A program made the translations under genes and the position numbers. DNA of 64,000 nt from Tachypleus tridentatus (taxonomy: Eukaryota > Arthropoda > Merostomata > Xiphosura > Limulidae), in contig NC_134834.1 in NCBI RefSeq assembly GCF_004210375.1, positions 142,137,009 through 142,201,008 of the forward strand, given 5' to 3'. Each line of letters starts with the position of its first letter. The stretch's first letter is position 1. Shown here in pieces: positions 1-64,000 of this stretch. Under the pieces are notes generated by a model. The model saw only the letters and a program-made list of their open reading frames with translations. It was not told where the DNA came from and did not search any database.

Positions 1-120
1 ACCGTAACATTATAACGCTCCTACGGCTGAAAGGGCTAGCATATGTGGTGTGACAGTGGTTAGAACACGCGACCCTCAGATTACGAATCCAGCGCCCTAA
101 CCACCTAGCCATGCCGGGCC
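1..120 (-). mobile_element. SINE family A (tRNA-derived), cut by window start
   Basis: Minus-strand copy of the commonest repeat here. The tRNA-like head ends at 120 (GGCCCGGCATGG on the minus strand) and a B-box-like sequence lies near 70-82. The tail is beyond the window edge. It is diverged from the fullest copies at 10,424 and 31,698. Confidence 0.85.
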
Positions 121-372
121 AGCGTTTAGCATTGTAGGCTCTATATATAGGCTTAGAACTAATCTAAATATCCTAATTTAAGAACTGTTAATTACAGACT
201 CAACTAAAAATAATAATGAAACATTAACAATTTTTATACGCTAATTATTTTATTACAACACTTATACACTGTACTGGTAAAAGCGAAATGTTCTGTATGA
301 TAAACTGGGCCATGAAAATTGAGGTAGTTAAAAATACAAGTTGAAACAGGTTGAACATTTTCACTCTGTTTT

Positions 373-501
373 GTTATTATTATCTATTATAATACTATTC
401 ACTTTATTATTATGTATTATAATACTATTCACTTTATTACATGTATTATGTATTATAATACTACTCACTTTATTATTATCTATTATAATACCGTTCACTT
501 T
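373..501. repeat. Minisatellite, 30-36 bp units, 4 copies
   Basis: Four units begin near 373, 406, 436 and 472. Each contains ATTATAATACTATTCACTTT or a one- or two-base variant. The 77-residue isoleucine/leucine frame across it (341-574) is a product of the repeat, not a gene. Confidence 0.85.
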
Positions 502-1390
502 TGTCTGTCCTGAAAATGTCCCGTATTTTATCAGCCAAACAAGTATGCGCGCGTATTTCATTTCAATGGATTAAACAGGAGACGGATGTATATATACTTG
601 ATCAAGGTGTTTTTTTTTTGTAAGGCCTTTCGGTAGATCGTAGATGATGTTATAAGTTTATTCATTTGTAGTATTAAAGTTTAGCCTTAACTGAACTAAA
701 GCAAAAAACACACACAAGTTTCCGTGTTATTTCCTTATCCTGTCTAATAAAGGCTTAACTAATGTTAAGAGTAAGACAAGTGTACTCGTAGATTACGGTG
801 TCTGCCATTACAATTATATAATTCTTTTGTATAATTCTAGAAGTATTGTAGTTAAAGAAATACTACTTTAATAAGGATACTAACTGGCCTGCAATGTTTC
901 ACGGGTCTCTGCTACTTATTTAAAAGGCAACGTATTGATATTTCACATATATTAATGAGCAGATTTAAGTGTCTTTATAAAAACACTTCATGCAATTCCT
1001 GGAACTTCTTAATAAACGTCAAACATAAAGTGACGTACTTACTGAGGTAGTTGAATCAAGCGTTAGAAAAAAAAAACACAAAAAAACACGTCCCATTTCA
1101 TCGAAAGTGGCCTTGACGAACAAGGCCTTTCAGGTTTTTGACTATGTTTTACCAAAATTGCAACAACAGCATAAACAACAGTACGGATATATTCATGCTC
1201 ATTGTTAAGGTAAATAGTTCTTTGTTTTTCAAAATATAGACTATTTGAAATCATTAGCGATTATAATACCACCTATTTCTTCATATTCACGCATTTGGGC
1301 AAAAATATTAAATTTATCAATAAGCAGGTAAACAACAATCTCTACGTATAATGAAGTGATTTATTTATGGTAACACATGAATAATTACTT

Positions 1391-1450
1391 CATGTTTATA
1401 AATCATTGTTTGTCTACTTATAATTATATTAGCATAATATGCTTTCTTAT
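1391..1450 (+). repeat. Fragment of the dispersed repeat seen at 30.27 kb
   Basis: The words TTATAAATCATTG and TATATTAGCAT occur in the same order and spacing here and at 30,279-30,325. This suggests a dispersed family with one truncated copy here. Confidence 0.5.
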
Positions 1451-1707
1451 TCAAGTAAGTTTAGAAACTGTTTAATTATAATTATGTAACGTCTGTGTCA
1501 TTATATCTCAAACAATTCCAAAAAACAATTTAAAATAGATAACTTGTATCAGAGTGATTTGACCATTTTCCCCATTAAACACATAGATCTGCCATCTTTA
1601 CCAACAGTAATAAATTATATTTTAGACAAAGCTACTGCCGGTACGAATTTCTTTTCTGATATACAATTTTCAGCGTCGCCTTTGATAATGTATTATATTT
1701 TACAGCG

Positions 1708-1890
1708 TATTTGATAATGTCAAGGTGTACCTATCCTTAAAATCAGCACCGTATACCTCACAGTGTGTTTGATAATGTTAAGGTAAACCTGTACATTAAA
1801 TTAACACTATACTTAATAGAATATATTCTGTAATGCTAAGATATATCCATACATAAAACTACCTCTATACACTTTAATAGACGATACTTA
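1708..1890. repeat. Minisatellite, about 60 bp unit, 3 copies
   Basis: TTTGATAATGTCAAGG at 1,708, TTTGATAATGTTAAGG at 1,768 and a more diverged third start near 1,827. A partial unit begins near 1,680. Units are moderately diverged, so the array is old. Confidence 0.7.
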
Positions 1891-2647
1891 ATGCAAACAA
1901 GACCTGTATCTAAGTTGGCAGTATTAATAACAGTTTTAGTGATAATTAAACCTCATCACGATTTGAAAACTTTAGATGAATTAATTCAAAATAATCTTAA
2001 CAGTTAAATGAGACAGTAATTATTATTTTGCTACTATTATTAAACGAATACGGTCGTATTATAAACATATTAAGTTAGTATAATTCTCTTTAGAGCAGGG
2101 TGAGAAAAAAGTCCGGAAAAATACAGGGGTTAGAACACAGTTATAAAGCAGCATAGATAATCACTTGGTGCTGGTTCAGTATTAAATAACTTCTTTAAAA
2201 TATTGTTCTTGAGTAAGACCGATGGTTTAGATTAAATATATGCTGGATTGACAACAACTTTATTAAAGCCATATTTCTTTACACGCCGCTTCCCAGATAT
2301 TTCATCAAGTCGGTAGATGTTTATTTTTACCTCAGAACTACACAATGGGCTACCTGCACTCTGTTCCCAACGGCGAATCAAGTACCGGATTTTAGAGTAC
2401 TTATCGCTTACCCACCAAGAAACAGACGATAGAAATATAGTGTTTCTTATCCTCATTAACAATGCATGTATTTAACTATTTTTAACAGCAGATAGATATG
2501 GAAAACAGAAAATGCAGATCATGACTTCATTAAAAGAAAAACAACAACAAACGATCCACGATATTATTTGCATCTACAGATAAATATAAATCACCTTATA
2601 TTTCTGGTTAGCATTGATAAACTAAGATATAAATAAAGTATGTCAGT
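1891..2647. other. Non-coding stretch, nothing recognised
   Basis: No exon-like frame, RNA gene or clear repeat structure was seen. Confidence 0.45.
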
Positions 2648-2921
2648 GGTTTGGTTTGTTTTCAATTTCGCGCAAAGCTACACGAGGGCTATCCGTGCTA
2701 GCCGTCCCTAATTTAGCAGTGTAAGACAAGATGGAAGGCAGCTAGTCATCACCACCCACCGCCAACTCTTGGGCTACTCTTTTGCCAACGAATAGTGGGA
2801 TTTGACCGTACATATAATGTCCCAACGACTGAAAGGGCGAGCATTTTTGGTGTGACGGGGATTCGGATCCGCGACCTTCAGATTACGATTTGATTGCTTT
2901 AACCACCTGGCCATGCCAGGC
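2648..2921 (-). mobile_element. SINE family A, near full length
   Basis: Minus orientation. The 3' tail (rc of GCGCAAAGCTACACGAGGG) is at 2,671-2,690 and the tRNA-like head ends at about 2,921. The body includes the conserved rc of CCCACTATTCGTTGG. Confidence 0.92.
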
Positions 2922-3019
2922 CGCCACCACTGCTGTGTAAGAAACAAACTTCATAAGCAACAATCAAACCTACACTACTGCGCGCCAGTAATTTGGCAGA
3001 AAAGCTGAGAAAATCGTTT

Positions 3020-3240
3020 GTTTCTTTCCTGCGTTAGGTGTCTCTAATTTAAAAGTGGTATATGAGGAAGGTACCTAGTCAACACCACCCACCTCCAACT
3101 CTTGAAATACTCTTATTATACAGAATAGCAGGATTTTATCGTCACATTTATAACGCACTCACCGCCTCAAAGTGCCGATTTGATTTATTCATATTTTACT
3201 TGTAGTCCAGTATGCTAACCACAGTGCCATGTGCCGACCA
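3020..3240 (-). mobile_element. SINE family A, strongly diverged
   Basis: Recognisable landmarks in the right order are 'cctagtcaacaccaccca', 'ccaactcttgaaatactc' and 'catttataacgc', ending in a decayed tRNA head near 3,240. It is much older than its neighbour at 2,648. Confidence 0.7.
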
Positions 3241-4496
3241 AAAACACCTTTGGCAGGGTACTTGACTTGTATGTAGTTAGTTAACTAGAATTACTGTGGT
3301 TTTTGTTTCTACACCCGTCTTTCTCATGCAAATATATTTTGTTTACAAAATATGACTTTATGCCCCTGAATAAAAATAATCAAGTATTCGAAAACACTTT
3401 AGTTCTGGGGTTGTTCACGTTAGTCTCAATAAATTTCACATTCTTCTTTATTATATTGCTACCAATACAAGGACATGTTTTCAACTTCATGATGATGTGT
3501 GTGTTTTTATTGTTGTTCTTTTTTGAGGGGAAGGTATTTAAGGGTTAGACAGCTCGTTTTCGTAGCCATATCTTTCATTTTGTAGATGAGGTACTTGTTC
3601 TGTAGTTGTTTAACAATATTGTTAAATGTACATTCTTCGTTGAACAGGGCTGTAACGTTATCCTACTTTCATAATAATATTACAGATTCTTGTTTTTAAT
3701 CAAAGGTAAAACTGAAAAATAAACTGTGATGTTGGGTCCTAATATATTATTTTATTCGCTGTGCCATTTGCAACACGACAATATTATTCACATGCCTAAA
3801 TCAATCTAAGTTACTAAATGGTAAGTTAAGAGGACTTAAAAACTCTACATATATTATGCACACGTCACTATTATAAGAGGTCTAACTAGTTCCTTGGTTT
3901 TTTGACCCAAACTATGCTATCTGGCTTGATTAAGAGAAAATGCCGTCCACAAGAGAGGAGAAACAAAATCACAGAATATGTTAAATCTCTAAGTAATAGA
4001 TTATCTCTTCAATTTTACACTTTATCCATTATTTAATCCCGAATAATACATTTTGCACAATGCCACATTATTCAGATACTATAGGTTACTATACAATGAG
4101 TTAAAAGAGCTGATTGATTTGGAATTAAGCACAAAACTATACAATGGGCTTCACATGCTTTTCCAACCACTGAGGGGCGAGTTAAAAGGATTAAATACTC
4201 CATAAATATTTAAGTTATACGTCTAGCGTATGAAAATTGCACTGTTAAATAGCAGGTAAATATTCTCAATAAGTTATATAGGTAATAAACATGCAAATAG
4301 TTGGCTCCACGAGCCGTATCTTTGCTACACGTCACTATGCTTGACATACATTAATTTTTGTCATAAAGCGAGCTCATTCTTCTCTGAAATACTTTGAGAT
4401 TGAGCTGTTATACCAGTATGAACAGGCTTGCCTCTGCCATGATTTTATGAGTTATTTAAATCAAGCTAAATTCAACTTTTGGTACATTTGTGTAGT
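3241..4496. other. Non-coding stretch, nothing recognised
   Basis: AT-rich. The 81-residue hydrophobic frame at 3,303-3,548 is T-rich composition and lacks a convincing start context, splice sites or a domain. Confidence 0.45.
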
Positions 4497-4772
4497 GTGT
4501 TTGTTTGTTTGAATTTTCGCCAAGTTACTCACTGTGCTGTGTACTCTAGGTTCTCTAATTTTAAAGGTATGGACTAGAAGGAAGATAGCTAATCAACAAA
4601 AAAACCATCGCCAAAACTTAAGTTACCCTTTACCAACGAATAGTGAGATCGACTGTTACATTATAAAGCTTTCACGACTTAAAAGGGCGAGCATATTCGG
4701 TAAGAACTTCCAATCTTGCGACCCGCAGAATGCGAGTTTAGCGCCTTAACGACGATACCAGACTATGCCAGA
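4497..4772 (-). mobile_element. SINE family A, diverged
   Basis: Minus orientation. Family landmarks include 'accaacgaatagtgagatcg', 'cattataaagc', 'agggcgagcatattcgg' and a decayed head. The 71-residue frame at 4,534-4,749 is SINE sequence. Confidence 0.8.
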
Positions 4773-4782
4773 AATTGATTTT

Positions 4783-5057
4783 GTTTATTTTTTTAATTTT
4801 GCACAAAGCTACTCGAGGGCTATCTGTGCTACCAATCCCTAATTTAGCAGTGTAAGACTAGAGGGAAGGCAGCTAGTCATCACCACCCACCGTCAACTCT
4901 TTGGCTACTCTTTTTACCACCGAATAATGGGATTGACCGTCACATTATAACGCCCACACGGCTGAAAGGGCGATCATGTTCGGTGCGACTGGGATTCGAA
5001 CCCGTGACCCTAGGATTACGAGTTGAACGCCTTAACACACCTGGCCATGCTGGGTCT
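4783..5057 (-). mobile_element. SINE family A, near full length
   Basis: It lies directly beside the 4,497 copy. Tail, body ('cattataacgcccac') and head with B box (rc of GGGATTCGAACCCGTGACC) are all present in order. Confidence 0.92.
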
Positions 5058-6929
5058 ACAAGAAATTGAGTTCGCACAGTAACTGATATATTGTACTATT
5101 TCCTAACAGCAAAAAATACTGATGGAGCAAACAAATGAAGTACGTACGTGATATATTAGAGACAATGGAACATCCGATTTAGATTTTTCGTCATGTTTTA
5201 ACTCGACATCAGAAACAATCACAGTCGTGTCATATCAACTAACTTGTATTTTTGTTTTTGAAAACAGTACTTAAAGAACCACAAATACCTTTACCAGAAC
5301 CTAACCTCATAGTTTGTGTAGTTTTAAGTTTACTCTAAATTAACGGAATCTCCGATATTCCAATTCAACTGCTAAGAAATTCGGGAAAAATAAGTGTTGG
5401 TAATGTGTACTTTTCGAACAACAAAGCGACACATCACTTGGAATTACAAAATAAAACAAATACAGTTTTCAGCTCATTCTCTCAGAATTAAATCTAGCCT
5501 ATTAGTGAATTATTCTAATATTAATGAATTGATACTCATAAGAAACTGAAATGCACTAAACTGTATTATTATAAAACATTTTACTACAAAACTAATTTAT
5601 CCTGTCTCTTTATTCTTCGATGATTTAAATCATTTGTTCAAAACCTTTATGTAAGTTGTATAATGGCGTAAAATACCCGCTCTTCGCTGGGAGGCTCCAA
5701 GTTTTCTCCAGTTTACCGATTAAGTTCTTGAATTATCGCCAATTGCTTTCCATAGCTATCGCAAAGGGATTTTTATCTGATAACCCTGATACGACACCCC
5801 CCTACAGTATATAAACATGTGTGCCACCTCTGGCGTCGTTAGATTTTTAATGGGTGTATGAAGTATATGAAAATAGTTGTAAACATATCACCCTGGGTAA
5901 TCTTATTGCGGCCAGAAATATAAGAAAAATTACTTCTACATTCATTTTATCCCTGGCTGATATTTTGGCTTTCTTTAGCCTCTCTAGGCAGGGGTGCTAC
6001 ACCGTACAAATAATAACACCCCGACCCATCCTGAATCCGCTCCTCAACTTTTATTCTATTAGCTCCAAACCTGTGAGAAGAGTTTGCCGGCAGACAAGTT
6101 CAGAAACACTACAATGTTTGTATTGCCATCTAGCGAATAAAATAGTATTTGTTAAAATTACTTGATCTTTTATTCGACTTGATGTTTTGATTTTAGAATG
6201 TTGTGTTCACCATGGTAAACAAACCTTTCCGACTTGCAACTTGAACATTTGACATTTGAAAACAACGTTTAAGTATAGGAATGTTTTAGTTTCTATTACG
6301 TATTATATTTACAATGTCACATTTTGAACCACACTGTTTCTACACATTGTCATGAATTATTTTAATATTTTGTTTTTCTTTCTCGAAGAATTATCGTTTC
6401 TTTAGCGGTATATATTTTTCGCGGTCAATATTATATTTTACATTATAGATGACAAATCACATTTCATCAACTGTTAAGTTTCTTTTCATGAGTAGGCCAA
6501 GTATTTAGTTTAATGCTACGTTTCTAAGTATTTATCTAAATGCTAAATTTCCAAGTATGTATTTTAATGCTAAATTTCTAAGTATGTGTTTTGATACTAA
6601 GATTTATGTATTTATTAAGTTTAAGAACATTCCAGAGTGAGAAACATGAGAAGGTAATGAAGAAAACAATGTCCTATTAATAACAGAAAAAAAATGTGTT
6701 TGAAAAAAATTTTCACTGTTTATATAACATGGCTTAATTTAGAAACGTCTCTAAAGACCGACGTGTATAAGTGCTTTATATAATAATATAACATAATGTT
6801 TAGGCACAACAAAGGATCCATCTGAGCTGTTCTAACCTTTCAATTAAAATAAATGTATTTTAAAAAAATAATAAATAAATAAAAGAAAAAGAAATAAAAA
6901 TATTAATAAATATATAAATAAATTTAAAG
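5058..6929. other. Non-coding stretch, one small tandem repeat
   Basis: About 5,640-6,170 is slightly richer in GC and includes a 103-residue plus-strand frame (5,854-6,165) with no domain or splice support. About 6,500-6,600 has roughly three 30-35 bp units built on AATGCTAAATTTCTAAGTAT. Nothing else was recognised. Confidence 0.45.
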
Positions 6930-8530
6930 CTAACCTTTATTATTCATATAGTTATCAAGCTTTCTCCTAAACTTATTTAGATTTACTACAACCACACTAT
7001 TTGAACGCAACTCGTTAGAAAAATAAAACCATCTTAGCTGAAGATTACTTCTACCCTGCCAAAGTTTATACTTGTGTCCCCTAGTTCTACAATTCTGACT
7101 GATAAATATAAAAAAGTTGATGCATCCAGACTATCAGTTCCCTTTACAATCTTAGACACTTCAATCAGGGTTTCCACTCACTGACAACCCCTGTTAAAAT
7201 ACAAACTTCAAGACTGAACATATTCAAAATGTGACCTAACCAGTGATTTTTACACTGAAATTATAACTTCTTTAGACTTGTATTCAATATTTATGTATGC
7301 ACAACCTAAACTTTTATTTGACTCACCCCTAGCAATGGTACACTACTTGGATGATTTCAGAGACTGAATAACCACTGCACCAAATTCCTTTCTTTCATAA
7401 TATTGTGGCTATTCTCATCCAAATTATACTTATAATTCAAATTATGATTATATAAATGTATTATCTTGCAGTTATCCCATCTGCCATTTATTTGTCCAAC
7501 TCACTAAATGATCTAAATCATTCTGTAAAGCAGCAACACCCAAGACCTTAATATAATCAGCAAATGTAAGTAATTTATTGGCTATTCCTTCATCTTCGTC
7601 ATTGATATAAATCAAAAAGAGCAAAGATCCTAAGACTGAGCCCTCAGGTACCCTACTCGTAAAATTAATTCATTTCGATGAATTCGATTTATGACAAACA
7701 TTTACTTTCTTCCATCCAGTCATTTATCTATCTAATTAGTTAATTTAAACTCACATCCAATACAGATAATTTTCTTCACAAGCCTTTTATGTACCACCTT
7801 GTCAAATGCTTCTTGAAAATATATATATACATTACATCTACACCATTAACGTCATCTACGTAAACAATAACCCTTTTCAAAGAATCTCAAAACATTTGTA
7901 AGCTAAGATTTTTTCCTTAGTGAAACCATGTTGACTGTTGAATAAAATTATAAACTTAGTTAAATGACTTTGTAAAACAGCTTTTATCACACTTTCCAAA
8001 ATTTTTCCCACAAATAATGTAAGATTAATACGCCTATAATTACTAGAACAATTCTTATTACCTCCTTAGAAAAGAAGAGTGACATTAGCTACCTTCCAAT
8101 CTTTTGGCCCAAGAACTCACACACACACAAAAGTATTAAGTGTCTTATATATTCAGTCTTTAACCTCTTTCAAACTCCTTGTGGAAATATTATCAAGCCC
8201 AGGAACCTTCTCGTACTTCAAACTTTTCAATGTTTTCTTAATAGCTCAAACTTAATGTGATCATTTTGTTTTATCTTTTTTCATCTATCAACTGTTAAAG
8301 ACGATGAATATTACTTAAATCTCATTAGCAAAATTGAAGAAAAAGCAGAATTTAATAAACTAGCTGTCATATAATCATCGGATACGATCCTTCATTTATC
8401 ATACCTCAAAGGTCCTACCCTCATGTTAACTATTTGTTTACCCCTAATGTATTTGAAAAAATCCTCACTGTTAATTTTTAGCCAACTTCTTTTCACATAT
8501 CCTTTTTGTATTCTCAAGAAGGCCAGTACG
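6930..8530 (-). mobile_element. Non-LTR retrotransposon fragment, CR1/L2-like reverse transcriptase
   Basis: Conceptual minus-strand reading, broken by stops and frame changes, shows the reverse-transcriptase landmarks of the CR1/L2/Jockey group in order. These are an EKKLAKN-like stretch near 8,485, a NYRRINLTLFVGKILE segment near 8,020, QHGFTKE near 7,915, FQEAFDKVVHKRLVKK near 7,790, VPEGSVLGSLLFLIYIND near 7,615-7,655, FADYIK near 7,560 and DLDHLVSWTNKWQM near 7,490. The usual catalytic FADD reads FADY, and many stops are present, so it is dead. The 5' part and endonuclease are absent. The 3' limit near 6,930 is approximate. No target-site duplication was identified. The family assignment comes from remembered motif order, not from a search. 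Confidence 0.85.
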
Positions 8531-8533
8531 GGT

Positions 8534-8636
8534 ATTAAAACTTTAAATAAACTAAAGCACAGAACACCGTTAATCTGAAGACGGCCTAAGAAATTCGAAA
8601 CTCTGTTCTGTACTTGATTTTAATTAATGTTTTAAC
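8534..8636 (+). other. Inverted repeat with hammerhead-ribozyme-like core
   Basis: Outer arms about 8,534-8,567 and 8,605-8,636 pair imperfectly, including AAGCACAG with CTGTACTT and TTAAAAC with GTTTTAA. Inside, CTGAAGA at 8,575-8,581 fits the hammerhead CUGANGA box and GAAAC at 8,597-8,601 fits the second core box, separated by what looks like a decayed stem II (CGGCCTAAGAAATTC). ACAGAAC and GTTCTGT flank the core. Activity is doubtful because stem II no longer pairs well. Such ribozymes are known in Penelope-like retroelements; the link is inference. Confidence 0.4.
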
Positions 8637-8936
8637 AGCAACCTTCTTGAGAATACATTTTTACTTCACGTTGGTTTCACGTCATCACGAACACAACTTT
8701 TCTGATATTTTAATTTCTCGTTTGACCAATTTTTAAATTTTGTTCATCATTTATAATCTTCTAAATTACCCGTCATACAAGCCAATTTAAATTTCTTAAA
8801 TTTGCGATGCTTTTCTTTAATTTTATCTCAACTGTTTTATTAAGAAAAAATGTGCACTACCAATATGACAACAACAGATTTTGTCTGCAGACTAAATAAA
8901 AATACTTAAATTAATTAAAGTTAGAAAAATTTCAAA
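8637..8936. other. Non-coding stretch, nothing recognised
   Basis: AT-rich DNA between the hairpin and a local duplication. Confidence 0.4.
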
Positions 8937-9300
8937 ACTAGAAAGAAGTACACCGTCGGGCATTTTCCAGTTACCATAAAAATTAGGGTAGTCGAGGTAG
9001 TCAGTTCCAAATGACGTAAGCCAAAAGTGTATAAAAACGTGAAAGTGTTCCTTATTTCCATGTCTTTTCTTTGTTTCCCCTTATTTGAAAAAACAAAAAC
9101 AAAACAATTGTAAAACAAAATAGCTCATACACATTGTCGGATAGTTTCCAGTTACAATACCAAAAATTAAGGGATTCTAGCCAACCAGCCCAAAGTGTAT
9201 AAAATACATTTATGCCATATTTCATAGGTTTTTATCTCCCTTCTATGGAAAAAAAGAGTACAACATGATAGTCTACCTACACCGTTGAACAGTATCAGAC
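8937..9300. repeat. Tandem duplication, about 185 bp unit, 2 diverged copies
   Basis: The segment starting near 8,950 recurs near 9,133. Shared words in order are TTTCCAGTTAC, AAAATTA, AAAGTGTATAAAA and a final run before AAAAAA. The small minus-strand frames at 8,921-9,118 and 9,167-9,355 fall in these copies and are not supported as genes. Confidence 0.6.
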
Positions 9301-9447
9301 AACCATAAGAAATATTAAAGAAATCGAGTGGGCCAGCTCTCCTATGTAAGGACAAATTCTATCACTGCTGAAGTCTGGTATGGTTTTAATCGAGTGCTCT
9401 TGACTGAAAGCAAGAATGATAAATTGTATAGTTTCCACTGTTTTTAA

Positions 9448-9687
9448 ACTAAGAGTAAGCTATTGATATCTAAGATTGTGTTTGAAAATATACCTTTCAA
9501 TAAAACAAAACAAGATAAAAGGAGAAAAACTTCTGTTGATAACACGGAAGAATCTTTATCACAGCAAGGAGAGCATTACTGCAAGAATAGAGAAAAGGTT
9601 AGAAACAGTTATGCTAAATTTGTGAAACAAGCCTTATCTATCAAGTTAGCCAAAGAAGAGGCTGCCAGTCCAGCAAAACAAGGATGA
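9448..9687 (+). CDS. Possible terminal exon or retrocopy fragment, unidentified
   Basis: A plus-strand frame stays open from 9,448 to a TGA at 9,685-9,687. It encodes a hydrophilic, lysine-rich stretch (KQDKRRKTSVDN, then KFVKQALSIKLAKEEAASP) with amino-acid composition more like a real protein than the AT-driven frames nearby. It has no ATG: the first candidate start is TTG at 9,463. If real, it would be an internal or last exon entered through a weak acceptor such as TTTTTAAACTAAG ending at 9,453. I do not recognise the family and saw no partner exon upstream. A pseudogene fragment or chance frame is equally possible. Confidence 0.2.
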   Translation, partial: TKSKLLISKIVFENIPFNKTKQDKRRKTSVDNTEESLSQQGEHYCKNREKVRNSYAKFVKQALSIKLAKEEAASPAKQG

Positions 9688-9859
9688 CAAATTTTAGTTT
9701 ATTTTAAAATGTTGGTTATTACTTAAGGAAGCTTGAAACAAATATATTTTTAAAAACATTGAAGAGGTTATTTCATTTTTATGCTTTCCATTATTTTATT
9801 CAACTCTAAGAAATGTGAATTTTAAATTATCTTTGTGTGTTTAGTTGATCATTGTATGG

Positions 9860-9988
9860 TTTCGCACTGTTCACACGTTCAGCTCTCTCAGAGCTCTAGA
9901 ACTGTCAATGTGCACACCTTTAGCTCTCCAAACATTCTAAACCTGCCAGTGCCCAGACAGTCAGTTCTCAGTAAACTCTAGATCTGCT
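9860..9988. repeat. Minisatellite, about 41 bp unit, left block
   Basis: Roughly three units built on GTTCAGCTCT...CTCTAGAACTGTCAATGTG, with variants. The same unit reappears at 11,170-11,335, so the array is interrupted by the 1.2 kb element between them. Confidence 0.75.
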
Positions 9989-11169
9989 ATTGTTGTAAGA
10001 GATTTACTGTTGTACATTTATTTAAGTGCATATGCTTGTTTATGAATAGTTTTCATTTTTGCATGTGACATATATTGCTGACTATGAATTGCACAAATCT
10101 CGCCTGTTTCCGAAATCTGTAAAACGTTCCTGTGCGTAAGAATCAACGGTGTACTAGATGCATATATAATACTCGTTATTCACAGTATCGTCACGAGCTT
10201 TGGTGAAGGTTCTAGTGTCTCGCGTGATTGATATATAAAAACCGGCTAACCGACAGACGGAAGAAAGAACATTACTAGACAGCTACAGTCAGTACGTTAT
10301 AGGCTTAAGAAGATATACTAGTGATTAGCACCTATTAATTGGAAAACTACAAAACTGGACCAGGAACATTTATAGATTTCGCATATTTCGAACCGTTCAA
10401 CTTCAGTGAATTACTTAGGACGTGGCCCGGCATGGCCAAGCGTGTTAAGGCTTGCGACTCGTAATCTGAAGGTCGCGGGTTCGCATCCCCGTTGCGCCAA
10501 ACATGCTCGCCCTTTCAGCCGTAGGGGCGTTATAATGTGACGGTCAATCCCACTATTCGTTGGTAAAAGAGTAGCCCAAGAGTTGGCGGTGGGTGGTGAT
10601 GACTAGCTGCTTTCTTTCTAGTCTTACACTGCTAAATTAGGGACGGCTAGCACAGATAGCCCTCGAGTAGCTTTGTGCGAAATTCAGAAACAAACAAACA
10701 AACTTAGGACGTAAGAATTTCTATGAGAACTTTAACTGTTTCTTCTGTAAGGTATGAGGGTAGTCAAGAAAGACGTCGTTAGCTTAAGAGTGCTGTGACA
10801 ATATCAACTCAGAATCAATTTGTTCGTCGTGGAGCTGAATTGTCGATAAAATATTTAGTTCTGGACAGGATATAACACTCAGTATAGTTTATAAAACTCT
10901 TGTACATAAACCATCATTTGTAATAACTATTAGAAATAAATTGTATTTTTTTAAGTTTGTATTATAAAATATATTTGTGTTAAAAAGGAAAATTTTGTAC
11001 ACCATTTTGGTTGGCAAATAACAAATTTATTACATGTTAACACTTAATTAACTACTAAGCTGAAATTCAAATTTCCTCTTATTAGAGAGAGTAAAACGTA
11101 ATGTATATAACGTGATAAATCGAAGACTTATCTGAAACAAAAATATAATATGGTTTGCCAATTTACATA
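9989..11169 (+). mobile_element. Dispersed non-coding element, possibly an old solo LTR, inserted in a minisatellite
   Basis: It separates two blocks of the same ~41 bp minisatellite. Its right half (about 10,786-11,110) is homologous to 26,256-26,545, so it is a repeat family. It has a TATA-like TATATAAAAACC at 10,230-10,241 about 200 bp before a SINE insertion, and no coding sequence. A regulatory-looking non-coding body of this length fits a solo LTR, but the ends are not certain, so the class is inference. Treat as a fossil. Confidence 0.45.
10424..10702 (+). mobile_element. SINE family A, full length, with target-site duplication
   Basis: One of the two best copies. It begins GGCCCGGCATGGCCAAGCG (A-box-like), has a B box GGTTCGCATCC at 10,478-10,488, a body with CCCACTATTCGTTGG, and a tail TTTGTGCGAAATTC followed by an (AAAC)n end. 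CTTAGGACGT flanks it at 10,414-10,423 and 10,703-10,712, a clear 10 bp target-site duplication. It sits inside the dispersed element at 9,989-11,169 and is therefore younger than it. Confidence 0.95.
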
Positions 11170-11335
11170 CGTTTACCTCTTTCTAAGCTCTAGACCTGCC
11201 ATGTACACCCGTTCAGCTCTGTAATGAAAACTCTAGATCTCCCAGTGTGCTCATGTTCATCTCTTTAAAAGCCGTAGACCTTTCAGTGCACACATATTCA
11301 GCTTTTTAAAAGCTCTAAGCCTAATGAGTGGAGAT
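11170..11335. repeat. Minisatellite, about 41 bp unit, right block
   Basis: Three to four units with CTCTAGACCTGCC, CTCTAGATCTCCCAGTGTG and a GTAGACCTTTCAGTGCACAC variant. This continues the block at 9,860-9,988. Confidence 0.75.
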
Positions 11336-12087
11336 TAAGTTTTGTTCCGACCGCTTAAATAATCTATCAGGTACATTTTAAAACATGGTTTATTTTTTAT
11401 ATTTATATTGATTCCTTACTAAATAAATGATATAACGCTAATTTTAAAAACGTATTCCAGAGTCTTTATACAGTCAATGCACTTTTCAACTTCGTCTTTC
11501 TGAAATCTCGGTTTTTGAAAACTGTAAAACTTTTTTTTCCGGCACCAATAATTAAACTTATATACTTTAATTTAATTTTTAACTAGTAAGAAACTGACTG
11601 GGAAATATAAACACAAGAAAGTGAAAACGTAAAACAGGATGCGGGGAAAGAGAAACTTTAAGGAATAACATTTCTCGTTGTCAGTAATGTTTTAACGTAC
11701 TAAATTTAAACTATTTCTAATATTTTGATTTAATGCTGTGTAAGAAATATTCCCCTAAACTGTATAGCCATTTTCATTCCAGAAAAGATTGTGCATGTAC
11801 TTTTGCATGCTTGGTAATAGGCAGATTACATCTGGACTGTGGTTTTCAGTAGAATTTACGTTTCTGTTTATGTCTTGTTGAACTGCCACAATGGTACTTG
11901 AAATAGTGACATAAGTATTTTATTTCGTTTTTGGACACCATGTGTTTGACAAGCAGTTCCAAAGTGTGAAAATTAATATTTGATAAAACAAGTGTTACGA
12001 TGGAGTATAACTTACCTATTAATCGCTTCCACTATTCATTCGAGATTTCCTCTGGTGTTTGATAAAATACTCAATTACCACAAAGCA
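11336..12087. other. Non-coding stretch, nothing recognised
   Basis: AT-rich DNA without an exon-like frame or clear repeat. Confidence 0.4.
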
Positions 12088-12181
12088 TTTTTTCTTTTTT
12101 CATATGTTATATTCGTAGCTTTTCAATTACATTTTGTATCCTATAGCAAGCTACGAATATAACACATGAAAAGAGAAAAAA
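12088..12181. repeat. Long inverted repeat (hairpin), about 34 bp arms
   Basis: Left arm 12,088-12,121 and right arm 12,148-12,181 pair almost fully. Core words are GTTATATTCGTAGCTT and its complement AAGCTACGAATATAAC. The loop is about 26 bp. It resembles a very small MITE or a decayed hairpin repeat. No conserved ribozyme core was seen inside. Confidence 0.7.
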
Positions 12182-12947
12182 TTGAAGACTTCGATGTTTT
12201 AATTTATTAACTGAAAAAAGCAAAACAATCCTCCAATAAAATTTACATATTAGTTTAGATATGATAATGTACTCTAATAAAGCCAGGGAGTGTAACTTTT
12301 ACTTTATTTTTTTTATTTATTTGCATTGTATTAACATACACTAGAAAGAAAATCTGTTTTTTTGAAATTCTTTTTACGTACTTAACGGCATTAAATTGAA
12401 ATTGTGATATATAAATTAGTGAAATACATTGTTATAAGTAACATTAGAATATATTGGGGTTTTATTTATTAGTAATTTAGGTTTGAAATGTTTTCTTTCA
12501 AGCTGACATGCTGTTATTCATAGCGATGTGAGTGACGGTGATGCTATTGAAAATTTTATTGTACTCAAAACGTTCTAATGGTGATGAATTTGTTCCGTAA
12601 GCAAGACTTACTATATTATTTCTCTATCATTACTTTCTTAAACGGTGCTTGTTATACTATTTACTATGATAAATGTCATTACTCTTTAATTATTTATTAT
12701 TAAGATTACTTTGCACTGTTAGTTTAAAATACATGTTTAGGACTAACCTAAATATTTCCAGCTTGCCGAATCTCGTGAGATATTATTGAGTTTACGCCCG
12801 AGACGAACTTCAACAAAGACGGTACCCAACTGCTGAAATCAATTCTAAACTTGATAAGTAGAAAGACAAGAAAATTATACTCAATTAGCTATGCCGGGTT
12901 GATTTTCAGTTTTGCTCTGAGCGCACAGCTTATTCTGATTGAACGCT
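12182..12947. other. Non-coding stretch, nothing recognised
   Basis: AT-rich with short homopolymers and no supported feature. Confidence 0.4.
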
Positions 12948-13130
12948 ATTATTATTATTTTATTTCTTTAAATTAATTAAATTTATGTGTCATTTACTTT
13001 CTATTACTGCCATGTAGGATAAAACTACTTTAAAAATTATTATTTTATTTCTTTAAATTAAATAAATATATGTGTTATTTACTTTCTATCTCTGCCAATT
13101 AGGATAAAACTACATTAAAAATTAAACAGG
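12948..13130. repeat. Tandem duplication, 85 bp unit, 2 copies
   Basis: TATTTCTTTAAATTA at 12,961 and 13,046 marks two close copies that continue through CATTTACTTTCTAT, TGCCA and GGATAAAACTAC. Confidence 0.8.
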
Positions 13131-13727
13131 AGTATTCAAACTAACTATAACTTACTACACATAATAATCTACACCAATGATCTTTTATGGTTTTTGAAAT
13201 CAGTTAAAGAAAACTAAATTGGGAAAAGTGAGAAGATTTCAGCTATAATATTACGAAGACTACTGACTTCTTTAGTTAAATTTTATGAAGGTTCTAGTTT
13301 GAATAAAGAGTTTTAAAATTAACAAAGAAAGAAGCATAATTAATTTTAAAATAACTGACCCAAGTCCACTGATAAAAACTATTTATTTAAGATCAGATAA
13401 TTTGTAACTAGGCAAATTTTGTATTACACTGGAAGGATTATGAACAAAACGTCAGTGGTGTTATTTTAAGTGACTTTATTTCCCTATCTCAGGAAGAGGA
13501 ATTTTTACGTAAAAGCTTACTATTCCAGTATTTAAGTAATTCTGAAAGAGGTGAAGAAAAAACGTATGTATATATATACCTTGCTTTCGAGCTCTTTGTA
13601 AAAATAGCCTCATACCTGCTAAAATATATAACTTACATAGCTTGTGTTTTCGCATTTTTTACTGAATTATTTCGTACTAAAAAGTGAACAGTATATGTTT
13701 CTGACAAATCATTGTGACAATATTATC
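13131..13727. other. 3' flank of LRR gene 1
   Basis: No coding sequence. A minus-strand AATAAA (TTTATT at 13,475-13,480) lies about 250 bp past the gene 1 stop codon and could be its polyadenylation signal. Confidence 0.4.
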
Positions 13728-13915
13728 TTATACATAGTGGATCCATGTTGGGCACAGATCTTCTAACTCAATGTCAGTTAATATTAGTCCAAAAAATTTC
13801 TCGCTTGAGGAACTATTTGTTGCTGAACCACGACATGTTGGAGGTATGAAATTTGCAGGTTTCTTTGGAACGTAGAGAATCCAGGAGACATTGCACTCAC
13901 AAGCGACATCATTAC
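13728..13915 (-). CDS. LRR gene 1, exon 4 (C-terminal cysteine cap)
   Basis: 188 nt after acceptor TTTTTTCTAG. It encodes NDVACECNVSWILYVPKKP, a later Cys in PPTCRG and a final Cys in LEDLC, then PTWIHYV and stop. The tail beyond the last Cys differs from that of gene 2. Confidence 0.87.
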
Positions 13916-16145
13916 CTAGAAAAAAAATGTTTTATTTGAAATTAACCAAACATTTCGAGACATTTAAAACGTAACAGAACACTGAGCTTTAAAATAATGT
14001 TGATGTATGTTATCTAAACATAAAACTACACAAATAATTGTTTACACTGTATCCGTGCAACGAGGAGATCGAATCCCAAATTTTAATTTCAAAGGCCCTG
14101 AAGCTTAATTATGAACTCTTATATATCTACGGTTATTAGGCAATATTAATTATGTATTTAAACCATTGAAGGAGTGAAGACAAATATGATTACGAAAAGG
14201 GAATGACTTTAAAATGACGATGCACGAACAAATTTAAATTACATAAAACACTTTAGTGAAATATTATAAAATAATTGATTGAAATATCTTGTTATAAAAT
14301 ATTTTATAAACTTTAGTGAAACATCTTGTTATAAAACACTAGTAAAATATCTTATTATAAAACACTTGAATGAAATATTTTATTATGAAACACTTTAGTA
14401 AAATATCTTATTATAAAATACTTGAGTGAAGTATTATAAAACATTTTAGCGAAATAGCTTGCTCTGTATTTAAATAGAAACAGTTTTATGATTATTTAAG
14501 GTAGTTATATTTGAGACAGATATGGCCTCACAGATATTTTAATATATACAGGTTAGATTAAATATCATTCAGGCTACTTAAAGTTCAGATAAAAGTCACA
14601 ATGGTTGAAATACATTGTCTTTGCACAAGTTAAATTTACAATTATTTACGATACTTACAGTTTACGTAAAGGTGAGTCAGTTGATTCCATACTGGTTGAA
14701 ATACATTTTTGTCTATCGTGGTTAGCTTGTTTCCTTGTAGGTAGACTTCACGAAGAGCTGGCATTCTTTCAAACATATGCAGTTCGAGTTCCACCAATTC
14801 GTTATCTCTGTAAACCATTCAACAATAAGAAATGTCTGTCTACAACGTGTTATTTCTGTAGAGTATTTAACAACATTAAATATCTTTATTTATGGCTTAT
14901 CTCTGTAGAACATTTAATAGCAGGTAATGTCCTTATCTACAGCTTGTTATCTCTGTAGAACATTCAACAAGTGATGTCTCTATCTACAGCTTGTATCTGT
15001 AGAACATTGAACAAGTAGTGTATTTATCTATATATCATTAACTCTATAATAACAAGTAATATTGTATGCACATATTATCTCTAAGAAAACAGATAATGTT
15101 TCTAAGTACATATTGTTATCCCCATAATAACAGGTAGTAATTTTATTTATATATTAGTATCCCTATAATAACTGGTAATGTTTTTATCAATAGGTTTTCT
15201 TAAAACATGTAATGACAGTTATTGTCATAAATTATTATATTTTTTTAGATTAATTTTTGAAATTCTTCACAAGTTTAAACGTTACCAAAGAGAAATAATT
15301 TTATAAATTGTACCGATACAAAAGAACTAAACAAAAAATATGTTTTAAAATGAAGTTATTTTTCTTTTTATGTTGTGTTTCGTTTTGCAGTATTTTTAAG
15401 GAAAATGTTTTCTTGAATCGGTAGCTATTCAAATGTCTAGAAAAAAAAATTACCTTAAGTTGATTATCCTTAGTTTACTTGCATCCGAGGGAAATGTGTT
15501 TCTTTCTATACGTTTGAAACCAACGCCACCTAGGTTAATAATTTCAAGTTTTGATAAATCTGACAACAGGTGAGTAATAGAAATTTCATCTACCTTGATA
15601 GCGCCTGATTTGCCAGTACAAGTAAAGCTCTTGATGTTAGGTATTCCTATATAATTTATGTTGCTGTCCAACAAACACATACTCCCTTCTATGGTTAGAG
15701 TTTGAAATAGAGAAAACTGTTGGTTTAATTGCTGAATTTCTGTAGCTTCTACCTTACCAACAGAAGATGTTACAACTGACAGTTCAGTTAGTGTCTTCTC
15801 TAAGCCCTCGAAGTCCTTCATCAAGTTTAAAGTTTCAATCGAAAATGATTTCAGCTCGATAGCCTTTATAGTTAGCCCCATGAAGAAATAACGACCAAAA
15901 GTAAATTTTTCTTCTGTTTTAGACATTGTGAGTTCAAGGCGACTGATACTGTATCCTCGAAAAGCCCACACAGGAATGTCTCCAAGTGTCTTGATTTTGC
16001 ACGATATGACAATTCCAGTTGTGCATGTACATTGTGGGTAAAGGTTTTCTTTAGGTGGACATCCTGATGAGGGATCAAATACTTGAAAAGTCAGCAATGT
16101 TGCAATAACTTTAGAATATATCGATACCTTGTGTCTGTAAAACAT
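13728..16145 (-). CDS. LRR gene 1: secreted leucine-rich-repeat protein, oplophorus-luciferin monooxygenase non-catalytic subunit-like
   Basis: Spliced minus-strand gene with coding exons 16,134-15,454, 14,807-14,659 and 13,915-13,728. All junctions are GT-AG: acceptors TTTTACAG, GGTTTACAG and TTTTTTCTAG, donors GTAATT and GTAAGT. Phases are 2 and 1. The exons join into about 338 residues plus the start. A hydrophobic N-terminus suggests secretion. A cysteine cap follows (C-x9-C-x-C-x7-C, after SSG), then a diverged LRR body (TLTIEGSMCLL, KLEIINLGG, KLRIINLRDNELVELEL, MPALREVYLQGNKL) and a C-terminal cap (CECNVSWILY...C...DLC) ending at TAA 13,728-13,730. An ATG at 16,143-16,145 is in frame but lies across the acceptor, so the true start may be in an unseen upstream exon. 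The family name reflects the cap-LRR-cap pattern; the ligand is unknown and luciferase activity should not be assumed. Confidence 0.85.
14241..14465. repeat. Minisatellite in gene 1 intron 3, about 33 bp unit
   Basis: Six or seven units built on AAATATCTTATTATAAAACA with an ACTTTAGTG linker. It fills about a third of the 743 bp intron between exons 3 and 4. Confidence 0.8.
14659..14807 (-). CDS. LRR gene 1, exon 3 (two LRRs)
   Basis: 149 nt, the same length as exon 3 of gene 2. It encodes DNELVELELHMFERMPALRE through WNQLTHLYVN, classic LRR spacing. The donor after AACT is GTAAGTAT. The plus-strand frame at 14,605-14,958 is its antisense shadow. Confidence 0.9.
14796..15200. repeat. Minisatellite carrying copies of the exon 3 splice acceptor (gene 1 intron 2)
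   Basis: Units start near 14,801, 14,849, 14,896, 14,946 and 14,991, then continue with decayed units to about 15,200 (step 45-50 bp). The first unit includes the genuine exon 3 boundary. Read on the minus strand, the others carry TTCTACAGAGATAA or close variants, that is, a 3' splice site followed by the first exon bases. The repeat therefore grew from sequence overlapping the exon edge. Confidence 0.8.
15454..16134 (-). CDS. LRR gene 1, exon 2 (N-cap and most LRRs)
   Basis: 681 nt. It enters after ATGTTTTACAG in phase 2 and leaves at AACTTAAG followed by GTAATT, phase 2. It encodes signal-like residues, the N-terminal cysteine cap and LRRs ending in RIINLR. The matching exon of gene 2 is 666 nt with the same phases and the same INLR ending. 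Confidence 0.88.
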
Positions 16146-16649
16146 TGTAAAACAAAGTCACTTTAAAAACATATTAAAGCTGAAACAAATTCCAAGAGAG
16201 AAATATCTAATTTCCATTGGTCTAAAACACTGTTGAGAACGAATATACTCAATGGATGATTTGTTTCAGTAATACTAAAACAAAAAAGAAATGGATTCAG
16301 CTTATCTTTTAAATTTGCATCTAAAAATTATACTTTAATAACTGTCTTTATTCCTTTGGGCAGTGCGAATCAATTTGAATTTTTTATTTTATTTTAGTAT
16401 CTATATAGTGATAAGTATTTTGGTAGTGTGAGAACTCACACTATTGATCTAACTTTTTCGTAAATAAGCAAAACCTCAAAACCGATTTCATGAAATAATA
16501 TAAAGCTGGTTGATTTTAGTAAACAAAGGGACTTGATAATAGAAAAATTAATTGGGGGGAAATAAAACTTGTTCTATATAAAAAAATATCATATTAGTAA
16601 CATTAACTACACGAAAACCTAATGTATTTCTTGAATTATTATAAGATAT
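16146..16649. other. 5' flank or intron 1 of LRR gene 1
   Basis: AT-rich with no confident exon 1. The upstream intron, if any, has an unknown length. Confidence 0.4.
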
Positions 16650-16775
16650 TTTGAATTGAACCCCCAGTGGGAAAGCGATAAGTTTCCGAACTTATAACGT
16701 TAAAGTTTTGGTGAAATTTCTCGATGTGAACACAACAAATAACCCAATATGGCTTTGCTCTAAAACAAACAAACT
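16650..16775 (+). mobile_element. SINE family B (second tRNA-headed family), diverged
   Basis: Order of landmarks: CCCCCAGTGGGAAAGCG, CGAACTTATAACGTTAAAG, a decayed B box, then CCCAATATGGCTTTGCTCTA and AAACAAACAAAC. Confidence 0.7.
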
Positions 16776-16874
16776 TCTTATAGCAGAAGAAAGACAGAAT
16801 TCTATTACAAAATGTTCATAAGAAAATTTGACTCATTGACTCACATACTAAAATTATGTATAGTATATTTACAA

Positions 16875-16995
16875 TTTGTTCCCAGGTGGCTCAGCAGTAA
16901 GTGTAAGGACTTATAACATTAAAAATTGAATCTCGATACCTGCATAGCACAGATTTGCTAATTGTGTCGTCTTACGTGTAACAACAATAAAACAA
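16875..16995 (+). mobile_element. SINE family B, diverged
   Basis: CAGGTGGCTCAGCAGTAAG, GGACTTATAACATTAAA, then TGCATAGCACAGATTTGC and a CAATAAAACAAAC end. Same layout as the 18,034 copy. Confidence 0.7.
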
Positions 16996-17089
16996 ACTAT
17001 ATAGGATTTATAAAACAGACTGTATTATAAGATAAAAATATCAATAACTGCTAATTATAATTACAGTTTATGTATTTTTTTCTTTTAAA

Positions 17090-17352
17090 ATCATGGTCAG
17101 GTGGGTTAAGGCGTTTGACTCGTAAGCTGAGAGTCGCAGGTTCGAATCTCGGTCGTACCAAACATGCTCGCCCTTTTAGCCGTGGGGGCGTTATAATGTG
17201 ATGGTCAATACCACTAGTCGTTGGTAAAAGTAGCCCAAGAATTGGCGATGGGTGGTGATGACTAGCTCTAATCTTACACTGCTAAATTAGGGACGGCTAG
17301 CGCAGATAGCCCTCGAGTAGCTTTGCGCGAAATTCAAAAGAAACAAACAAAT
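17090..17352 (+). mobile_element. SINE family A, near full length
   Basis: Head with B box GGTTCGAATCTC at 17,140, full body, a shortened CTAGCTCTAATC region and the tail TTTGCGCGAAATTC with AAACAAACAAA. Confidence 0.92.
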
Positions 17353-17429
17353 CTAAAATATTTTGTACGTACTATACATTCATATTTAAATATACTTTAC
17401 ATTTTCACTCAACTGTTTTCAATTTATTT

Positions 17430-17605
17430 GAAGTTATGATTAAATTCAATTATTGGAAATGTAATGTAAATGCTACCAAGTTACTATTAAATCATTTATG
17501 GAGTTAATATTAAAATCAGTTACTATAACTGTAATTCGGCTCTATCCAATTTATTTTGGAGTTAACATTAAAGACAATTATTGTAACTGTAATTTTCAAC
17601 ATGAA
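17430..17605. repeat. Minisatellite, about 75 bp unit, 2-3 copies
   Basis: Shared words GGAGTTAATATTAAA / GGAGTTAACATTAAA and ACTATAACTGTAATT / ATTGTAACTGTAATT. A more diverged first unit starts near 17,430. Confidence 0.6.
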
Positions 17606-18033
17606 GAGCACCTTATGAGCATAAAATAAATAGATAGAAAAATGTATAATTATTTGTAAACTCTTTATCGTAAATACCATGTTTATGAAGGTTCATCATG
17701 TTACAGTAAAAAATAAAATAAAAATTGTTAGTGTATTTTTGCAGCTTTTGAATAGTAAGCACCAAGTGTAAAGTTTACAGTTTAACATGAATATGAATCA
17801 AAATTATGAGATATTGTGGTGTTTAATGATTTGAAACAAGTGTACATCATAACCTGACATTATTTGAGCTACGTGTTTATTTTCTCACCTCTCAACGCAT
17901 TCGAGATTAATTTTGTAAAAATGTGGTAAATCATGCTTACATAATTTTAAGTAGTCGATATTTGTTACACGAAGAGTAAGTCGTATAAAGAAGTTTCAGC
18001 TAATTATTGAACCTATCAGCAGTATCACTGATG
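17606..18033. other. Non-coding stretch, nothing recognised
   Basis: AT-rich sequence without supported features. Confidence 0.4.
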
Positions 18034-18165
18034 CTGCCCCTCAGTGGTTCAGCGGTATGTCTCTGGACTTACAACGCTAAAAACCGGGTTTCGATCCCCG
18101 TGGTGGGCATAGCACAGATAGCCCATTGTGTAGCTTTGTGCTTAATTCAAAATAATAATAATAAC
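18034..18165 (+). mobile_element. SINE family B, best copy
   Basis: It begins GCCCCTCAGTGGTTCAGCGG (A-box-like), with GGACTTACAACGCTAAAA, a B box GGTTTCGATCCC and then CATAGCACAGATAGCCC and TGTAGCTTTGTGCTTAATTC, ending in an (AAT)n run. The head folds roughly like a tRNA, but the long tail and many copies mark it as a SINE rather than a tRNA gene. Its last ~45 bp closely match the family A tail. Confidence 0.88.
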
Positions 18166-18608
18166 AACAACAGCATCACTGATACCAACGTTGATGCTAC
18201 ACACCGTGATAAGTCATAAAATACTGCAGAAGGATATTCCTAAGAAAGCTGTAATAAAGAGTTCTATCATGTATCCAGGACAAGAGCTACAATATGTTAA
18301 GTAAACAAAGGAGAAATTGTCTATAATCTCAGATTAGATTTACGTTTAAGTCTGACTTTTAAATGATAATAAAATTTTGATTTATTAATATTATTTCAAA
18401 GAATAAACGAACTTTCATTGTTTATAGATTTACACTTTCTTACTGTGTGAAGTTTCCCCACAACTACTGTAGGTGGTTTTCTTTGCGTATAAACTAATAT
18501 TATAGTCGTTTATCTCTCGTAGTCTGCTTTGTCATTGTTTTTATCTGACTCATTCTCTTTATTTAAACTCAAGGACTATAAATTGTACAGAACCTTTACT
18601 TAATAGAG

Positions 18609-18876
18609 TGCACATTGGCCAAATGGTAAGGTTGTTTGTCTCGCAATATGAGGGTCATGCGTTCGAATACTGGACTCACTAAATATGCTTGTCCTTTCAG
18701 CAGTAGGGTAGTTATAATATGATGATCAATCCCACTATTCGTTGGTAATATAATAATACAAGAGTTGGAGGTGAGTGGTGATGACTAGCTGCCTTCTTTC
18801 TAGTCTTTCACTGCTAAATTATAGAAAGTTAACTCAGATAGCCTTTGTATAGCTTTGCGCGACATTTAAAACAAAA
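18609..18876 (+). mobile_element. SINE family A, diverged
   Basis: Head CATTGGCCAAATGGTAAGG, B box GCGTTCGAATAC, body with CCCACTATTCGTTGG and tail TTTGCGCGACATTT. Confidence 0.88.
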
Positions 18877-18944
18877 AGTTGTGATTTAACTTCCTTCGCT
18901 GCAGGAGAGGGCTAATGAAACTTAATAACGACTGACATAAACCT

Positions 18945-19050
18945 CTCAAGTACATCTACTGACTTACAACGCTACAATACGTGGTTCGAGTTCCCGTGGT
19001 GGACATAGCAGATAGACCAATGTGGCTTTTCTCTAATGCAAAACACGAAC
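18945..19050 (+). mobile_element. SINE family B, diverged
   Basis: GACTTACAACGCTACAA, GTGGTTCGAGTTCCCG, then GGACATAGCAGATAGACC and a GGCTTTTCTCTAA tail with AAACACGAACG. Confidence 0.72.
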
Positions 19051-19839
19051 GAATGGAATAAAATTAAGGCGTCCAGGAGAAAGTTGTTCTAATTTCCATC
19101 ACTTATTGTTATTACAACAACACTACGAAGAGATAAAGTTCTAAGATTCTATGGCAAACCAATCCAACGAAGACACAGAGATAGCAAATCATTAACTATT
19201 ATTAAGAAACACAAGGTATAAAATTAAGGTACAAGATCTAACTGTGAAGTTGTATAAAAGTACGATTCGTAGTGATAACTATTGTATTTCTATGACAACT
19301 AATAATTTATTTGTAGTTTTTGGAGCTAAGGAAGAAAAACATCCAAGTTGCTCTTGACGGAAGAGATTTATGAAATTGAAGTTAAAAATGGTCACTGCGA
19401 CTGTTGTTAGGGGTGTAGGTAAACAACACACATACATATCCTAAAGTTATCATTCTAATCTTTATAAAGGTCACATCTCTTTCTGTATACCACTACTTCT
19501 TAACAAAACCTGTGGACGGCTAGTTTAAGTGTAGAATGTTGTGATCTTTACCATTAATCTTATTCCTAAGTTTTACTTGCAAAATCCTGCAAATCTGTCC
19601 TTTACACAATTGCAGTTTATATTATCTCATAAGATACTTTTTACCCATTTTAAACCTTTAAGAAAAGCTAGCATTACTTTTCAGGGGTGATTAATTACCA
19701 CGCCTATAAGTGATTGCAGACAGCGGCGAATAGTTGGACTATACTACATTATTTTAGCAAAGGAAACCGGCAAGTTTGGGCTTAAAAGCAATACTGGAAA
19801 TTGTGGTTGTGGGTCGTTCACTTTCACTGTTTTAATATC
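19051..19839. other. Non-coding stretch, nothing recognised
   Basis: No exon-like frame or clear repeat. Confidence 0.4.
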
Positions 19840-20215
19840 AGAACACTAACCGTCGTTCCTGTTATGAACGACATTAAAGTTACTTTCAGTTATCTCTCAT
19901 CCGTGGTGTTAAACACCGTTTTCAGTCGATATTTCATTCGTTGCATTAACTGTCACTTTCGGTTTAACCCTCGTTTACAACACTAACCGTCATTATCAGT
20001 TCAGCTCTCCGTCACAACATTAACTGTCATTATCAGTTGAACCATCAGTCTTGTTATTAACTGTAACTTTCAATAGACTACTTATTCGTGCCATTAAACG
20101 TCACTTTTAGTCGATCCCTCATTGGTGGCATTAGCCCTCACTTTTAGTTGATACTTTATTCGCGTAATTAAATGTTTCTTTCAATTGAGCTCTCTTTGGT
20201 GGCATTATGACGGTA
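19840..20215. repeat. Minisatellite with exact 37 bp period, about 10 copies
   Basis: The word CATTAACTGTCACTTT or a variant starts at 19,907, 19,944, 19,981, 20,018, 20,055, 20,092, 20,129, 20,166 and 20,203, always 37 bp apart, with irregular units before. Sequence varies between units but length does not. Small frames across it are spurious. Confidence 0.88.
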
Positions 20216-21374
20216 TAATTCAATGGCTGTGACGTTGCAGTCATTCGACCCATTGTTAGTGGATTTAAACTAATCTGTGGAAGAGAGCACACTCTAGTTC
20301 CTCTACCAAATGTAATTGAAATTAACTCAGCTAATTCCTCACTGGAACTTATTCTCAAAAAACAGAGATGTACACTATACATCTAGATAAGGGACTATTT
20401 TACATAACTTACTTAGATGAATGTGTATACTGCATTTGATCGATTTTCCTGAACAGTATATTTTTTAATTGTACCAGAAATGATGTGATTTATTAAAATG
20501 TTAAGCAATAGTTAGGCACAGAAAAATAGTTGATAAACAAAACGGATAAATATTACTAAAGCGATTTTACTTTCAGCCATATAAATAAATGAAAATAGAC
20601 GCTTACTCTTTTCCTGCCATCTTGTCTTCGTCCAATCCACAGAGTAACGTCCTTGGCAACATTCGGTTAGGGATTTATAAACCATCAAAACAGGTGATAT
20701 AAACAAAATTTTCTATCTCTACCAAACCTATGACGCAAACTAGTTTATTGCGCAACGTGTTATTCAATTGTATTTTGTTCAAGGTAAATATCGAATGTTT
20801 TATCTACATATCCAGATGCTACATTCTCAATCATTTCATCGAAGACATTCGGGCACTTGGCATCTTCACATACATTTCTTAGAAAAATATCTTACGTTCT
20901 GTTTTCGAAAAAATAATGATTAAAAGGAATGCTAAGCTAAGATACTTACATAATAATTAATGTATTAAAAATAGAAACCAGCCCTAAGAAGATTTTCCAT
21001 ATTTCAATGTTTTTAAGTCACCATCTTCAGAAGTAAAACCTGAGGTTTGGTGAAGACTTATATAACTACATAACCATTTGCATTTCTACGCTAGAATAAA
21101 AACATACGTCCAATAGCTTATTTCTTCTAAATCTTGAACAAATTTTATTCAATACATTTTTTCATTATCTACTATTTTTATACTGTTTAAATTTCAACTC
21201 TGCTCTTCATTATCCATGCAAACCGTCTCTAAACTTTTATTACTCAAGTCTATAACATCAGACACGCCTGTCATAGGTTCTACTAAGACCAGCTCATTTA
21301 CTTCTTCCTCATTTTTATGTACCTTGACCCTAAATTTCTAATTTTTATATATTTGCTCAAGGTGTTCGTTTGTA
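20216..21374. other. Non-coding stretch with a weak hammerhead-like remnant
   Basis: Minus-strand CTGAAGA at 21,024-21,030 followed by TGGTGACTTAAAAAC is the only structured item seen. No gene is supported. Confidence 0.35.
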
Positions 21375-21470
21375 ATTAAGTATATTTGGCTCTCTGTGCT
21401 CTGCCAACCACGAGTATCGAAACCTGCTTTCTAGTATTGTAAGTCCGCAGACATTTCACAGTACTATTTA
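21375..21470 (-). mobile_element. SINE family B, diverged
   Basis: Minus-strand reading gives GTCTGCGGACTTACAATACT, CAGGTTTCGATACTCGTGG and then GGCAGAGCACAGAG, matching family B order. Confidence 0.7.
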
Positions 21471-24027
21471 GAAGTTGGTCAAAGTGAATTCAACAATAGA
21501 CACAAGAAACTTTATAAATCACACTTCTTATACTTTGTATTTCTATACCCGTGATAAAAAATATATTTATTTTACAACGGGGAGATAATGTTACACAAAA
21601 TTCTATATTTCGTTGTTTATTCTTGTCATCATATCTACACTTCCTGTCTAACTTTGTATATTATGATATTCTAAATTTATTTTTATCTGTTTTTATACAA
21701 TTTTCAATAATTTTGAGATTATGTTCTTTATATCTAGTTAGCTGTTTCAAGAAAATTAACTCTGATCTTAAATCACAACTGCAAGTGCGGATTTTTCAAA
21801 GCTCAAAATGCAAACGTTCTCAGTTCAGAAGTGAGTGAAATCCCGAATCTGACCCACGAGTCTCTGCCAAACTCATATTTTAAATTAAGGAATAAATTCT
21901 TTAAATTGATTAAAAATTTAGCAGTGGGATCTTCCTTGTCCCCCTCTCTTTATGCGAGCTATTTATATTCAAATTCGAAGTAAATATGTTTAATATTTTA
22001 GAAGTGAAACCCTTGGTGTGGTTAAGATATGCAAATGACACGTTTTTTGATGTGGCAGAGTAGTATTGAAATATTGATACAGTTTGAAAGTCATCTCATT
22101 TCGATCAATTTTGCTCTTAAAAACATTTGGTATGGTTAAGGTATGTTTTTCTTCAAACTTTGCTTTTGTGACCTAGGAACGTATAACGAAAACATGATGG
22201 GAGACTATATTCGAGGGCTGATACGTGAAAGTGATTTACATTACAGTCACAAATCTCGAAAACCTACTCACTTCTGGTCATTTTTTATAACTTTAGTATA
22301 AATACATGTGAATCTTGATTCATGTGTTATTTTATTCAGAACTTATGGAAATGAAAATATATAAAGTTGCCCGTTTTTACGTAGAAAATAGGTTAATTTC
22401 TAAATTTCATTATCCAAGTCACAAAAGCAAAATTTCAAGGGAATAATGGACATTTTCTGTACTTTTACAACATAAACAATTAAGAAATAACACATACTAT
22501 CCAGGAACAAAATCTGTGTTACATAGTGTTATCAATCTTTATTTTTTCACGTATTTTGAACTTCGTTGTCTTTCTATTGAGAGAGCTTTTTTCTTACGTT
22601 ACCGTTACAACAATATGGTACATGCTGGAATCAAAAGGTAATCGTAAACTATCACAATAATAGGAATATTAAATATTTGTGTTATAAAATCCAAATAAAC
22701 ATAGGACATGAAAAAAAGACTTACACAGATCTATCGAACAAAATATCTACTTGTGTGTATTTTACAAGTATTAACACTGACCAAGCACTCGGTTGTCAGC
22801 AATTAATTAGCTCTTGTGAAAACACGAAAAATGTTTCCCACAGAAAAGAGACCGAAGAATTGAATCTATGTTACACCATTTAGTCCTATTGTGGTATCCC
22901 ACAATCATAAGTTACCTGCATCACTGATCATTTCCATTTTACATGTATATTTAAGAGAGGATTTAGCTTCAATCATTACTAATTGGTGCAAACTTTTGTA
23001 CTATCTCTTCACGTGGAATAACCAAACCCCATAGGAGCATTGTGAACTGACTGTAAATATAACAGTTTCAACTGCTACATTTTCACTTTTTAACTAACAT
23101 CCTTTTGAGGCTGACCTCGTACCTTTAAAATTAATTTTAAATTGCTGCATTAAGTGAGTAATGTAGTCCTAGATTCCATTAATTATCTCCTTAAACTCAG
23201 TTATCACAATAGTAAACCTAATTAAACAAATTGGTTGCAATAGCCATAAGCCTAAAGAAACAGTAAAATTGTAATGGAACAACACATAATTTAAAATTAA
23301 GTTGTATGAAACTGAATTTATAAAGATATTAAGAAAACATGGAGTTAGATAAAATATACGGACTTTTGAAGAGACTGGAGAAAATAACAGAAACTCCACA
23401 CTCTTATAACTCCAATTGTTGGTGTCTATAAGAGATGAAAACACAACCATATGATAATGTAATTGTACCTTAAATTATTCTATATCACTTGTTTTGTCTG
23501 AATATGATTCTTTCAGAGATAAATGTTCTAAACATTTCGTATGCTAAAATATCTGTCAGATTTCCAAACAGAGATGATTGTAGACTTAGGTCTGGCCGAA
23601 ATTTTAGTGACACAGACATCTAAAGTAATTCATCTGTCTTTAGAAACAGTATCAAAAGTGATATCAACATAATTCTCAATAAACAGAATCACGCCAGACG
23701 AACATAATAGTGGTTGAAAGGCCAAGTAAACAGATTTTTACAGATGAGCACTAATATGAGTAGTGCGACATAAAATATTACTCACAGCGTGAACGTACAC
23801 GGAGTGGTTAATTTTAACCTACAACAACCAACATTTCTCAAACCAACCTGAAGAAAACTGCAGAACATAGTCTCCATGTTAGATCTGTCATTTAGAAACC
23901 TCTAAAAAATAGGTGGAAGAATTTGGTTCGATCATTTTTTACATCTTTTATTTCAAGTGGACGAGTTTTTGTGTTTGATTAAACCCAAGTGAAGGTTACA
24001 TCTTTATACCATCATTATACTTTATAA
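21471..24027. other. Non-coding stretch, nothing recognised
   Basis: AT-rich. Hydrophobic frames such as 21,551-21,838 and 23,169-23,450 follow base composition and have no domain or splice support. Confidence 0.4.
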
Positions 24028-24190
24028 TGACGATTAATCGTACAATTCGTTGGTAAAAGATTAGCCTAGGAGATGGCACTGGGTGGTGATGACTGGCCTC
24101 TTTCCCTCTAGTCTTTTACTATTAAAGTAGAAAGTAGGGGCGGCTAGCGCAGATTGTCCTCGTGTACTTTTACGCGAAATTTAAAAACTG
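24028..24190 (+). mobile_element. SINE family A, 3' part only
   Basis: It starts inside the body (AATTCGTTGGTAAAAGATTA) and runs to TTTACGCGAAATTTAAAA. The tRNA head is missing, which fits 5' truncation. Confidence 0.85.
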
Positions 24191-25650
24191 AAATAATAAA
24201 AAAACGAAAGGTTTTGCACTAAAATCAAGCAGACAGAAAAATAAAATACATAAATTTAAATTTAAACAGATACAAAATGGAAAATTAATACAAGAGGAAA
24301 CTAATAATTTTCATATACAAAATATCATAAAGAAACAAAAATGCAACATAGTTAATCTGAAAATAAAATTAGTCTAAAATGCAAATAAGTACACTAAATA
24401 AAATAAACATGAAAACACGGCACTGAACAAAGTACAGCAACATGATTTTTTTTAATTTTGAGCATTTTGAATTTTCGACCAATTCACAGAAATATGTTCA
24501 TTTTCATTATGTGCAAAGGAAACGAAAAAAATATTTACATTTCTTTTGAATCTGCTATATTTTTATCTACGTCGTCCAAGCTTTTAATTCAACAGTTACA
24601 TTCGTATCGATTTCATGGGAAATAAAACTGAAATAATAGAACTAAAGATATTATCTCAGCTTGTTTATTGTTAAGTGCAAAGATACATCCTAGTCCATCC
24701 GTGTTCTGTACACTTCAAATATTGAAACCCAATTTTTTGTGTTATAGATAATCGGACTTACTAGTAAACCCCGGAAGGGAGATAAATAAACGAGTGATAT
24801 ATAAACGCGTCCGCTTTGCATGTGCATTATGCTCAGTTTACAGAGTTTGTAAACATTTATTGTAGAGTGTAATTCCATTTCTCTCATGTGTATATCCTAT
24901 GAAAGCAATTTTTACATTATCCTTTAAATAACATGAAAGACTTTTCTTTGCTTTACTTATTGACTTTATTTAGCAGTATGAAGATGTTCAAGATACCTGT
25001 GAATCTCATATTATTTCTTTAGCACATTATTATGTCAACGTTCAACTTAAAATGTTCATGCAATTTCTGAGGAATGTGTAACTTCTGAATTGGTGTTAAA
25101 TTTAAATTAAAGGTGACTTGACAACAAGCTTAAGATAAATAAGAAGAGGATTATTCGTATTTTATCTACTTTTATTCAATTATTTTTCAATAACATTTTG
25201 TCTTTGCTTTGGTTTATTTGAATATAGTTTTTATTTAATTTTTTTAAAAATTCTTTTATTCTATTTAAAAACACAGTTGTCTAATTTGACCATAAGTCAT
25301 TGTCCATTTTATTTTCATTTGTTTTAAAGCACTTTTCTTTTACATTCTGTATATCTTCCTTCCGTTTTATACCACCATGTTTGTTTTGTAACGTACTAGG
25401 CCTTTGAACCTCCATCGTCGCAGAAATAAGATAGGCCTAACTGTTTATTATATTTATCCTTTATCTTCTCAAGATTGTGTATACTCTAGATTAATCTGGC
25501 ATAACTTAACACTGCAACAGTGGAAGGTATCTGTAATATTACTTGAACAATCGTCTGAAAGTTAATATCTTGCAAGTTTTTATTATGATGCGTTCTGTAA
25601 CGGATTTACTATTATGAATTTATTTTAATATCAATATTTGCTTTAGTTAA
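24191..25650. other. Non-coding stretch, nothing recognised
   Basis: AT-rich, no supported feature. Confidence 0.4.
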
Positions 25651-25772
25651 GCCCACCGCTAGTATAGCGGTAAGTCTACGGATTTACAACGCTAAAATCA
25701 GGGTTTCCGTTCCCCTCAGTGGGCTCAGCAGATAGCCTGATGTGGCTTTGCTATAAGAAAAACACAAACGCA
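25651..25772 (+). mobile_element. SINE family B
   Basis: GCCCACCGCTAGTATAGCGG, GGATTTACAACGCTAAAATC, CAGGGTTTCCGTTCCCC, GGGCTCAGCAGATAGCC and a GGCTTTGCTATAAGAAAAA tail. Confidence 0.82.
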
Positions 25773-25852
25773 CATTCTTTAGTTAAATATACGTTTAGAA
25801 ACGTACGTAAATAAGTGTTGCTAAGTTCCTGCCTATTCTCTACATTTGTAGA

Positions 25853-26113
25853 AGATTCACACAAAGCTACATGAGGGCTATCTGCGCTAGCCGACCCTAA
25901 TTTAGCAGCGTAAAACTAGAGGGAGGGCAGCTAGTCATCACCACCCATCGCCAACTCTGGGGCTACTATTTTACCAACGAATAATGGAATTGACCGTCAC
26001 ATAATAACGCTCCCACGGCTGAAAGGGCGAGCATGTTTGGTGCGACGGGAATTCGAACCCACGACTCTCAGATTACAAGTAGAACGCCTTAACACACCTG
26101 GCCATCCGGGCCT
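25853..26113 (-). mobile_element. SINE family A, near full length
   Basis: Minus orientation with complete tail, body and head (B box is rc of GGAATTCGAACCCACGACTC). It abuts the second copy of the 10 kb dispersed element. The 67-residue frame at 26,037-26,240 begins in it and is spurious. Confidence 0.92.
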
Positions 26114-26545
26114 TACCTCGGAAGCTATAACTGTTATTAAATGCTTATTAATTGGGAAATTATTTTCGGATATTAGTAATTCTACGAGGACATTGGATAT
26201 CTTCGTTGGAAAAAGTCAATTTATAAATGGTATGAGATAAGCCATTAAACGAAATGTAACAATAGCAACTTAGAATTAATTTGCTCATGGTGAACTGTTA
26301 ATAAAATATTCAGTTCCTTATAGATAGAAAACTCAGTACTGCTTGTAAGTTTGTAAATAGTTCGTATATAAACTATTATTTGTAATAACCGTTATTATAA
26401 ATTATATTAATGTTTGTATGTTAAAATATATTTGTGTTAAGAAATAGAACTGTGTGTATTAGTCCTGTTGTCAAATATAAACTTGATACATATCGACACT
26501 CAGTTAACTTCTAAATTAAAATTAAATCGGAAATTCGTCCAGGAT
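26114..26545 (+). mobile_element. Second, partial copy of the 10 kb dispersed element
   Basis: Shared order with 10,340-11,110: CTATTAATTGG / CTTATTAATTGGG, TCAATTTGTTCGTCG / TTAATTTGCTCATGG, AAAATATT(T/C)AGTTC, ATTTGTAATAAC and AAAATATATTTGTGTTAA. It is shortened and diverged. Treat as a fossil. Confidence 0.6.
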
Positions 26546-27014
26546 AAATTATAACACGTAACAGTTCCAATAATGAATGCTGTCATTCCTTCTTCATTTA
26601 ATGTGATGATGGATACTCGTTTCCACAGTTTTAAAATGGTATTAACAGTACAAATGTACTTATTGACGATATTAGAAATGTAAATTAAGCGAATTCGATA
26701 AAGTATTGACATATGATATTTTTAATTAAAACGTTACACTAGAAATATCTTTATCAACCAGAAGAGACTCACAAAATACTTGCGGTCAGATTAGTATCTT
26801 TATTGAGACTAATACTGGTCTTAGTCATTCTGGATCCTCTGGAAGAATTCAGTTATGAGGCCCATAATGATAATGCTCCATAAGACTGCTATGATTGCAA
26901 CAGTACTTCTTCAGATACAGGACTGCTAGAATAACAGCAATAATACAAAATAATTCTAATCAGCCACTGAAAGTCTGTAAGCCCACTTGTCTTAGGTTAA
27001 CATTAGTTAAGCTT

Positions 27015-27115
27015 GTGATGTCGAGAAAACCCACTCGTGAGGTTCACGATGACCGAAGAAGGTCGAAATGTTGTTCGCTCCTCTACGTATAATAATTTTT
27101 CAAGCCAAACGAGCC
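27015..27115 (+). other. Hammerhead-ribozyme-like repeat segment
   Basis: GATGACCGAAGAAGGTCGAA at 27,048-27,067 forms a stem-loop (GACC/GGTC around GAAGAA) in the place of hammerhead stem II, followed by GAAATGTTGTTCGC. The left core box is degenerate (TTCACGA where CTGANGA is expected). Outer words CGTGAGG and CCTCTACG can pair as stem I with one bulge. It looks like a decayed relative of the 63.3 kb motif, probably from a Penelope-like or retrozyme-type element (inference). Confidence 0.4.
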
Positions 27116-27714
27116 GTTTTTACATATATATTACTTAGGCTTATTTTTTAAGCTTGGCCTACATTCGATAAAGAGGTGAATTATCACTGTAACGTGTAAT
27201 TTTGTGGTTTAAGTTTAGTTTGTGCTAAATTTTAACATTCTTAATACTATCAGTAAATAAACGTATAATATTATTCTACGAACTGAAGTTTTAAAAACTT
27301 TGATAATATTAATACTAGAAATGTATATTTCTATACACCGATATTCACTACATAATTAATAATGAGTTTTATTATGTGATTGTACAAAGTGTTTACTGAA
27401 GTATATACCATGGATATACTAGCTGCTGCACAGTGTTTCATAAAATGATTCCAATTTTTTTGAAGTACAAACTTTTAGCATAGCTTTATCTCATAGTTGA
27501 TTTCAGATTTAATTACAGTCGCTAGTATTGAGGATTCCATCTTGGTTTTCTATATCCATGAGTATGCTTATATTCGCTTAAGTGCGTGTGCATTGGAATT
27601 TAGACAGGACTTAAAACTACGCATTAATATAATAGATGAAACACGTGAGAAAAGGTGTTTTATTAAAACATGTAACTGCAATACAAATAAGTTGCTATCT
27701 AGAATTATACACAG

Positions 27715-27836
27715 ACTGTTCTCTACGTTAAAATATTTTTATTTGCGTGTTTTTGTTCTCTTACCGGAGACTCTTACAGCATTAAAAGAGAAGAAAGGTC
27801 GTAAATAAAAGAAAGTATTTTAACGTAGAGAACAGC
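27715..27836. repeat. Long inverted repeat, arms about 34 bp
   Basis: Left arm from 27,715 (CTGTTCTCTACGTTAAAATA) pairs with the right arm ending at 27,836 (TATTTTAACGTAGAGAACAG). The inner ~50 bp contains a second short inverted repeat (TTCTCTTA / TAAAAGAGAA). This is a MITE-like or hairpin repeat. The 103-residue frame over it (27,497-27,808) is not supported. Confidence 0.72.
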
Positions 27837-29075
27837 CTTTTTATATTTTGTACAAAACGTATAACAGTTAAATGATTATCGTGTAAGTAGAAATGTTGGA
27901 CAATTCTTTATTACAGAGGATAAGCACGAAAAATATTACTGTTTTAGGAACAGTTGGAGCAACTGGGGGCATAGTGACAATGTAACACTGACTTAGGAAT
28001 CGTGTTATATGTGTTGGTAAAGTTGTGGGCTGCGGATGAAATACATGTTCCAATTGATAAATTCGTTGGACACAAGAATATTCCGAAAAAAACTGGAATT
28101 ATTAAACATGAAATTGCAAGATAAAAAGCTCCAAAAGGAGGATGGAAAGAATATCCTGAAAGAAAAGTAGTAACTTAAACTAATTAGCCTAACTTAGCTT
28201 ATAGGCCTATTTCAGGTATAAAAGTCCGTCTTAATAAATATTTTTCTTCGTGAGTCGTCAAAATTGCGTACTTTGTGATCTCTAACTTAAGTGATACCCA
28301 GAACAAATTCTTAAACATATGATGGGCTCGATAATCTGCAATTAAAGTATGATGCATTTAATTTCTGAACAGATTATAAGCATGAACATAGAAAAAAACG
28401 TTAACTTTAGTTAGATCTCCCATTTAGATCGTCTGTAGCAAGTTATATCAGTTTAATTTGCTGTTTTTTAATTGCTAGCATAGAGAAAAGTGAAATCTAC
28501 AGCTTAGAATAAGATGAATATCTCTTCAGGACAAAACTGAGTGTGAAACGTTGAGAATACTAAACAAGGACACAACTGGCAGCAACCAATGATAACTGGG
28601 ATGACTACAATGTTTATAATGCTCCAAAATATAGGGTGAACCAAAATTATTTTTCCAATTTTAAAATTTGATAAACAAGTAAGGAAACACAACCACACAG
28701 TTTTCAACACTTTATTTTTATTCATTCCAGTGAGTAGTGCTAGTCTGTAAAATAGTAACCGTACAAGGAAAAAGTCAATGCATTGTTTGGTTTCCAGACC
28801 AACTCAATGACTTTAGTGCAACGTAATTGAAGGAAAGAAATATGAGGGTATGTTAAGTATATCGTGTATCGCAACCTAAACATCAAGAAGCTAAAGGCCA
28901 GGATAACGGACGCCATCGACACGGTAACTGAAAATGTTGCAGCAAACGAAATGTGCGTAATTTTATTTAATGCTCTACCTCTCCTTTCACACAAATGGAA
29001 AAAAAAAGAGAAAAAACATGATCGCTGGTCATTACTACACCTTTAAGAATAAGTAGAGGAGACAGGTAGATGAAA
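27837..29075. other. Non-coding stretch, nothing recognised
   Basis: Overlapping short frames on both strands near 28,500-29,046 have no domain, splice or start support. Confidence 0.4.
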
Positions 29076-29283
29076 ACGAATCCTCGTCACCCCAAACATG
29101 CTCGCCCTTTCAACCGTGGAGAGGTTATAATGTGATGGTCAATCCCACTATTTGTTGAGAAAAGAGTAACCCAAGAGTTGGCGGTGGGTGGTGATGATTA
29201 GCTGCTTTCCTTCTAATCTTAAACTGCAAAAAAAACTCCTCGTGTAGCTTTGCGCGAAATTCAAAACAAACCAAATAAAAAAA
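29076..29283 (+). mobile_element. SINE family A, head truncated
   Basis: It starts near CCCCAAACATGCTCGCCC, keeps the body (GGTCAATCCCACTATTTGTT) and ends at TTTGCGCGAAATTC with an AAACAAACC tail. A short internal deletion removes the GGACGGCTAGC part. Confidence 0.88.
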
Positions 29284-30150
29284 CAGAATATGCGACACTG
29301 TATTCTATATATAGTTAGTTCAGTAAAGGTTCGTACAGATGCTCAACTATAGTATTACACTGATTTCTTGGTTTACTTTTGTTTCTTCTTTAGCACCTCA
29401 GTTTGAGTGCCATGTTGGCTAAACTTGATAATTCAATGTCTAACCTACAGGGAAACACCACTATAAGTAAAGAAACAAATTTATATTACACAGTACGTGT
29501 GAAACCTCTAAATATATAAACTCTAAACTACAATATATAGTTTAAACTTATACGAACTATACCGAAGTTTGAAACCACAACATGACACAGGATAAACTAG
29601 TCAATGCTGACCTTTTATTTTAATATTTCTAACACGAAAATGAACAATAGTTAGTGTTAACCTTTGCCAAAACAATGACCAAACTAATATTCCTTTTTTG
29701 TGGTTATGATAAAGTTGTGTTATTGTGACTAAACATTTTTAACATGGCAAACATCCTGAACATAAAACTTTTAACCTACCCTAATGCTAAAAGATGTAGC
29801 CTCGATGTCATTAGCCATCAGTTTTAACGATGGAAATGATAAAATATTTCCCAACCTAGTCTTCTACATTTTATTAATGAAAGACTTCTCTATTCAGAAT
29901 TCTATAAACAGTGGAACTTTAACATGGTATTTTGTGTATTTTAGTTTTATTTTATATTTTCTTGCATAATGCATGGGGAGAAATCATATCTAGATGCACA
30001 AATACACTTTTTTGGAAAATAAGATTAAATTAATTATTACTGCAGGTTATTCAAATCTCTTAATGTACAATTAAATATTTCTTTAGCACATCTGAGCATA
30101 TTTCTGTTAGTTTGTTTTATAATAGATATGCAAACAACAATTTATATGTG
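29284..30150. other. Non-coding stretch, nothing recognised
   Basis: AT-rich. No exon-like frame. Confidence 0.4.
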
Positions 30151-30330
30151 TAAGGAAGAGTGTTATTGATGGTTGAACACACTGCTTTTCTACAGAACAT
30201 TGGTTTGTCTTCTTCAAGACCAGTGTTCTGTCAAAACATGTAGCGTGTTCAACCATTAATAAAACTCTTCCTTATGCTTATAAATCATTGTATGTCTAGC
30301 TATTATTATATTAGCATTGTGTGCCTCCTC
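30151..30330 (+). other. Nested hairpin repeat with hammerhead-like architecture
   Basis: Outer arms 30,151-30,184 and 30,243-30,274 pair (GGTTGAACACA with GCGTGTTCAACC as the best part). An inner hairpin 30,192-30,231 pairs ACAGAACATTGG with CCAGTGTTCTGT. The arrangement of outer stem, CTGC..., inner stem, CAAAAC, palindrome ACATGT, then outer stem is that of a type I hammerhead, but the CUGANGA box is lost, so it cannot be active as written. The right flank (30,271-30,330) matches 1,391-1,450, so this is a dispersed family. Confidence 0.45.
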
Positions 30331-30344
30331 ACATAAGTTCTTTT

Positions 30345-30608
30345 TATTGTTTTTTTTAATTTCGCGCAAAGCTTAACGAGAGCTATCTGCGCTAGCCGTT
30401 CCTAATTTAATAGTGTAAGACTAGAGAGAAGGCAGCTAGTCATCAACACCCACCGCCAACTCTTGGAATACTCTTTTACCAACAAATAGTGGGATTGACC
30501 GTAGAGTATATCACTCTCACAGCTGAAAGGGCGAGCATGTTTGGTACGACGGGCATTAGAACCCACAACCCTCAGATCACGAGTCAAGTGCCTTAACCCT
30601 CCTGGCCA
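30345..30608 (-). mobile_element. SINE family A, near full length
   Basis: Minus orientation, complete tail, body and head up to the rc of TGGCCAGG near 30,608. It lies 370 bp past the gene 2 stop. Confidence 0.92.
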
Positions 30609-30919
30609 AAGTTCTGTTTACTTCATCGAAAACATTTTACGGACAAAATTGCAAATCACATTTCAAACATGGATGGAAATAACTTAGTGACAAAATTAAG
30701 TCTTATTTGGTAATGTTGTTTTATATGAATCATTCATCTATTGGTATAATTTTTAATATGAGAAATTATTCGTTAATTAACTCGATTTTAGAATTATTTT
30801 ATTTAAAATCAGTAGATTATTATATACAAGAATTCGCAAAAATTGTCAACTTTGGTGCTGTTTATCGGCATGTAAAAATTCTTTGAGACACACACCATTT
30901 TCAACAGTTGTTAATTAAC

Positions 30920-30925
30920 TTTATT
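30920..30925 (-). terminator. Candidate polyadenylation signal of LRR gene 2
   Basis: AATAAA on the minus strand about 54 bp beyond the TAG stop of gene 2. The position suits a short 3' UTR, but such hexamers are frequent in this AT-rich DNA. Confidence 0.4.
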
Positions 30926-30978
30926 TAAGAAAGTAAGTTCGTTGTACACTTTCTTTTGTTTATGAAACAGCTGCATAA

Positions 30979-31148
30979 CTAAAGAAACACAGCCCACCAC
31001 CACCAGCTGCAAACATCATCAATGTCAACATCTTTAAGTGATACTCCTTTAAGGTTATTTGGAGAGGCACAGGTGGGATAAAACAGGTTTGCAGGTTTCT
31101 TGCTTACGATCAGCCAGCCAATACTACAGTCGCAATAGACTGGGTTAT
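30979..31148 (-). CDS. LRR gene 2, exon 4 (C-terminal cysteine cap)
   Basis: 170 nt after acceptor TTACTTCTAG. It encodes NPVYCDCSIGWLIVSKKPAN, a Cys in YPTCAS and a final Cys in DDVC, then SWWWWAVFL and TAG. The WWWW comes from four TGG codons in a row. Confidence 0.88.
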
Positions 31149-34100
31149 CTAGAAGTAAAGTGAATAGAAACATTGTCAGTACACTTTAAAAGAAGCAAAA
31201 TAAGTCAAAGTATAGGATTAACTTTAAAAACTCAGTGATCAAAGTAGTTGACACTTTCTTGTTACTTTTATTTTAGATCAGTTAACTTTGATACGATCAC
31301 TTCACTAAACATGCTTTATTCTCCAGAACCTTTCATTATACTACAGGTATTAAAACTCTTAAGCTTGCTTTATTTTTCAATCACACTATCTGCTCGTTGT
31401 CATAGCCGACGGAGCATTTTGCTCAATACAGAACTTATGAAGTTTACCATAACAGTTGTGAAATATATATATATTTACCACCCCTTCATAAAACCGCACT
31501 TGTAACACAATCCTTACGTAAATACTTTCCCATATGAATTACTGTTTTTAACAAATGGCGTATACAAATACTGCCCCATAGCAACTGCTGTTTCTAACAA
31601 ATGATTTTTACAAATACTGACCTAAAGCAACTGCTGTTTCTAACAAATGATTTATATAAATACTGACCCATTGCAACTGCTGTTTCTAACAAATGATGGC
31701 CCGGCATGGCCAAGCGCGTTAAGGCGTACGACTCGTAATCTGAGGGTCGTGGGTTCGCATCCGCGTCGCGCCAAACATGTTCGCCCTCCCAGCCATGGGG
31801 GTGTTATAATGTGACGGTCAATCCCACTATTCGTTGGTAAAAGAGTAGCCCAAGAGTTGGCGGTGGGTGGTAATGACTAGCTGCCTTCCCTCTAGTCTTA
31901 CACTGCTAAATTAGGGACGGCTAGCACAGATAGCCCTCGAGTAGTTTTGTGCGAAATTCCAAAACAAACAAATCTAACAAATGATTTATACAAATACTGA
32001 CCCATAGCAACTGCTGTTTCTAACAAATGACATATAATTACTGTCCCATAGTAACTGCTGTTTCAAACAAATGACATATAAATACTATCCCATAACAACT
32101 GTTATTTCTAAAAAATGGCTTATACAAGTACTGTCCCATAGCAAATGCTGTTTCTAACAAATTACTTATATAAATATATTATCACATCATCATAACAACT
32201 GCTGCTCTATTAAAAGGCTTATAGAAATACTGTCCTGTTACAGTTCCTGTTGTAACAAAAGGTTTGTAAAAATGTGATTATTGTATTTCGGCTATTCTTA
32301 GGAGTTATTCTGAATGAAACACATCGTAAGTAATAGATAAGGAGAACATGCTACCTGAATATAGTTATTCACTTGTTATGAGGTGAACGCTTTTCATCTA
32401 AACTTCTGAAGCGTAATTACAATAATTATACAGTCTTCTTATTGAAGGCATACCGAAATCATGTATATGCTTGAGAAAAAATTTAAAATTTTACTTTGAA
32501 TTAATATCACAGTTTGTACTATTAAGGCTAGTCTTATGATAAATAGGGTCATCTTTTGAAGAACGACATAACGCGAAATTTCAATAAAACAGGTATTTGT
32601 GTTGAATTTTGAAATATATTTATCAAAGAAAAGTGAAATTGATCTTATCTTAAGGTTTTCGAACGCTGTTTGATGACCTAACTCTAATACGATGAACTAT
32701 AATGCATGAAATATCATAAAACCACAATATGTTGAAAATGATATTTTAAACTGTCTTCAACACTGATGAGCAACCGTGTGATGGCGATGCTTAAAAATAC
32801 AAAAAATATATTTATAATAGTTGAAGTACAAAGGTGATGCCCACCATTAAGATAAATATGAGTCAGTTGATACCACACTGGCTTGAATGTGTCTCTGAGT
32901 AATAAACGAAACATGTTTCCTTGCAAATAGAGTTCACGAAGTGCTGGCATGTTTGTGAAAATCAAATCATCCAGGAAATGTAGATCATTATCCCTGTAAG
33001 AGTAAAATAATGTTAAGAAAGGACAAATATGATAAAGTATAACACAGTAATTTCAATCGAATAAGTCAGTTAATTTTAAAAATAACAATTAAATATCTTC
33101 AAGTAAGTACTAATAGAAAATATCATATGTGAGATGTGAAGAAGTAATACAATGGAGAAGTAATGTGATCAGAACCAGAGGAAATACCTGAAATACTATT
33201 GAAAAAAATAGTTAATACCCTTCTTTCTCTGTATAAATATTTCATCCAACTAATTCTAGTTAAAAGCTTAACTTTAACGCCACCTATAAATCTTGCCCTT
33301 ACCATCACGAGTCCCAAACGTTCTTGGAAGTTCAAATTGGTTTATCCAATAAAAGTATTATGAAGACGAGCCAATGCTAGGAATCAAAACGTCTTTAAAA
33401 TCAAATATCGATATTCCAAAAGTTGCTGTTATTTTATTTTTTAAGATTAAACGTTAATAGAATGTAATTAAAAGCCTATTTTAAAATACAAATTATCATG
33501 GTCATCTGTTAGCCTCTTGAGAGCTTAAAGGTAAAACTTAAGGTTTATAATGCTGAAGCACGAGGCGCTGTCTCACTGTGGACAAAATGCGAATAGCTAG
33601 TAGTGTTTACCCTGAAACAAACATTACATAATAATAATCAAATTTCATTTTAATGCTGTGTGAAGATATTATTTTATTAAGGTCGAATTCAGAAGTTACT
33701 AGTGACATGAAAGCATAAAAACAACCCGTCCTACGATAAAAAACAATCATATAATTGTTTCTTTAGTTAAAAAACCAAACCAGTTAATATTTGAAAATTA
33801 TGATAAATAAGCCTCATCTATAATATATCGATTTTTAGCTGCTGTAATAAATATCTTTAAGATATAAATTATCAAACTTTAATTTCTTAAAAGTTAAAAA
33901 CAAGTATATGTGCTAAAGCCCTTTTCTCAGACATCGATTAATTTATAATTAGACTTTTGTAAATACTTGATTTTATATTTAAACACAACTTTTATTGTCA
34001 GCTGTTTTCGAAAGCCCATTTGTGTAAATCTACAAAGTTCATTAATGATAACTATTGTGGTGAAGAATTTCAAATGTTTCGTACTATCATATTCACAGTT

Positions 34101-35206
34101 TATTTTAAAGCAAAAAAAATATTCAATCTGTAGTCTATATCACAGAATAAAATAGCATTTGTTTTATGATTTGCAGTTATTATAAATACCAGAATTTAAG
34201 ATATCATTTTAAAAGTTGCAACAGTGCAATTTTCGGCTCTTTTAAAAATAAAGAAATCAAAATGTAAAAACTGTTCATATTTTAAATGCTTCATTTAATT
34301 GGAAAACGTACACTTTCTACCTTCATAAAATATGATGTTGTTATTATAATCTAGGAATTTACATCTTAAAAAGCGCGTTTTTTTTTAAGTTTAGGGCAGT
34401 TAACACTGAACAAAAATGAGTTGATTATAAAAATTCAAATTAAAGTCTGAAAATTTCCTAATCAACATAGTTAAAGCGTTAAAGGTTTATTTGATTATGA
34501 GTTTTAGTATTTGAATTTACTGCAGAATCTGTTCACTAACCTTAAGTTGATTATTTTCAGCTTCTGTGCCGTTATTGGAAAAATGTTTCTCATCACGCTT
34601 TTAACTTTAGTACCACCTAGGTTAACTTCCTCCAGTTTTGAAAATGCTGCTAACAAAAACTCAGAAACATGGACTGAATTTTTTCCTTCTGCGTTGCCTG
34701 TACAAATGAATTTTTTTAGGTTTGGTATTCCGATAAAGTTTATATTCTGCGTAAGTAAACAAATACTCCCTTCTATGCGTAAGGTGTGAAAATAGAGAAA
34801 TTCGTCGCCATGGGAAATATCGTCTGATGTCATAATTTCTTCTACGTATGATTCTTCCAATTCCAGTGTTTGCAGCGACTTAGATAAACCTCGGAAATCT
34901 TCCATCAAGTTCAAGGAAGATATTTGTAGGTTTTTCAATTGAATATGGTGGATTGACAATCCTTGGAAGACATCTGCTGGAAATTTGATCATTCTGCCGT
35001 CTTCGAGGATCAGCCGACTGTAGGTGTGGCCTTTGAAGTAAGAGAATGGGATTTTGTTTGCACTCGTAAAACCTCTACAAGTTAGAACCGGTCCATAAAC
35101 AGAACATCTACAAGGAAGAATGTTTTCTGGGGGTGGACAACTTGTTGCAGCTTTTTGTAACTGAAGTGTAACAACAATGGAGAAAAACAGCAGCAGGTAG
35201 CTAGAG
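30979..35206 (-). CDS. LRR gene 2: secreted leucine-rich-repeat protein, paralogue of gene 1
   Basis: Spliced minus-strand gene with exons 35,206-34,541, 32,993-32,845 and 31,148-30,979. Junctions are GT-AG: acceptors TTTTTTACAG, TCTTACAG and TTACTTCTAG, donors GTTAGT and GTGGGC. Phases match gene 1 (2, then 1). The exons give about 327 residues without the start, which must lie in an upstream exon because no in-frame ATG precedes the N-cap. Order: hydrophobic YLLLFFSIVVTLQL, N-terminal cap (C-x8-C-x-C-x8-C, CPPPENILPCRC), LRRs (TLRIEGSICLL, KLEEVNLGG, KLKIINLRDNDLHFL, MPALRELYLQGNMF) and C-cap NPVYCDCSIGWLI...C...VC. It ends with an unusual run of four tryptophans and TAG at 30,979-30,981. 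By eye, about half the residues are shared with gene 1. Function beyond a secreted LRR protein is unknown. Confidence 0.85.
31510..32265. repeat. Minisatellite in gene 2 intron 3, 46 bp unit, split by a SINE
   Basis: About ten units built on CATAGCAACTGCTGTTTCTA with an ACAAATGATTTATACAAATA linker, diverging toward 32,265. A family A SINE at 31,698-31,972 interrupts it. Confidence 0.85.
31698..31972 (+). mobile_element. SINE family A, full length, with target-site duplication
   Basis: The cleanest copy. Head GGCCCGGCATGGCCAAGCGC, B box GGTTCGCATCC, body and tail all match. TCTAACAAATGAT flanks it at 31,685-31,697 and 31,973-31,985 (13 bp). The duplicated site is part of the 46 bp minisatellite. 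It is antisense to gene 2 within its last intron. Confidence 0.95.
32845..32993 (-). CDS. LRR gene 2, exon 3 (two LRRs)
   Basis: 149 nt, identical in length and phase to exon 3 of gene 1. It encodes DNDLHFLDDLIFTNMPALRE through WYQLTHIYLN. Donor after AATG is GTGGGC, a weaker match than the gene 1 donor. Confidence 0.9.
32994..34540 (-). other. Intron 2 of LRR gene 2
   Basis: 1,547 bp with GT-AG ends. It holds a diverged family B SINE at about 33,503-33,625 and otherwise AT-rich sequence. Gene 1's equivalent intron is 646 bp. Confidence 0.75.
33503..33625 (+). mobile_element. SINE family B, strongly diverged
   Basis: Family B order is visible: AGCTTAAAGGTAAAACTTAA, TTTATAATGCTGAA, CACTGTGGACAAAATGCG, AATAGC and an ACCCTGAAACAAACA end. 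Confidence 0.55.
34541..35206 (-). CDS. LRR gene 2, exon 2 (signal-like segment, N-cap, LRRs)
   Basis: 666 nt after the acceptor TTTTTTACAG, ending AACTTAAG before GTTAGT. The frame is open from 35,260 downward, but the first ATG (34,990-34,992) lies after the cysteine cap, so it cannot be the start. The plus-strand frame at 34,511-34,789 is its shadow. Confidence 0.88.
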
Positions 35207-35847
35207 CTGTAAAAAACAAAAACAACGTGTCTTAAAGAAAGCTGAACATTTTCAACATGTTAACTTGAGTTTACCAGACAGTTCTTTAGGTTAACAATAA
35301 CTTTTTATAGCTAAACGCGAAGAGCAACTTCAATACATGTTACATAAAACATATTAAACTTTTATTGTAAAATTATATAAAATGATCAACAACGCAGCCT
35401 ATGCGATGTTTACATAATACATATTTACCAAATTCAAATTCCCTAAACTTTGTGGATGTAATATATGCATTATGTGTATTTTTAGTTTTAAATAATTAAT
35501 ATCAAACATTTTTCCACAGATAAAAATTTAGAACAAATTACAAATTCTCAAGTAAAATGAATTAAAATAAGTTGTTAGCTTAATAGGTGTAACACCATTA
35601 CGATGTACTGTGTACTATCACCTGTTGAGTTATTATTTACGAGTAATATGTGCATACATAAGTGAAAGAGACACATTCACATACACAAAAGACTAGAAAC
35701 TGCTCCAAAGTCAGGGACTGTTTGAATATTTATCCTCGCTCCCCGATTCATACATGTATCCATTTACGGTCAAATCTCATTATATTAAAAAACATTTATT
35801 GATAAAAGTTTCACTTGCAGAGGTACGTATCGCTACTTAGTAATTAT
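35207..35847 (-). other. Upstream flank of gene 2 exon 2, start exon not found
   Basis: The stretch between exon 2 and the giant array. A minus-strand TATA-like CTATAAAAAG lies at 35,301-35,310, but the first ATG below it is out of frame and soon stopped, and no small exon with the needed phase-2 donor was found. The missing first exon may be beyond the array. Confidence 0.4.
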
Positions 35848-36718
35848 TTTGGCTATTTTTTGGTCTAAATGTTTACTGTCTAACATTAGATTGATGTTAT
35901 TATCTGTATGTTTACTGTATAACTTTACGATAATGCTATTGTCTGAATGTTTACTATCTAACATTAAGTAAATGTTGTTATCCGAACGTTTACTGTTTAA
36001 CATTAGGTCGGTATTACTGTCTCAATGTTTACACTCTAATATTAGGGTCATGCTATTGTCTGACTGTTTAGTGTCTAACATTCGGTTGATGTTATTGTCC
36101 GAATTTTTAATATTTAACATTAAGTTGGTATTATTGTCCGAATGTTTACAGCCTATCATCAAGTTGATGTTATTTTCCAAATGCTTAATGTCTAGCTTTG
36201 GGTTGATGTTATTGTGAGAATGTTTATTATCTAACATTATGTTGATGCTATTGTCTGAAAATTTACTGTCTAACATTAAGTAGGTATCATTGTCCAAATG
36301 TTTACTGTTTAACATTAAGTTGACCTTACTGTGTGAATGTTTACTTCTTAGTTTCGGTTAATATTAATGTGTGAATGTTTACTGTCTTCGTTTCGGTTGA
36401 TGATAATGTGTGAATGTTTACTATCTGACATTAATTTGATGTTATTGTCCGAATATTTACTGTCTAATTTTGGGTTGGTGTTACTCTGTGAATGTTTACT
36501 GTCTAGCTTTCGGTTGATATTACTGTATCAATGTTTGCTTTCTAACATTAGGTTGATGTTACTGTCCGAATGTTTACAATCTAATATTGGTATGATGTTA
36601 TGGTCCGAATGTTTACTGTCTAACATTAGTTTGATATTATTCTGAGAATTTTACTGTCTACCTTTATGTTGATGTTATTATCTCAATGTTTATTGTATAA
36701 CATTTTGTTGTTGAAGTT

Positions 36719-37185
36719 ATTCTGAGAGTTTTATTGTCTACCTTTATGTTGGTTTTATTGTTTCAATGTTTATCGTATAACATTTTGTTGATGCTTCATT
36801 CTAAGAGTTTACTTTCTATTCTATAGTTGATGTTATTATTTGAATGTGTTCAGTCTATAATTAAGTTGGTATTATTGTCCGCATATTTGTTGCCTAACTT
36901 TAGGTTGATGTTATTGTTCGAAAGTCCACTTTCTAACATTATTTTCTTTGTATTGCCCGAATGTTTACTGTCTAACATTAAGTCGATGTTATTGTCCGAA
37001 TAGTTACTACCTATATTACTTTGATGTTATTGTCCCAATATTTTCTGTGTAATATTAGTTTGATATTATTGTCTGATTGTTCACTGTCTGCTATTAACTT
37101 GACGTTATCTTGCGAATGTTTACTGTTTAACATTATGTTGATGTAATTGTGAGAATGTTTATTGTTTAACATTTTGTTTATGCTA
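36719..37185. repeat. Internal array duplication, left copy
   Basis: 36,719-37,010 matches 40,990-41,281 with a constant 4,271 bp offset and no indel. It includes rare variants such as ATTCTGAGAGTTTTATTGTC, TCGAAAGTCCAC and CTTTGTATTGCCCGAATG. Similarity resumes at 37,089 with a 4,230 bp offset, so one unit's worth was lost or gained. Confidence 0.9.
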
Positions 37186-37590
37186 TTGTCTGAATGTTTA
37201 CTGTCTAACATTAAGCTGGTATTATGGTCCAAATGTTTGCTTGCGCACATTAAGTTGACGTTATTGTCCGAGTGCTTTGTGTCAAACCTTGGGATAATTT
37301 TATAGTCCAAAATGTTTACTGTTTAACTATGGGTTAATGTTGTTGTCTAAATGTTTACTGTCTAACATTACATTGATGTTATTATGCGAATATTTACTGT
37401 CTAACATTAGGTTGATGTAATTGTGAGAATGTTTATTGTCTGTCATTTTGTTTATATTATTTTCTGAATGTTTATTGTCTATCATTTGGTTGATGCTATT
37501 ATCAGAATGTTTACAGTCTAACATTAAGTTTTTATTATTTTTCGAATGTTTAGCGTCTAATAATAAATTGATGTTATTGTCTGGATGTTT

Positions 37591-37824
37591 ACTGTCTAAC
37601 TTTAGTTTGAGGTTATTATCTGAATGCTTATTGTCTAGCTTTGGGTTGATGTTATTGTCCGAATGTTTACTGTCTAACTTTAGTTTGAGGTTATTATCTG
37701 AATGCTTAATGTCTAGTTTTTGGTTGATATTATTGTTCGAATGTTTACTGTCTAACTTTAGTTTGAAGTTATTATCTGAATGCTTAATGTCTAGTTTTTG
37801 GTTGATATTATTATTCGAATGTTT
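37591..37824. repeat. Higher-order repeat, 78 bp (2 x 39), 3 copies
   Basis: ACTGTCTAACTTTAGTTTGA starts at 37,591, 37,669 and 37,747, each followed by TATCTGAATGCTTA and a second unit type. The pairs are more alike than adjacent single units. Confidence 0.9.
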
Positions 37825-40800
37825 ACTGTCTAACTTTGGGTTGATGTTATTGTCCGAATGGTTACTGTTTAAAACTTAGTTGGTTTTATAGTCCAAACGT
37901 TTACTGCCTAAAGTTAAGTTGACGCTATTGTCCGAATATTTAGTATCTAACTTTGAGTCAAATCATTGTCTGAATGTTGATGTTATTGTTCGAATGTTTA
38001 CTGTCTAACATCAGGTAGATGCTGTTGTTCGATTGTTTACTGTGTAAGCCTGGGGTGATGTTAGTGTGGGAATGTTTACCGTTTAACATTAAGTTGGTAT
38101 CATTGTCCAAATATTTACTGTTTAACTTCAGTTTGATATTATTTTCCGAATGTTTAAGATCTAACTTTAAGTTAGTATTATTATCCAAATGTTTACTGTA
38201 TTATGTTAACTTGATGTTATTGTTAGAATGCTTACTCTCTAACTGTGGGTTTATGTTATTATCCGAATGATTACTGTCTAACATTGAGTTAACATCATTG
38301 TCCAAATGATTTCTGTCTAACATTGAGTTAACATTATTGTCCAAATGATTTCTGTCTAACATTAGGTGGATGTTATTGTCCGAGTGCTTACTGTGTAACA
38401 CTCTATTAATATGATTGTCTCACATTAGTTTAGTATTATTCTCTGAAAATTACTGTCTAGTTATTCATATTAATATCACAATGTTTACTGGCTAACATTA
38501 GTTTGATGTTCCTTTCCGAATGTTTATTGTTTGACATTAGGGTAATGTTATTGTCCGAATACTTACTGTTTAACTTTGGGTTTATATTAGTCTGTGAATG
38601 TTTACTATTTAACATTAAGTTGGTATATTTCTCCTAATGTTGAATATCTATCTTCACAATGACGCTATTGTCTGAATCCTTAATGTATGGCTTTGGATTG
38701 ATGTTATTGTCCGAATGTTTATTCTGTAACTTTGGATTGATGTTATTTTCTGAATTTTTACAGCCTATTATTAGTTTGATGTTATTGTCTGAATGTTTAC
38801 TGTCTAACATTATGTTTATTCTATTATCCAAATATTTGCTGTTTGACTTTAGTTTGATATTATTATCCAAATGTTTACTGTCTATCGTTATGTTAATGTT
38901 ATTGTTCTAATGTTTACGTGCTACCATTTGGTTGATATTATTGTTCGTTTGTTTACAGTCTTACATTAGTTTGATGTTATTGTCCGAATTTTGTAGTTTA
39001 ACATTATTTTGGTAGTTGTGTCTGAATGTTTCTAGTCTAATATTAAGTTGATGTTATTGTCTGAATGTTAACTGTCTAACATTAATTTGGTATTATTGTC
39101 CATATGTTTTTGTCTAGCTTTGGATTGATGTTATTGTCTAAATATTTGCTTTTTAAGTTACATTGACATTATTATCCGAATGTTTACTATGCAGCTTTGT
39201 GTTGATGTTATTGTCTGAATTTTTACGGTTTAACATTAGTTTGAAGTTTTTGTCCGAATGTTTACTGTCTAACATTGTGTTTATATTACTGTACATATAT
39301 TTGCTGTTTGATATTATTATCCGAAAGTTTACTGTCTTACATTATGTTGATGATGTTGGTTATTTTCTGTTATTGGTCCAATATTTGCTCTCCCCATTTG
39401 GTTGATATTATCGTCCGATTGTTTACAGTTTAACATGAGTTTCATGTTCTTGTCCGAATATTTGCTGTTTTACTTTTTTTCTTGTTATTGTCCTAATGTT
39501 TACTCTTTAACATTAGTTTGATGTTATTGTACTAATTTTTACTGTCTAACATTTGGTTCATTTTATCGTCCGAATGTTTACAGTCTAACACTAGGTTGAT
39601 GTTTTTGTCCAGAAATTACTTTCGAACATCAGGTTAATCTTATTGTCCAAAAGTTTGCTGTTCAATAATGTGTTAGTAATATTGTTCGAATGTTTAAAGT
39701 CTAACATTAGTTTCATTGTTTTCTCTTAATGTTTACTGTTTTACTTTTTCTGTTATTCTGTTAACGTTTACTCTCTACCATTCCGTTGATATTACGTCCA
39801 ATTGTTTACAGTCTAACATTAGTTTGATGTTCTTGTCCGAATATTTCCTGTTTTACTTTATCTTCCTGTAATTTTCATAACGTATACTATCTAATATTAG
39901 TTTGATGTTCTTGTCCGAATTTTTACTGTCTAATATTAGGTTGATGTTATTGTCCAAATGTTTATAGTAATAACATTAGTTTGTTATTACTGTTTCAATG
40001 TTTTCATTATAATAGTATGTTGATGTTATTATCCGAATGTTTACTGTCTGACATTACGCTGATGTTGTCGTGCGAATTTTTACTGCTTAACATTGCGTTA
40101 TTATTGTTGTCTGAATGTTTACTGTCTAGCTTTGGGTTGATGTTATTGTGCGAAGTTTTACTGTGTACCTTAGGGTTCATATTATCGTCCAAATGTTTAC
40201 AGACTAACGTTAGTTTTATGTTACTGTCCGAATGTTTACTATCTAACATTAGTTTGATATTATTTTCCGAATATTTAATGTCTTACTTTGAGTCCATATT
40301 ATTGTCTAAATGATTACTGTCTAACGTTAGGTAGATGTTATTTTCCGAATGTTTACTGTCTACCTTGATGTTGTTGTATTATCTGAATGTTTAATGTCTA
40401 AAATTACTCTGATGTTATTGTTCGAACTTTTACTGTTTAAAATTATGTTTTTTTTTATTATCCAAATATCTACTCTTTAACATTAGTTTTCCGAATGTTT
40501 ACTGTTTAACATCAGGTTGATGTTATTGTCCGACTGTTTATTCTCTAACATAATGTTAATGTAATTGTCCAAATGTGTGCTATCTAAAATTTGGTCGATA
40601 TTATCGTTTGAATGTTTATAGTACAAGATTAGTTTGATATTTTTGTCCGAATGCTTACTGTTTTTTTGCATTTTGCTATGATTGAACTAATGTTCACTGT
40701 CTAACATTAGTTTGATGTTATTTTCCGAATGTTTACAGTTTAACATTAGGTTGGTATTATTGTTCGAATGTTTTACCATCCTTAACTTCATGTTATTGTT

Positions 40801-40989
40801 CGAATCCATAATGTCTAGCTTTGAGTTGATGTTATTGTGAGAATGTTTACTGTCTTAGTTTGGGTTTATGTTAATGTGTGAAAGTTCACTGTCTGATATT
40901 AATTTCATGTTATTGATCGAATGTTTACTCTCTAATATTCGTTTGATATCATTGACCGAATCTTTGCTATCTAACATTAGGTTTATGTT

Positions 40990-41415
40990 ATTCTGAGAGT
41001 TTTATTGTCTACCTATATGTTGGTTTTATTGTTTCAATGTTTATCGTATAACATTTTGTTGATGCTTCATTCTGAGAGTTTACTTTCTATTCTATAGTTG
41101 ATGTTATTATCTGAATGTCTACAGTCTATAATTAAGTTGGTATTATTGTCCGAATGTTTATTGTCTAACATTAGGTTGATGTTATTGTTCGAAAGTCCAC
41201 TTTCTAACATTATTTTCTTTGTATTGCCCGAATGTTTACTGTGTAACATTAAGTCGATGTTATTGTCCGAATAGTTACTGCCTAACTTAGGGTTGACGTT
41301 ATTGTCTGAATGTTTAACTGCTATTAACTTGATGTTATCTTTCGAATGTTTACTGTTTAACATTATGTTGATGTAATTGGGAGAATGTTTTTGTTTAACA
41401 TTTTGTTTATGTCAT
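40990..41415. repeat. Internal array duplication, right copy
   Basis: Partner of 36,719-37,185. The shared rare variants, in the same order over about ten units, cannot come from the consensus and show a segmental copy event inside the array. Confidence 0.9.
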
Positions 41416-43870
41416 TGTCCGAATGTTTACTGTCTAACATTAGGTTGATGCTCTTTCCGAATGTTTGCTGCTTTACTTTATTTTCAAATTATTCTATTAA
41501 TATTTACTGTGCAACACTAGTTCAATGTTATTCTTCGAATGTTTGCTGTCTAACATAAGGTTAATGTTGTTGTCTAAATGTTTACTATCTAACAATACAT
41601 TGATGTTATTGCCCGAATGTTTATTGTCTAACAATAGTTTGATGTTATTGTCCAAATGTTTTCTGTCTAACATTAATTTAATATTATTGTTCGAATGCTT
41701 AATGTCTAGCTTTGGGTTGATGTTATGATCTGAATGTTTATTGTTTGTAATTTTGTTTATTCTTTTTTCTGAATGTTTACTGTCTAACATTTGGTTGATG
41801 TTATTATCAAAATATTTAAGTCTAACATTTAGCTGTTATTATTTTTCGAATGTTTACTCTCTAACATTAGTTTGATGTCATTGTCCGAATGTCTACTGTC
41901 TAACGTTATGTTAATGTCATTCTCCTAATGTTTACTGTTTAACATTTGGTTGATATTATCGTCAGAATGTTTATTTTCAAACACTCGGTTGATGTTCTTG
42001 TCCGAAATTTTGCTGTCCAATATTGTGTTAGTAATATCGCCCGAATGTTTACTCTCTAAAATTATATTGATGCTCTTGTTCGAATGTTTACTCTTTTACT
42101 TTATTTTCTGTTGTTGTTCTAATGTTTACTGTCTACCCTTTGGTTTATATTATCGTGCGATTGCTTACAGTCTAACATTAGTTTGATGTTCTGGTCCGAA
42201 ATATTTGCTTTTTTACTTTATTTTCCTGTTACTGTCCTAATGTTTTCTTTTTAACATTAGTTACATGTTATTGTCCGAACGTTTACTTTCCAGTATTAGT
42301 TTGGGATTATTTTCTGAAAATTTACTGTCTATCTTTTGGTTGATATAATCGTCCCAATATTGAGAGGCTTTTATTAATTTGATATTTTTGTCCGAATGTT
42401 TACAAACTAACATTAGTTTGATGTTATTTTACGAATATTTGCCGTCTAACATTAAATAGAGGTTATTCTCCGAATATTTACTGTCTAACATTAAGTTGAC
42501 GTTATTGTCCTAATGCTTACTCTCTAACTGTTGGTTGATGTTATTGTCCGAATGATTACTGTCTAACTCTGAGTTCACATCATTGTCTGAATAATTACTG
42601 TCTAAAATTAGGTAAATGTTTTTGTCCGAATACTTACCGAGTAACATTTTACAAGTATTATTGTCTGAATGTTTACGGTACAATATTGGGTTGATGTTAC
42701 CGTGTGAATATTTACTGTCTTAGTTTAGGTTGATGTTAATGTGTGAACGTTTGCTGTTTAACATTTAGTTGGTATTATTGTTCGAATGTTTACTCCCTAT
42801 ATTCAAGTTGATGTTATTCTCCGAATTTTTTTGATCTAACATTAGTTTGATGTTATTGTCCGAATTTTTACTGTCTAACATTATGTTGATGTACATGTAA
42901 CTGTGTGAATGTTTACTCTCTGGGGTTTGGTTGACATTAATGTGTGAATGTTTATTATCTAAGGTTGATTTAGTATTAATATGTGAATACTTACTGTCTA
43001 ACATGAGTTTGATGTTATACTTGTCCGAATGTTTAATATCTAGCATTATGTTTATTTTATGTTTATGTTACTGTGAGAATGTTTGCTGTCTAACATTTTG
43101 TTGTTGCTATTGTCTGAATGTTTACTCCCTATTATTTTTTATGTTATTTTCTGATTGGTTATTGTCTAACCTTAAGTTAGTATTAATGTAGAAATGTTTA
43201 CTGTAGAATATTAAGTTGATGTCATTGTCCAAATGTTTACCATTAAATTTTTTGTTGATTTTTTTTTGTCCTAATGTTTGCTTTCTAACATTAAGTTGAT
43301 GTTATTGTGTGAATGTTTCTAATGTAACATTACTTTAATGTTATTGTCCGAATGTTTACTCTCTAACATTAGTTTGGTATTACTGTCTGAAAATTTACTC
43401 TCTAAGTTTTGGTTGATATTAACGCTCGAATGTCTACCGGCTAACATTGGTTTAATGTTCTTTTCCGAATATTTTCTGTCTAACATGAGATTGATGTTAT
43501 TGTCCGAATGTTTACAGGGTAATATTGGATTAGTATTATTTTCTAGTGTTTACTGTTTAACATTAGTTTTTTGTTATTTTCCAAATTTTTACTGTCTAAC
43601 ATTGTGTTAGTAGTATTGTCTTAATGTTTACTGTATAACTTTGGTTTTTTTTTGTTATTGTGTGAATGTTTTATGTTATTATCCTAATGTTTACTGTCTA
43701 ATATTTGGTTGATATTATCTTCCGAATATTTACATGCTAACATTAGTATGATGTTCTTTTCTAAATGTTTACTCTCTAACGCTAGGTTGGTGTTATTGTC
43801 GGGATGTTTACAGGGTAACATTGGATTGGTATTAGTGTCTGAATGTTTACTGTGTAACATTAGGTTATTG

Positions 43871-44028
43871 TTATTGTCCGAATGTTTATTGTCTTACGTT
43901 GTGTTAGTATTATTGTCTGTATTTTTTGCTGTCTAACTTGTTGTTGATGTTATTGTCCGAATGTTTATTGTCTTACATTGTGTTAGTATTATTGTCTGTA
44001 TTTTTTGCTGTCTAACTTGTTGTTGATG
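43871..44028. repeat. Recent tandem duplication at array end, 79 bp, 2 copies
   Basis: 43,871-43,949 and 43,950-44,028 differ at one base seen (CTTACGTT against CTTACATT). The 79 bp unit is two 39 bp units plus one base. This is the youngest change seen in the array and lies at its distal edge. Confidence 0.9.
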
Positions 44029-44068
44029 TTATTGTCCGAATGTTTACTGTGTAATTTTTAGGTTGGTA

Positions 44069-45017
44069 TGTTTTGTTTTATTTTTATTATAGTATCTACT
44101 GATAGTTTGCGGCTTAAATAGAAACTCCTGTAAAACTTTCTACTAACAAAGTAAAGTATCGTAGTTTTTTAATGTCAATTTCATTACTATCTTGGTTATA
44201 AATATTTTGAAATAAAAAAGACTTCATTGAAATCTTATAATGCTTTGAAACAGAGGAAAATAAATTATTACCTCTTCATGTCCATGATTCACCTCGTGAG
44301 AGTGTTGCGAATGGTAAGTACCCCTTTTTATGATTCTCGTGAGCTTTATAACCCCTTCAGCATTTTAATATTGTAATGACGCATGAAAACATAATGAGGA
44401 CCTGTGTTATCAGTAGAATATTAAATATTGATGTTATGTGATCTTGTCTAACTTGCTTCGTTGTAATGTTTATCAAATCCCCACGTGAACTCTGTCACAT
44501 GTTAGGACCTTTTTTTTGTATATTTAAGATACTAATTCCATTCTGAAAGTTATCTTAATTCTATCTGCCATGTGAAATAGAACAGATAGTACTTTTCTAA
44601 TTTTTATCAACTATTATTTGTTACATCCTCCGCAGTATAACTGGTATTTAATAATATAAATCCAAATACCCCCTCCTCTCAGTTTGAGTTTTGATGTACA
44701 ATTTACTTTTAAATTGTTTTACGAATAAAAATTGATCCAGAACGAGTTTCCGATTTATTTTATTATGTACTTGAAGTATTACAATTTCAAATAGTCGGAA
44801 ATGTTAATTTTAATTTAGATGTTATTCAAATGCTAATATGTATCAAATTTACGATATTTGCCGACAAGATTGATACATACAATTTTTTTCTTAATCCAAA
44901 AATATTTCATTATAAATACAATTTATAATGGTTACTACATATAATGTTTTATATACAAGAATTTTACAAACTTATAAACAATACTGGGTTATCTATCTGG
45001 TTTAGAAGAGAATTTTA
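44069..45017. other. Non-coding stretch, nothing recognised
   Basis: Unique-looking AT-rich DNA beyond the array. No exon recognised. Confidence 0.4.
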
Positions 45018-45288
45018 TCATGGTCAGGTGGTTAGGGCGCTCGACTCGTACTCTGAGGGGCGCGGGTTCGAATTCCTGTCACACCAAACATGCTCGCCCT
45101 TTCAGCCATGGAGGGTTATAATGTGAATGGCAGTCCCACTATTTCTTAGTAAAGAGTCGCCCAAGAATTGGTTTGGAGAGTGATGACTTGCTGCTTTCAC
45201 TCCTATTTTACACTACTAAATTAAGGACGGCTAGTGCAGATAACCCTTGTGCAGTTTTGCGCGAAATTAAAAAAACAAACAAAGAAAC
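45018..45288 (+). mobile_element. SINE family A, near full length
   Basis: CATGGTCAGGTGGTTAGGGC head, B box GGTTCGAATTCC at 45,065, body and TTTTGCGCGAAATT tail with AAACAAACAAAG. Confidence 0.92.
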
Positions 45289-48150
45289 AACTAGCTAACT
45301 TGAAGCACTCATACGTTTTTCACCGATGACAATATCTAATGTTCTCGTAGGAATACTAACGTCCAAAGTTAATTCACAGAATTAAACTTTTTGTAATGTC
45401 CAAAATCTATAAAAGTTCTTGGTCTGTTATCTGTAGTTTTCCGATTAATAAGCGTTTGTCACAATTATAGGTTCAAAAGCTTATAGTATAATGACTATAG
45501 CGACCCAACAATATTATTAAATTGTGTATTAGCGCGTCGATTTATAAATTTTTCAGGTGAGTTTCTCGTAAGTTTAGTTGGTAACAATGTAAATATATAG
45601 AGTTGATCCTTACACTCGAGAATCTTGTAGACGTTTAGAGAATAGACATGATTTGGCAACACCATGGGTTACATGCATTTCTAAATATATATTAAACTGA
45701 AACAAACATAAACATTAAAATAAATGTGTACTAGTTTATCCAATAGAGATTCTACAATTGTCTTTACTTCGGGATGGAAGATCTTCAGAAGTTACGAACA
45801 CAAAAATAAACAATTGGTAACATCTAAAACATATAGAATTTTATTTTATATACTAAAGACATTACCATGTATTAACACATAAAAAGAAGTCAAAATCACC
45901 ATACAAATATCGTCAATAAATACCCATGTCATGCCTTTTGATTATTATTTTGTAATATTCTCACACTTCTGCTAAATAATTAGTAAAAACTGTATAATTA
46001 CTCTACGTTTCACAAACCTGTGTATACTGGTGAATCAACAATGATTAAATATGTCTGAGATGAGTTAAATAAATAATTTAGAACTATGACAAACCATGAT
46101 GGTGTCAAAAAAAAGATCTAAAGATAAAACTATTGGGAAATTTCCAGATAATTAATTTTTTTTAAAATGTCCAGTTCTTAACATTAAAAGTGTCATACAA
46201 AATGTGCTATCTTTTTATTATTGTTCCATATAAGTTTTTACCATACAGAGGGCTTCGATTTGTCGTAACATTTGCAAGCATTAATCATAATTTGGAAGAT
46301 GAATACAGAATTACTAACTGGGTATGACACATTTTATTTTGCAGTTAGCATGTTATAATTTGGTAAGTGAATCTAATATTACTTTAACAACATACATGGC
46401 ATGAGAAAAACGATATGGTATGACTTAGAATACAAAATATGCAAAACGAATTTACAGAAAAAGTGTAGTATATGAAGACGTTACAGCGCGAAACGTTTTC
46501 AGCCTCTTCCCTAAAAGAATATGATATCTCAGAATTTTGAAATTTTCTTTCCGTTGATCTTCTGTGACTTCCCATTAGTTTGCCACAATATAAGTGGTGG
46601 ATATTGTCAATGTCGTTGAAATAAAAGAAATATACTTCTGTACTAATATGATATCTGTTATGGACCCACCATTACCAGAATGTATTCACGCTTCTTGCAA
46701 CAGAACAAAAGCAACACCTGCTTGATGAACTCATCAGGAATGAAAATATACTGGAAACAACACCACTTCAGATTGTGTTAACTTACATCACAATACAATT
46801 AATTATACTTTGTATCCCCACTTTTTCTAGTTTATCCAATTTTATGAAAGGTACCAGCTTGGGGTGACATCACGTTCAGGAAGAATGTATCTTCACACTC
46901 ATCCATTTGTGCCATTGAAAAAGGAGTTCGAAAACACTGGTCCTATGTGCCTTGTGAAAGGACTTGAGTAATTAATTTATAAAGTATACAAAAGCGCTAT
47001 TGATTGGTGCTGTATTGTGGTGGAAAGAGTTAATCTGAGATGTGTTTATGGAAACTTTGAATGTTAAAGTAATAAGTTATATGAGGATATAAGAGGCTGT
47101 ACAAGAAGGCCTAAAGACTCGGAATTGTTTTCTTCATAGTGTAGAACTAATGAATTGAGGAGAAGCCAATATTAACCTCATGCACTGATGCAGAAGAAGA
47201 GAAGCAATTATTCGTTCAGTCATGAATGGCTCAACATCCAGTACAAGATTCATTCGGCAGAAACGTTATTTACATGTCCAGGATATCAGAGGATGTCAGG
47301 AAAGAGTTAGGACTAAGAAGAGAACGTATTCTAAACATTTATTAACCATATCTCTTGAAATTCCTTTTCTGTAAATAAGTAACAACAATCAAAATGGTAA
47401 GTTACTTTTTGTATTAGTTGCACTATACAATGAAAGAGAAACAACAATATTATAATTTAATCTTCCACAAAATGTTTACAACCTTTAACAATGTCGTATG
47501 CCAGAATATCATAGGTTTCTTCTTTTTGTATTCGTGTTAGTTGTTTAAAATCCATTCTCAGTTATGAACATGAAACGGAATGACCAAAATCATTAAATCT
47601 ATCTTCTTTCAATATGTCTTTTTTTTGTGTCATCTTCCAAAATGGCATAAGGAAACCGATAGGGTATGATTTAAAATACGAAATAAGTGAAGAAAAGTTG
47701 TGCAGTTTCTTCAAATTACAAAATTTGCATATCTTGAGAATATTCCAGACAATTGAGACTGCCTGCAGAGACGTTGCTGATCAAGTTCGTGTATTCTCCA
47801 GATGAATAAATAAAGCTTGAAGATCAGGTTCGACTAATCAGAAAGAAGAACAACTAGTCTCCAGTAGCAGCAGACAAACAATATGAATATTAAGTTTCTT
47901 CAAACGTACAGCAAAAAGCATAGGAAACAAGACATACAAACCAAGGTGAGCTCAGATGAGGTAAGGTAAATAGAAGCTAGATTTATTTTTGTTTTCAGTT
48001 ACTTCATTTTATTCTGGGTTGTGTTTATGGGAATATTTTCTTACGTTTTTAAACACTGCTGTACAACATTGTAATAGTATATCCTGTATTAAAGTCCATA
48101 TTTTTAGCTTGTTTATTCCGTTGCTAAGTGTAAAACAACACAATACGCTA
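45289..48150. other. Non-coding stretch, nothing recognised
   Basis: No SINE or LRR exon. A short similarity exists between about 46,396-46,440 and 47,645-47,690 (CGATATGGTATGA / CGATAGGGTATGA, then AATAC(A/G)AAATA), perhaps an old dispersed or duplicated piece. The 63-residue frame at 47,614-47,805 covers the second piece and is not supported as a gene. Confidence 0.4.
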
Positions 48151-48402
48151 TTTGTTTTGTTTTGGAATTTCGCACAAAGCTACTCGAGGGCTATCTATGC
48201 TAGCCGTCCCTAATTTAGCAGTGTAAGACTAGTCATTACCACCCACCGCCAACTCTTGGGCTACTCTTTTACCAACGAATAGTGGGATTGACCGAAACAT
48301 TATAACGCCCCCACTGCTGGGAGGGCGAGCATGTTTGACGAGACGCGGGCGCGAACCCCGGATTACGAGTCGTACGCCTTACGCGCTAGGCCATGCCAGG
48401 CC
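48151..48402 (-). mobile_element. SINE family A, near full length
   Basis: Minus orientation with tail, body and head. Short deletions remove the GGAAGGCAGC segment and part of the anticodon-like region. Last strong family A copy in the window. Confidence 0.92.
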
Positions 48403-49100
48403 CCGCTATTTGTGTATCGAAACCTGACTTTTTTTTTGTTTTCGTCTAATCACCCAATCATTAGAGCTGTTTTACACCTATTTAAGAGAAACGAAAATTA
48501 ATTTTTATTCCTGTTATTTAATTCAGCTATAATTAAAAAAAAAACCAGATCACATGTTTCAAGTGTGTATTAAGTTTTAAAAGTTGTTTTGATATCGTTT
48601 TAAGTTATATTTTTATAGTATTGTACTTTGTTACCTGGAGGACGTAGAAAACATAGAAAGTTCAATGGATGAGATATCACGTTTTTTCTAGTATACTCGA
48701 ACGTAAATTATAAATGTTAAAATATTAAAAAGTTATAACACGTAATATACACTTAATTGTTAAAAGAAAATGTTTTTGTAACATTATTTTTTATATACAA
48801 ATAAATTTTTTTAACTCTTGCCCTATATCTACTGAAGATATATTCTGAAGAAACTAAAATCATCTATGGTGAAACATTTTGTAAACAAAACAATAAAAAT
48901 AGGAAGTCGTTACTTGGAAAAAAAGAAATGTAATTGTTGAATATAAGATCATTTGTAAGATAACCAGTAACCCATCGATCATAATTTTTTGGTTTAGTTA
49001 ATTATACATTTCTTTTGTTTCATCGTCTGTGTCTTATTGTCCATTTTGGATGTTGTATTTTGTTGACTTTCAAAACATGGTACAATAACTTCTACAAATT
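48403..49100. other. Non-coding stretch, nothing recognised
   Basis: AT-rich with poly-A and poly-T runs. Confidence 0.4.
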
Positions 49101-49760
49101 TTATTTTAGTATTTGTTCAGAAATTTTCTGAATGTTCAACAGAGAGGTGGGAACAGTAACCCAAAAAAGGAAAAAATTACATTCTATAAGGCATTTAAAA
49201 CCAAGAGCTCTGACACTGTCATTGGGACAATGGTGCTGAGGATCAGAAAACAGAAGAAAAACAATAGGGAAAGAGGAATAGGAGGAAGAGATGACAGACA
49301 AAGGGTAGAAACCAAAGTGATGCAAAGGTTAGTTATGAAGTGAGTAGAAAAGATAAAAAAGCAATTCAACAGGAACCAAGTCAACTAGGTTCAAAGGTTA
49401 GAGGTAGCTACCAGTAGAATAGACAAAGGATAACCCCCTGGGAGGAATGTATGGTCAGAAGAGGCAGCGAGAGTGAGAAAAGGAAATGATGAAATAACAA
49501 GTGTACATGGGTCAAGGAAGAGTAAAGATGATAGAGTAAAGACATGATAAAATGATGGCAAGAAACTTCCACCCAAGACTCCAAAGAAAGAAGAGCATCT
49601 TGAAGACCTCACGGCAAAGTGGAGCAAGACTGAAGTCATGTATGGAAGACTGGGGAATGTAAATGACAGAGAAAAGCGTGTCACACACAAATAAATCTCA
49701 CTTGCACAGAAACCATGAAAAGAAACGATTATAAATTTCATGAAAGTCATAAGATATTAT
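49101..49760. other. Purine-rich block, unclassified
   Basis: The plus strand is strongly purine-biased and less AT-rich than its surroundings. Frames exist on both strands (49,113-49,343 plus; 49,391-49,750 minus) but neither has a domain or clear splice signals. A similar-feeling block lies at about 53,750-54,650. It could be an old repeat. Confidence 0.35.
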
Positions 49761-52700
49761 CAAAAATATAGTAACTCTATAATAAAGATTAATATATCAA
49801 TCACAAAGATTGCACAAATTCTTTCAAAATTAAAAAAAAATGAATGTGCCTAAATTTAGAATAAAGATAATTTCAAGTGCAAGTTCATGTGAGGACCCAT
49901 GAGCATGGAGGATGCATCACCTTCCTATTGGTAGAGAGATATTACTACACGATGACTACATTATGTACTTGTGCAATTCATGTCAAAACATGTGATTTAG
50001 GTGAGAAATAGTTCAAGGTTAGTGGCATGAGCAAAAGCTCAAGACTAGACACACAAGAATTACTACTGTATGTAGAGTTAAGTGGATTGTTTAAAAATGA
50101 TTATATTATCACTCAAAAAATATTAAAACAAGTTTTTATCATATTTACTCTCAGTAAACATTCAGAGCAACAAGACAGCAACAATAATTCTTACAGCTCT
50201 AATAGTTGGTTGTTGAGAAATGTAAAGCATTTTAAACATATCCTTCATGATAGAAAAACACAGGTTCAAAAAGTATTGATAGAAGTGAAATGGTAAATCC
50301 TATAACCCAAGTGGGTTGGTAAAAGTTTTGAGCAACTGAGAGATCATTTTCAGTGTTAATAGAATATTTATGGTTGTTGAAATGTTCTCTAAAGGTTTTT
50401 CATGTCCTAATTATTGATGACTGCATTTTTTTTACACTGTGTCATAAAAATGGTGTTTTTTCTTCACAAGTGATTTCTTCATATAAAGTTTCTTTGTTTA
50501 TGCATTCAGAAAATGAGTTAGTGGTTTATATGAACTTGCAGGTTTGACAAAAGGCTTTATTTCATGGACAGCAATCATTTTTGAGTAGGATGTTATTCAC
50601 TTTTCTGTGAACAAGGATACCTTTTAGAGTTCTATTTTTCTGGAAGGAGGTAACAAGAACCTCATGAAATATCTGTTTAGGACAATGAACAAGTTGTAGA
50701 AGATAAAAATGTTTCTTCAAAATCCATGAAATGTTTGAGTTTAAACTGATAGATAATCATAAGAGAAATTATATCTGAAAGTTTAGTATTACTCGGAATT
50801 GCTCATCTAATTACTGTTAAAACTTTCATAATTAACATAGATCCTGGAATCAGTGATCTACATTCATTGCTTTCATCAGAAAAATAACTTTATTCATTAA
50901 TTAGTTTTATGAAGGCCAAATTTACTGAAACTTACTATTTTTTAAGATAATTTTTCATACCTGTTTTTATAAACTGATTAGTATATTTTTTGCAGTCAGT
51001 CACCAGGTGTCATTTATTTTACTTAAACACCAAAGCATAATTTTATATATACACATATTTAGGCATTTCTAAACTAAAATATCCATAACACCTTTTTGCA
51101 TACACTTTTGCCACTGGCTACATTGTACCAGAAATAAAATGCTTACAATAGTTCATAGAAAAATAAATGTCTCTTGGAAAACCAAACATACATATCACTC
51201 TCTGATTATACCACCACACCCATTTTGTCCCTGAGGAAGAAAGATCAACCTTTCAAAGGTGCTTGGGGTTACAAGGTTTCTATTTCAAAATTAATGCCAT
51301 AATAGTTAGTAGTCTTTTACAATAAGATACTTTTGTGGTAAGACAATCTTGAAGATAATACTTCTTGAATACAGTCAGGTTATTAAACTAAACATTTATT
51401 AAATTTATGATACAACAAAATGTATTGTTACCAACTGGAGTATAAAAAAGTTTAATAAGTCTGTTTTTCATATTTATACATTATGAATGTCAGTATCAGT
51501 GTCTTTTTAAGCAGATGAATGTGTTTCATGGTAACCACAAGTTTCACCACATGTTAAGTGTAACATCACTGATATGTTTTGAGAGAACAAATCAAATGCA
51601 TCACCTTTTAGAGTTACAAATTTATATATGATCTATATATGTCTGACTATCAAGTTTACTTAAGGAGTTGTTAAAGTTTTTAAATGGTGAAATTATATTT
51701 TCTGTATGTTTAATGCTTAAAAACAACATTACATGGAAGTCTTGTATAACTCAGGTACTTTCCATCCAAGTGGCACAGTAAACAAGTTAGAAAATCTTGA
51801 TTTTCTGTAGAGTAACATGTATTTGAACTTACTATATTAGTGGGGAGTTTCTTTTTAAAAATGCTTAAAAAGTTTACAATTTTTGTATATTAGTTCTGTT
51901 CAAGAACAAATCAGGATTGAAACATCCACAGTTTGTATTTATTACCACCAGTTAAGAGTACTTGTCAAAGAAGCAAAAATTATACAAAGGGCAACATTAA
52001 ATAATGTTCCTCTTCCCTTTTTTGTTACTAAATCCCTAATAATCTCATTAGATAATTGTGTGCCCTACTTGTGAAAAATAATAACTGATTCCTTGAACTG
52101 ATCAATTACACTCAACCTATTAGTACCACACCTTTTACAACCCATACAAGAAAAAAAAAGCATATGCTTACTCCTTATTTTTTTTTCAACCACAACATTA
52201 TTCTAACAAAGTATCACTTTTAATTTTTCTTTCACTCTGCGTTTCTTTTTTTTTCACTAATTTTTAAATTACCCTTAATTTCACATGACAGCCTTCATCT
52301 TTTTAACAGTTGCCATTTTTAGTTAAACAATTTATTTATCTTCATTATTTGAACAAAATAAACATACTAGAACATTACTTAATAAATATTTGCAACATCA
52401 CAATATCTTGCAATTTTCTACCATATTCATTAAATAGTAAACCTGTACAATTTGATGACAGTTTTTTATTTGGTGAACATATTAAAAAATATGTTTACAA
52501 ACACTGCAACTTAATAAAATCATAATGTGTTTATTAAAAAGTAAAAATAGTAATTATAAACACAGCATCAACAAAATAACTTTATTATGTTTTAAGCAAT
52601 TTCAAGTTATGCAACCTCTTTGCTTCATACAACATACATTTCAGTGTATAGGTATATTATTAAACCTGATGATGACAAAACCTTTTCCAAACACTATACA

Positions 52701-53749
52701 TTCATTATCATGTTAAACTTTCAATAAGATTTGTTATCAGTTCAACCCATCTTTAAACTGTATAAGCTTACTTACATTATGTAAAGTTATCATATATTTT
52801 CTCTTTGAAGAAAATTTCTATAGCATTAAAATATATATAATTTTATACACAAATACATTCAGAATTCACAACAAAGGGAACAGAAAAGAAACTTTACAAA
52901 GCTATAAAAAACAACCTATATTTTAACTTTATCAACACATGATAGTCTAACTATGTGTTATATCCAAGCATATTTAAACTTTCTCAACAACTGTTCTCAT
53001 AGCAAGAATAGTTTCTCTTTCTTTCTTTTATGAAGAGGGGGTCTAATTAGACTTCTAGTAGTTTAATTAATAAGTGTACATCACATTCAATGTTTTTTTT
53101 ATTTATAAAACCTATGTGTTTCAAGTAATTAGTGGTAAAATTAATTAGAAAGTCTATTATTATAGGTTGTAATGAACAATTTAAAATCTATATCTTTATT
53201 TCTACTAATGTGATCAGTTAGAAAATAAAAACAGTTGGACAAACATTTGAAAACTTTAATTGAAATAAATTATTATATTTTGAAAGAAAAGCCATGTCTA
53301 CACCTATATTCACATTTTAGTGTTTGCAAACATCAGTCTGTTTTCAATTTTTTTTATTTCTTTCATTTTTACTTATTTTGGATATCAACAGTACTAAAAC
53401 ATTTGTCAAGAGCATTATAACTTTCAAACAATTAAAAACAGATTTTAAAGTAGACATATGTTACAAGAGCTACAGGTGTCATAAATATAACAGCTACAAA
53501 TGATGTAAGAAATAATAACCATAAATAATTATTTCAAAATTTTGGTTGAAATAAAGTTTTTTTATTACCATTTAGAGAAAAAAGGTAATTTTTTTTCTAA
53601 CTTCATTACCAAAATATCTGGTGCAAATATTAATCAAGATGCTTGATTAATAATGAGTGATGTATTCATCAACGTAAATTACATTTAGTAAAACTTTGAA
53701 TCTCTCATATTTTGTTGTCTCCAAATCCACAAAAATCTTAGTGTTGTCT
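49761..53749. other. Non-coding stretch, SINE-free
   Basis: No exon, RNA gene or strong repeat recognised. A possible decayed CTGAGGA hairpin lies near 51,231-51,270. Confidence 0.4.
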
Positions 53750-54650
53750 TTCCACAGTCCAGGAAAGAGCTAAAAAATATTCAGATGTTGTGGGAAAACT
53801 GAGGGAAAAGGAATTCAGGATATGGAGAAAATGCCCAAGACAACAATCTTCATTGTCCACAACCTGGGTGACACCCCACTTCACAGGACAAAACTGTACA
53901 CACAGAATGAATGGATAACCAACAGCTGGTTAAGTGAGACAGTGCTATAACAGGCAATCAACCTCCAGTCTTCATGGGACTAACAAAAGGCAGGTGTAAC
54001 TCCAAAGTGGGGTCATGGAATTATGTATGATGGAGAGTAGAATGGCAGAGGAAAACAAAGTTGCTTAGTAGTGTGTAGTAAAGGAGTCCACAGGTGTACA
54101 AAGCAGGAGAGCTGAGCTCCAACCAGAGCTGAAGAGAAGCTACAGAAACAAATCAGCTCCAACACTCACAATGTCCAACCTTCATAGAGCAGCAATATTA
54201 AATAGTAACAAGAAGATTTAAAACAGAAGAGAGGCAAACCCCATAAGTATGCACAGAATGAGAAGTCTGGTGAAGTTCCCCAGTCCAAAAAGACAAATAA
54301 GCAAAGTTAGCAGAGATAACTTGATGAGCTGCATCAGTTCACAATTCCAAAATATAAAAAAACACTCCAAATAAAAATAATCATAATGAAAGGGTGTAGC
54401 ACAGATTCTCCTACAAAAAAAATTGAAGAAAGCAAGTGTGAGAAAGGAAGGCATCCTGATGAAGTACTTACTCATACCAAAGAAACAAAGTTAACTGGGA
54501 CACAGTGGAAGAAAAATCTCACAGACAAGGTGGAAAATGGATATGTATGAGTTTACCCACTAAAGCTGAGGGGTTGAGATGTAAATCTTTTAAAATGAGT
54601 TGAATAAGCATGAGCTAAGTAGATAGAGAGAGAAAAGAAGGAAAAAAAGA
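53750..54650. other. GC-richer purine-biased block, unclassified
   Basis: Stands out from the flanking AT-rich DNA. No convincing frame. The 85-residue minus-strand frame 54,218-54,475 is hydrophobic and unsupported. Possibly an old repeat. Confidence 0.3.
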
Positions 54651-55344
54651 GATTCTTTATATTGTACATAAGGTGTCATCTAACAGAATGATGAAACTAA
54701 AAAGCACATGAAATCTATACTCTAGACAAAAACAATGTGAAGTAGTCCTGGTACAACATTTGTTAGAGACATTGTAACATGTCCCAAAGTTACAAATTTG
54801 ATTAAAAGTAAAATTAAGATTGAAGGTTTAATTCAAATCAACATTCTAACTGAAATACTTAAAATTGGATATCATTCTGATTTCTAATCCAGAAACATAA
54901 GGAAAGAGTTCACTATGAATTAGTAAGAAAAGTTCAACATAATTAGTTCAAAAATCTGTCAGTTCCAATTAAAACATGAACTGAACGAAGCAGTACTGGG
55001 GATAGACAAGTCTTTATTACAATACTAGTGGTCATGAGGATTACTACGCACAAAGCATATATTGTCTAATAATGACTATATCATAAGCTATTACAGTACA
55101 CATTCTCATATCTAGAAGTAGAAGCTTTATTTAAGAGGTCGTGTGATGTCTAAAAATTTTTATGGCAGTGGTACGACATAATAGCTGCACAGAGGTGAGT
55201 ACACTTTTATGATTTAGGAACAATGAAACATGACTGAGAAAAGAAAGATTTAAGTACAAGTTGTGCAATTGATAAACAAAACCCATGGAGGGTTGAAAGG
55301 AAAATATTTGTTGGTATAATTGAATTTCATGCATAAGTATTCAA

Positions 55345-55457
55345 GAGTCCCTAATTTTGAAGTGACAGACTATATGGAAGGCAGCTAGTCAACATCATCC
55401 AATTCCAACTTTTGAGCTACTGCTGTTAGATTGAATAGTGACATTTGACAGTTTCTC
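55345..55457 (-). mobile_element. SINE family A fragment, strongly diverged
   Basis: TCCCTAATTTTGAAGTGA, GGAAGGCAGCTAGTCAACAT and TTGAATAGTGACATTTGAC keep family order, with no head. Confidence 0.6.
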
Positions 55458-58400
55458 TTACAATTTATCCATGGCCCAATGTGCAAAAAAAGAAACAATG
55501 CAGAGTATTAGAGAGGTTAAAACTTAGCAGGTGCATACTTTGTACCATTGAAAGGTAATGATAATCAGTTGATTTCTAGTGCACCTTATGTCCCATTTCA
55601 TATTCTTGTGTATAAACAGTATGAAAAATAGGGTTTCTGTTTATCACTTTATTTTACAGTGTTTATTGTGCATGAATTACAAAATGTTAGTTATTTTACA
55701 GCACAGAATTTTATTGGCAAACTTGAATGAACACCATATGGTTAAACACCTTTTACTAGGTGCAATAAAATAAATGCACCCAATGAAAGTAAATTAACTC
55801 CAATGTGAAAGTTCAGCATTTAATTATCAAAACATTTCCATTTAAAAAAACAAACCATCATACACTGAAACCACTGCATCCGTTTTGACTCATTCGAGTC
55901 TCAGGGTGAAAAACAATACTCTTCAGAACAAAATTCTTAAAATTTTTCTGACAAGAAATATAAATTAATGAAATTCCCATAATCATCTGCTATAAGAATA
56001 CATATAGTACTTATATCCTCCAAAATAAAGCTGCCTTCTACACTGAAAATGTATTGCTAATAATTATGAACACTAATGTATAACCTACACAAATGACTAG
56101 AAACTGATGACAAAGTGGCCCCAATGTAATACACCATTAATACATGGAAGACCCAAAACTCATGCAACAAGAGATGACATTTGAAGATGTGGGGAAAAAC
56201 TGAGACTAAAAAAGGTAAATGTCATTGAACTACTTTGAGCTAGCTGAAAAAAACTGTAGAATACTGATATAAAACACTACAAATCTGTGATATCCTACCA
56301 CCTCAAAAAAAAAAAAAAATTACTTTTAAAAAAGTTACTACTATATAAACACTTGTACATTATTACATTTTTAGTTAATTTATTTTAGTACAAGGTATCA
56401 TTTCCCACACAGATTTTAAACCTACTTATAGATAAATTAGAAAGTCAGAAAAATTATTATAATTTTTGGACATCCTGTTTCACTGTTTAAATTATTGTTT
56501 GTATTTTAAAATATATTAGAAATTTAGATAAATCATTCTTAACCTGTATAATGTCAAAAGCAGTCTTAGCAAAGTACTCTATAGGCCTATAAGCAATGGT
56601 ATGTGGTAATGTTTTTAAAGTATATTTTTAACAAGGTAATTAAAGTGCAAAAATTAAACTCTTAGTAGGTTTTGAAAGAAAACTTAAATAAAAAATAATA
56701 ATTTTTCCACAATACTCCTTAAACTTTTTTTATTCCAAACTTTACACACTACCATTGAGTGATTTATTGCTTATTGTAGTCATGATTCAGAGATATAAAA
56801 CAAAATTAAATGATAGCAATTGTGAAAAGCTAAAGTTTCTAAATCTCTTAAGATAAACAACTGCAATTATTACTTCATACTCCAATCACACAAATAAAAC
56901 AAAAGGTTTAATTCTTAACATTAATATAATTTTTCTTTCAAACTAGTAAGTGAGTCAGACTGACTAAATAAATTTACAGACAGATCTACAGTAAAAACTG
57001 ACTCAATAAAATCATAAACAGATCTATAATAAAAATATTTAATTAAAAAAATTTTTTTTACAACCTACTTGTAACATTTACTAAAAGCTTAGTGTCTTGG
57101 GAGAAAGAAACGTAATGAATTTGGAATTCTAGTAAACTTTAATTCTCTAATACAGGGTTGGTCCAATGGATTTATCCTGTACACAAAAGGATAAAGAGCT
57201 CATTAAAAACTAGAAAAAACAATTTTATTCTTTTCAGTGAATAATTAAATCTCAAGTGAGTTCTTAAAAAGTTTCAATTATTCACTAACAAATGAAATTT
57301 ATAATCTTACTGCTTTTTAGTACTTTTTCAATATCAAAATCTACTACTTGCACTTTAGCTCGTTGATGCACGCATGCACAGTACTAAGGCAAGAAATTCA
57401 AAGATGATCGCGTATCTTGATTGTCACACTACTAGGAAAATTTTTGTGACACCATAGGGTAAATCCACTCATTGCACTAAATGGCTGTAAATGTCAAGTT
57501 GGATAAATCCAATTATAGCATGTAGTGTTAAAAGACGTATAAATGTCATTATGTCTGATTATGTTTTTACTGATGTTTCATTCTGATATCTTTAAACGTT
57601 TAGAAAAACAATTCCACTTACATACAGAAGTTTAGAGAGATTTATCAAAATTCTTAAATCTTTTTCAAGTTCACTTTACCCTAACATTGTCAAACATTAA
57701 AAAACATGTCATAATCACCAGTAAATATAAAACGTACAAAACTCAAGAATTATTTAAATTACCACTTCATAATTATTTCTTATCTCTTAAACATAACTAG
57801 AAATTTTTAAACTGCACAGTTACCTTTCCTAAAAAGTAAAGCCCAAAGATAAGTTCCTTTACAAATTTTACTTTGTTGTTTGCATTTCAAAAATAAAACC
57901 ACAAACAAACTAAACAATTTTCTTCAGTGTAGCTAGAAAATTCAGTATATTTTCTTTTCTAAACAAGTTTTATGGTAAAAGTCCAAGTCTGTGGTTTCTT
58001 TTCACCAAAATAATAAACAAATCTTTAAGAAATTACATCTTATAATAAATACTATGTGTGGTTTATTTGTCGTTAAAACATAACTATAGAGTGGGGAATT
58101 GTGCTACGGCCACTGCAAATACTGAAACTCAGTTTATGATGTTATAAGCCCTCAAACCTAACCATGGAGTCTCTGTAATGTGACATGTGTAAAACTTTTT
58201 TTATTAAAAATTCTCCTTTTTTTCTTCTAATCAAAATTTTTGCTGTAAACACAATTTACACTTTATTCATATGATTATCTTGAATACATCATGGACAACT
58301 AAATCCAACATGACCATCTTCACTGATAAAGCAAAAACCAAAAGTTCAAACAGACCAAACCAAAAATTGATTTCCAAATTTAGTTTCTTTTTCTTAACAA

Positions 58401-59013
58401 AAAACAAAAAGTATTCCAAACACTTTAAAATAAATTTCAATACTCACAAACTATGTCTATACATAACTGCATAACTTTACATTTTTTCTCAAAATAATAA
58501 ACAACAAAAAGAACCTGGTCTAATATTATACAACAATGCTAGACATAAACTAGCCAAACAATGTGAAATTGAAAATATTTTGGAGTATAACATAATGGCT
58601 ACTCAGTTTTGATTGAAATTTGTGTATATTTTTTTTCAAAAGAAATAATATAATGAGGAAAATGAAATATTCAGATTTCTTTATTTATAATTCAATTATT
58701 AAAATTATAATACTTGCAAAAACTTATAATGTTTGCTTACTTGAAAGTAACAAAAATTATACACAAAATGTCATGCTAGTTTAGACTGTAAAGTCTATCC
58801 ATGAAAATATTCAGTTAGGATGTACCATTCAACAGGTTAGTATTCAATATATGAAAATAAAAATTACAGTTAGTTATTTTTTTCTAAAAGTTTAACAGCA
58901 ATAAAGATCTTTTACATTTTAGCAATAACAGTAAGTTAAAATAAGCCAAAAATTGTTCTTATTAACTGTATAATCCCTCTAAGTAACACACCATAGGCTA
59001 ACCCTACAACAAA

Positions 59014-59083
59014 TTAACCCTTAAACAGCAGGAATGTTGTTGGTAGCAGCAGCAGTTGATGATAGCTGCCATTTAAGGGTTAA
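59014..59083. mobile_element. Tiny TTAA-flanked inverted-repeat element, piggyBac-MITE-like
   Basis: TTAACCCTTAAA at 59,014-59,025 mirrors TTTAAGGGTTAA at 59,072-59,083. TTAA duplicates with CCC...GGG ends are typical of piggyBac-type elements. The unit is only about 62 bp between the TTAA sites, so chance cannot be excluded. Confidence 0.35.
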
Positions 59084-61803
59084 GTACCAAGAACGTGTTT
59101 GAGAAGTTGAATTTAACAAGTTTTGTGTAACTAAAATGCTTATTTCACTTTTTTCTCTTATTTCGAGAACAACTTTTGAACATTTAATGGCCCATATTTT
59201 CATGAATGAAAGAGCAGTAGACAAACCACTGTTATTCATTGGACAGTGATTCGTCGACACATTTTTTGACAAAATGCAAAGGAACATTATCACGTAAACA
59301 TACTCATATAAATTTTACATGGAAAATACATCTTCTTAGATCTTATTTGCCTCAGACCAGACAAGGCACTGAGGTGGAAGTTTCATTATGGGTTTCTTCC
59401 AATTGTAACAAAAGCCTACAGCTGCATGAAGTGTAAAGATTAAACCAAATCTACATTACGTACCCAACTAACAATAATAAAATAAGTATTTTTACTAAAT
59501 TAAATATTAAACACACACACAATAACAATTATAAAAACTCAAACAAAGGAAAAAGGCTCTAAGCATGGAATTCTTAAATAAAATACACACTATTTTAAAA
59601 TAAAAATATACTTTATGCAATATCAATTGCTGGAATGTTTGTAAAAAACCTTTAGACCATATATAAATATATAAAGCAGTAAAACAGAATATATTACATT
59701 TCTAATATATTTTTCTGTTTTAAAATGATCTCCTAGGAGGTTATTTTTATCTTTAAAATTTTGTGTGAGAACATGTAGTAAATGAAATATAAACTACTAT
59801 ACTAAATCAGGAAATACCATTTACAAATCCTAATGATGAAATTATTTTTTTAAGAGTAATTAAATGCAATACAAAATCCTAATGAGAAAAATATTTTAAA
59901 CATTTCACTCTTAATGTCCAAATATGGCCTTCTCCAAAAATGAGTATTTTGATCAGAGTGATGATTCTTTTGTACCTGAAGTCCAAAATTTAACAAGACT
60001 GAAGTTTTAGAAATGTCTAAGCTGATAATATTTCATCAGTGACTGTAAAAGTGGCATTCAAGTATTTCAAAAACATCTGATCTATTATTATTCAGATACC
60101 TTTCAAATTACTTTCATACAAACAAAAACTAAGCTATGTTGTTAAATTTTCTCTCTAATGATTGTAATTATGTGATGAATTCATAAATGTACTTTTATTT
60201 TAATACTTAGTGTAAAACAATAGACAATCACAAAAAATTGTCTTACATTTAATTTTCCAATGTGGAAAATAATTATAGTTGATTTACGAGCAAGAGAATC
60301 ATCTGTTATTATAGGAACATCTGAACTTAGATATTTTAAAGTGGAATAATTACAAACTTAATAATAGATAAATAAACCATGTATTTTAAAATATATTAAG
60401 CTAAGAAAACAGAAAGCTATAAATATCACGATCCATTAATAGTAAAAAAACAAACAAATCAAACTTTTTATCAAAAATGTAACCAAAACTTAATTCTTAC
60501 TCTCTCACATAACAACTACTGTACTTTAGTAAACTAACAGCCAATTAAACACACCCAAACAAGACTTTCCCATCAGGATTCAAAATCATATTCAAACCTA
60601 AAAAATACTCAATACAAACAAACATAGAAGTTGTTCACAGAAAGTGTTGACTGGATACAAAAATTCAATATAGTAAAACAAACGCTATACAATTTCAGGA
60701 ATGTAAAGACCAAAAAAAGTTGAAAGAAAGTATCCAAGGCTATAACACAACAAATGGTAACTAATATTAAATACAAAACTAACATTACAATTAAAAATGA
60801 GCAAAAATACTACCTAAAACAATTCTCAAGATGTAAATATGTAATTAATATTTTGTAGCTTGATATTTGGAGTAATGTCATAACATATCTATCATGTTTG
60901 AAAAAATATTGTTGGTATAATAAGTGCCAATCTTATGACAATACGAGTTACAAGTAAAATATGAATGTTAAATGATAATTTGAAAAAGCAGTATACATTA
61001 CCAATCATAAAACAAAATTAGAAAAGCACAACTAGAAGAACAGCACTTATTGCCCCCCAAAAAGTAGGCCTACTTGTCAAAAATACTCCTAATATATTTA
61101 TCACAGCTTCAACTACTGAGAAAAATTAAAACACAGTATTTTAATGTGTTTATTGTCATGATCACTGCCTCTGTTCATAAAACAAACATTTCTTGCAATT
61201 ATGTTCTCCCACCTGACTAATAACCAACAAGGGATGTTGCAAGCACTCTCTAAGAAACCTGATAATCTTGAAGGTAACTAAATAATGTTTTAGTAAGGAA
61301 ATCTTATATTTATTTTAAGAAATTTGTTCCTATATCTAATGGTTTCAACTTCCTGAAAAAATGTATTTCTAGTATAAAAGCCTTATATCTAACAAAGAAT
61401 GAAGTTAAATAGTGCTAAGCATGACATTTTACAGCAAGTCAATCAATATAGATGTTAACACTGACCATATGTTGAGATTTCATTCAATACATATTTATAG
61501 TTATTATAACATTAGACAGCTTCTTCTTAGCGTCTATAATTTGCAAATTAATCAGAGTTATAAGGTACATAAATTAATAAAATTAATCAATAAAAAATAT
61601 TCTTTGTTGAAATTTCTTTATAATTATTTCAATGAGCCAAAACTTCAGCATTGTCCTATCCATTTCACATCAATATAACTTTAATTTTGCACCACTGTTG
61701 TTGTTGTTGTTTTGTGTTTATCTTTTTAAATAAAACTGAGGAATTGCTTCAAAAGAACAGTTCCAATGTTCAAACATGAACTGAAAGGAGTTGTTTCTAA
61801 TGG

Positions 61804-62074
61804 TTTCGTTTGTTTGGAATTTCATGCAAACCTACATGAAGGCTATCTGCAAGAGCTGTTCCTAATTTAGAAATGAAAGACTAAAGGGAAGGCAGCTAGT
61901 CAGCTATCTACTGCCAACGCTTGGGATATTCTTTTAGCAATGAATAACAGGATTGGCCATTACATAATAATGCCCTCAAAGCTGAAACAGTAAAGATGTT
62001 TGGTAACAGGGTTTTCAAACTCACAATCTCCAAATTGCAACTGGAGCACCATAACCACTAGACTATGCCAGGCT
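61804..62074 (-). mobile_element. SINE family A, diverged
   Basis: Minus orientation: TTGGAATTTCATGCAAACCT tail, GGAAGGCAGCTAGTCAGC, CATTACATAATAATGCCCTC and a decayed head ending CTATGCCAGGCT. Confidence 0.82.
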
Positions 62075-62753
62075 CTTTCTAAAAACTTGATACTATTTCC
62101 ACATAGTCACTGGTATAAAACTTGTACTATAGGACCTCTACATGAGAACTGCTTACCCATCATCCTCTTATCTCATTACAAAATGGCTCTTTGATGATCA
62201 TTTCTTGAATTACGGGTGGTAAAATAATCCAAATAACTTTATAATAAACCTATATATGTATGTATAAACATATACACTTAGGTATATATGCTATAGAAAT
62301 GTAGTGAACAAGTTAAGAACTTAATGGTTGGTATATTTTTACAAAAAAACTTCATTATATTAAAATAATGACACATGGAAGGTTATTTCTTTCTTTGGTC
62401 AAAATACACCAAAATTCAGTTTCTCCTCAAGACAAAAACAAAAGTGGATTTATGGGTAAACTATGGACACGATCACTCAAGTAACTAGTAGTGTTAACTT
62501 AAGAAAGTCTTAGGTCTTTAGTGATTCACTTATAAACAGAAAATTCATGATTTTCTGTACTTCACTTCATTTTGAGAATTTTCAGGTCAACACATACTAC
62601 ATTCCAGTAAATTAGATTTCATTTCTTAATAATAACTAAAATCCATATATATACCTTGATATGCTTGATATATGTATATGACCTAAATCAGACTAGACTG
62701 GCATGTCTTTTTTGCTTTTGGCAACTGATAATAATGAAACTATTACATACTCA

Positions 62754-62901
62754 TCACCAATCTGATGATTCACTGTACGAGCGATGGCCTCCAGATGGTG
62801 ATTTTTGAGTAAAATGGTGTTGGTGATAATTTCCTTGCTGTATTAGCAATCGCTTCATCTCTCTACACTTTACTTTGAATTCCTCTTCTTTTTCCATAAG
62901 A
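62754..62901 (-). CDS. Probable last coding exon of an unidentified gene
   Basis: Minus strand. After an acceptor ATTTTTATTATAG the frame reads LMEKEEEFKVKCREMKRLLI, then QQGNYHQHHFTQKSPSGGHR and SYSESSDW, ending at two adjacent TGA codons (first at 62,754-62,756). Base composition, the charged helix-like first half and the Ser/His/Gly-rich tail look like real protein, unlike the AT-driven frames around it. The exon enters in phase 2. No upstream exon of the gene is visible in the remaining 1.1 kb, so it continues beyond the window. I do not recognise the family; a coiled-coil or RNA-binding-type C-terminus is only a guess. Confidence 0.5.
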
Positions 62902-63271
62902 CTATAATAAAAATATGTTGTTAATACAAGCGTAAAAACATTTGGTTATACAACTACAATGAATTGAAAGTCAACTGTACTATTTGAAACAAAATGAAGA
63001 ATTATTGCAATCAGAAGAAAAAAAGCAAAGAAATTAGTAAAATTGGGACAAAATAATGTCTTACATTAATTCACAATAAAAATATTTTGCTAGAAAAACA
63101 AAGTTGGATGAAGAAGAAATAAAGGTATCTACAGAACAGAAAATGAATGATAAAATGAAATTCAAATGCACTACATATTTTGTTCTTTGAATGATACTGA
63201 CTACATATTTTGCTTAAATACTTAAATATTGTATTTATTGTAAACAAATTAAATAAATCTCAGATATTTAA
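62902..63271 (-). other. Intron of the unidentified minus-strand gene
   Basis: Upstream of the last exon. AT-rich, no further exon seen. Confidence 0.4.
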
Positions 63272-63389
63272 AAAACAGCTGCTATAGGTAAAGAAAGCAC
63301 TAACAAAGGAGCAAACAATGTTTCGACCTTCTTTGGTCATTGTCAGGTTCACAAAGAAAGTACTTTCTTTACCTATACCAGCTGGTTTT
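63272..63389 (-). other. Long hairpin with hammerhead-ribozyme-like core
   Basis: Outer arms 63,272-63,301 and 63,359-63,389 pair nearly fully (TATAGGTAAAGAAAG with CTTTCTTTACCTATA). On the minus strand the interior reads GTGAAC, CTGACAA (hammerhead box CUGANGA with one change), stem TGACC-AAAGAA-GGTC, GAAAC, then ATTGTTTGC. GTGAAC can pair with GTTTGC as stem I, and stem III would be the tiny near-palindrome after GAA. This is the best preserved of the hammerhead-like motifs here. The 79-residue plus frame at 63,318-63,557 is spurious. Confidence 0.5.
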
Positions 63390-64000
63390 AAATATATAAT
63401 TTTTTCTAAACGTGGGTTTTCTCGTCATCATGGATTAAATAAATCTCAATTTCTTTTCCTCAAAAAAAATGTTTCTTTTTGGACAATTGCTCATTCTGAT
63501 GAGAAATTTATTCACTCAATTATAAAACCAAAGTTCAAACATAAAATCCCAATTTAACCTCTCACTACAATATTTATCTATTACCTTTTACAGCTGTTAT
63601 AATATTATATCACAACAAAAGCAAAACTTGTAAGAACCTTAACTTTAAAAACCAAAATACATAAAAACATAGGATTAAATACTTAGTTGTCAAGCAAAAC
63701 CAAAATCACTGTGTTTGTCACTCAGAACGAGAGATTATCTTCATTTTGTTCCTTTGTTTTTAACAAGATGTGCTGTTAATTTCAACACTGATAATCAAGT
63801 TAAAATAAGAATTATCTGGTTACATAAATTCACACTTTTAAAAGGCTCAAATTAAATCATTATATATTACTGTTGTTGGTAGGTTTTAGATTATACATTG
63901 TTCAAGAGTACCTACTTATTACTTTATGAGTAGTTAAACATGACCTACTGGCTATGTGGTGAAATATTTCAATATCCTTCTTGTTAGATTAGAAACTGTT
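63390..64000. other. Presumed intron continuing past the window
   Basis: AT-rich, no exon or repeat recognised. Confidence 0.35.

What the first reader, a model, noticed from the sequence alone, without database searches (positions are those of the whole stretch)
35848..44068. 8.2 kb, ~210-copy 39-bp minisatellite next to a secreted LRR gene
Seen directly: one array of ~39 bp units begins 640 bp upstream of gene 2 exon 2. It is far larger than any other tandem repeat here and shows units of clearly different ages. Such an array can change promoter spacing, chromatin or intron length, and is likely to vary in length between individuals.
Basis: partly seen in the sequence, partly recalled or inferred. 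Interest (0 to 1): 0.72.

Follow-up and report, generated by a model that had tools for sequence, protein, structure and literature searches.

The report
Old decayed minisatellite in an intron
An 8.2 kb run of about 213 copies of a 39-base unit fills most of the inferred first intron of a horseshoe crab gene; it looks like an old repeat that stopped turning over long ago and has decayed since, and repeats of this size are not rare in this genome.

Summary
The array is real: 35848-44068 holds 213 head-to-tail 39-bp units, all one way round. The host is a horseshoe crab, most likely Tachypleus tridentatus (species inferred). The array makes up about 91% of the inferred 9.07 kb intron 1 of a minus-strand LRR gene with a signal-peptide-like start. 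The unit was found as an array nowhere else in the 2.17 Gb genome at the sensitivity used. Size is not remarkable: 2 of 20 sampled 10-kb stretches are covered for 8.8 and 9.9 kb by minisatellites. What stands out is decay: units differ 18.7% from their consensus, neighbours are no more alike than distant units, and the set is close to a star, whereas the two longest control arrays are 6.1% and 1.5% diverged and show neighbour structure. So the units are one age cohort with a few later duplications, and frequent recent length change looks unlikely. At a published rate of 1.37e-9 turnover stopped roughly 115-160 million years ago, near the Atlantic-Asian horseshoe crab split. Open-frame selection was not seen; a forkhead-like core shows only weak, inconsistent hints. 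Best reading: a relic that mainly lengthens an intron.

The parts
35848..44068 (+). 39-bp minisatellite, 213 units, consensus (GTCCGAATGTTTACTGTCTAACATTAGGTTGATGTTATT)n on the + strand
36722..37188 (+). units duplicated about 4.23-4.27 kb away (partner 40993-41417); paired units mostly 0.86-1.0 identical, with one poor unit in the chain (37032, 0.74); scattered further good pairs up to about 37580/41880
40993..41417 (+). partner of the block at 36722-37188
43876..44033 (+). youngest event seen: a two-unit (79-bp) duplication; unit identities 0.974 and 1.0
37579..37851 (+). two-unit (78-bp) duplications, unit identities 0.90-1.0
44272..44285 (-). inferred coding part of exon 1 (ATGGACATGAAGAG|GTAATA, phase 2); no transcript seen
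   Evidence: sequence printed; inference
35207..44271 (-). inferred intron 1, 9,065 bp, of which the array is 8,221 bp
   Evidence: inference
34541..35206 (-). exon 2: signal-peptide core and first LRR region (splice ends inferred)
32717..33052 (-). open frame that contains an LRR exon (exon 3)
30982..31185 (-). open frame that contains a cysteine-rich exon like an LRR C-terminal cap (LRRCT match below its cut-off)

Best explanation
The array is a relic minisatellite in the first intron of a secreted LRR gene. A 39-bp stretch of this intron was amplified head to tail until the array held about 200 fairly uniform units (inferred). Turnover between units then nearly stopped, and the units decayed by independent point mutations and small indels, with only a few local duplications later (the star-like, distance-independent divergence is shown; the history is inferred from it). 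On a published neutral clock, turnover stopped about 115-160 million years ago (inferred; needs a normal mutation rate in the array). Its main present effect is to lengthen intron 1 from about 0.85 to 9.1 kb; no sequence-specific function is needed.
For: Single locus. Flat identity with lag and near star-like spread. The two longest control arrays of the same genome: 50-bp x159, 1.5% from consensus, lag-1 z 5.7; 25-bp x351, 6.1%, lag z from -6.7 to 3.5; this array 18.1%, lag-1 z 1.1. Substitutions 1519 of 8132 aligned bases, K_JC 0.215; 0.160 after leaving out six variable or linked columns picked by eye (22, 25, 26, 27, 31, 33) and the two CpG columns. On average G and C columns decayed most and T columns least, as AT-biased mutation would give. 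No in-frame selection: 29 stops in 1716 codons of the open minus frame (132 gapless units) vs 32.1 (sd 3.3) with columns shuffled. After duplication, differences fall on the best-kept block as often as elsewhere: 14 of 54 vs 13.8 expected.
Against: No insertion longer than 11 bp in 8.2 kb, and 0 dispersed-repeat blocks against 3.5 expected from the rest of the window, P 0.03 if blocks were independent: odd for an old neutral stretch. The block GAATGTTTAC is slightly better kept than base type predicts (permutation p 0.007, 0.026 and 0.047 for the best window of 10, 8 and 7 columns). Some columns are linked, so the units were not wholly uniform when turnover stopped, which pushes the age up. 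Controls are mixed: of 14 other arrays, 8 show no lag 1-5 with |z| of 3 or more, all of them with 8-40 units, and the spread ratio does not single out this array (1.03 here; 0.92-2.38 in controls, 1.13 and 1.33 in the two longest).
Confidence: 0.8

Rival explanations
1. A living VNTR: the array still gains and loses units often and differs in length between individuals, changing intron length.
For: A two-unit duplication at 43876-44033 with one mismatch in the aligned units and other two-unit duplications at 37579-37851; much younger long arrays exist in this genome.
Against: Units about 29% apart pairwise; no neighbour effect at lags 1-20, while the two longest control arrays show one.
Confidence: 0.1
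2. A regulatory array: the unit carries TGTTTAC, a forkhead-type core (motif recalled, not from a call), and the intron works as an enhancer or as a decoy that soaks up a forkhead factor.
For: 74 exact TGTTTAC in 8.2 kb and none reversed, against 25 on both strands in the other 55.8 kb. The block GAATGTTTAC is the best-kept 10-column window.
Against: The 7-mers best kept for their base make-up are AATGTTT and GAATGTT (1.58 and 1.57 times expectation), the core itself 1.24. Degenerate TRTTTRY is only about 3 times the flank density (123 in 8.2 kb vs 4.9 per kb on both strands). After duplication the core collects differences at the expected rate: 10 vs 9.7 of 54.
Confidence: 0.05
3. A 13-residue coding repeat: 39 is 3 x 13, and the minus frame NNINLMLDSKHSD is open for up to 182 codons.
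For: Six minus-strand open frames of 100-182 codons in the array.
Against: The consensus has no stop in that frame, so open runs are expected; stops 29 vs 32.1 expected from shuffled columns. Only 12 of 79 indel runs are multiples of 3 (7 of 189 with linear gaps).
Confidence: 0.01
4. Array length or content is an assembly artefact.
For: Tandem arrays are often misassembled (general knowledge; also the theme of PMC6868369, seen only as a search listing).
Against: No N; 204 of 208 units distinct, so long reads could be placed in one way.
Confidence: 0.03

Closest known systems
Minisatellites (10-100 bp units) in introns
   Same: Head-to-tail 39-bp units, kilobase array, single locus, in an inferred intron
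   Different: About 18.7% from consensus with distance-independent divergence; hypervariable minisatellites are much more uniform (general knowledge)
Other long minisatellites of the same genome (L034 25 bp; L044 50 bp)
   Same: Similar span (8.8 and 9.9 kb seen; they run up to a sample edge)
   Different: They are 6.1% and 1.5% from consensus and show neighbour structure
Satellite DNA
   Same: Tandem repeat of a short unit
   Different: Not found as a multi-locus family: one array only

Membership tests
Minisatellite | Tandem units of about 10-100 bp in a kilobase-scale array | tested here: met
Minisatellite | Restricted to one locus rather than a genome-wide family | tested here: met
   the tool warns that common words are skipped and counts are lower bounds
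VNTR (length-polymorphic minisatellite) | Different lengths between individuals | not testable with these tools
   one assembly only; internal structure argues against frequent change
Satellite DNA | Long arrays of one unit at many loci or at centromeres | tested here: not met
   (many loci); centromere position was not tested
Coding tandem repeat | Frame kept open beyond what column composition gives | tested here: not met
Transcription-factor site array | Binding core kept by selection | tested here: inconclusive
   weak excess over all units, none after duplication

The most novel reading that the evidence does not exclude
The array has stood unit by unit since before Atlantic and Asian horseshoe crabs parted, and it has stayed free of transposon insertions because the long first intron, or its bank of forkhead-like cores, is used; individual units should then be alignable as orthologues between Tachypleus and Limulus.
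Probability: 0.07. Interest if true: 0.6.

Novelty: new member of a known kind. Interest (0 to 1): 0.22.

Why it matters
Minisatellites are usually thought of as short-lived. A 200-unit array that stopped turning over more than 100 million years ago would be a natural record of about 200 copies mutating side by side, useful for measuring neutral mutation in a slowly evolving lineage, and unit-level orthology with Limulus would be a direct test. As a regulatory or variable locus it has little support.

Tried and rejected
Coding repeat: rejected by stop counts and indel lengths. Genome-wide satellite: rejected. The one hit elsewhere with a single mismatch, C1:126309484, is a lone 28-base match without tandem neighbours (L048). 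Forkhead-site array: weak excess across units, none after duplication. Strand-asymmetric mutation: an apparent A-to-T and G-to-T excess comes largely from a few variable columns (judged by eye), so I dropped it. Exon 1 of the neighbouring LRR gene by pattern: no candidate printed. Rfam at gathering scores and ARAGORN found nothing in the window. PDB search with exon 2: only two weak hits, best E 0.018. Paralogue introns: only 5 kb upstream of one paralogue (L045) and the 1.5 kb flanks that came with the hits were held; L045 and L016 have small tandem repeats of other units, the longest 36 bp over 263 bp and 79 bp over 159 bp; longer introns and the other paralogues were not examined. Literature: 7 searches; I saw no report of this array in their listings and claim nothing wider. 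Of papers opened, PMC7210998, PMC6390705, PMC7815833 and PMC4066314 were seen as passages, and section 12 of the last was read.

Full report
Observation. TRF finds the 39-bp array at 35863-43646 and 43674-44067. A wraparound alignment over 35848-44068 gives 213 units with consensus GTCCGAATGTTTACTGTCTAACATTAGGTTGATGTTATT. Lag-39 self-match is 0.613 against 0.320 in shuffles. The units all read one way: the core TGTTTAC occurs 74 times and its reverse complement not once.

Host and setting. The genome has 2.17 Gb in 205 contigs. It carries coagulogen, a horseshoe crab clotting protein (recalled): 19 matches to the Pfam family, which rings in 0 of 14 control genomes. Two exons match PDB 1aoc: one in 48 of 51 residues, its last 46 without a difference (the three differences are at the start, perhaps beyond the exon), the other in 48 of 48. 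That 1aoc is from Tachypleus tridentatus is recalled; the species is an inference. The gene is on the minus strand. Exon 2 (34541-35206) follows a plausible acceptor, and an ATG-bearing segment with a donor of matching phase lies at 44272-44285. Joined, they start MDMKSSSYLLLFFSIVVTLQL, a signal-peptide-like start (no predictor was run). With later exons the composite scores LRR_8 at E 6e-11. The array is thus in an inferred 9,065-bp intron, 203 bp from exon 1 and 641 bp from exon 2. The other LRR gene of the window (exon 2 at 15453-16157, about 42-43% identical) has no TRF row in the 3.8 kb upstream of its exon 2.

Is it special in the genome? The unit was found only here: 42 and 88 listed matches, all in the array or running up to 17 bp past its end; 74 of 92 core matches inside; 18 outside, single and scattered; 12 for the reversed control. 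These searches score only the best candidates. The left flank matches only itself; the right flank has other matches only from about 44700 on, a dispersed repeat (40 of 2347 candidates scored). Long minisatellites as such are ordinary: in 20 sampled 10-kb stretches (round-number positions on four contigs, not random draws), 29,156 of 200,000 bases lie in arrays of period 10 or more and at least 150 bp, and 2 of 20 are covered for 8.8 and 9.9 kb.

Age structure. Mean unit identity is 0.705-0.716 at lags 1-12; against 500 permutations of unit order, z in lags 1-20 runs from -2.9 to 2.5 (95% limit of the maximum 2.8). Over lags 1-179 only lag 110 passes the limit (z 3.9 vs 3.4), because of a block copied about 4.27 kb away. 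Pairwise spread is 0.072 against 0.069 (sd 0.002) with columns shuffled. The same tests were run on 8 of the 20 samples; 7 gave 14 arrays with 8 or more copies. The two longest show neighbour structure (50-bp: lag-1 z 5.7; 25-bp: z -6.7 to 3.5), as do two 46-47-bp arrays (lag-1 z 4.3 and 5.0) and two more at lag 2 (3.5 and 3.0); the other 8 show no |z| of 3 or more at lags 1-5. One of the 14, a poorly fitted row that overlaps another array, is 20% from its consensus; the rest are 0.7-13.3%. The spread ratio is 1.03 here and 0.92-2.38 in the controls, so it does not separate this array by itself; the lag test at comparable length does. I read this as one cohort that stopped turning over.

Clock. 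Substitutions are 1519 of 8132 (K_JC 0.215), or 0.160 without six variable or linked columns picked by eye and two CpG columns (this choice lowers K). The neutral rate is 1.37e-9 per site per year for the mangrove horseshoe crab, calibrated on a split 135 million years ago (PMC7210998, passages seen), giving about 157 and 117 million years. A second calibration, Ks mode 0.35 between T. tridentatus and L. polyphemus with a split 114-154 million years ago (PMC4066314, section 12 read), gives 104-189. These assume a normal rate and uniform units at the start. SINE-like copies of the window are 11.5% from their consensus on average (12 of 15 hits, those long enough; range 7-23%, two of 12 more diverged than the array), so most look younger than the array.

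A puzzle. The array has no insertion over 11 bp, and no alignment gap over 19 columns (loss of whole units would not show). Dispersed-repeat blocks, found against 241 kb of other loci, number 24 in the other 55.8 kb and 0 in the array (expected 3.5, P 0.03). Blocks are not independent and some may be older than the array, so I call this a hint only.

Function. The minus frame NNINLMLDSKHSD is open in the consensus, and stops are as frequent as shuffled columns give. The + strand holds 74 TGTTTAC. The window GAATGTTTAC is somewhat better kept (p 0.007 at 10 columns, 0.026 at 8, 0.047 at 7), but in 21 unit pairs chosen for high identity (some share a unit), 14 of 54 differences fall there, as expected. 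Columns 3-4 keep CG in 86 of 210 units, with TG in 48 and CA in 19, as CpG decay would give. I therefore prefer a relic that lengthens an intron.

Noticed in passing
31520-32176: A small 44-46-bp minisatellite in a later intron of the same gene is split by a SINE-like copy at 31705-31972: dispersed repeats do land in minisatellites here.
   Followed up: partly
45019-45290: A SINE-like repeat with tRNA-like boxes (recalled, by eye) just upstream of the gene; 15 matches in the window counting itself, 12 of them long. ARAGORN called no tRNA.
   Followed up: partly
13731-16157: A second, paralogous secreted LRR gene on the minus strand with small tandem repeats between its exons (14243-14434, 14879-15187).
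   Followed up: partly
L015, L016: Two distant paralogues on other contigs also have an acceptor-like site just upstream of the signal-peptide exon, with the ATG after it (by eye).
   Followed up: no
L048:980-1007: A lone 28-base match (93%) to the unit on contig C1, without tandem neighbours; chance or a stray copy.
   Followed up: partly
L034:1-8788 and L044:1-10000: Two other long minisatellites (25-bp and 50-bp units) in sampled stretches, both far less diverged than this array.
   Followed up: partly
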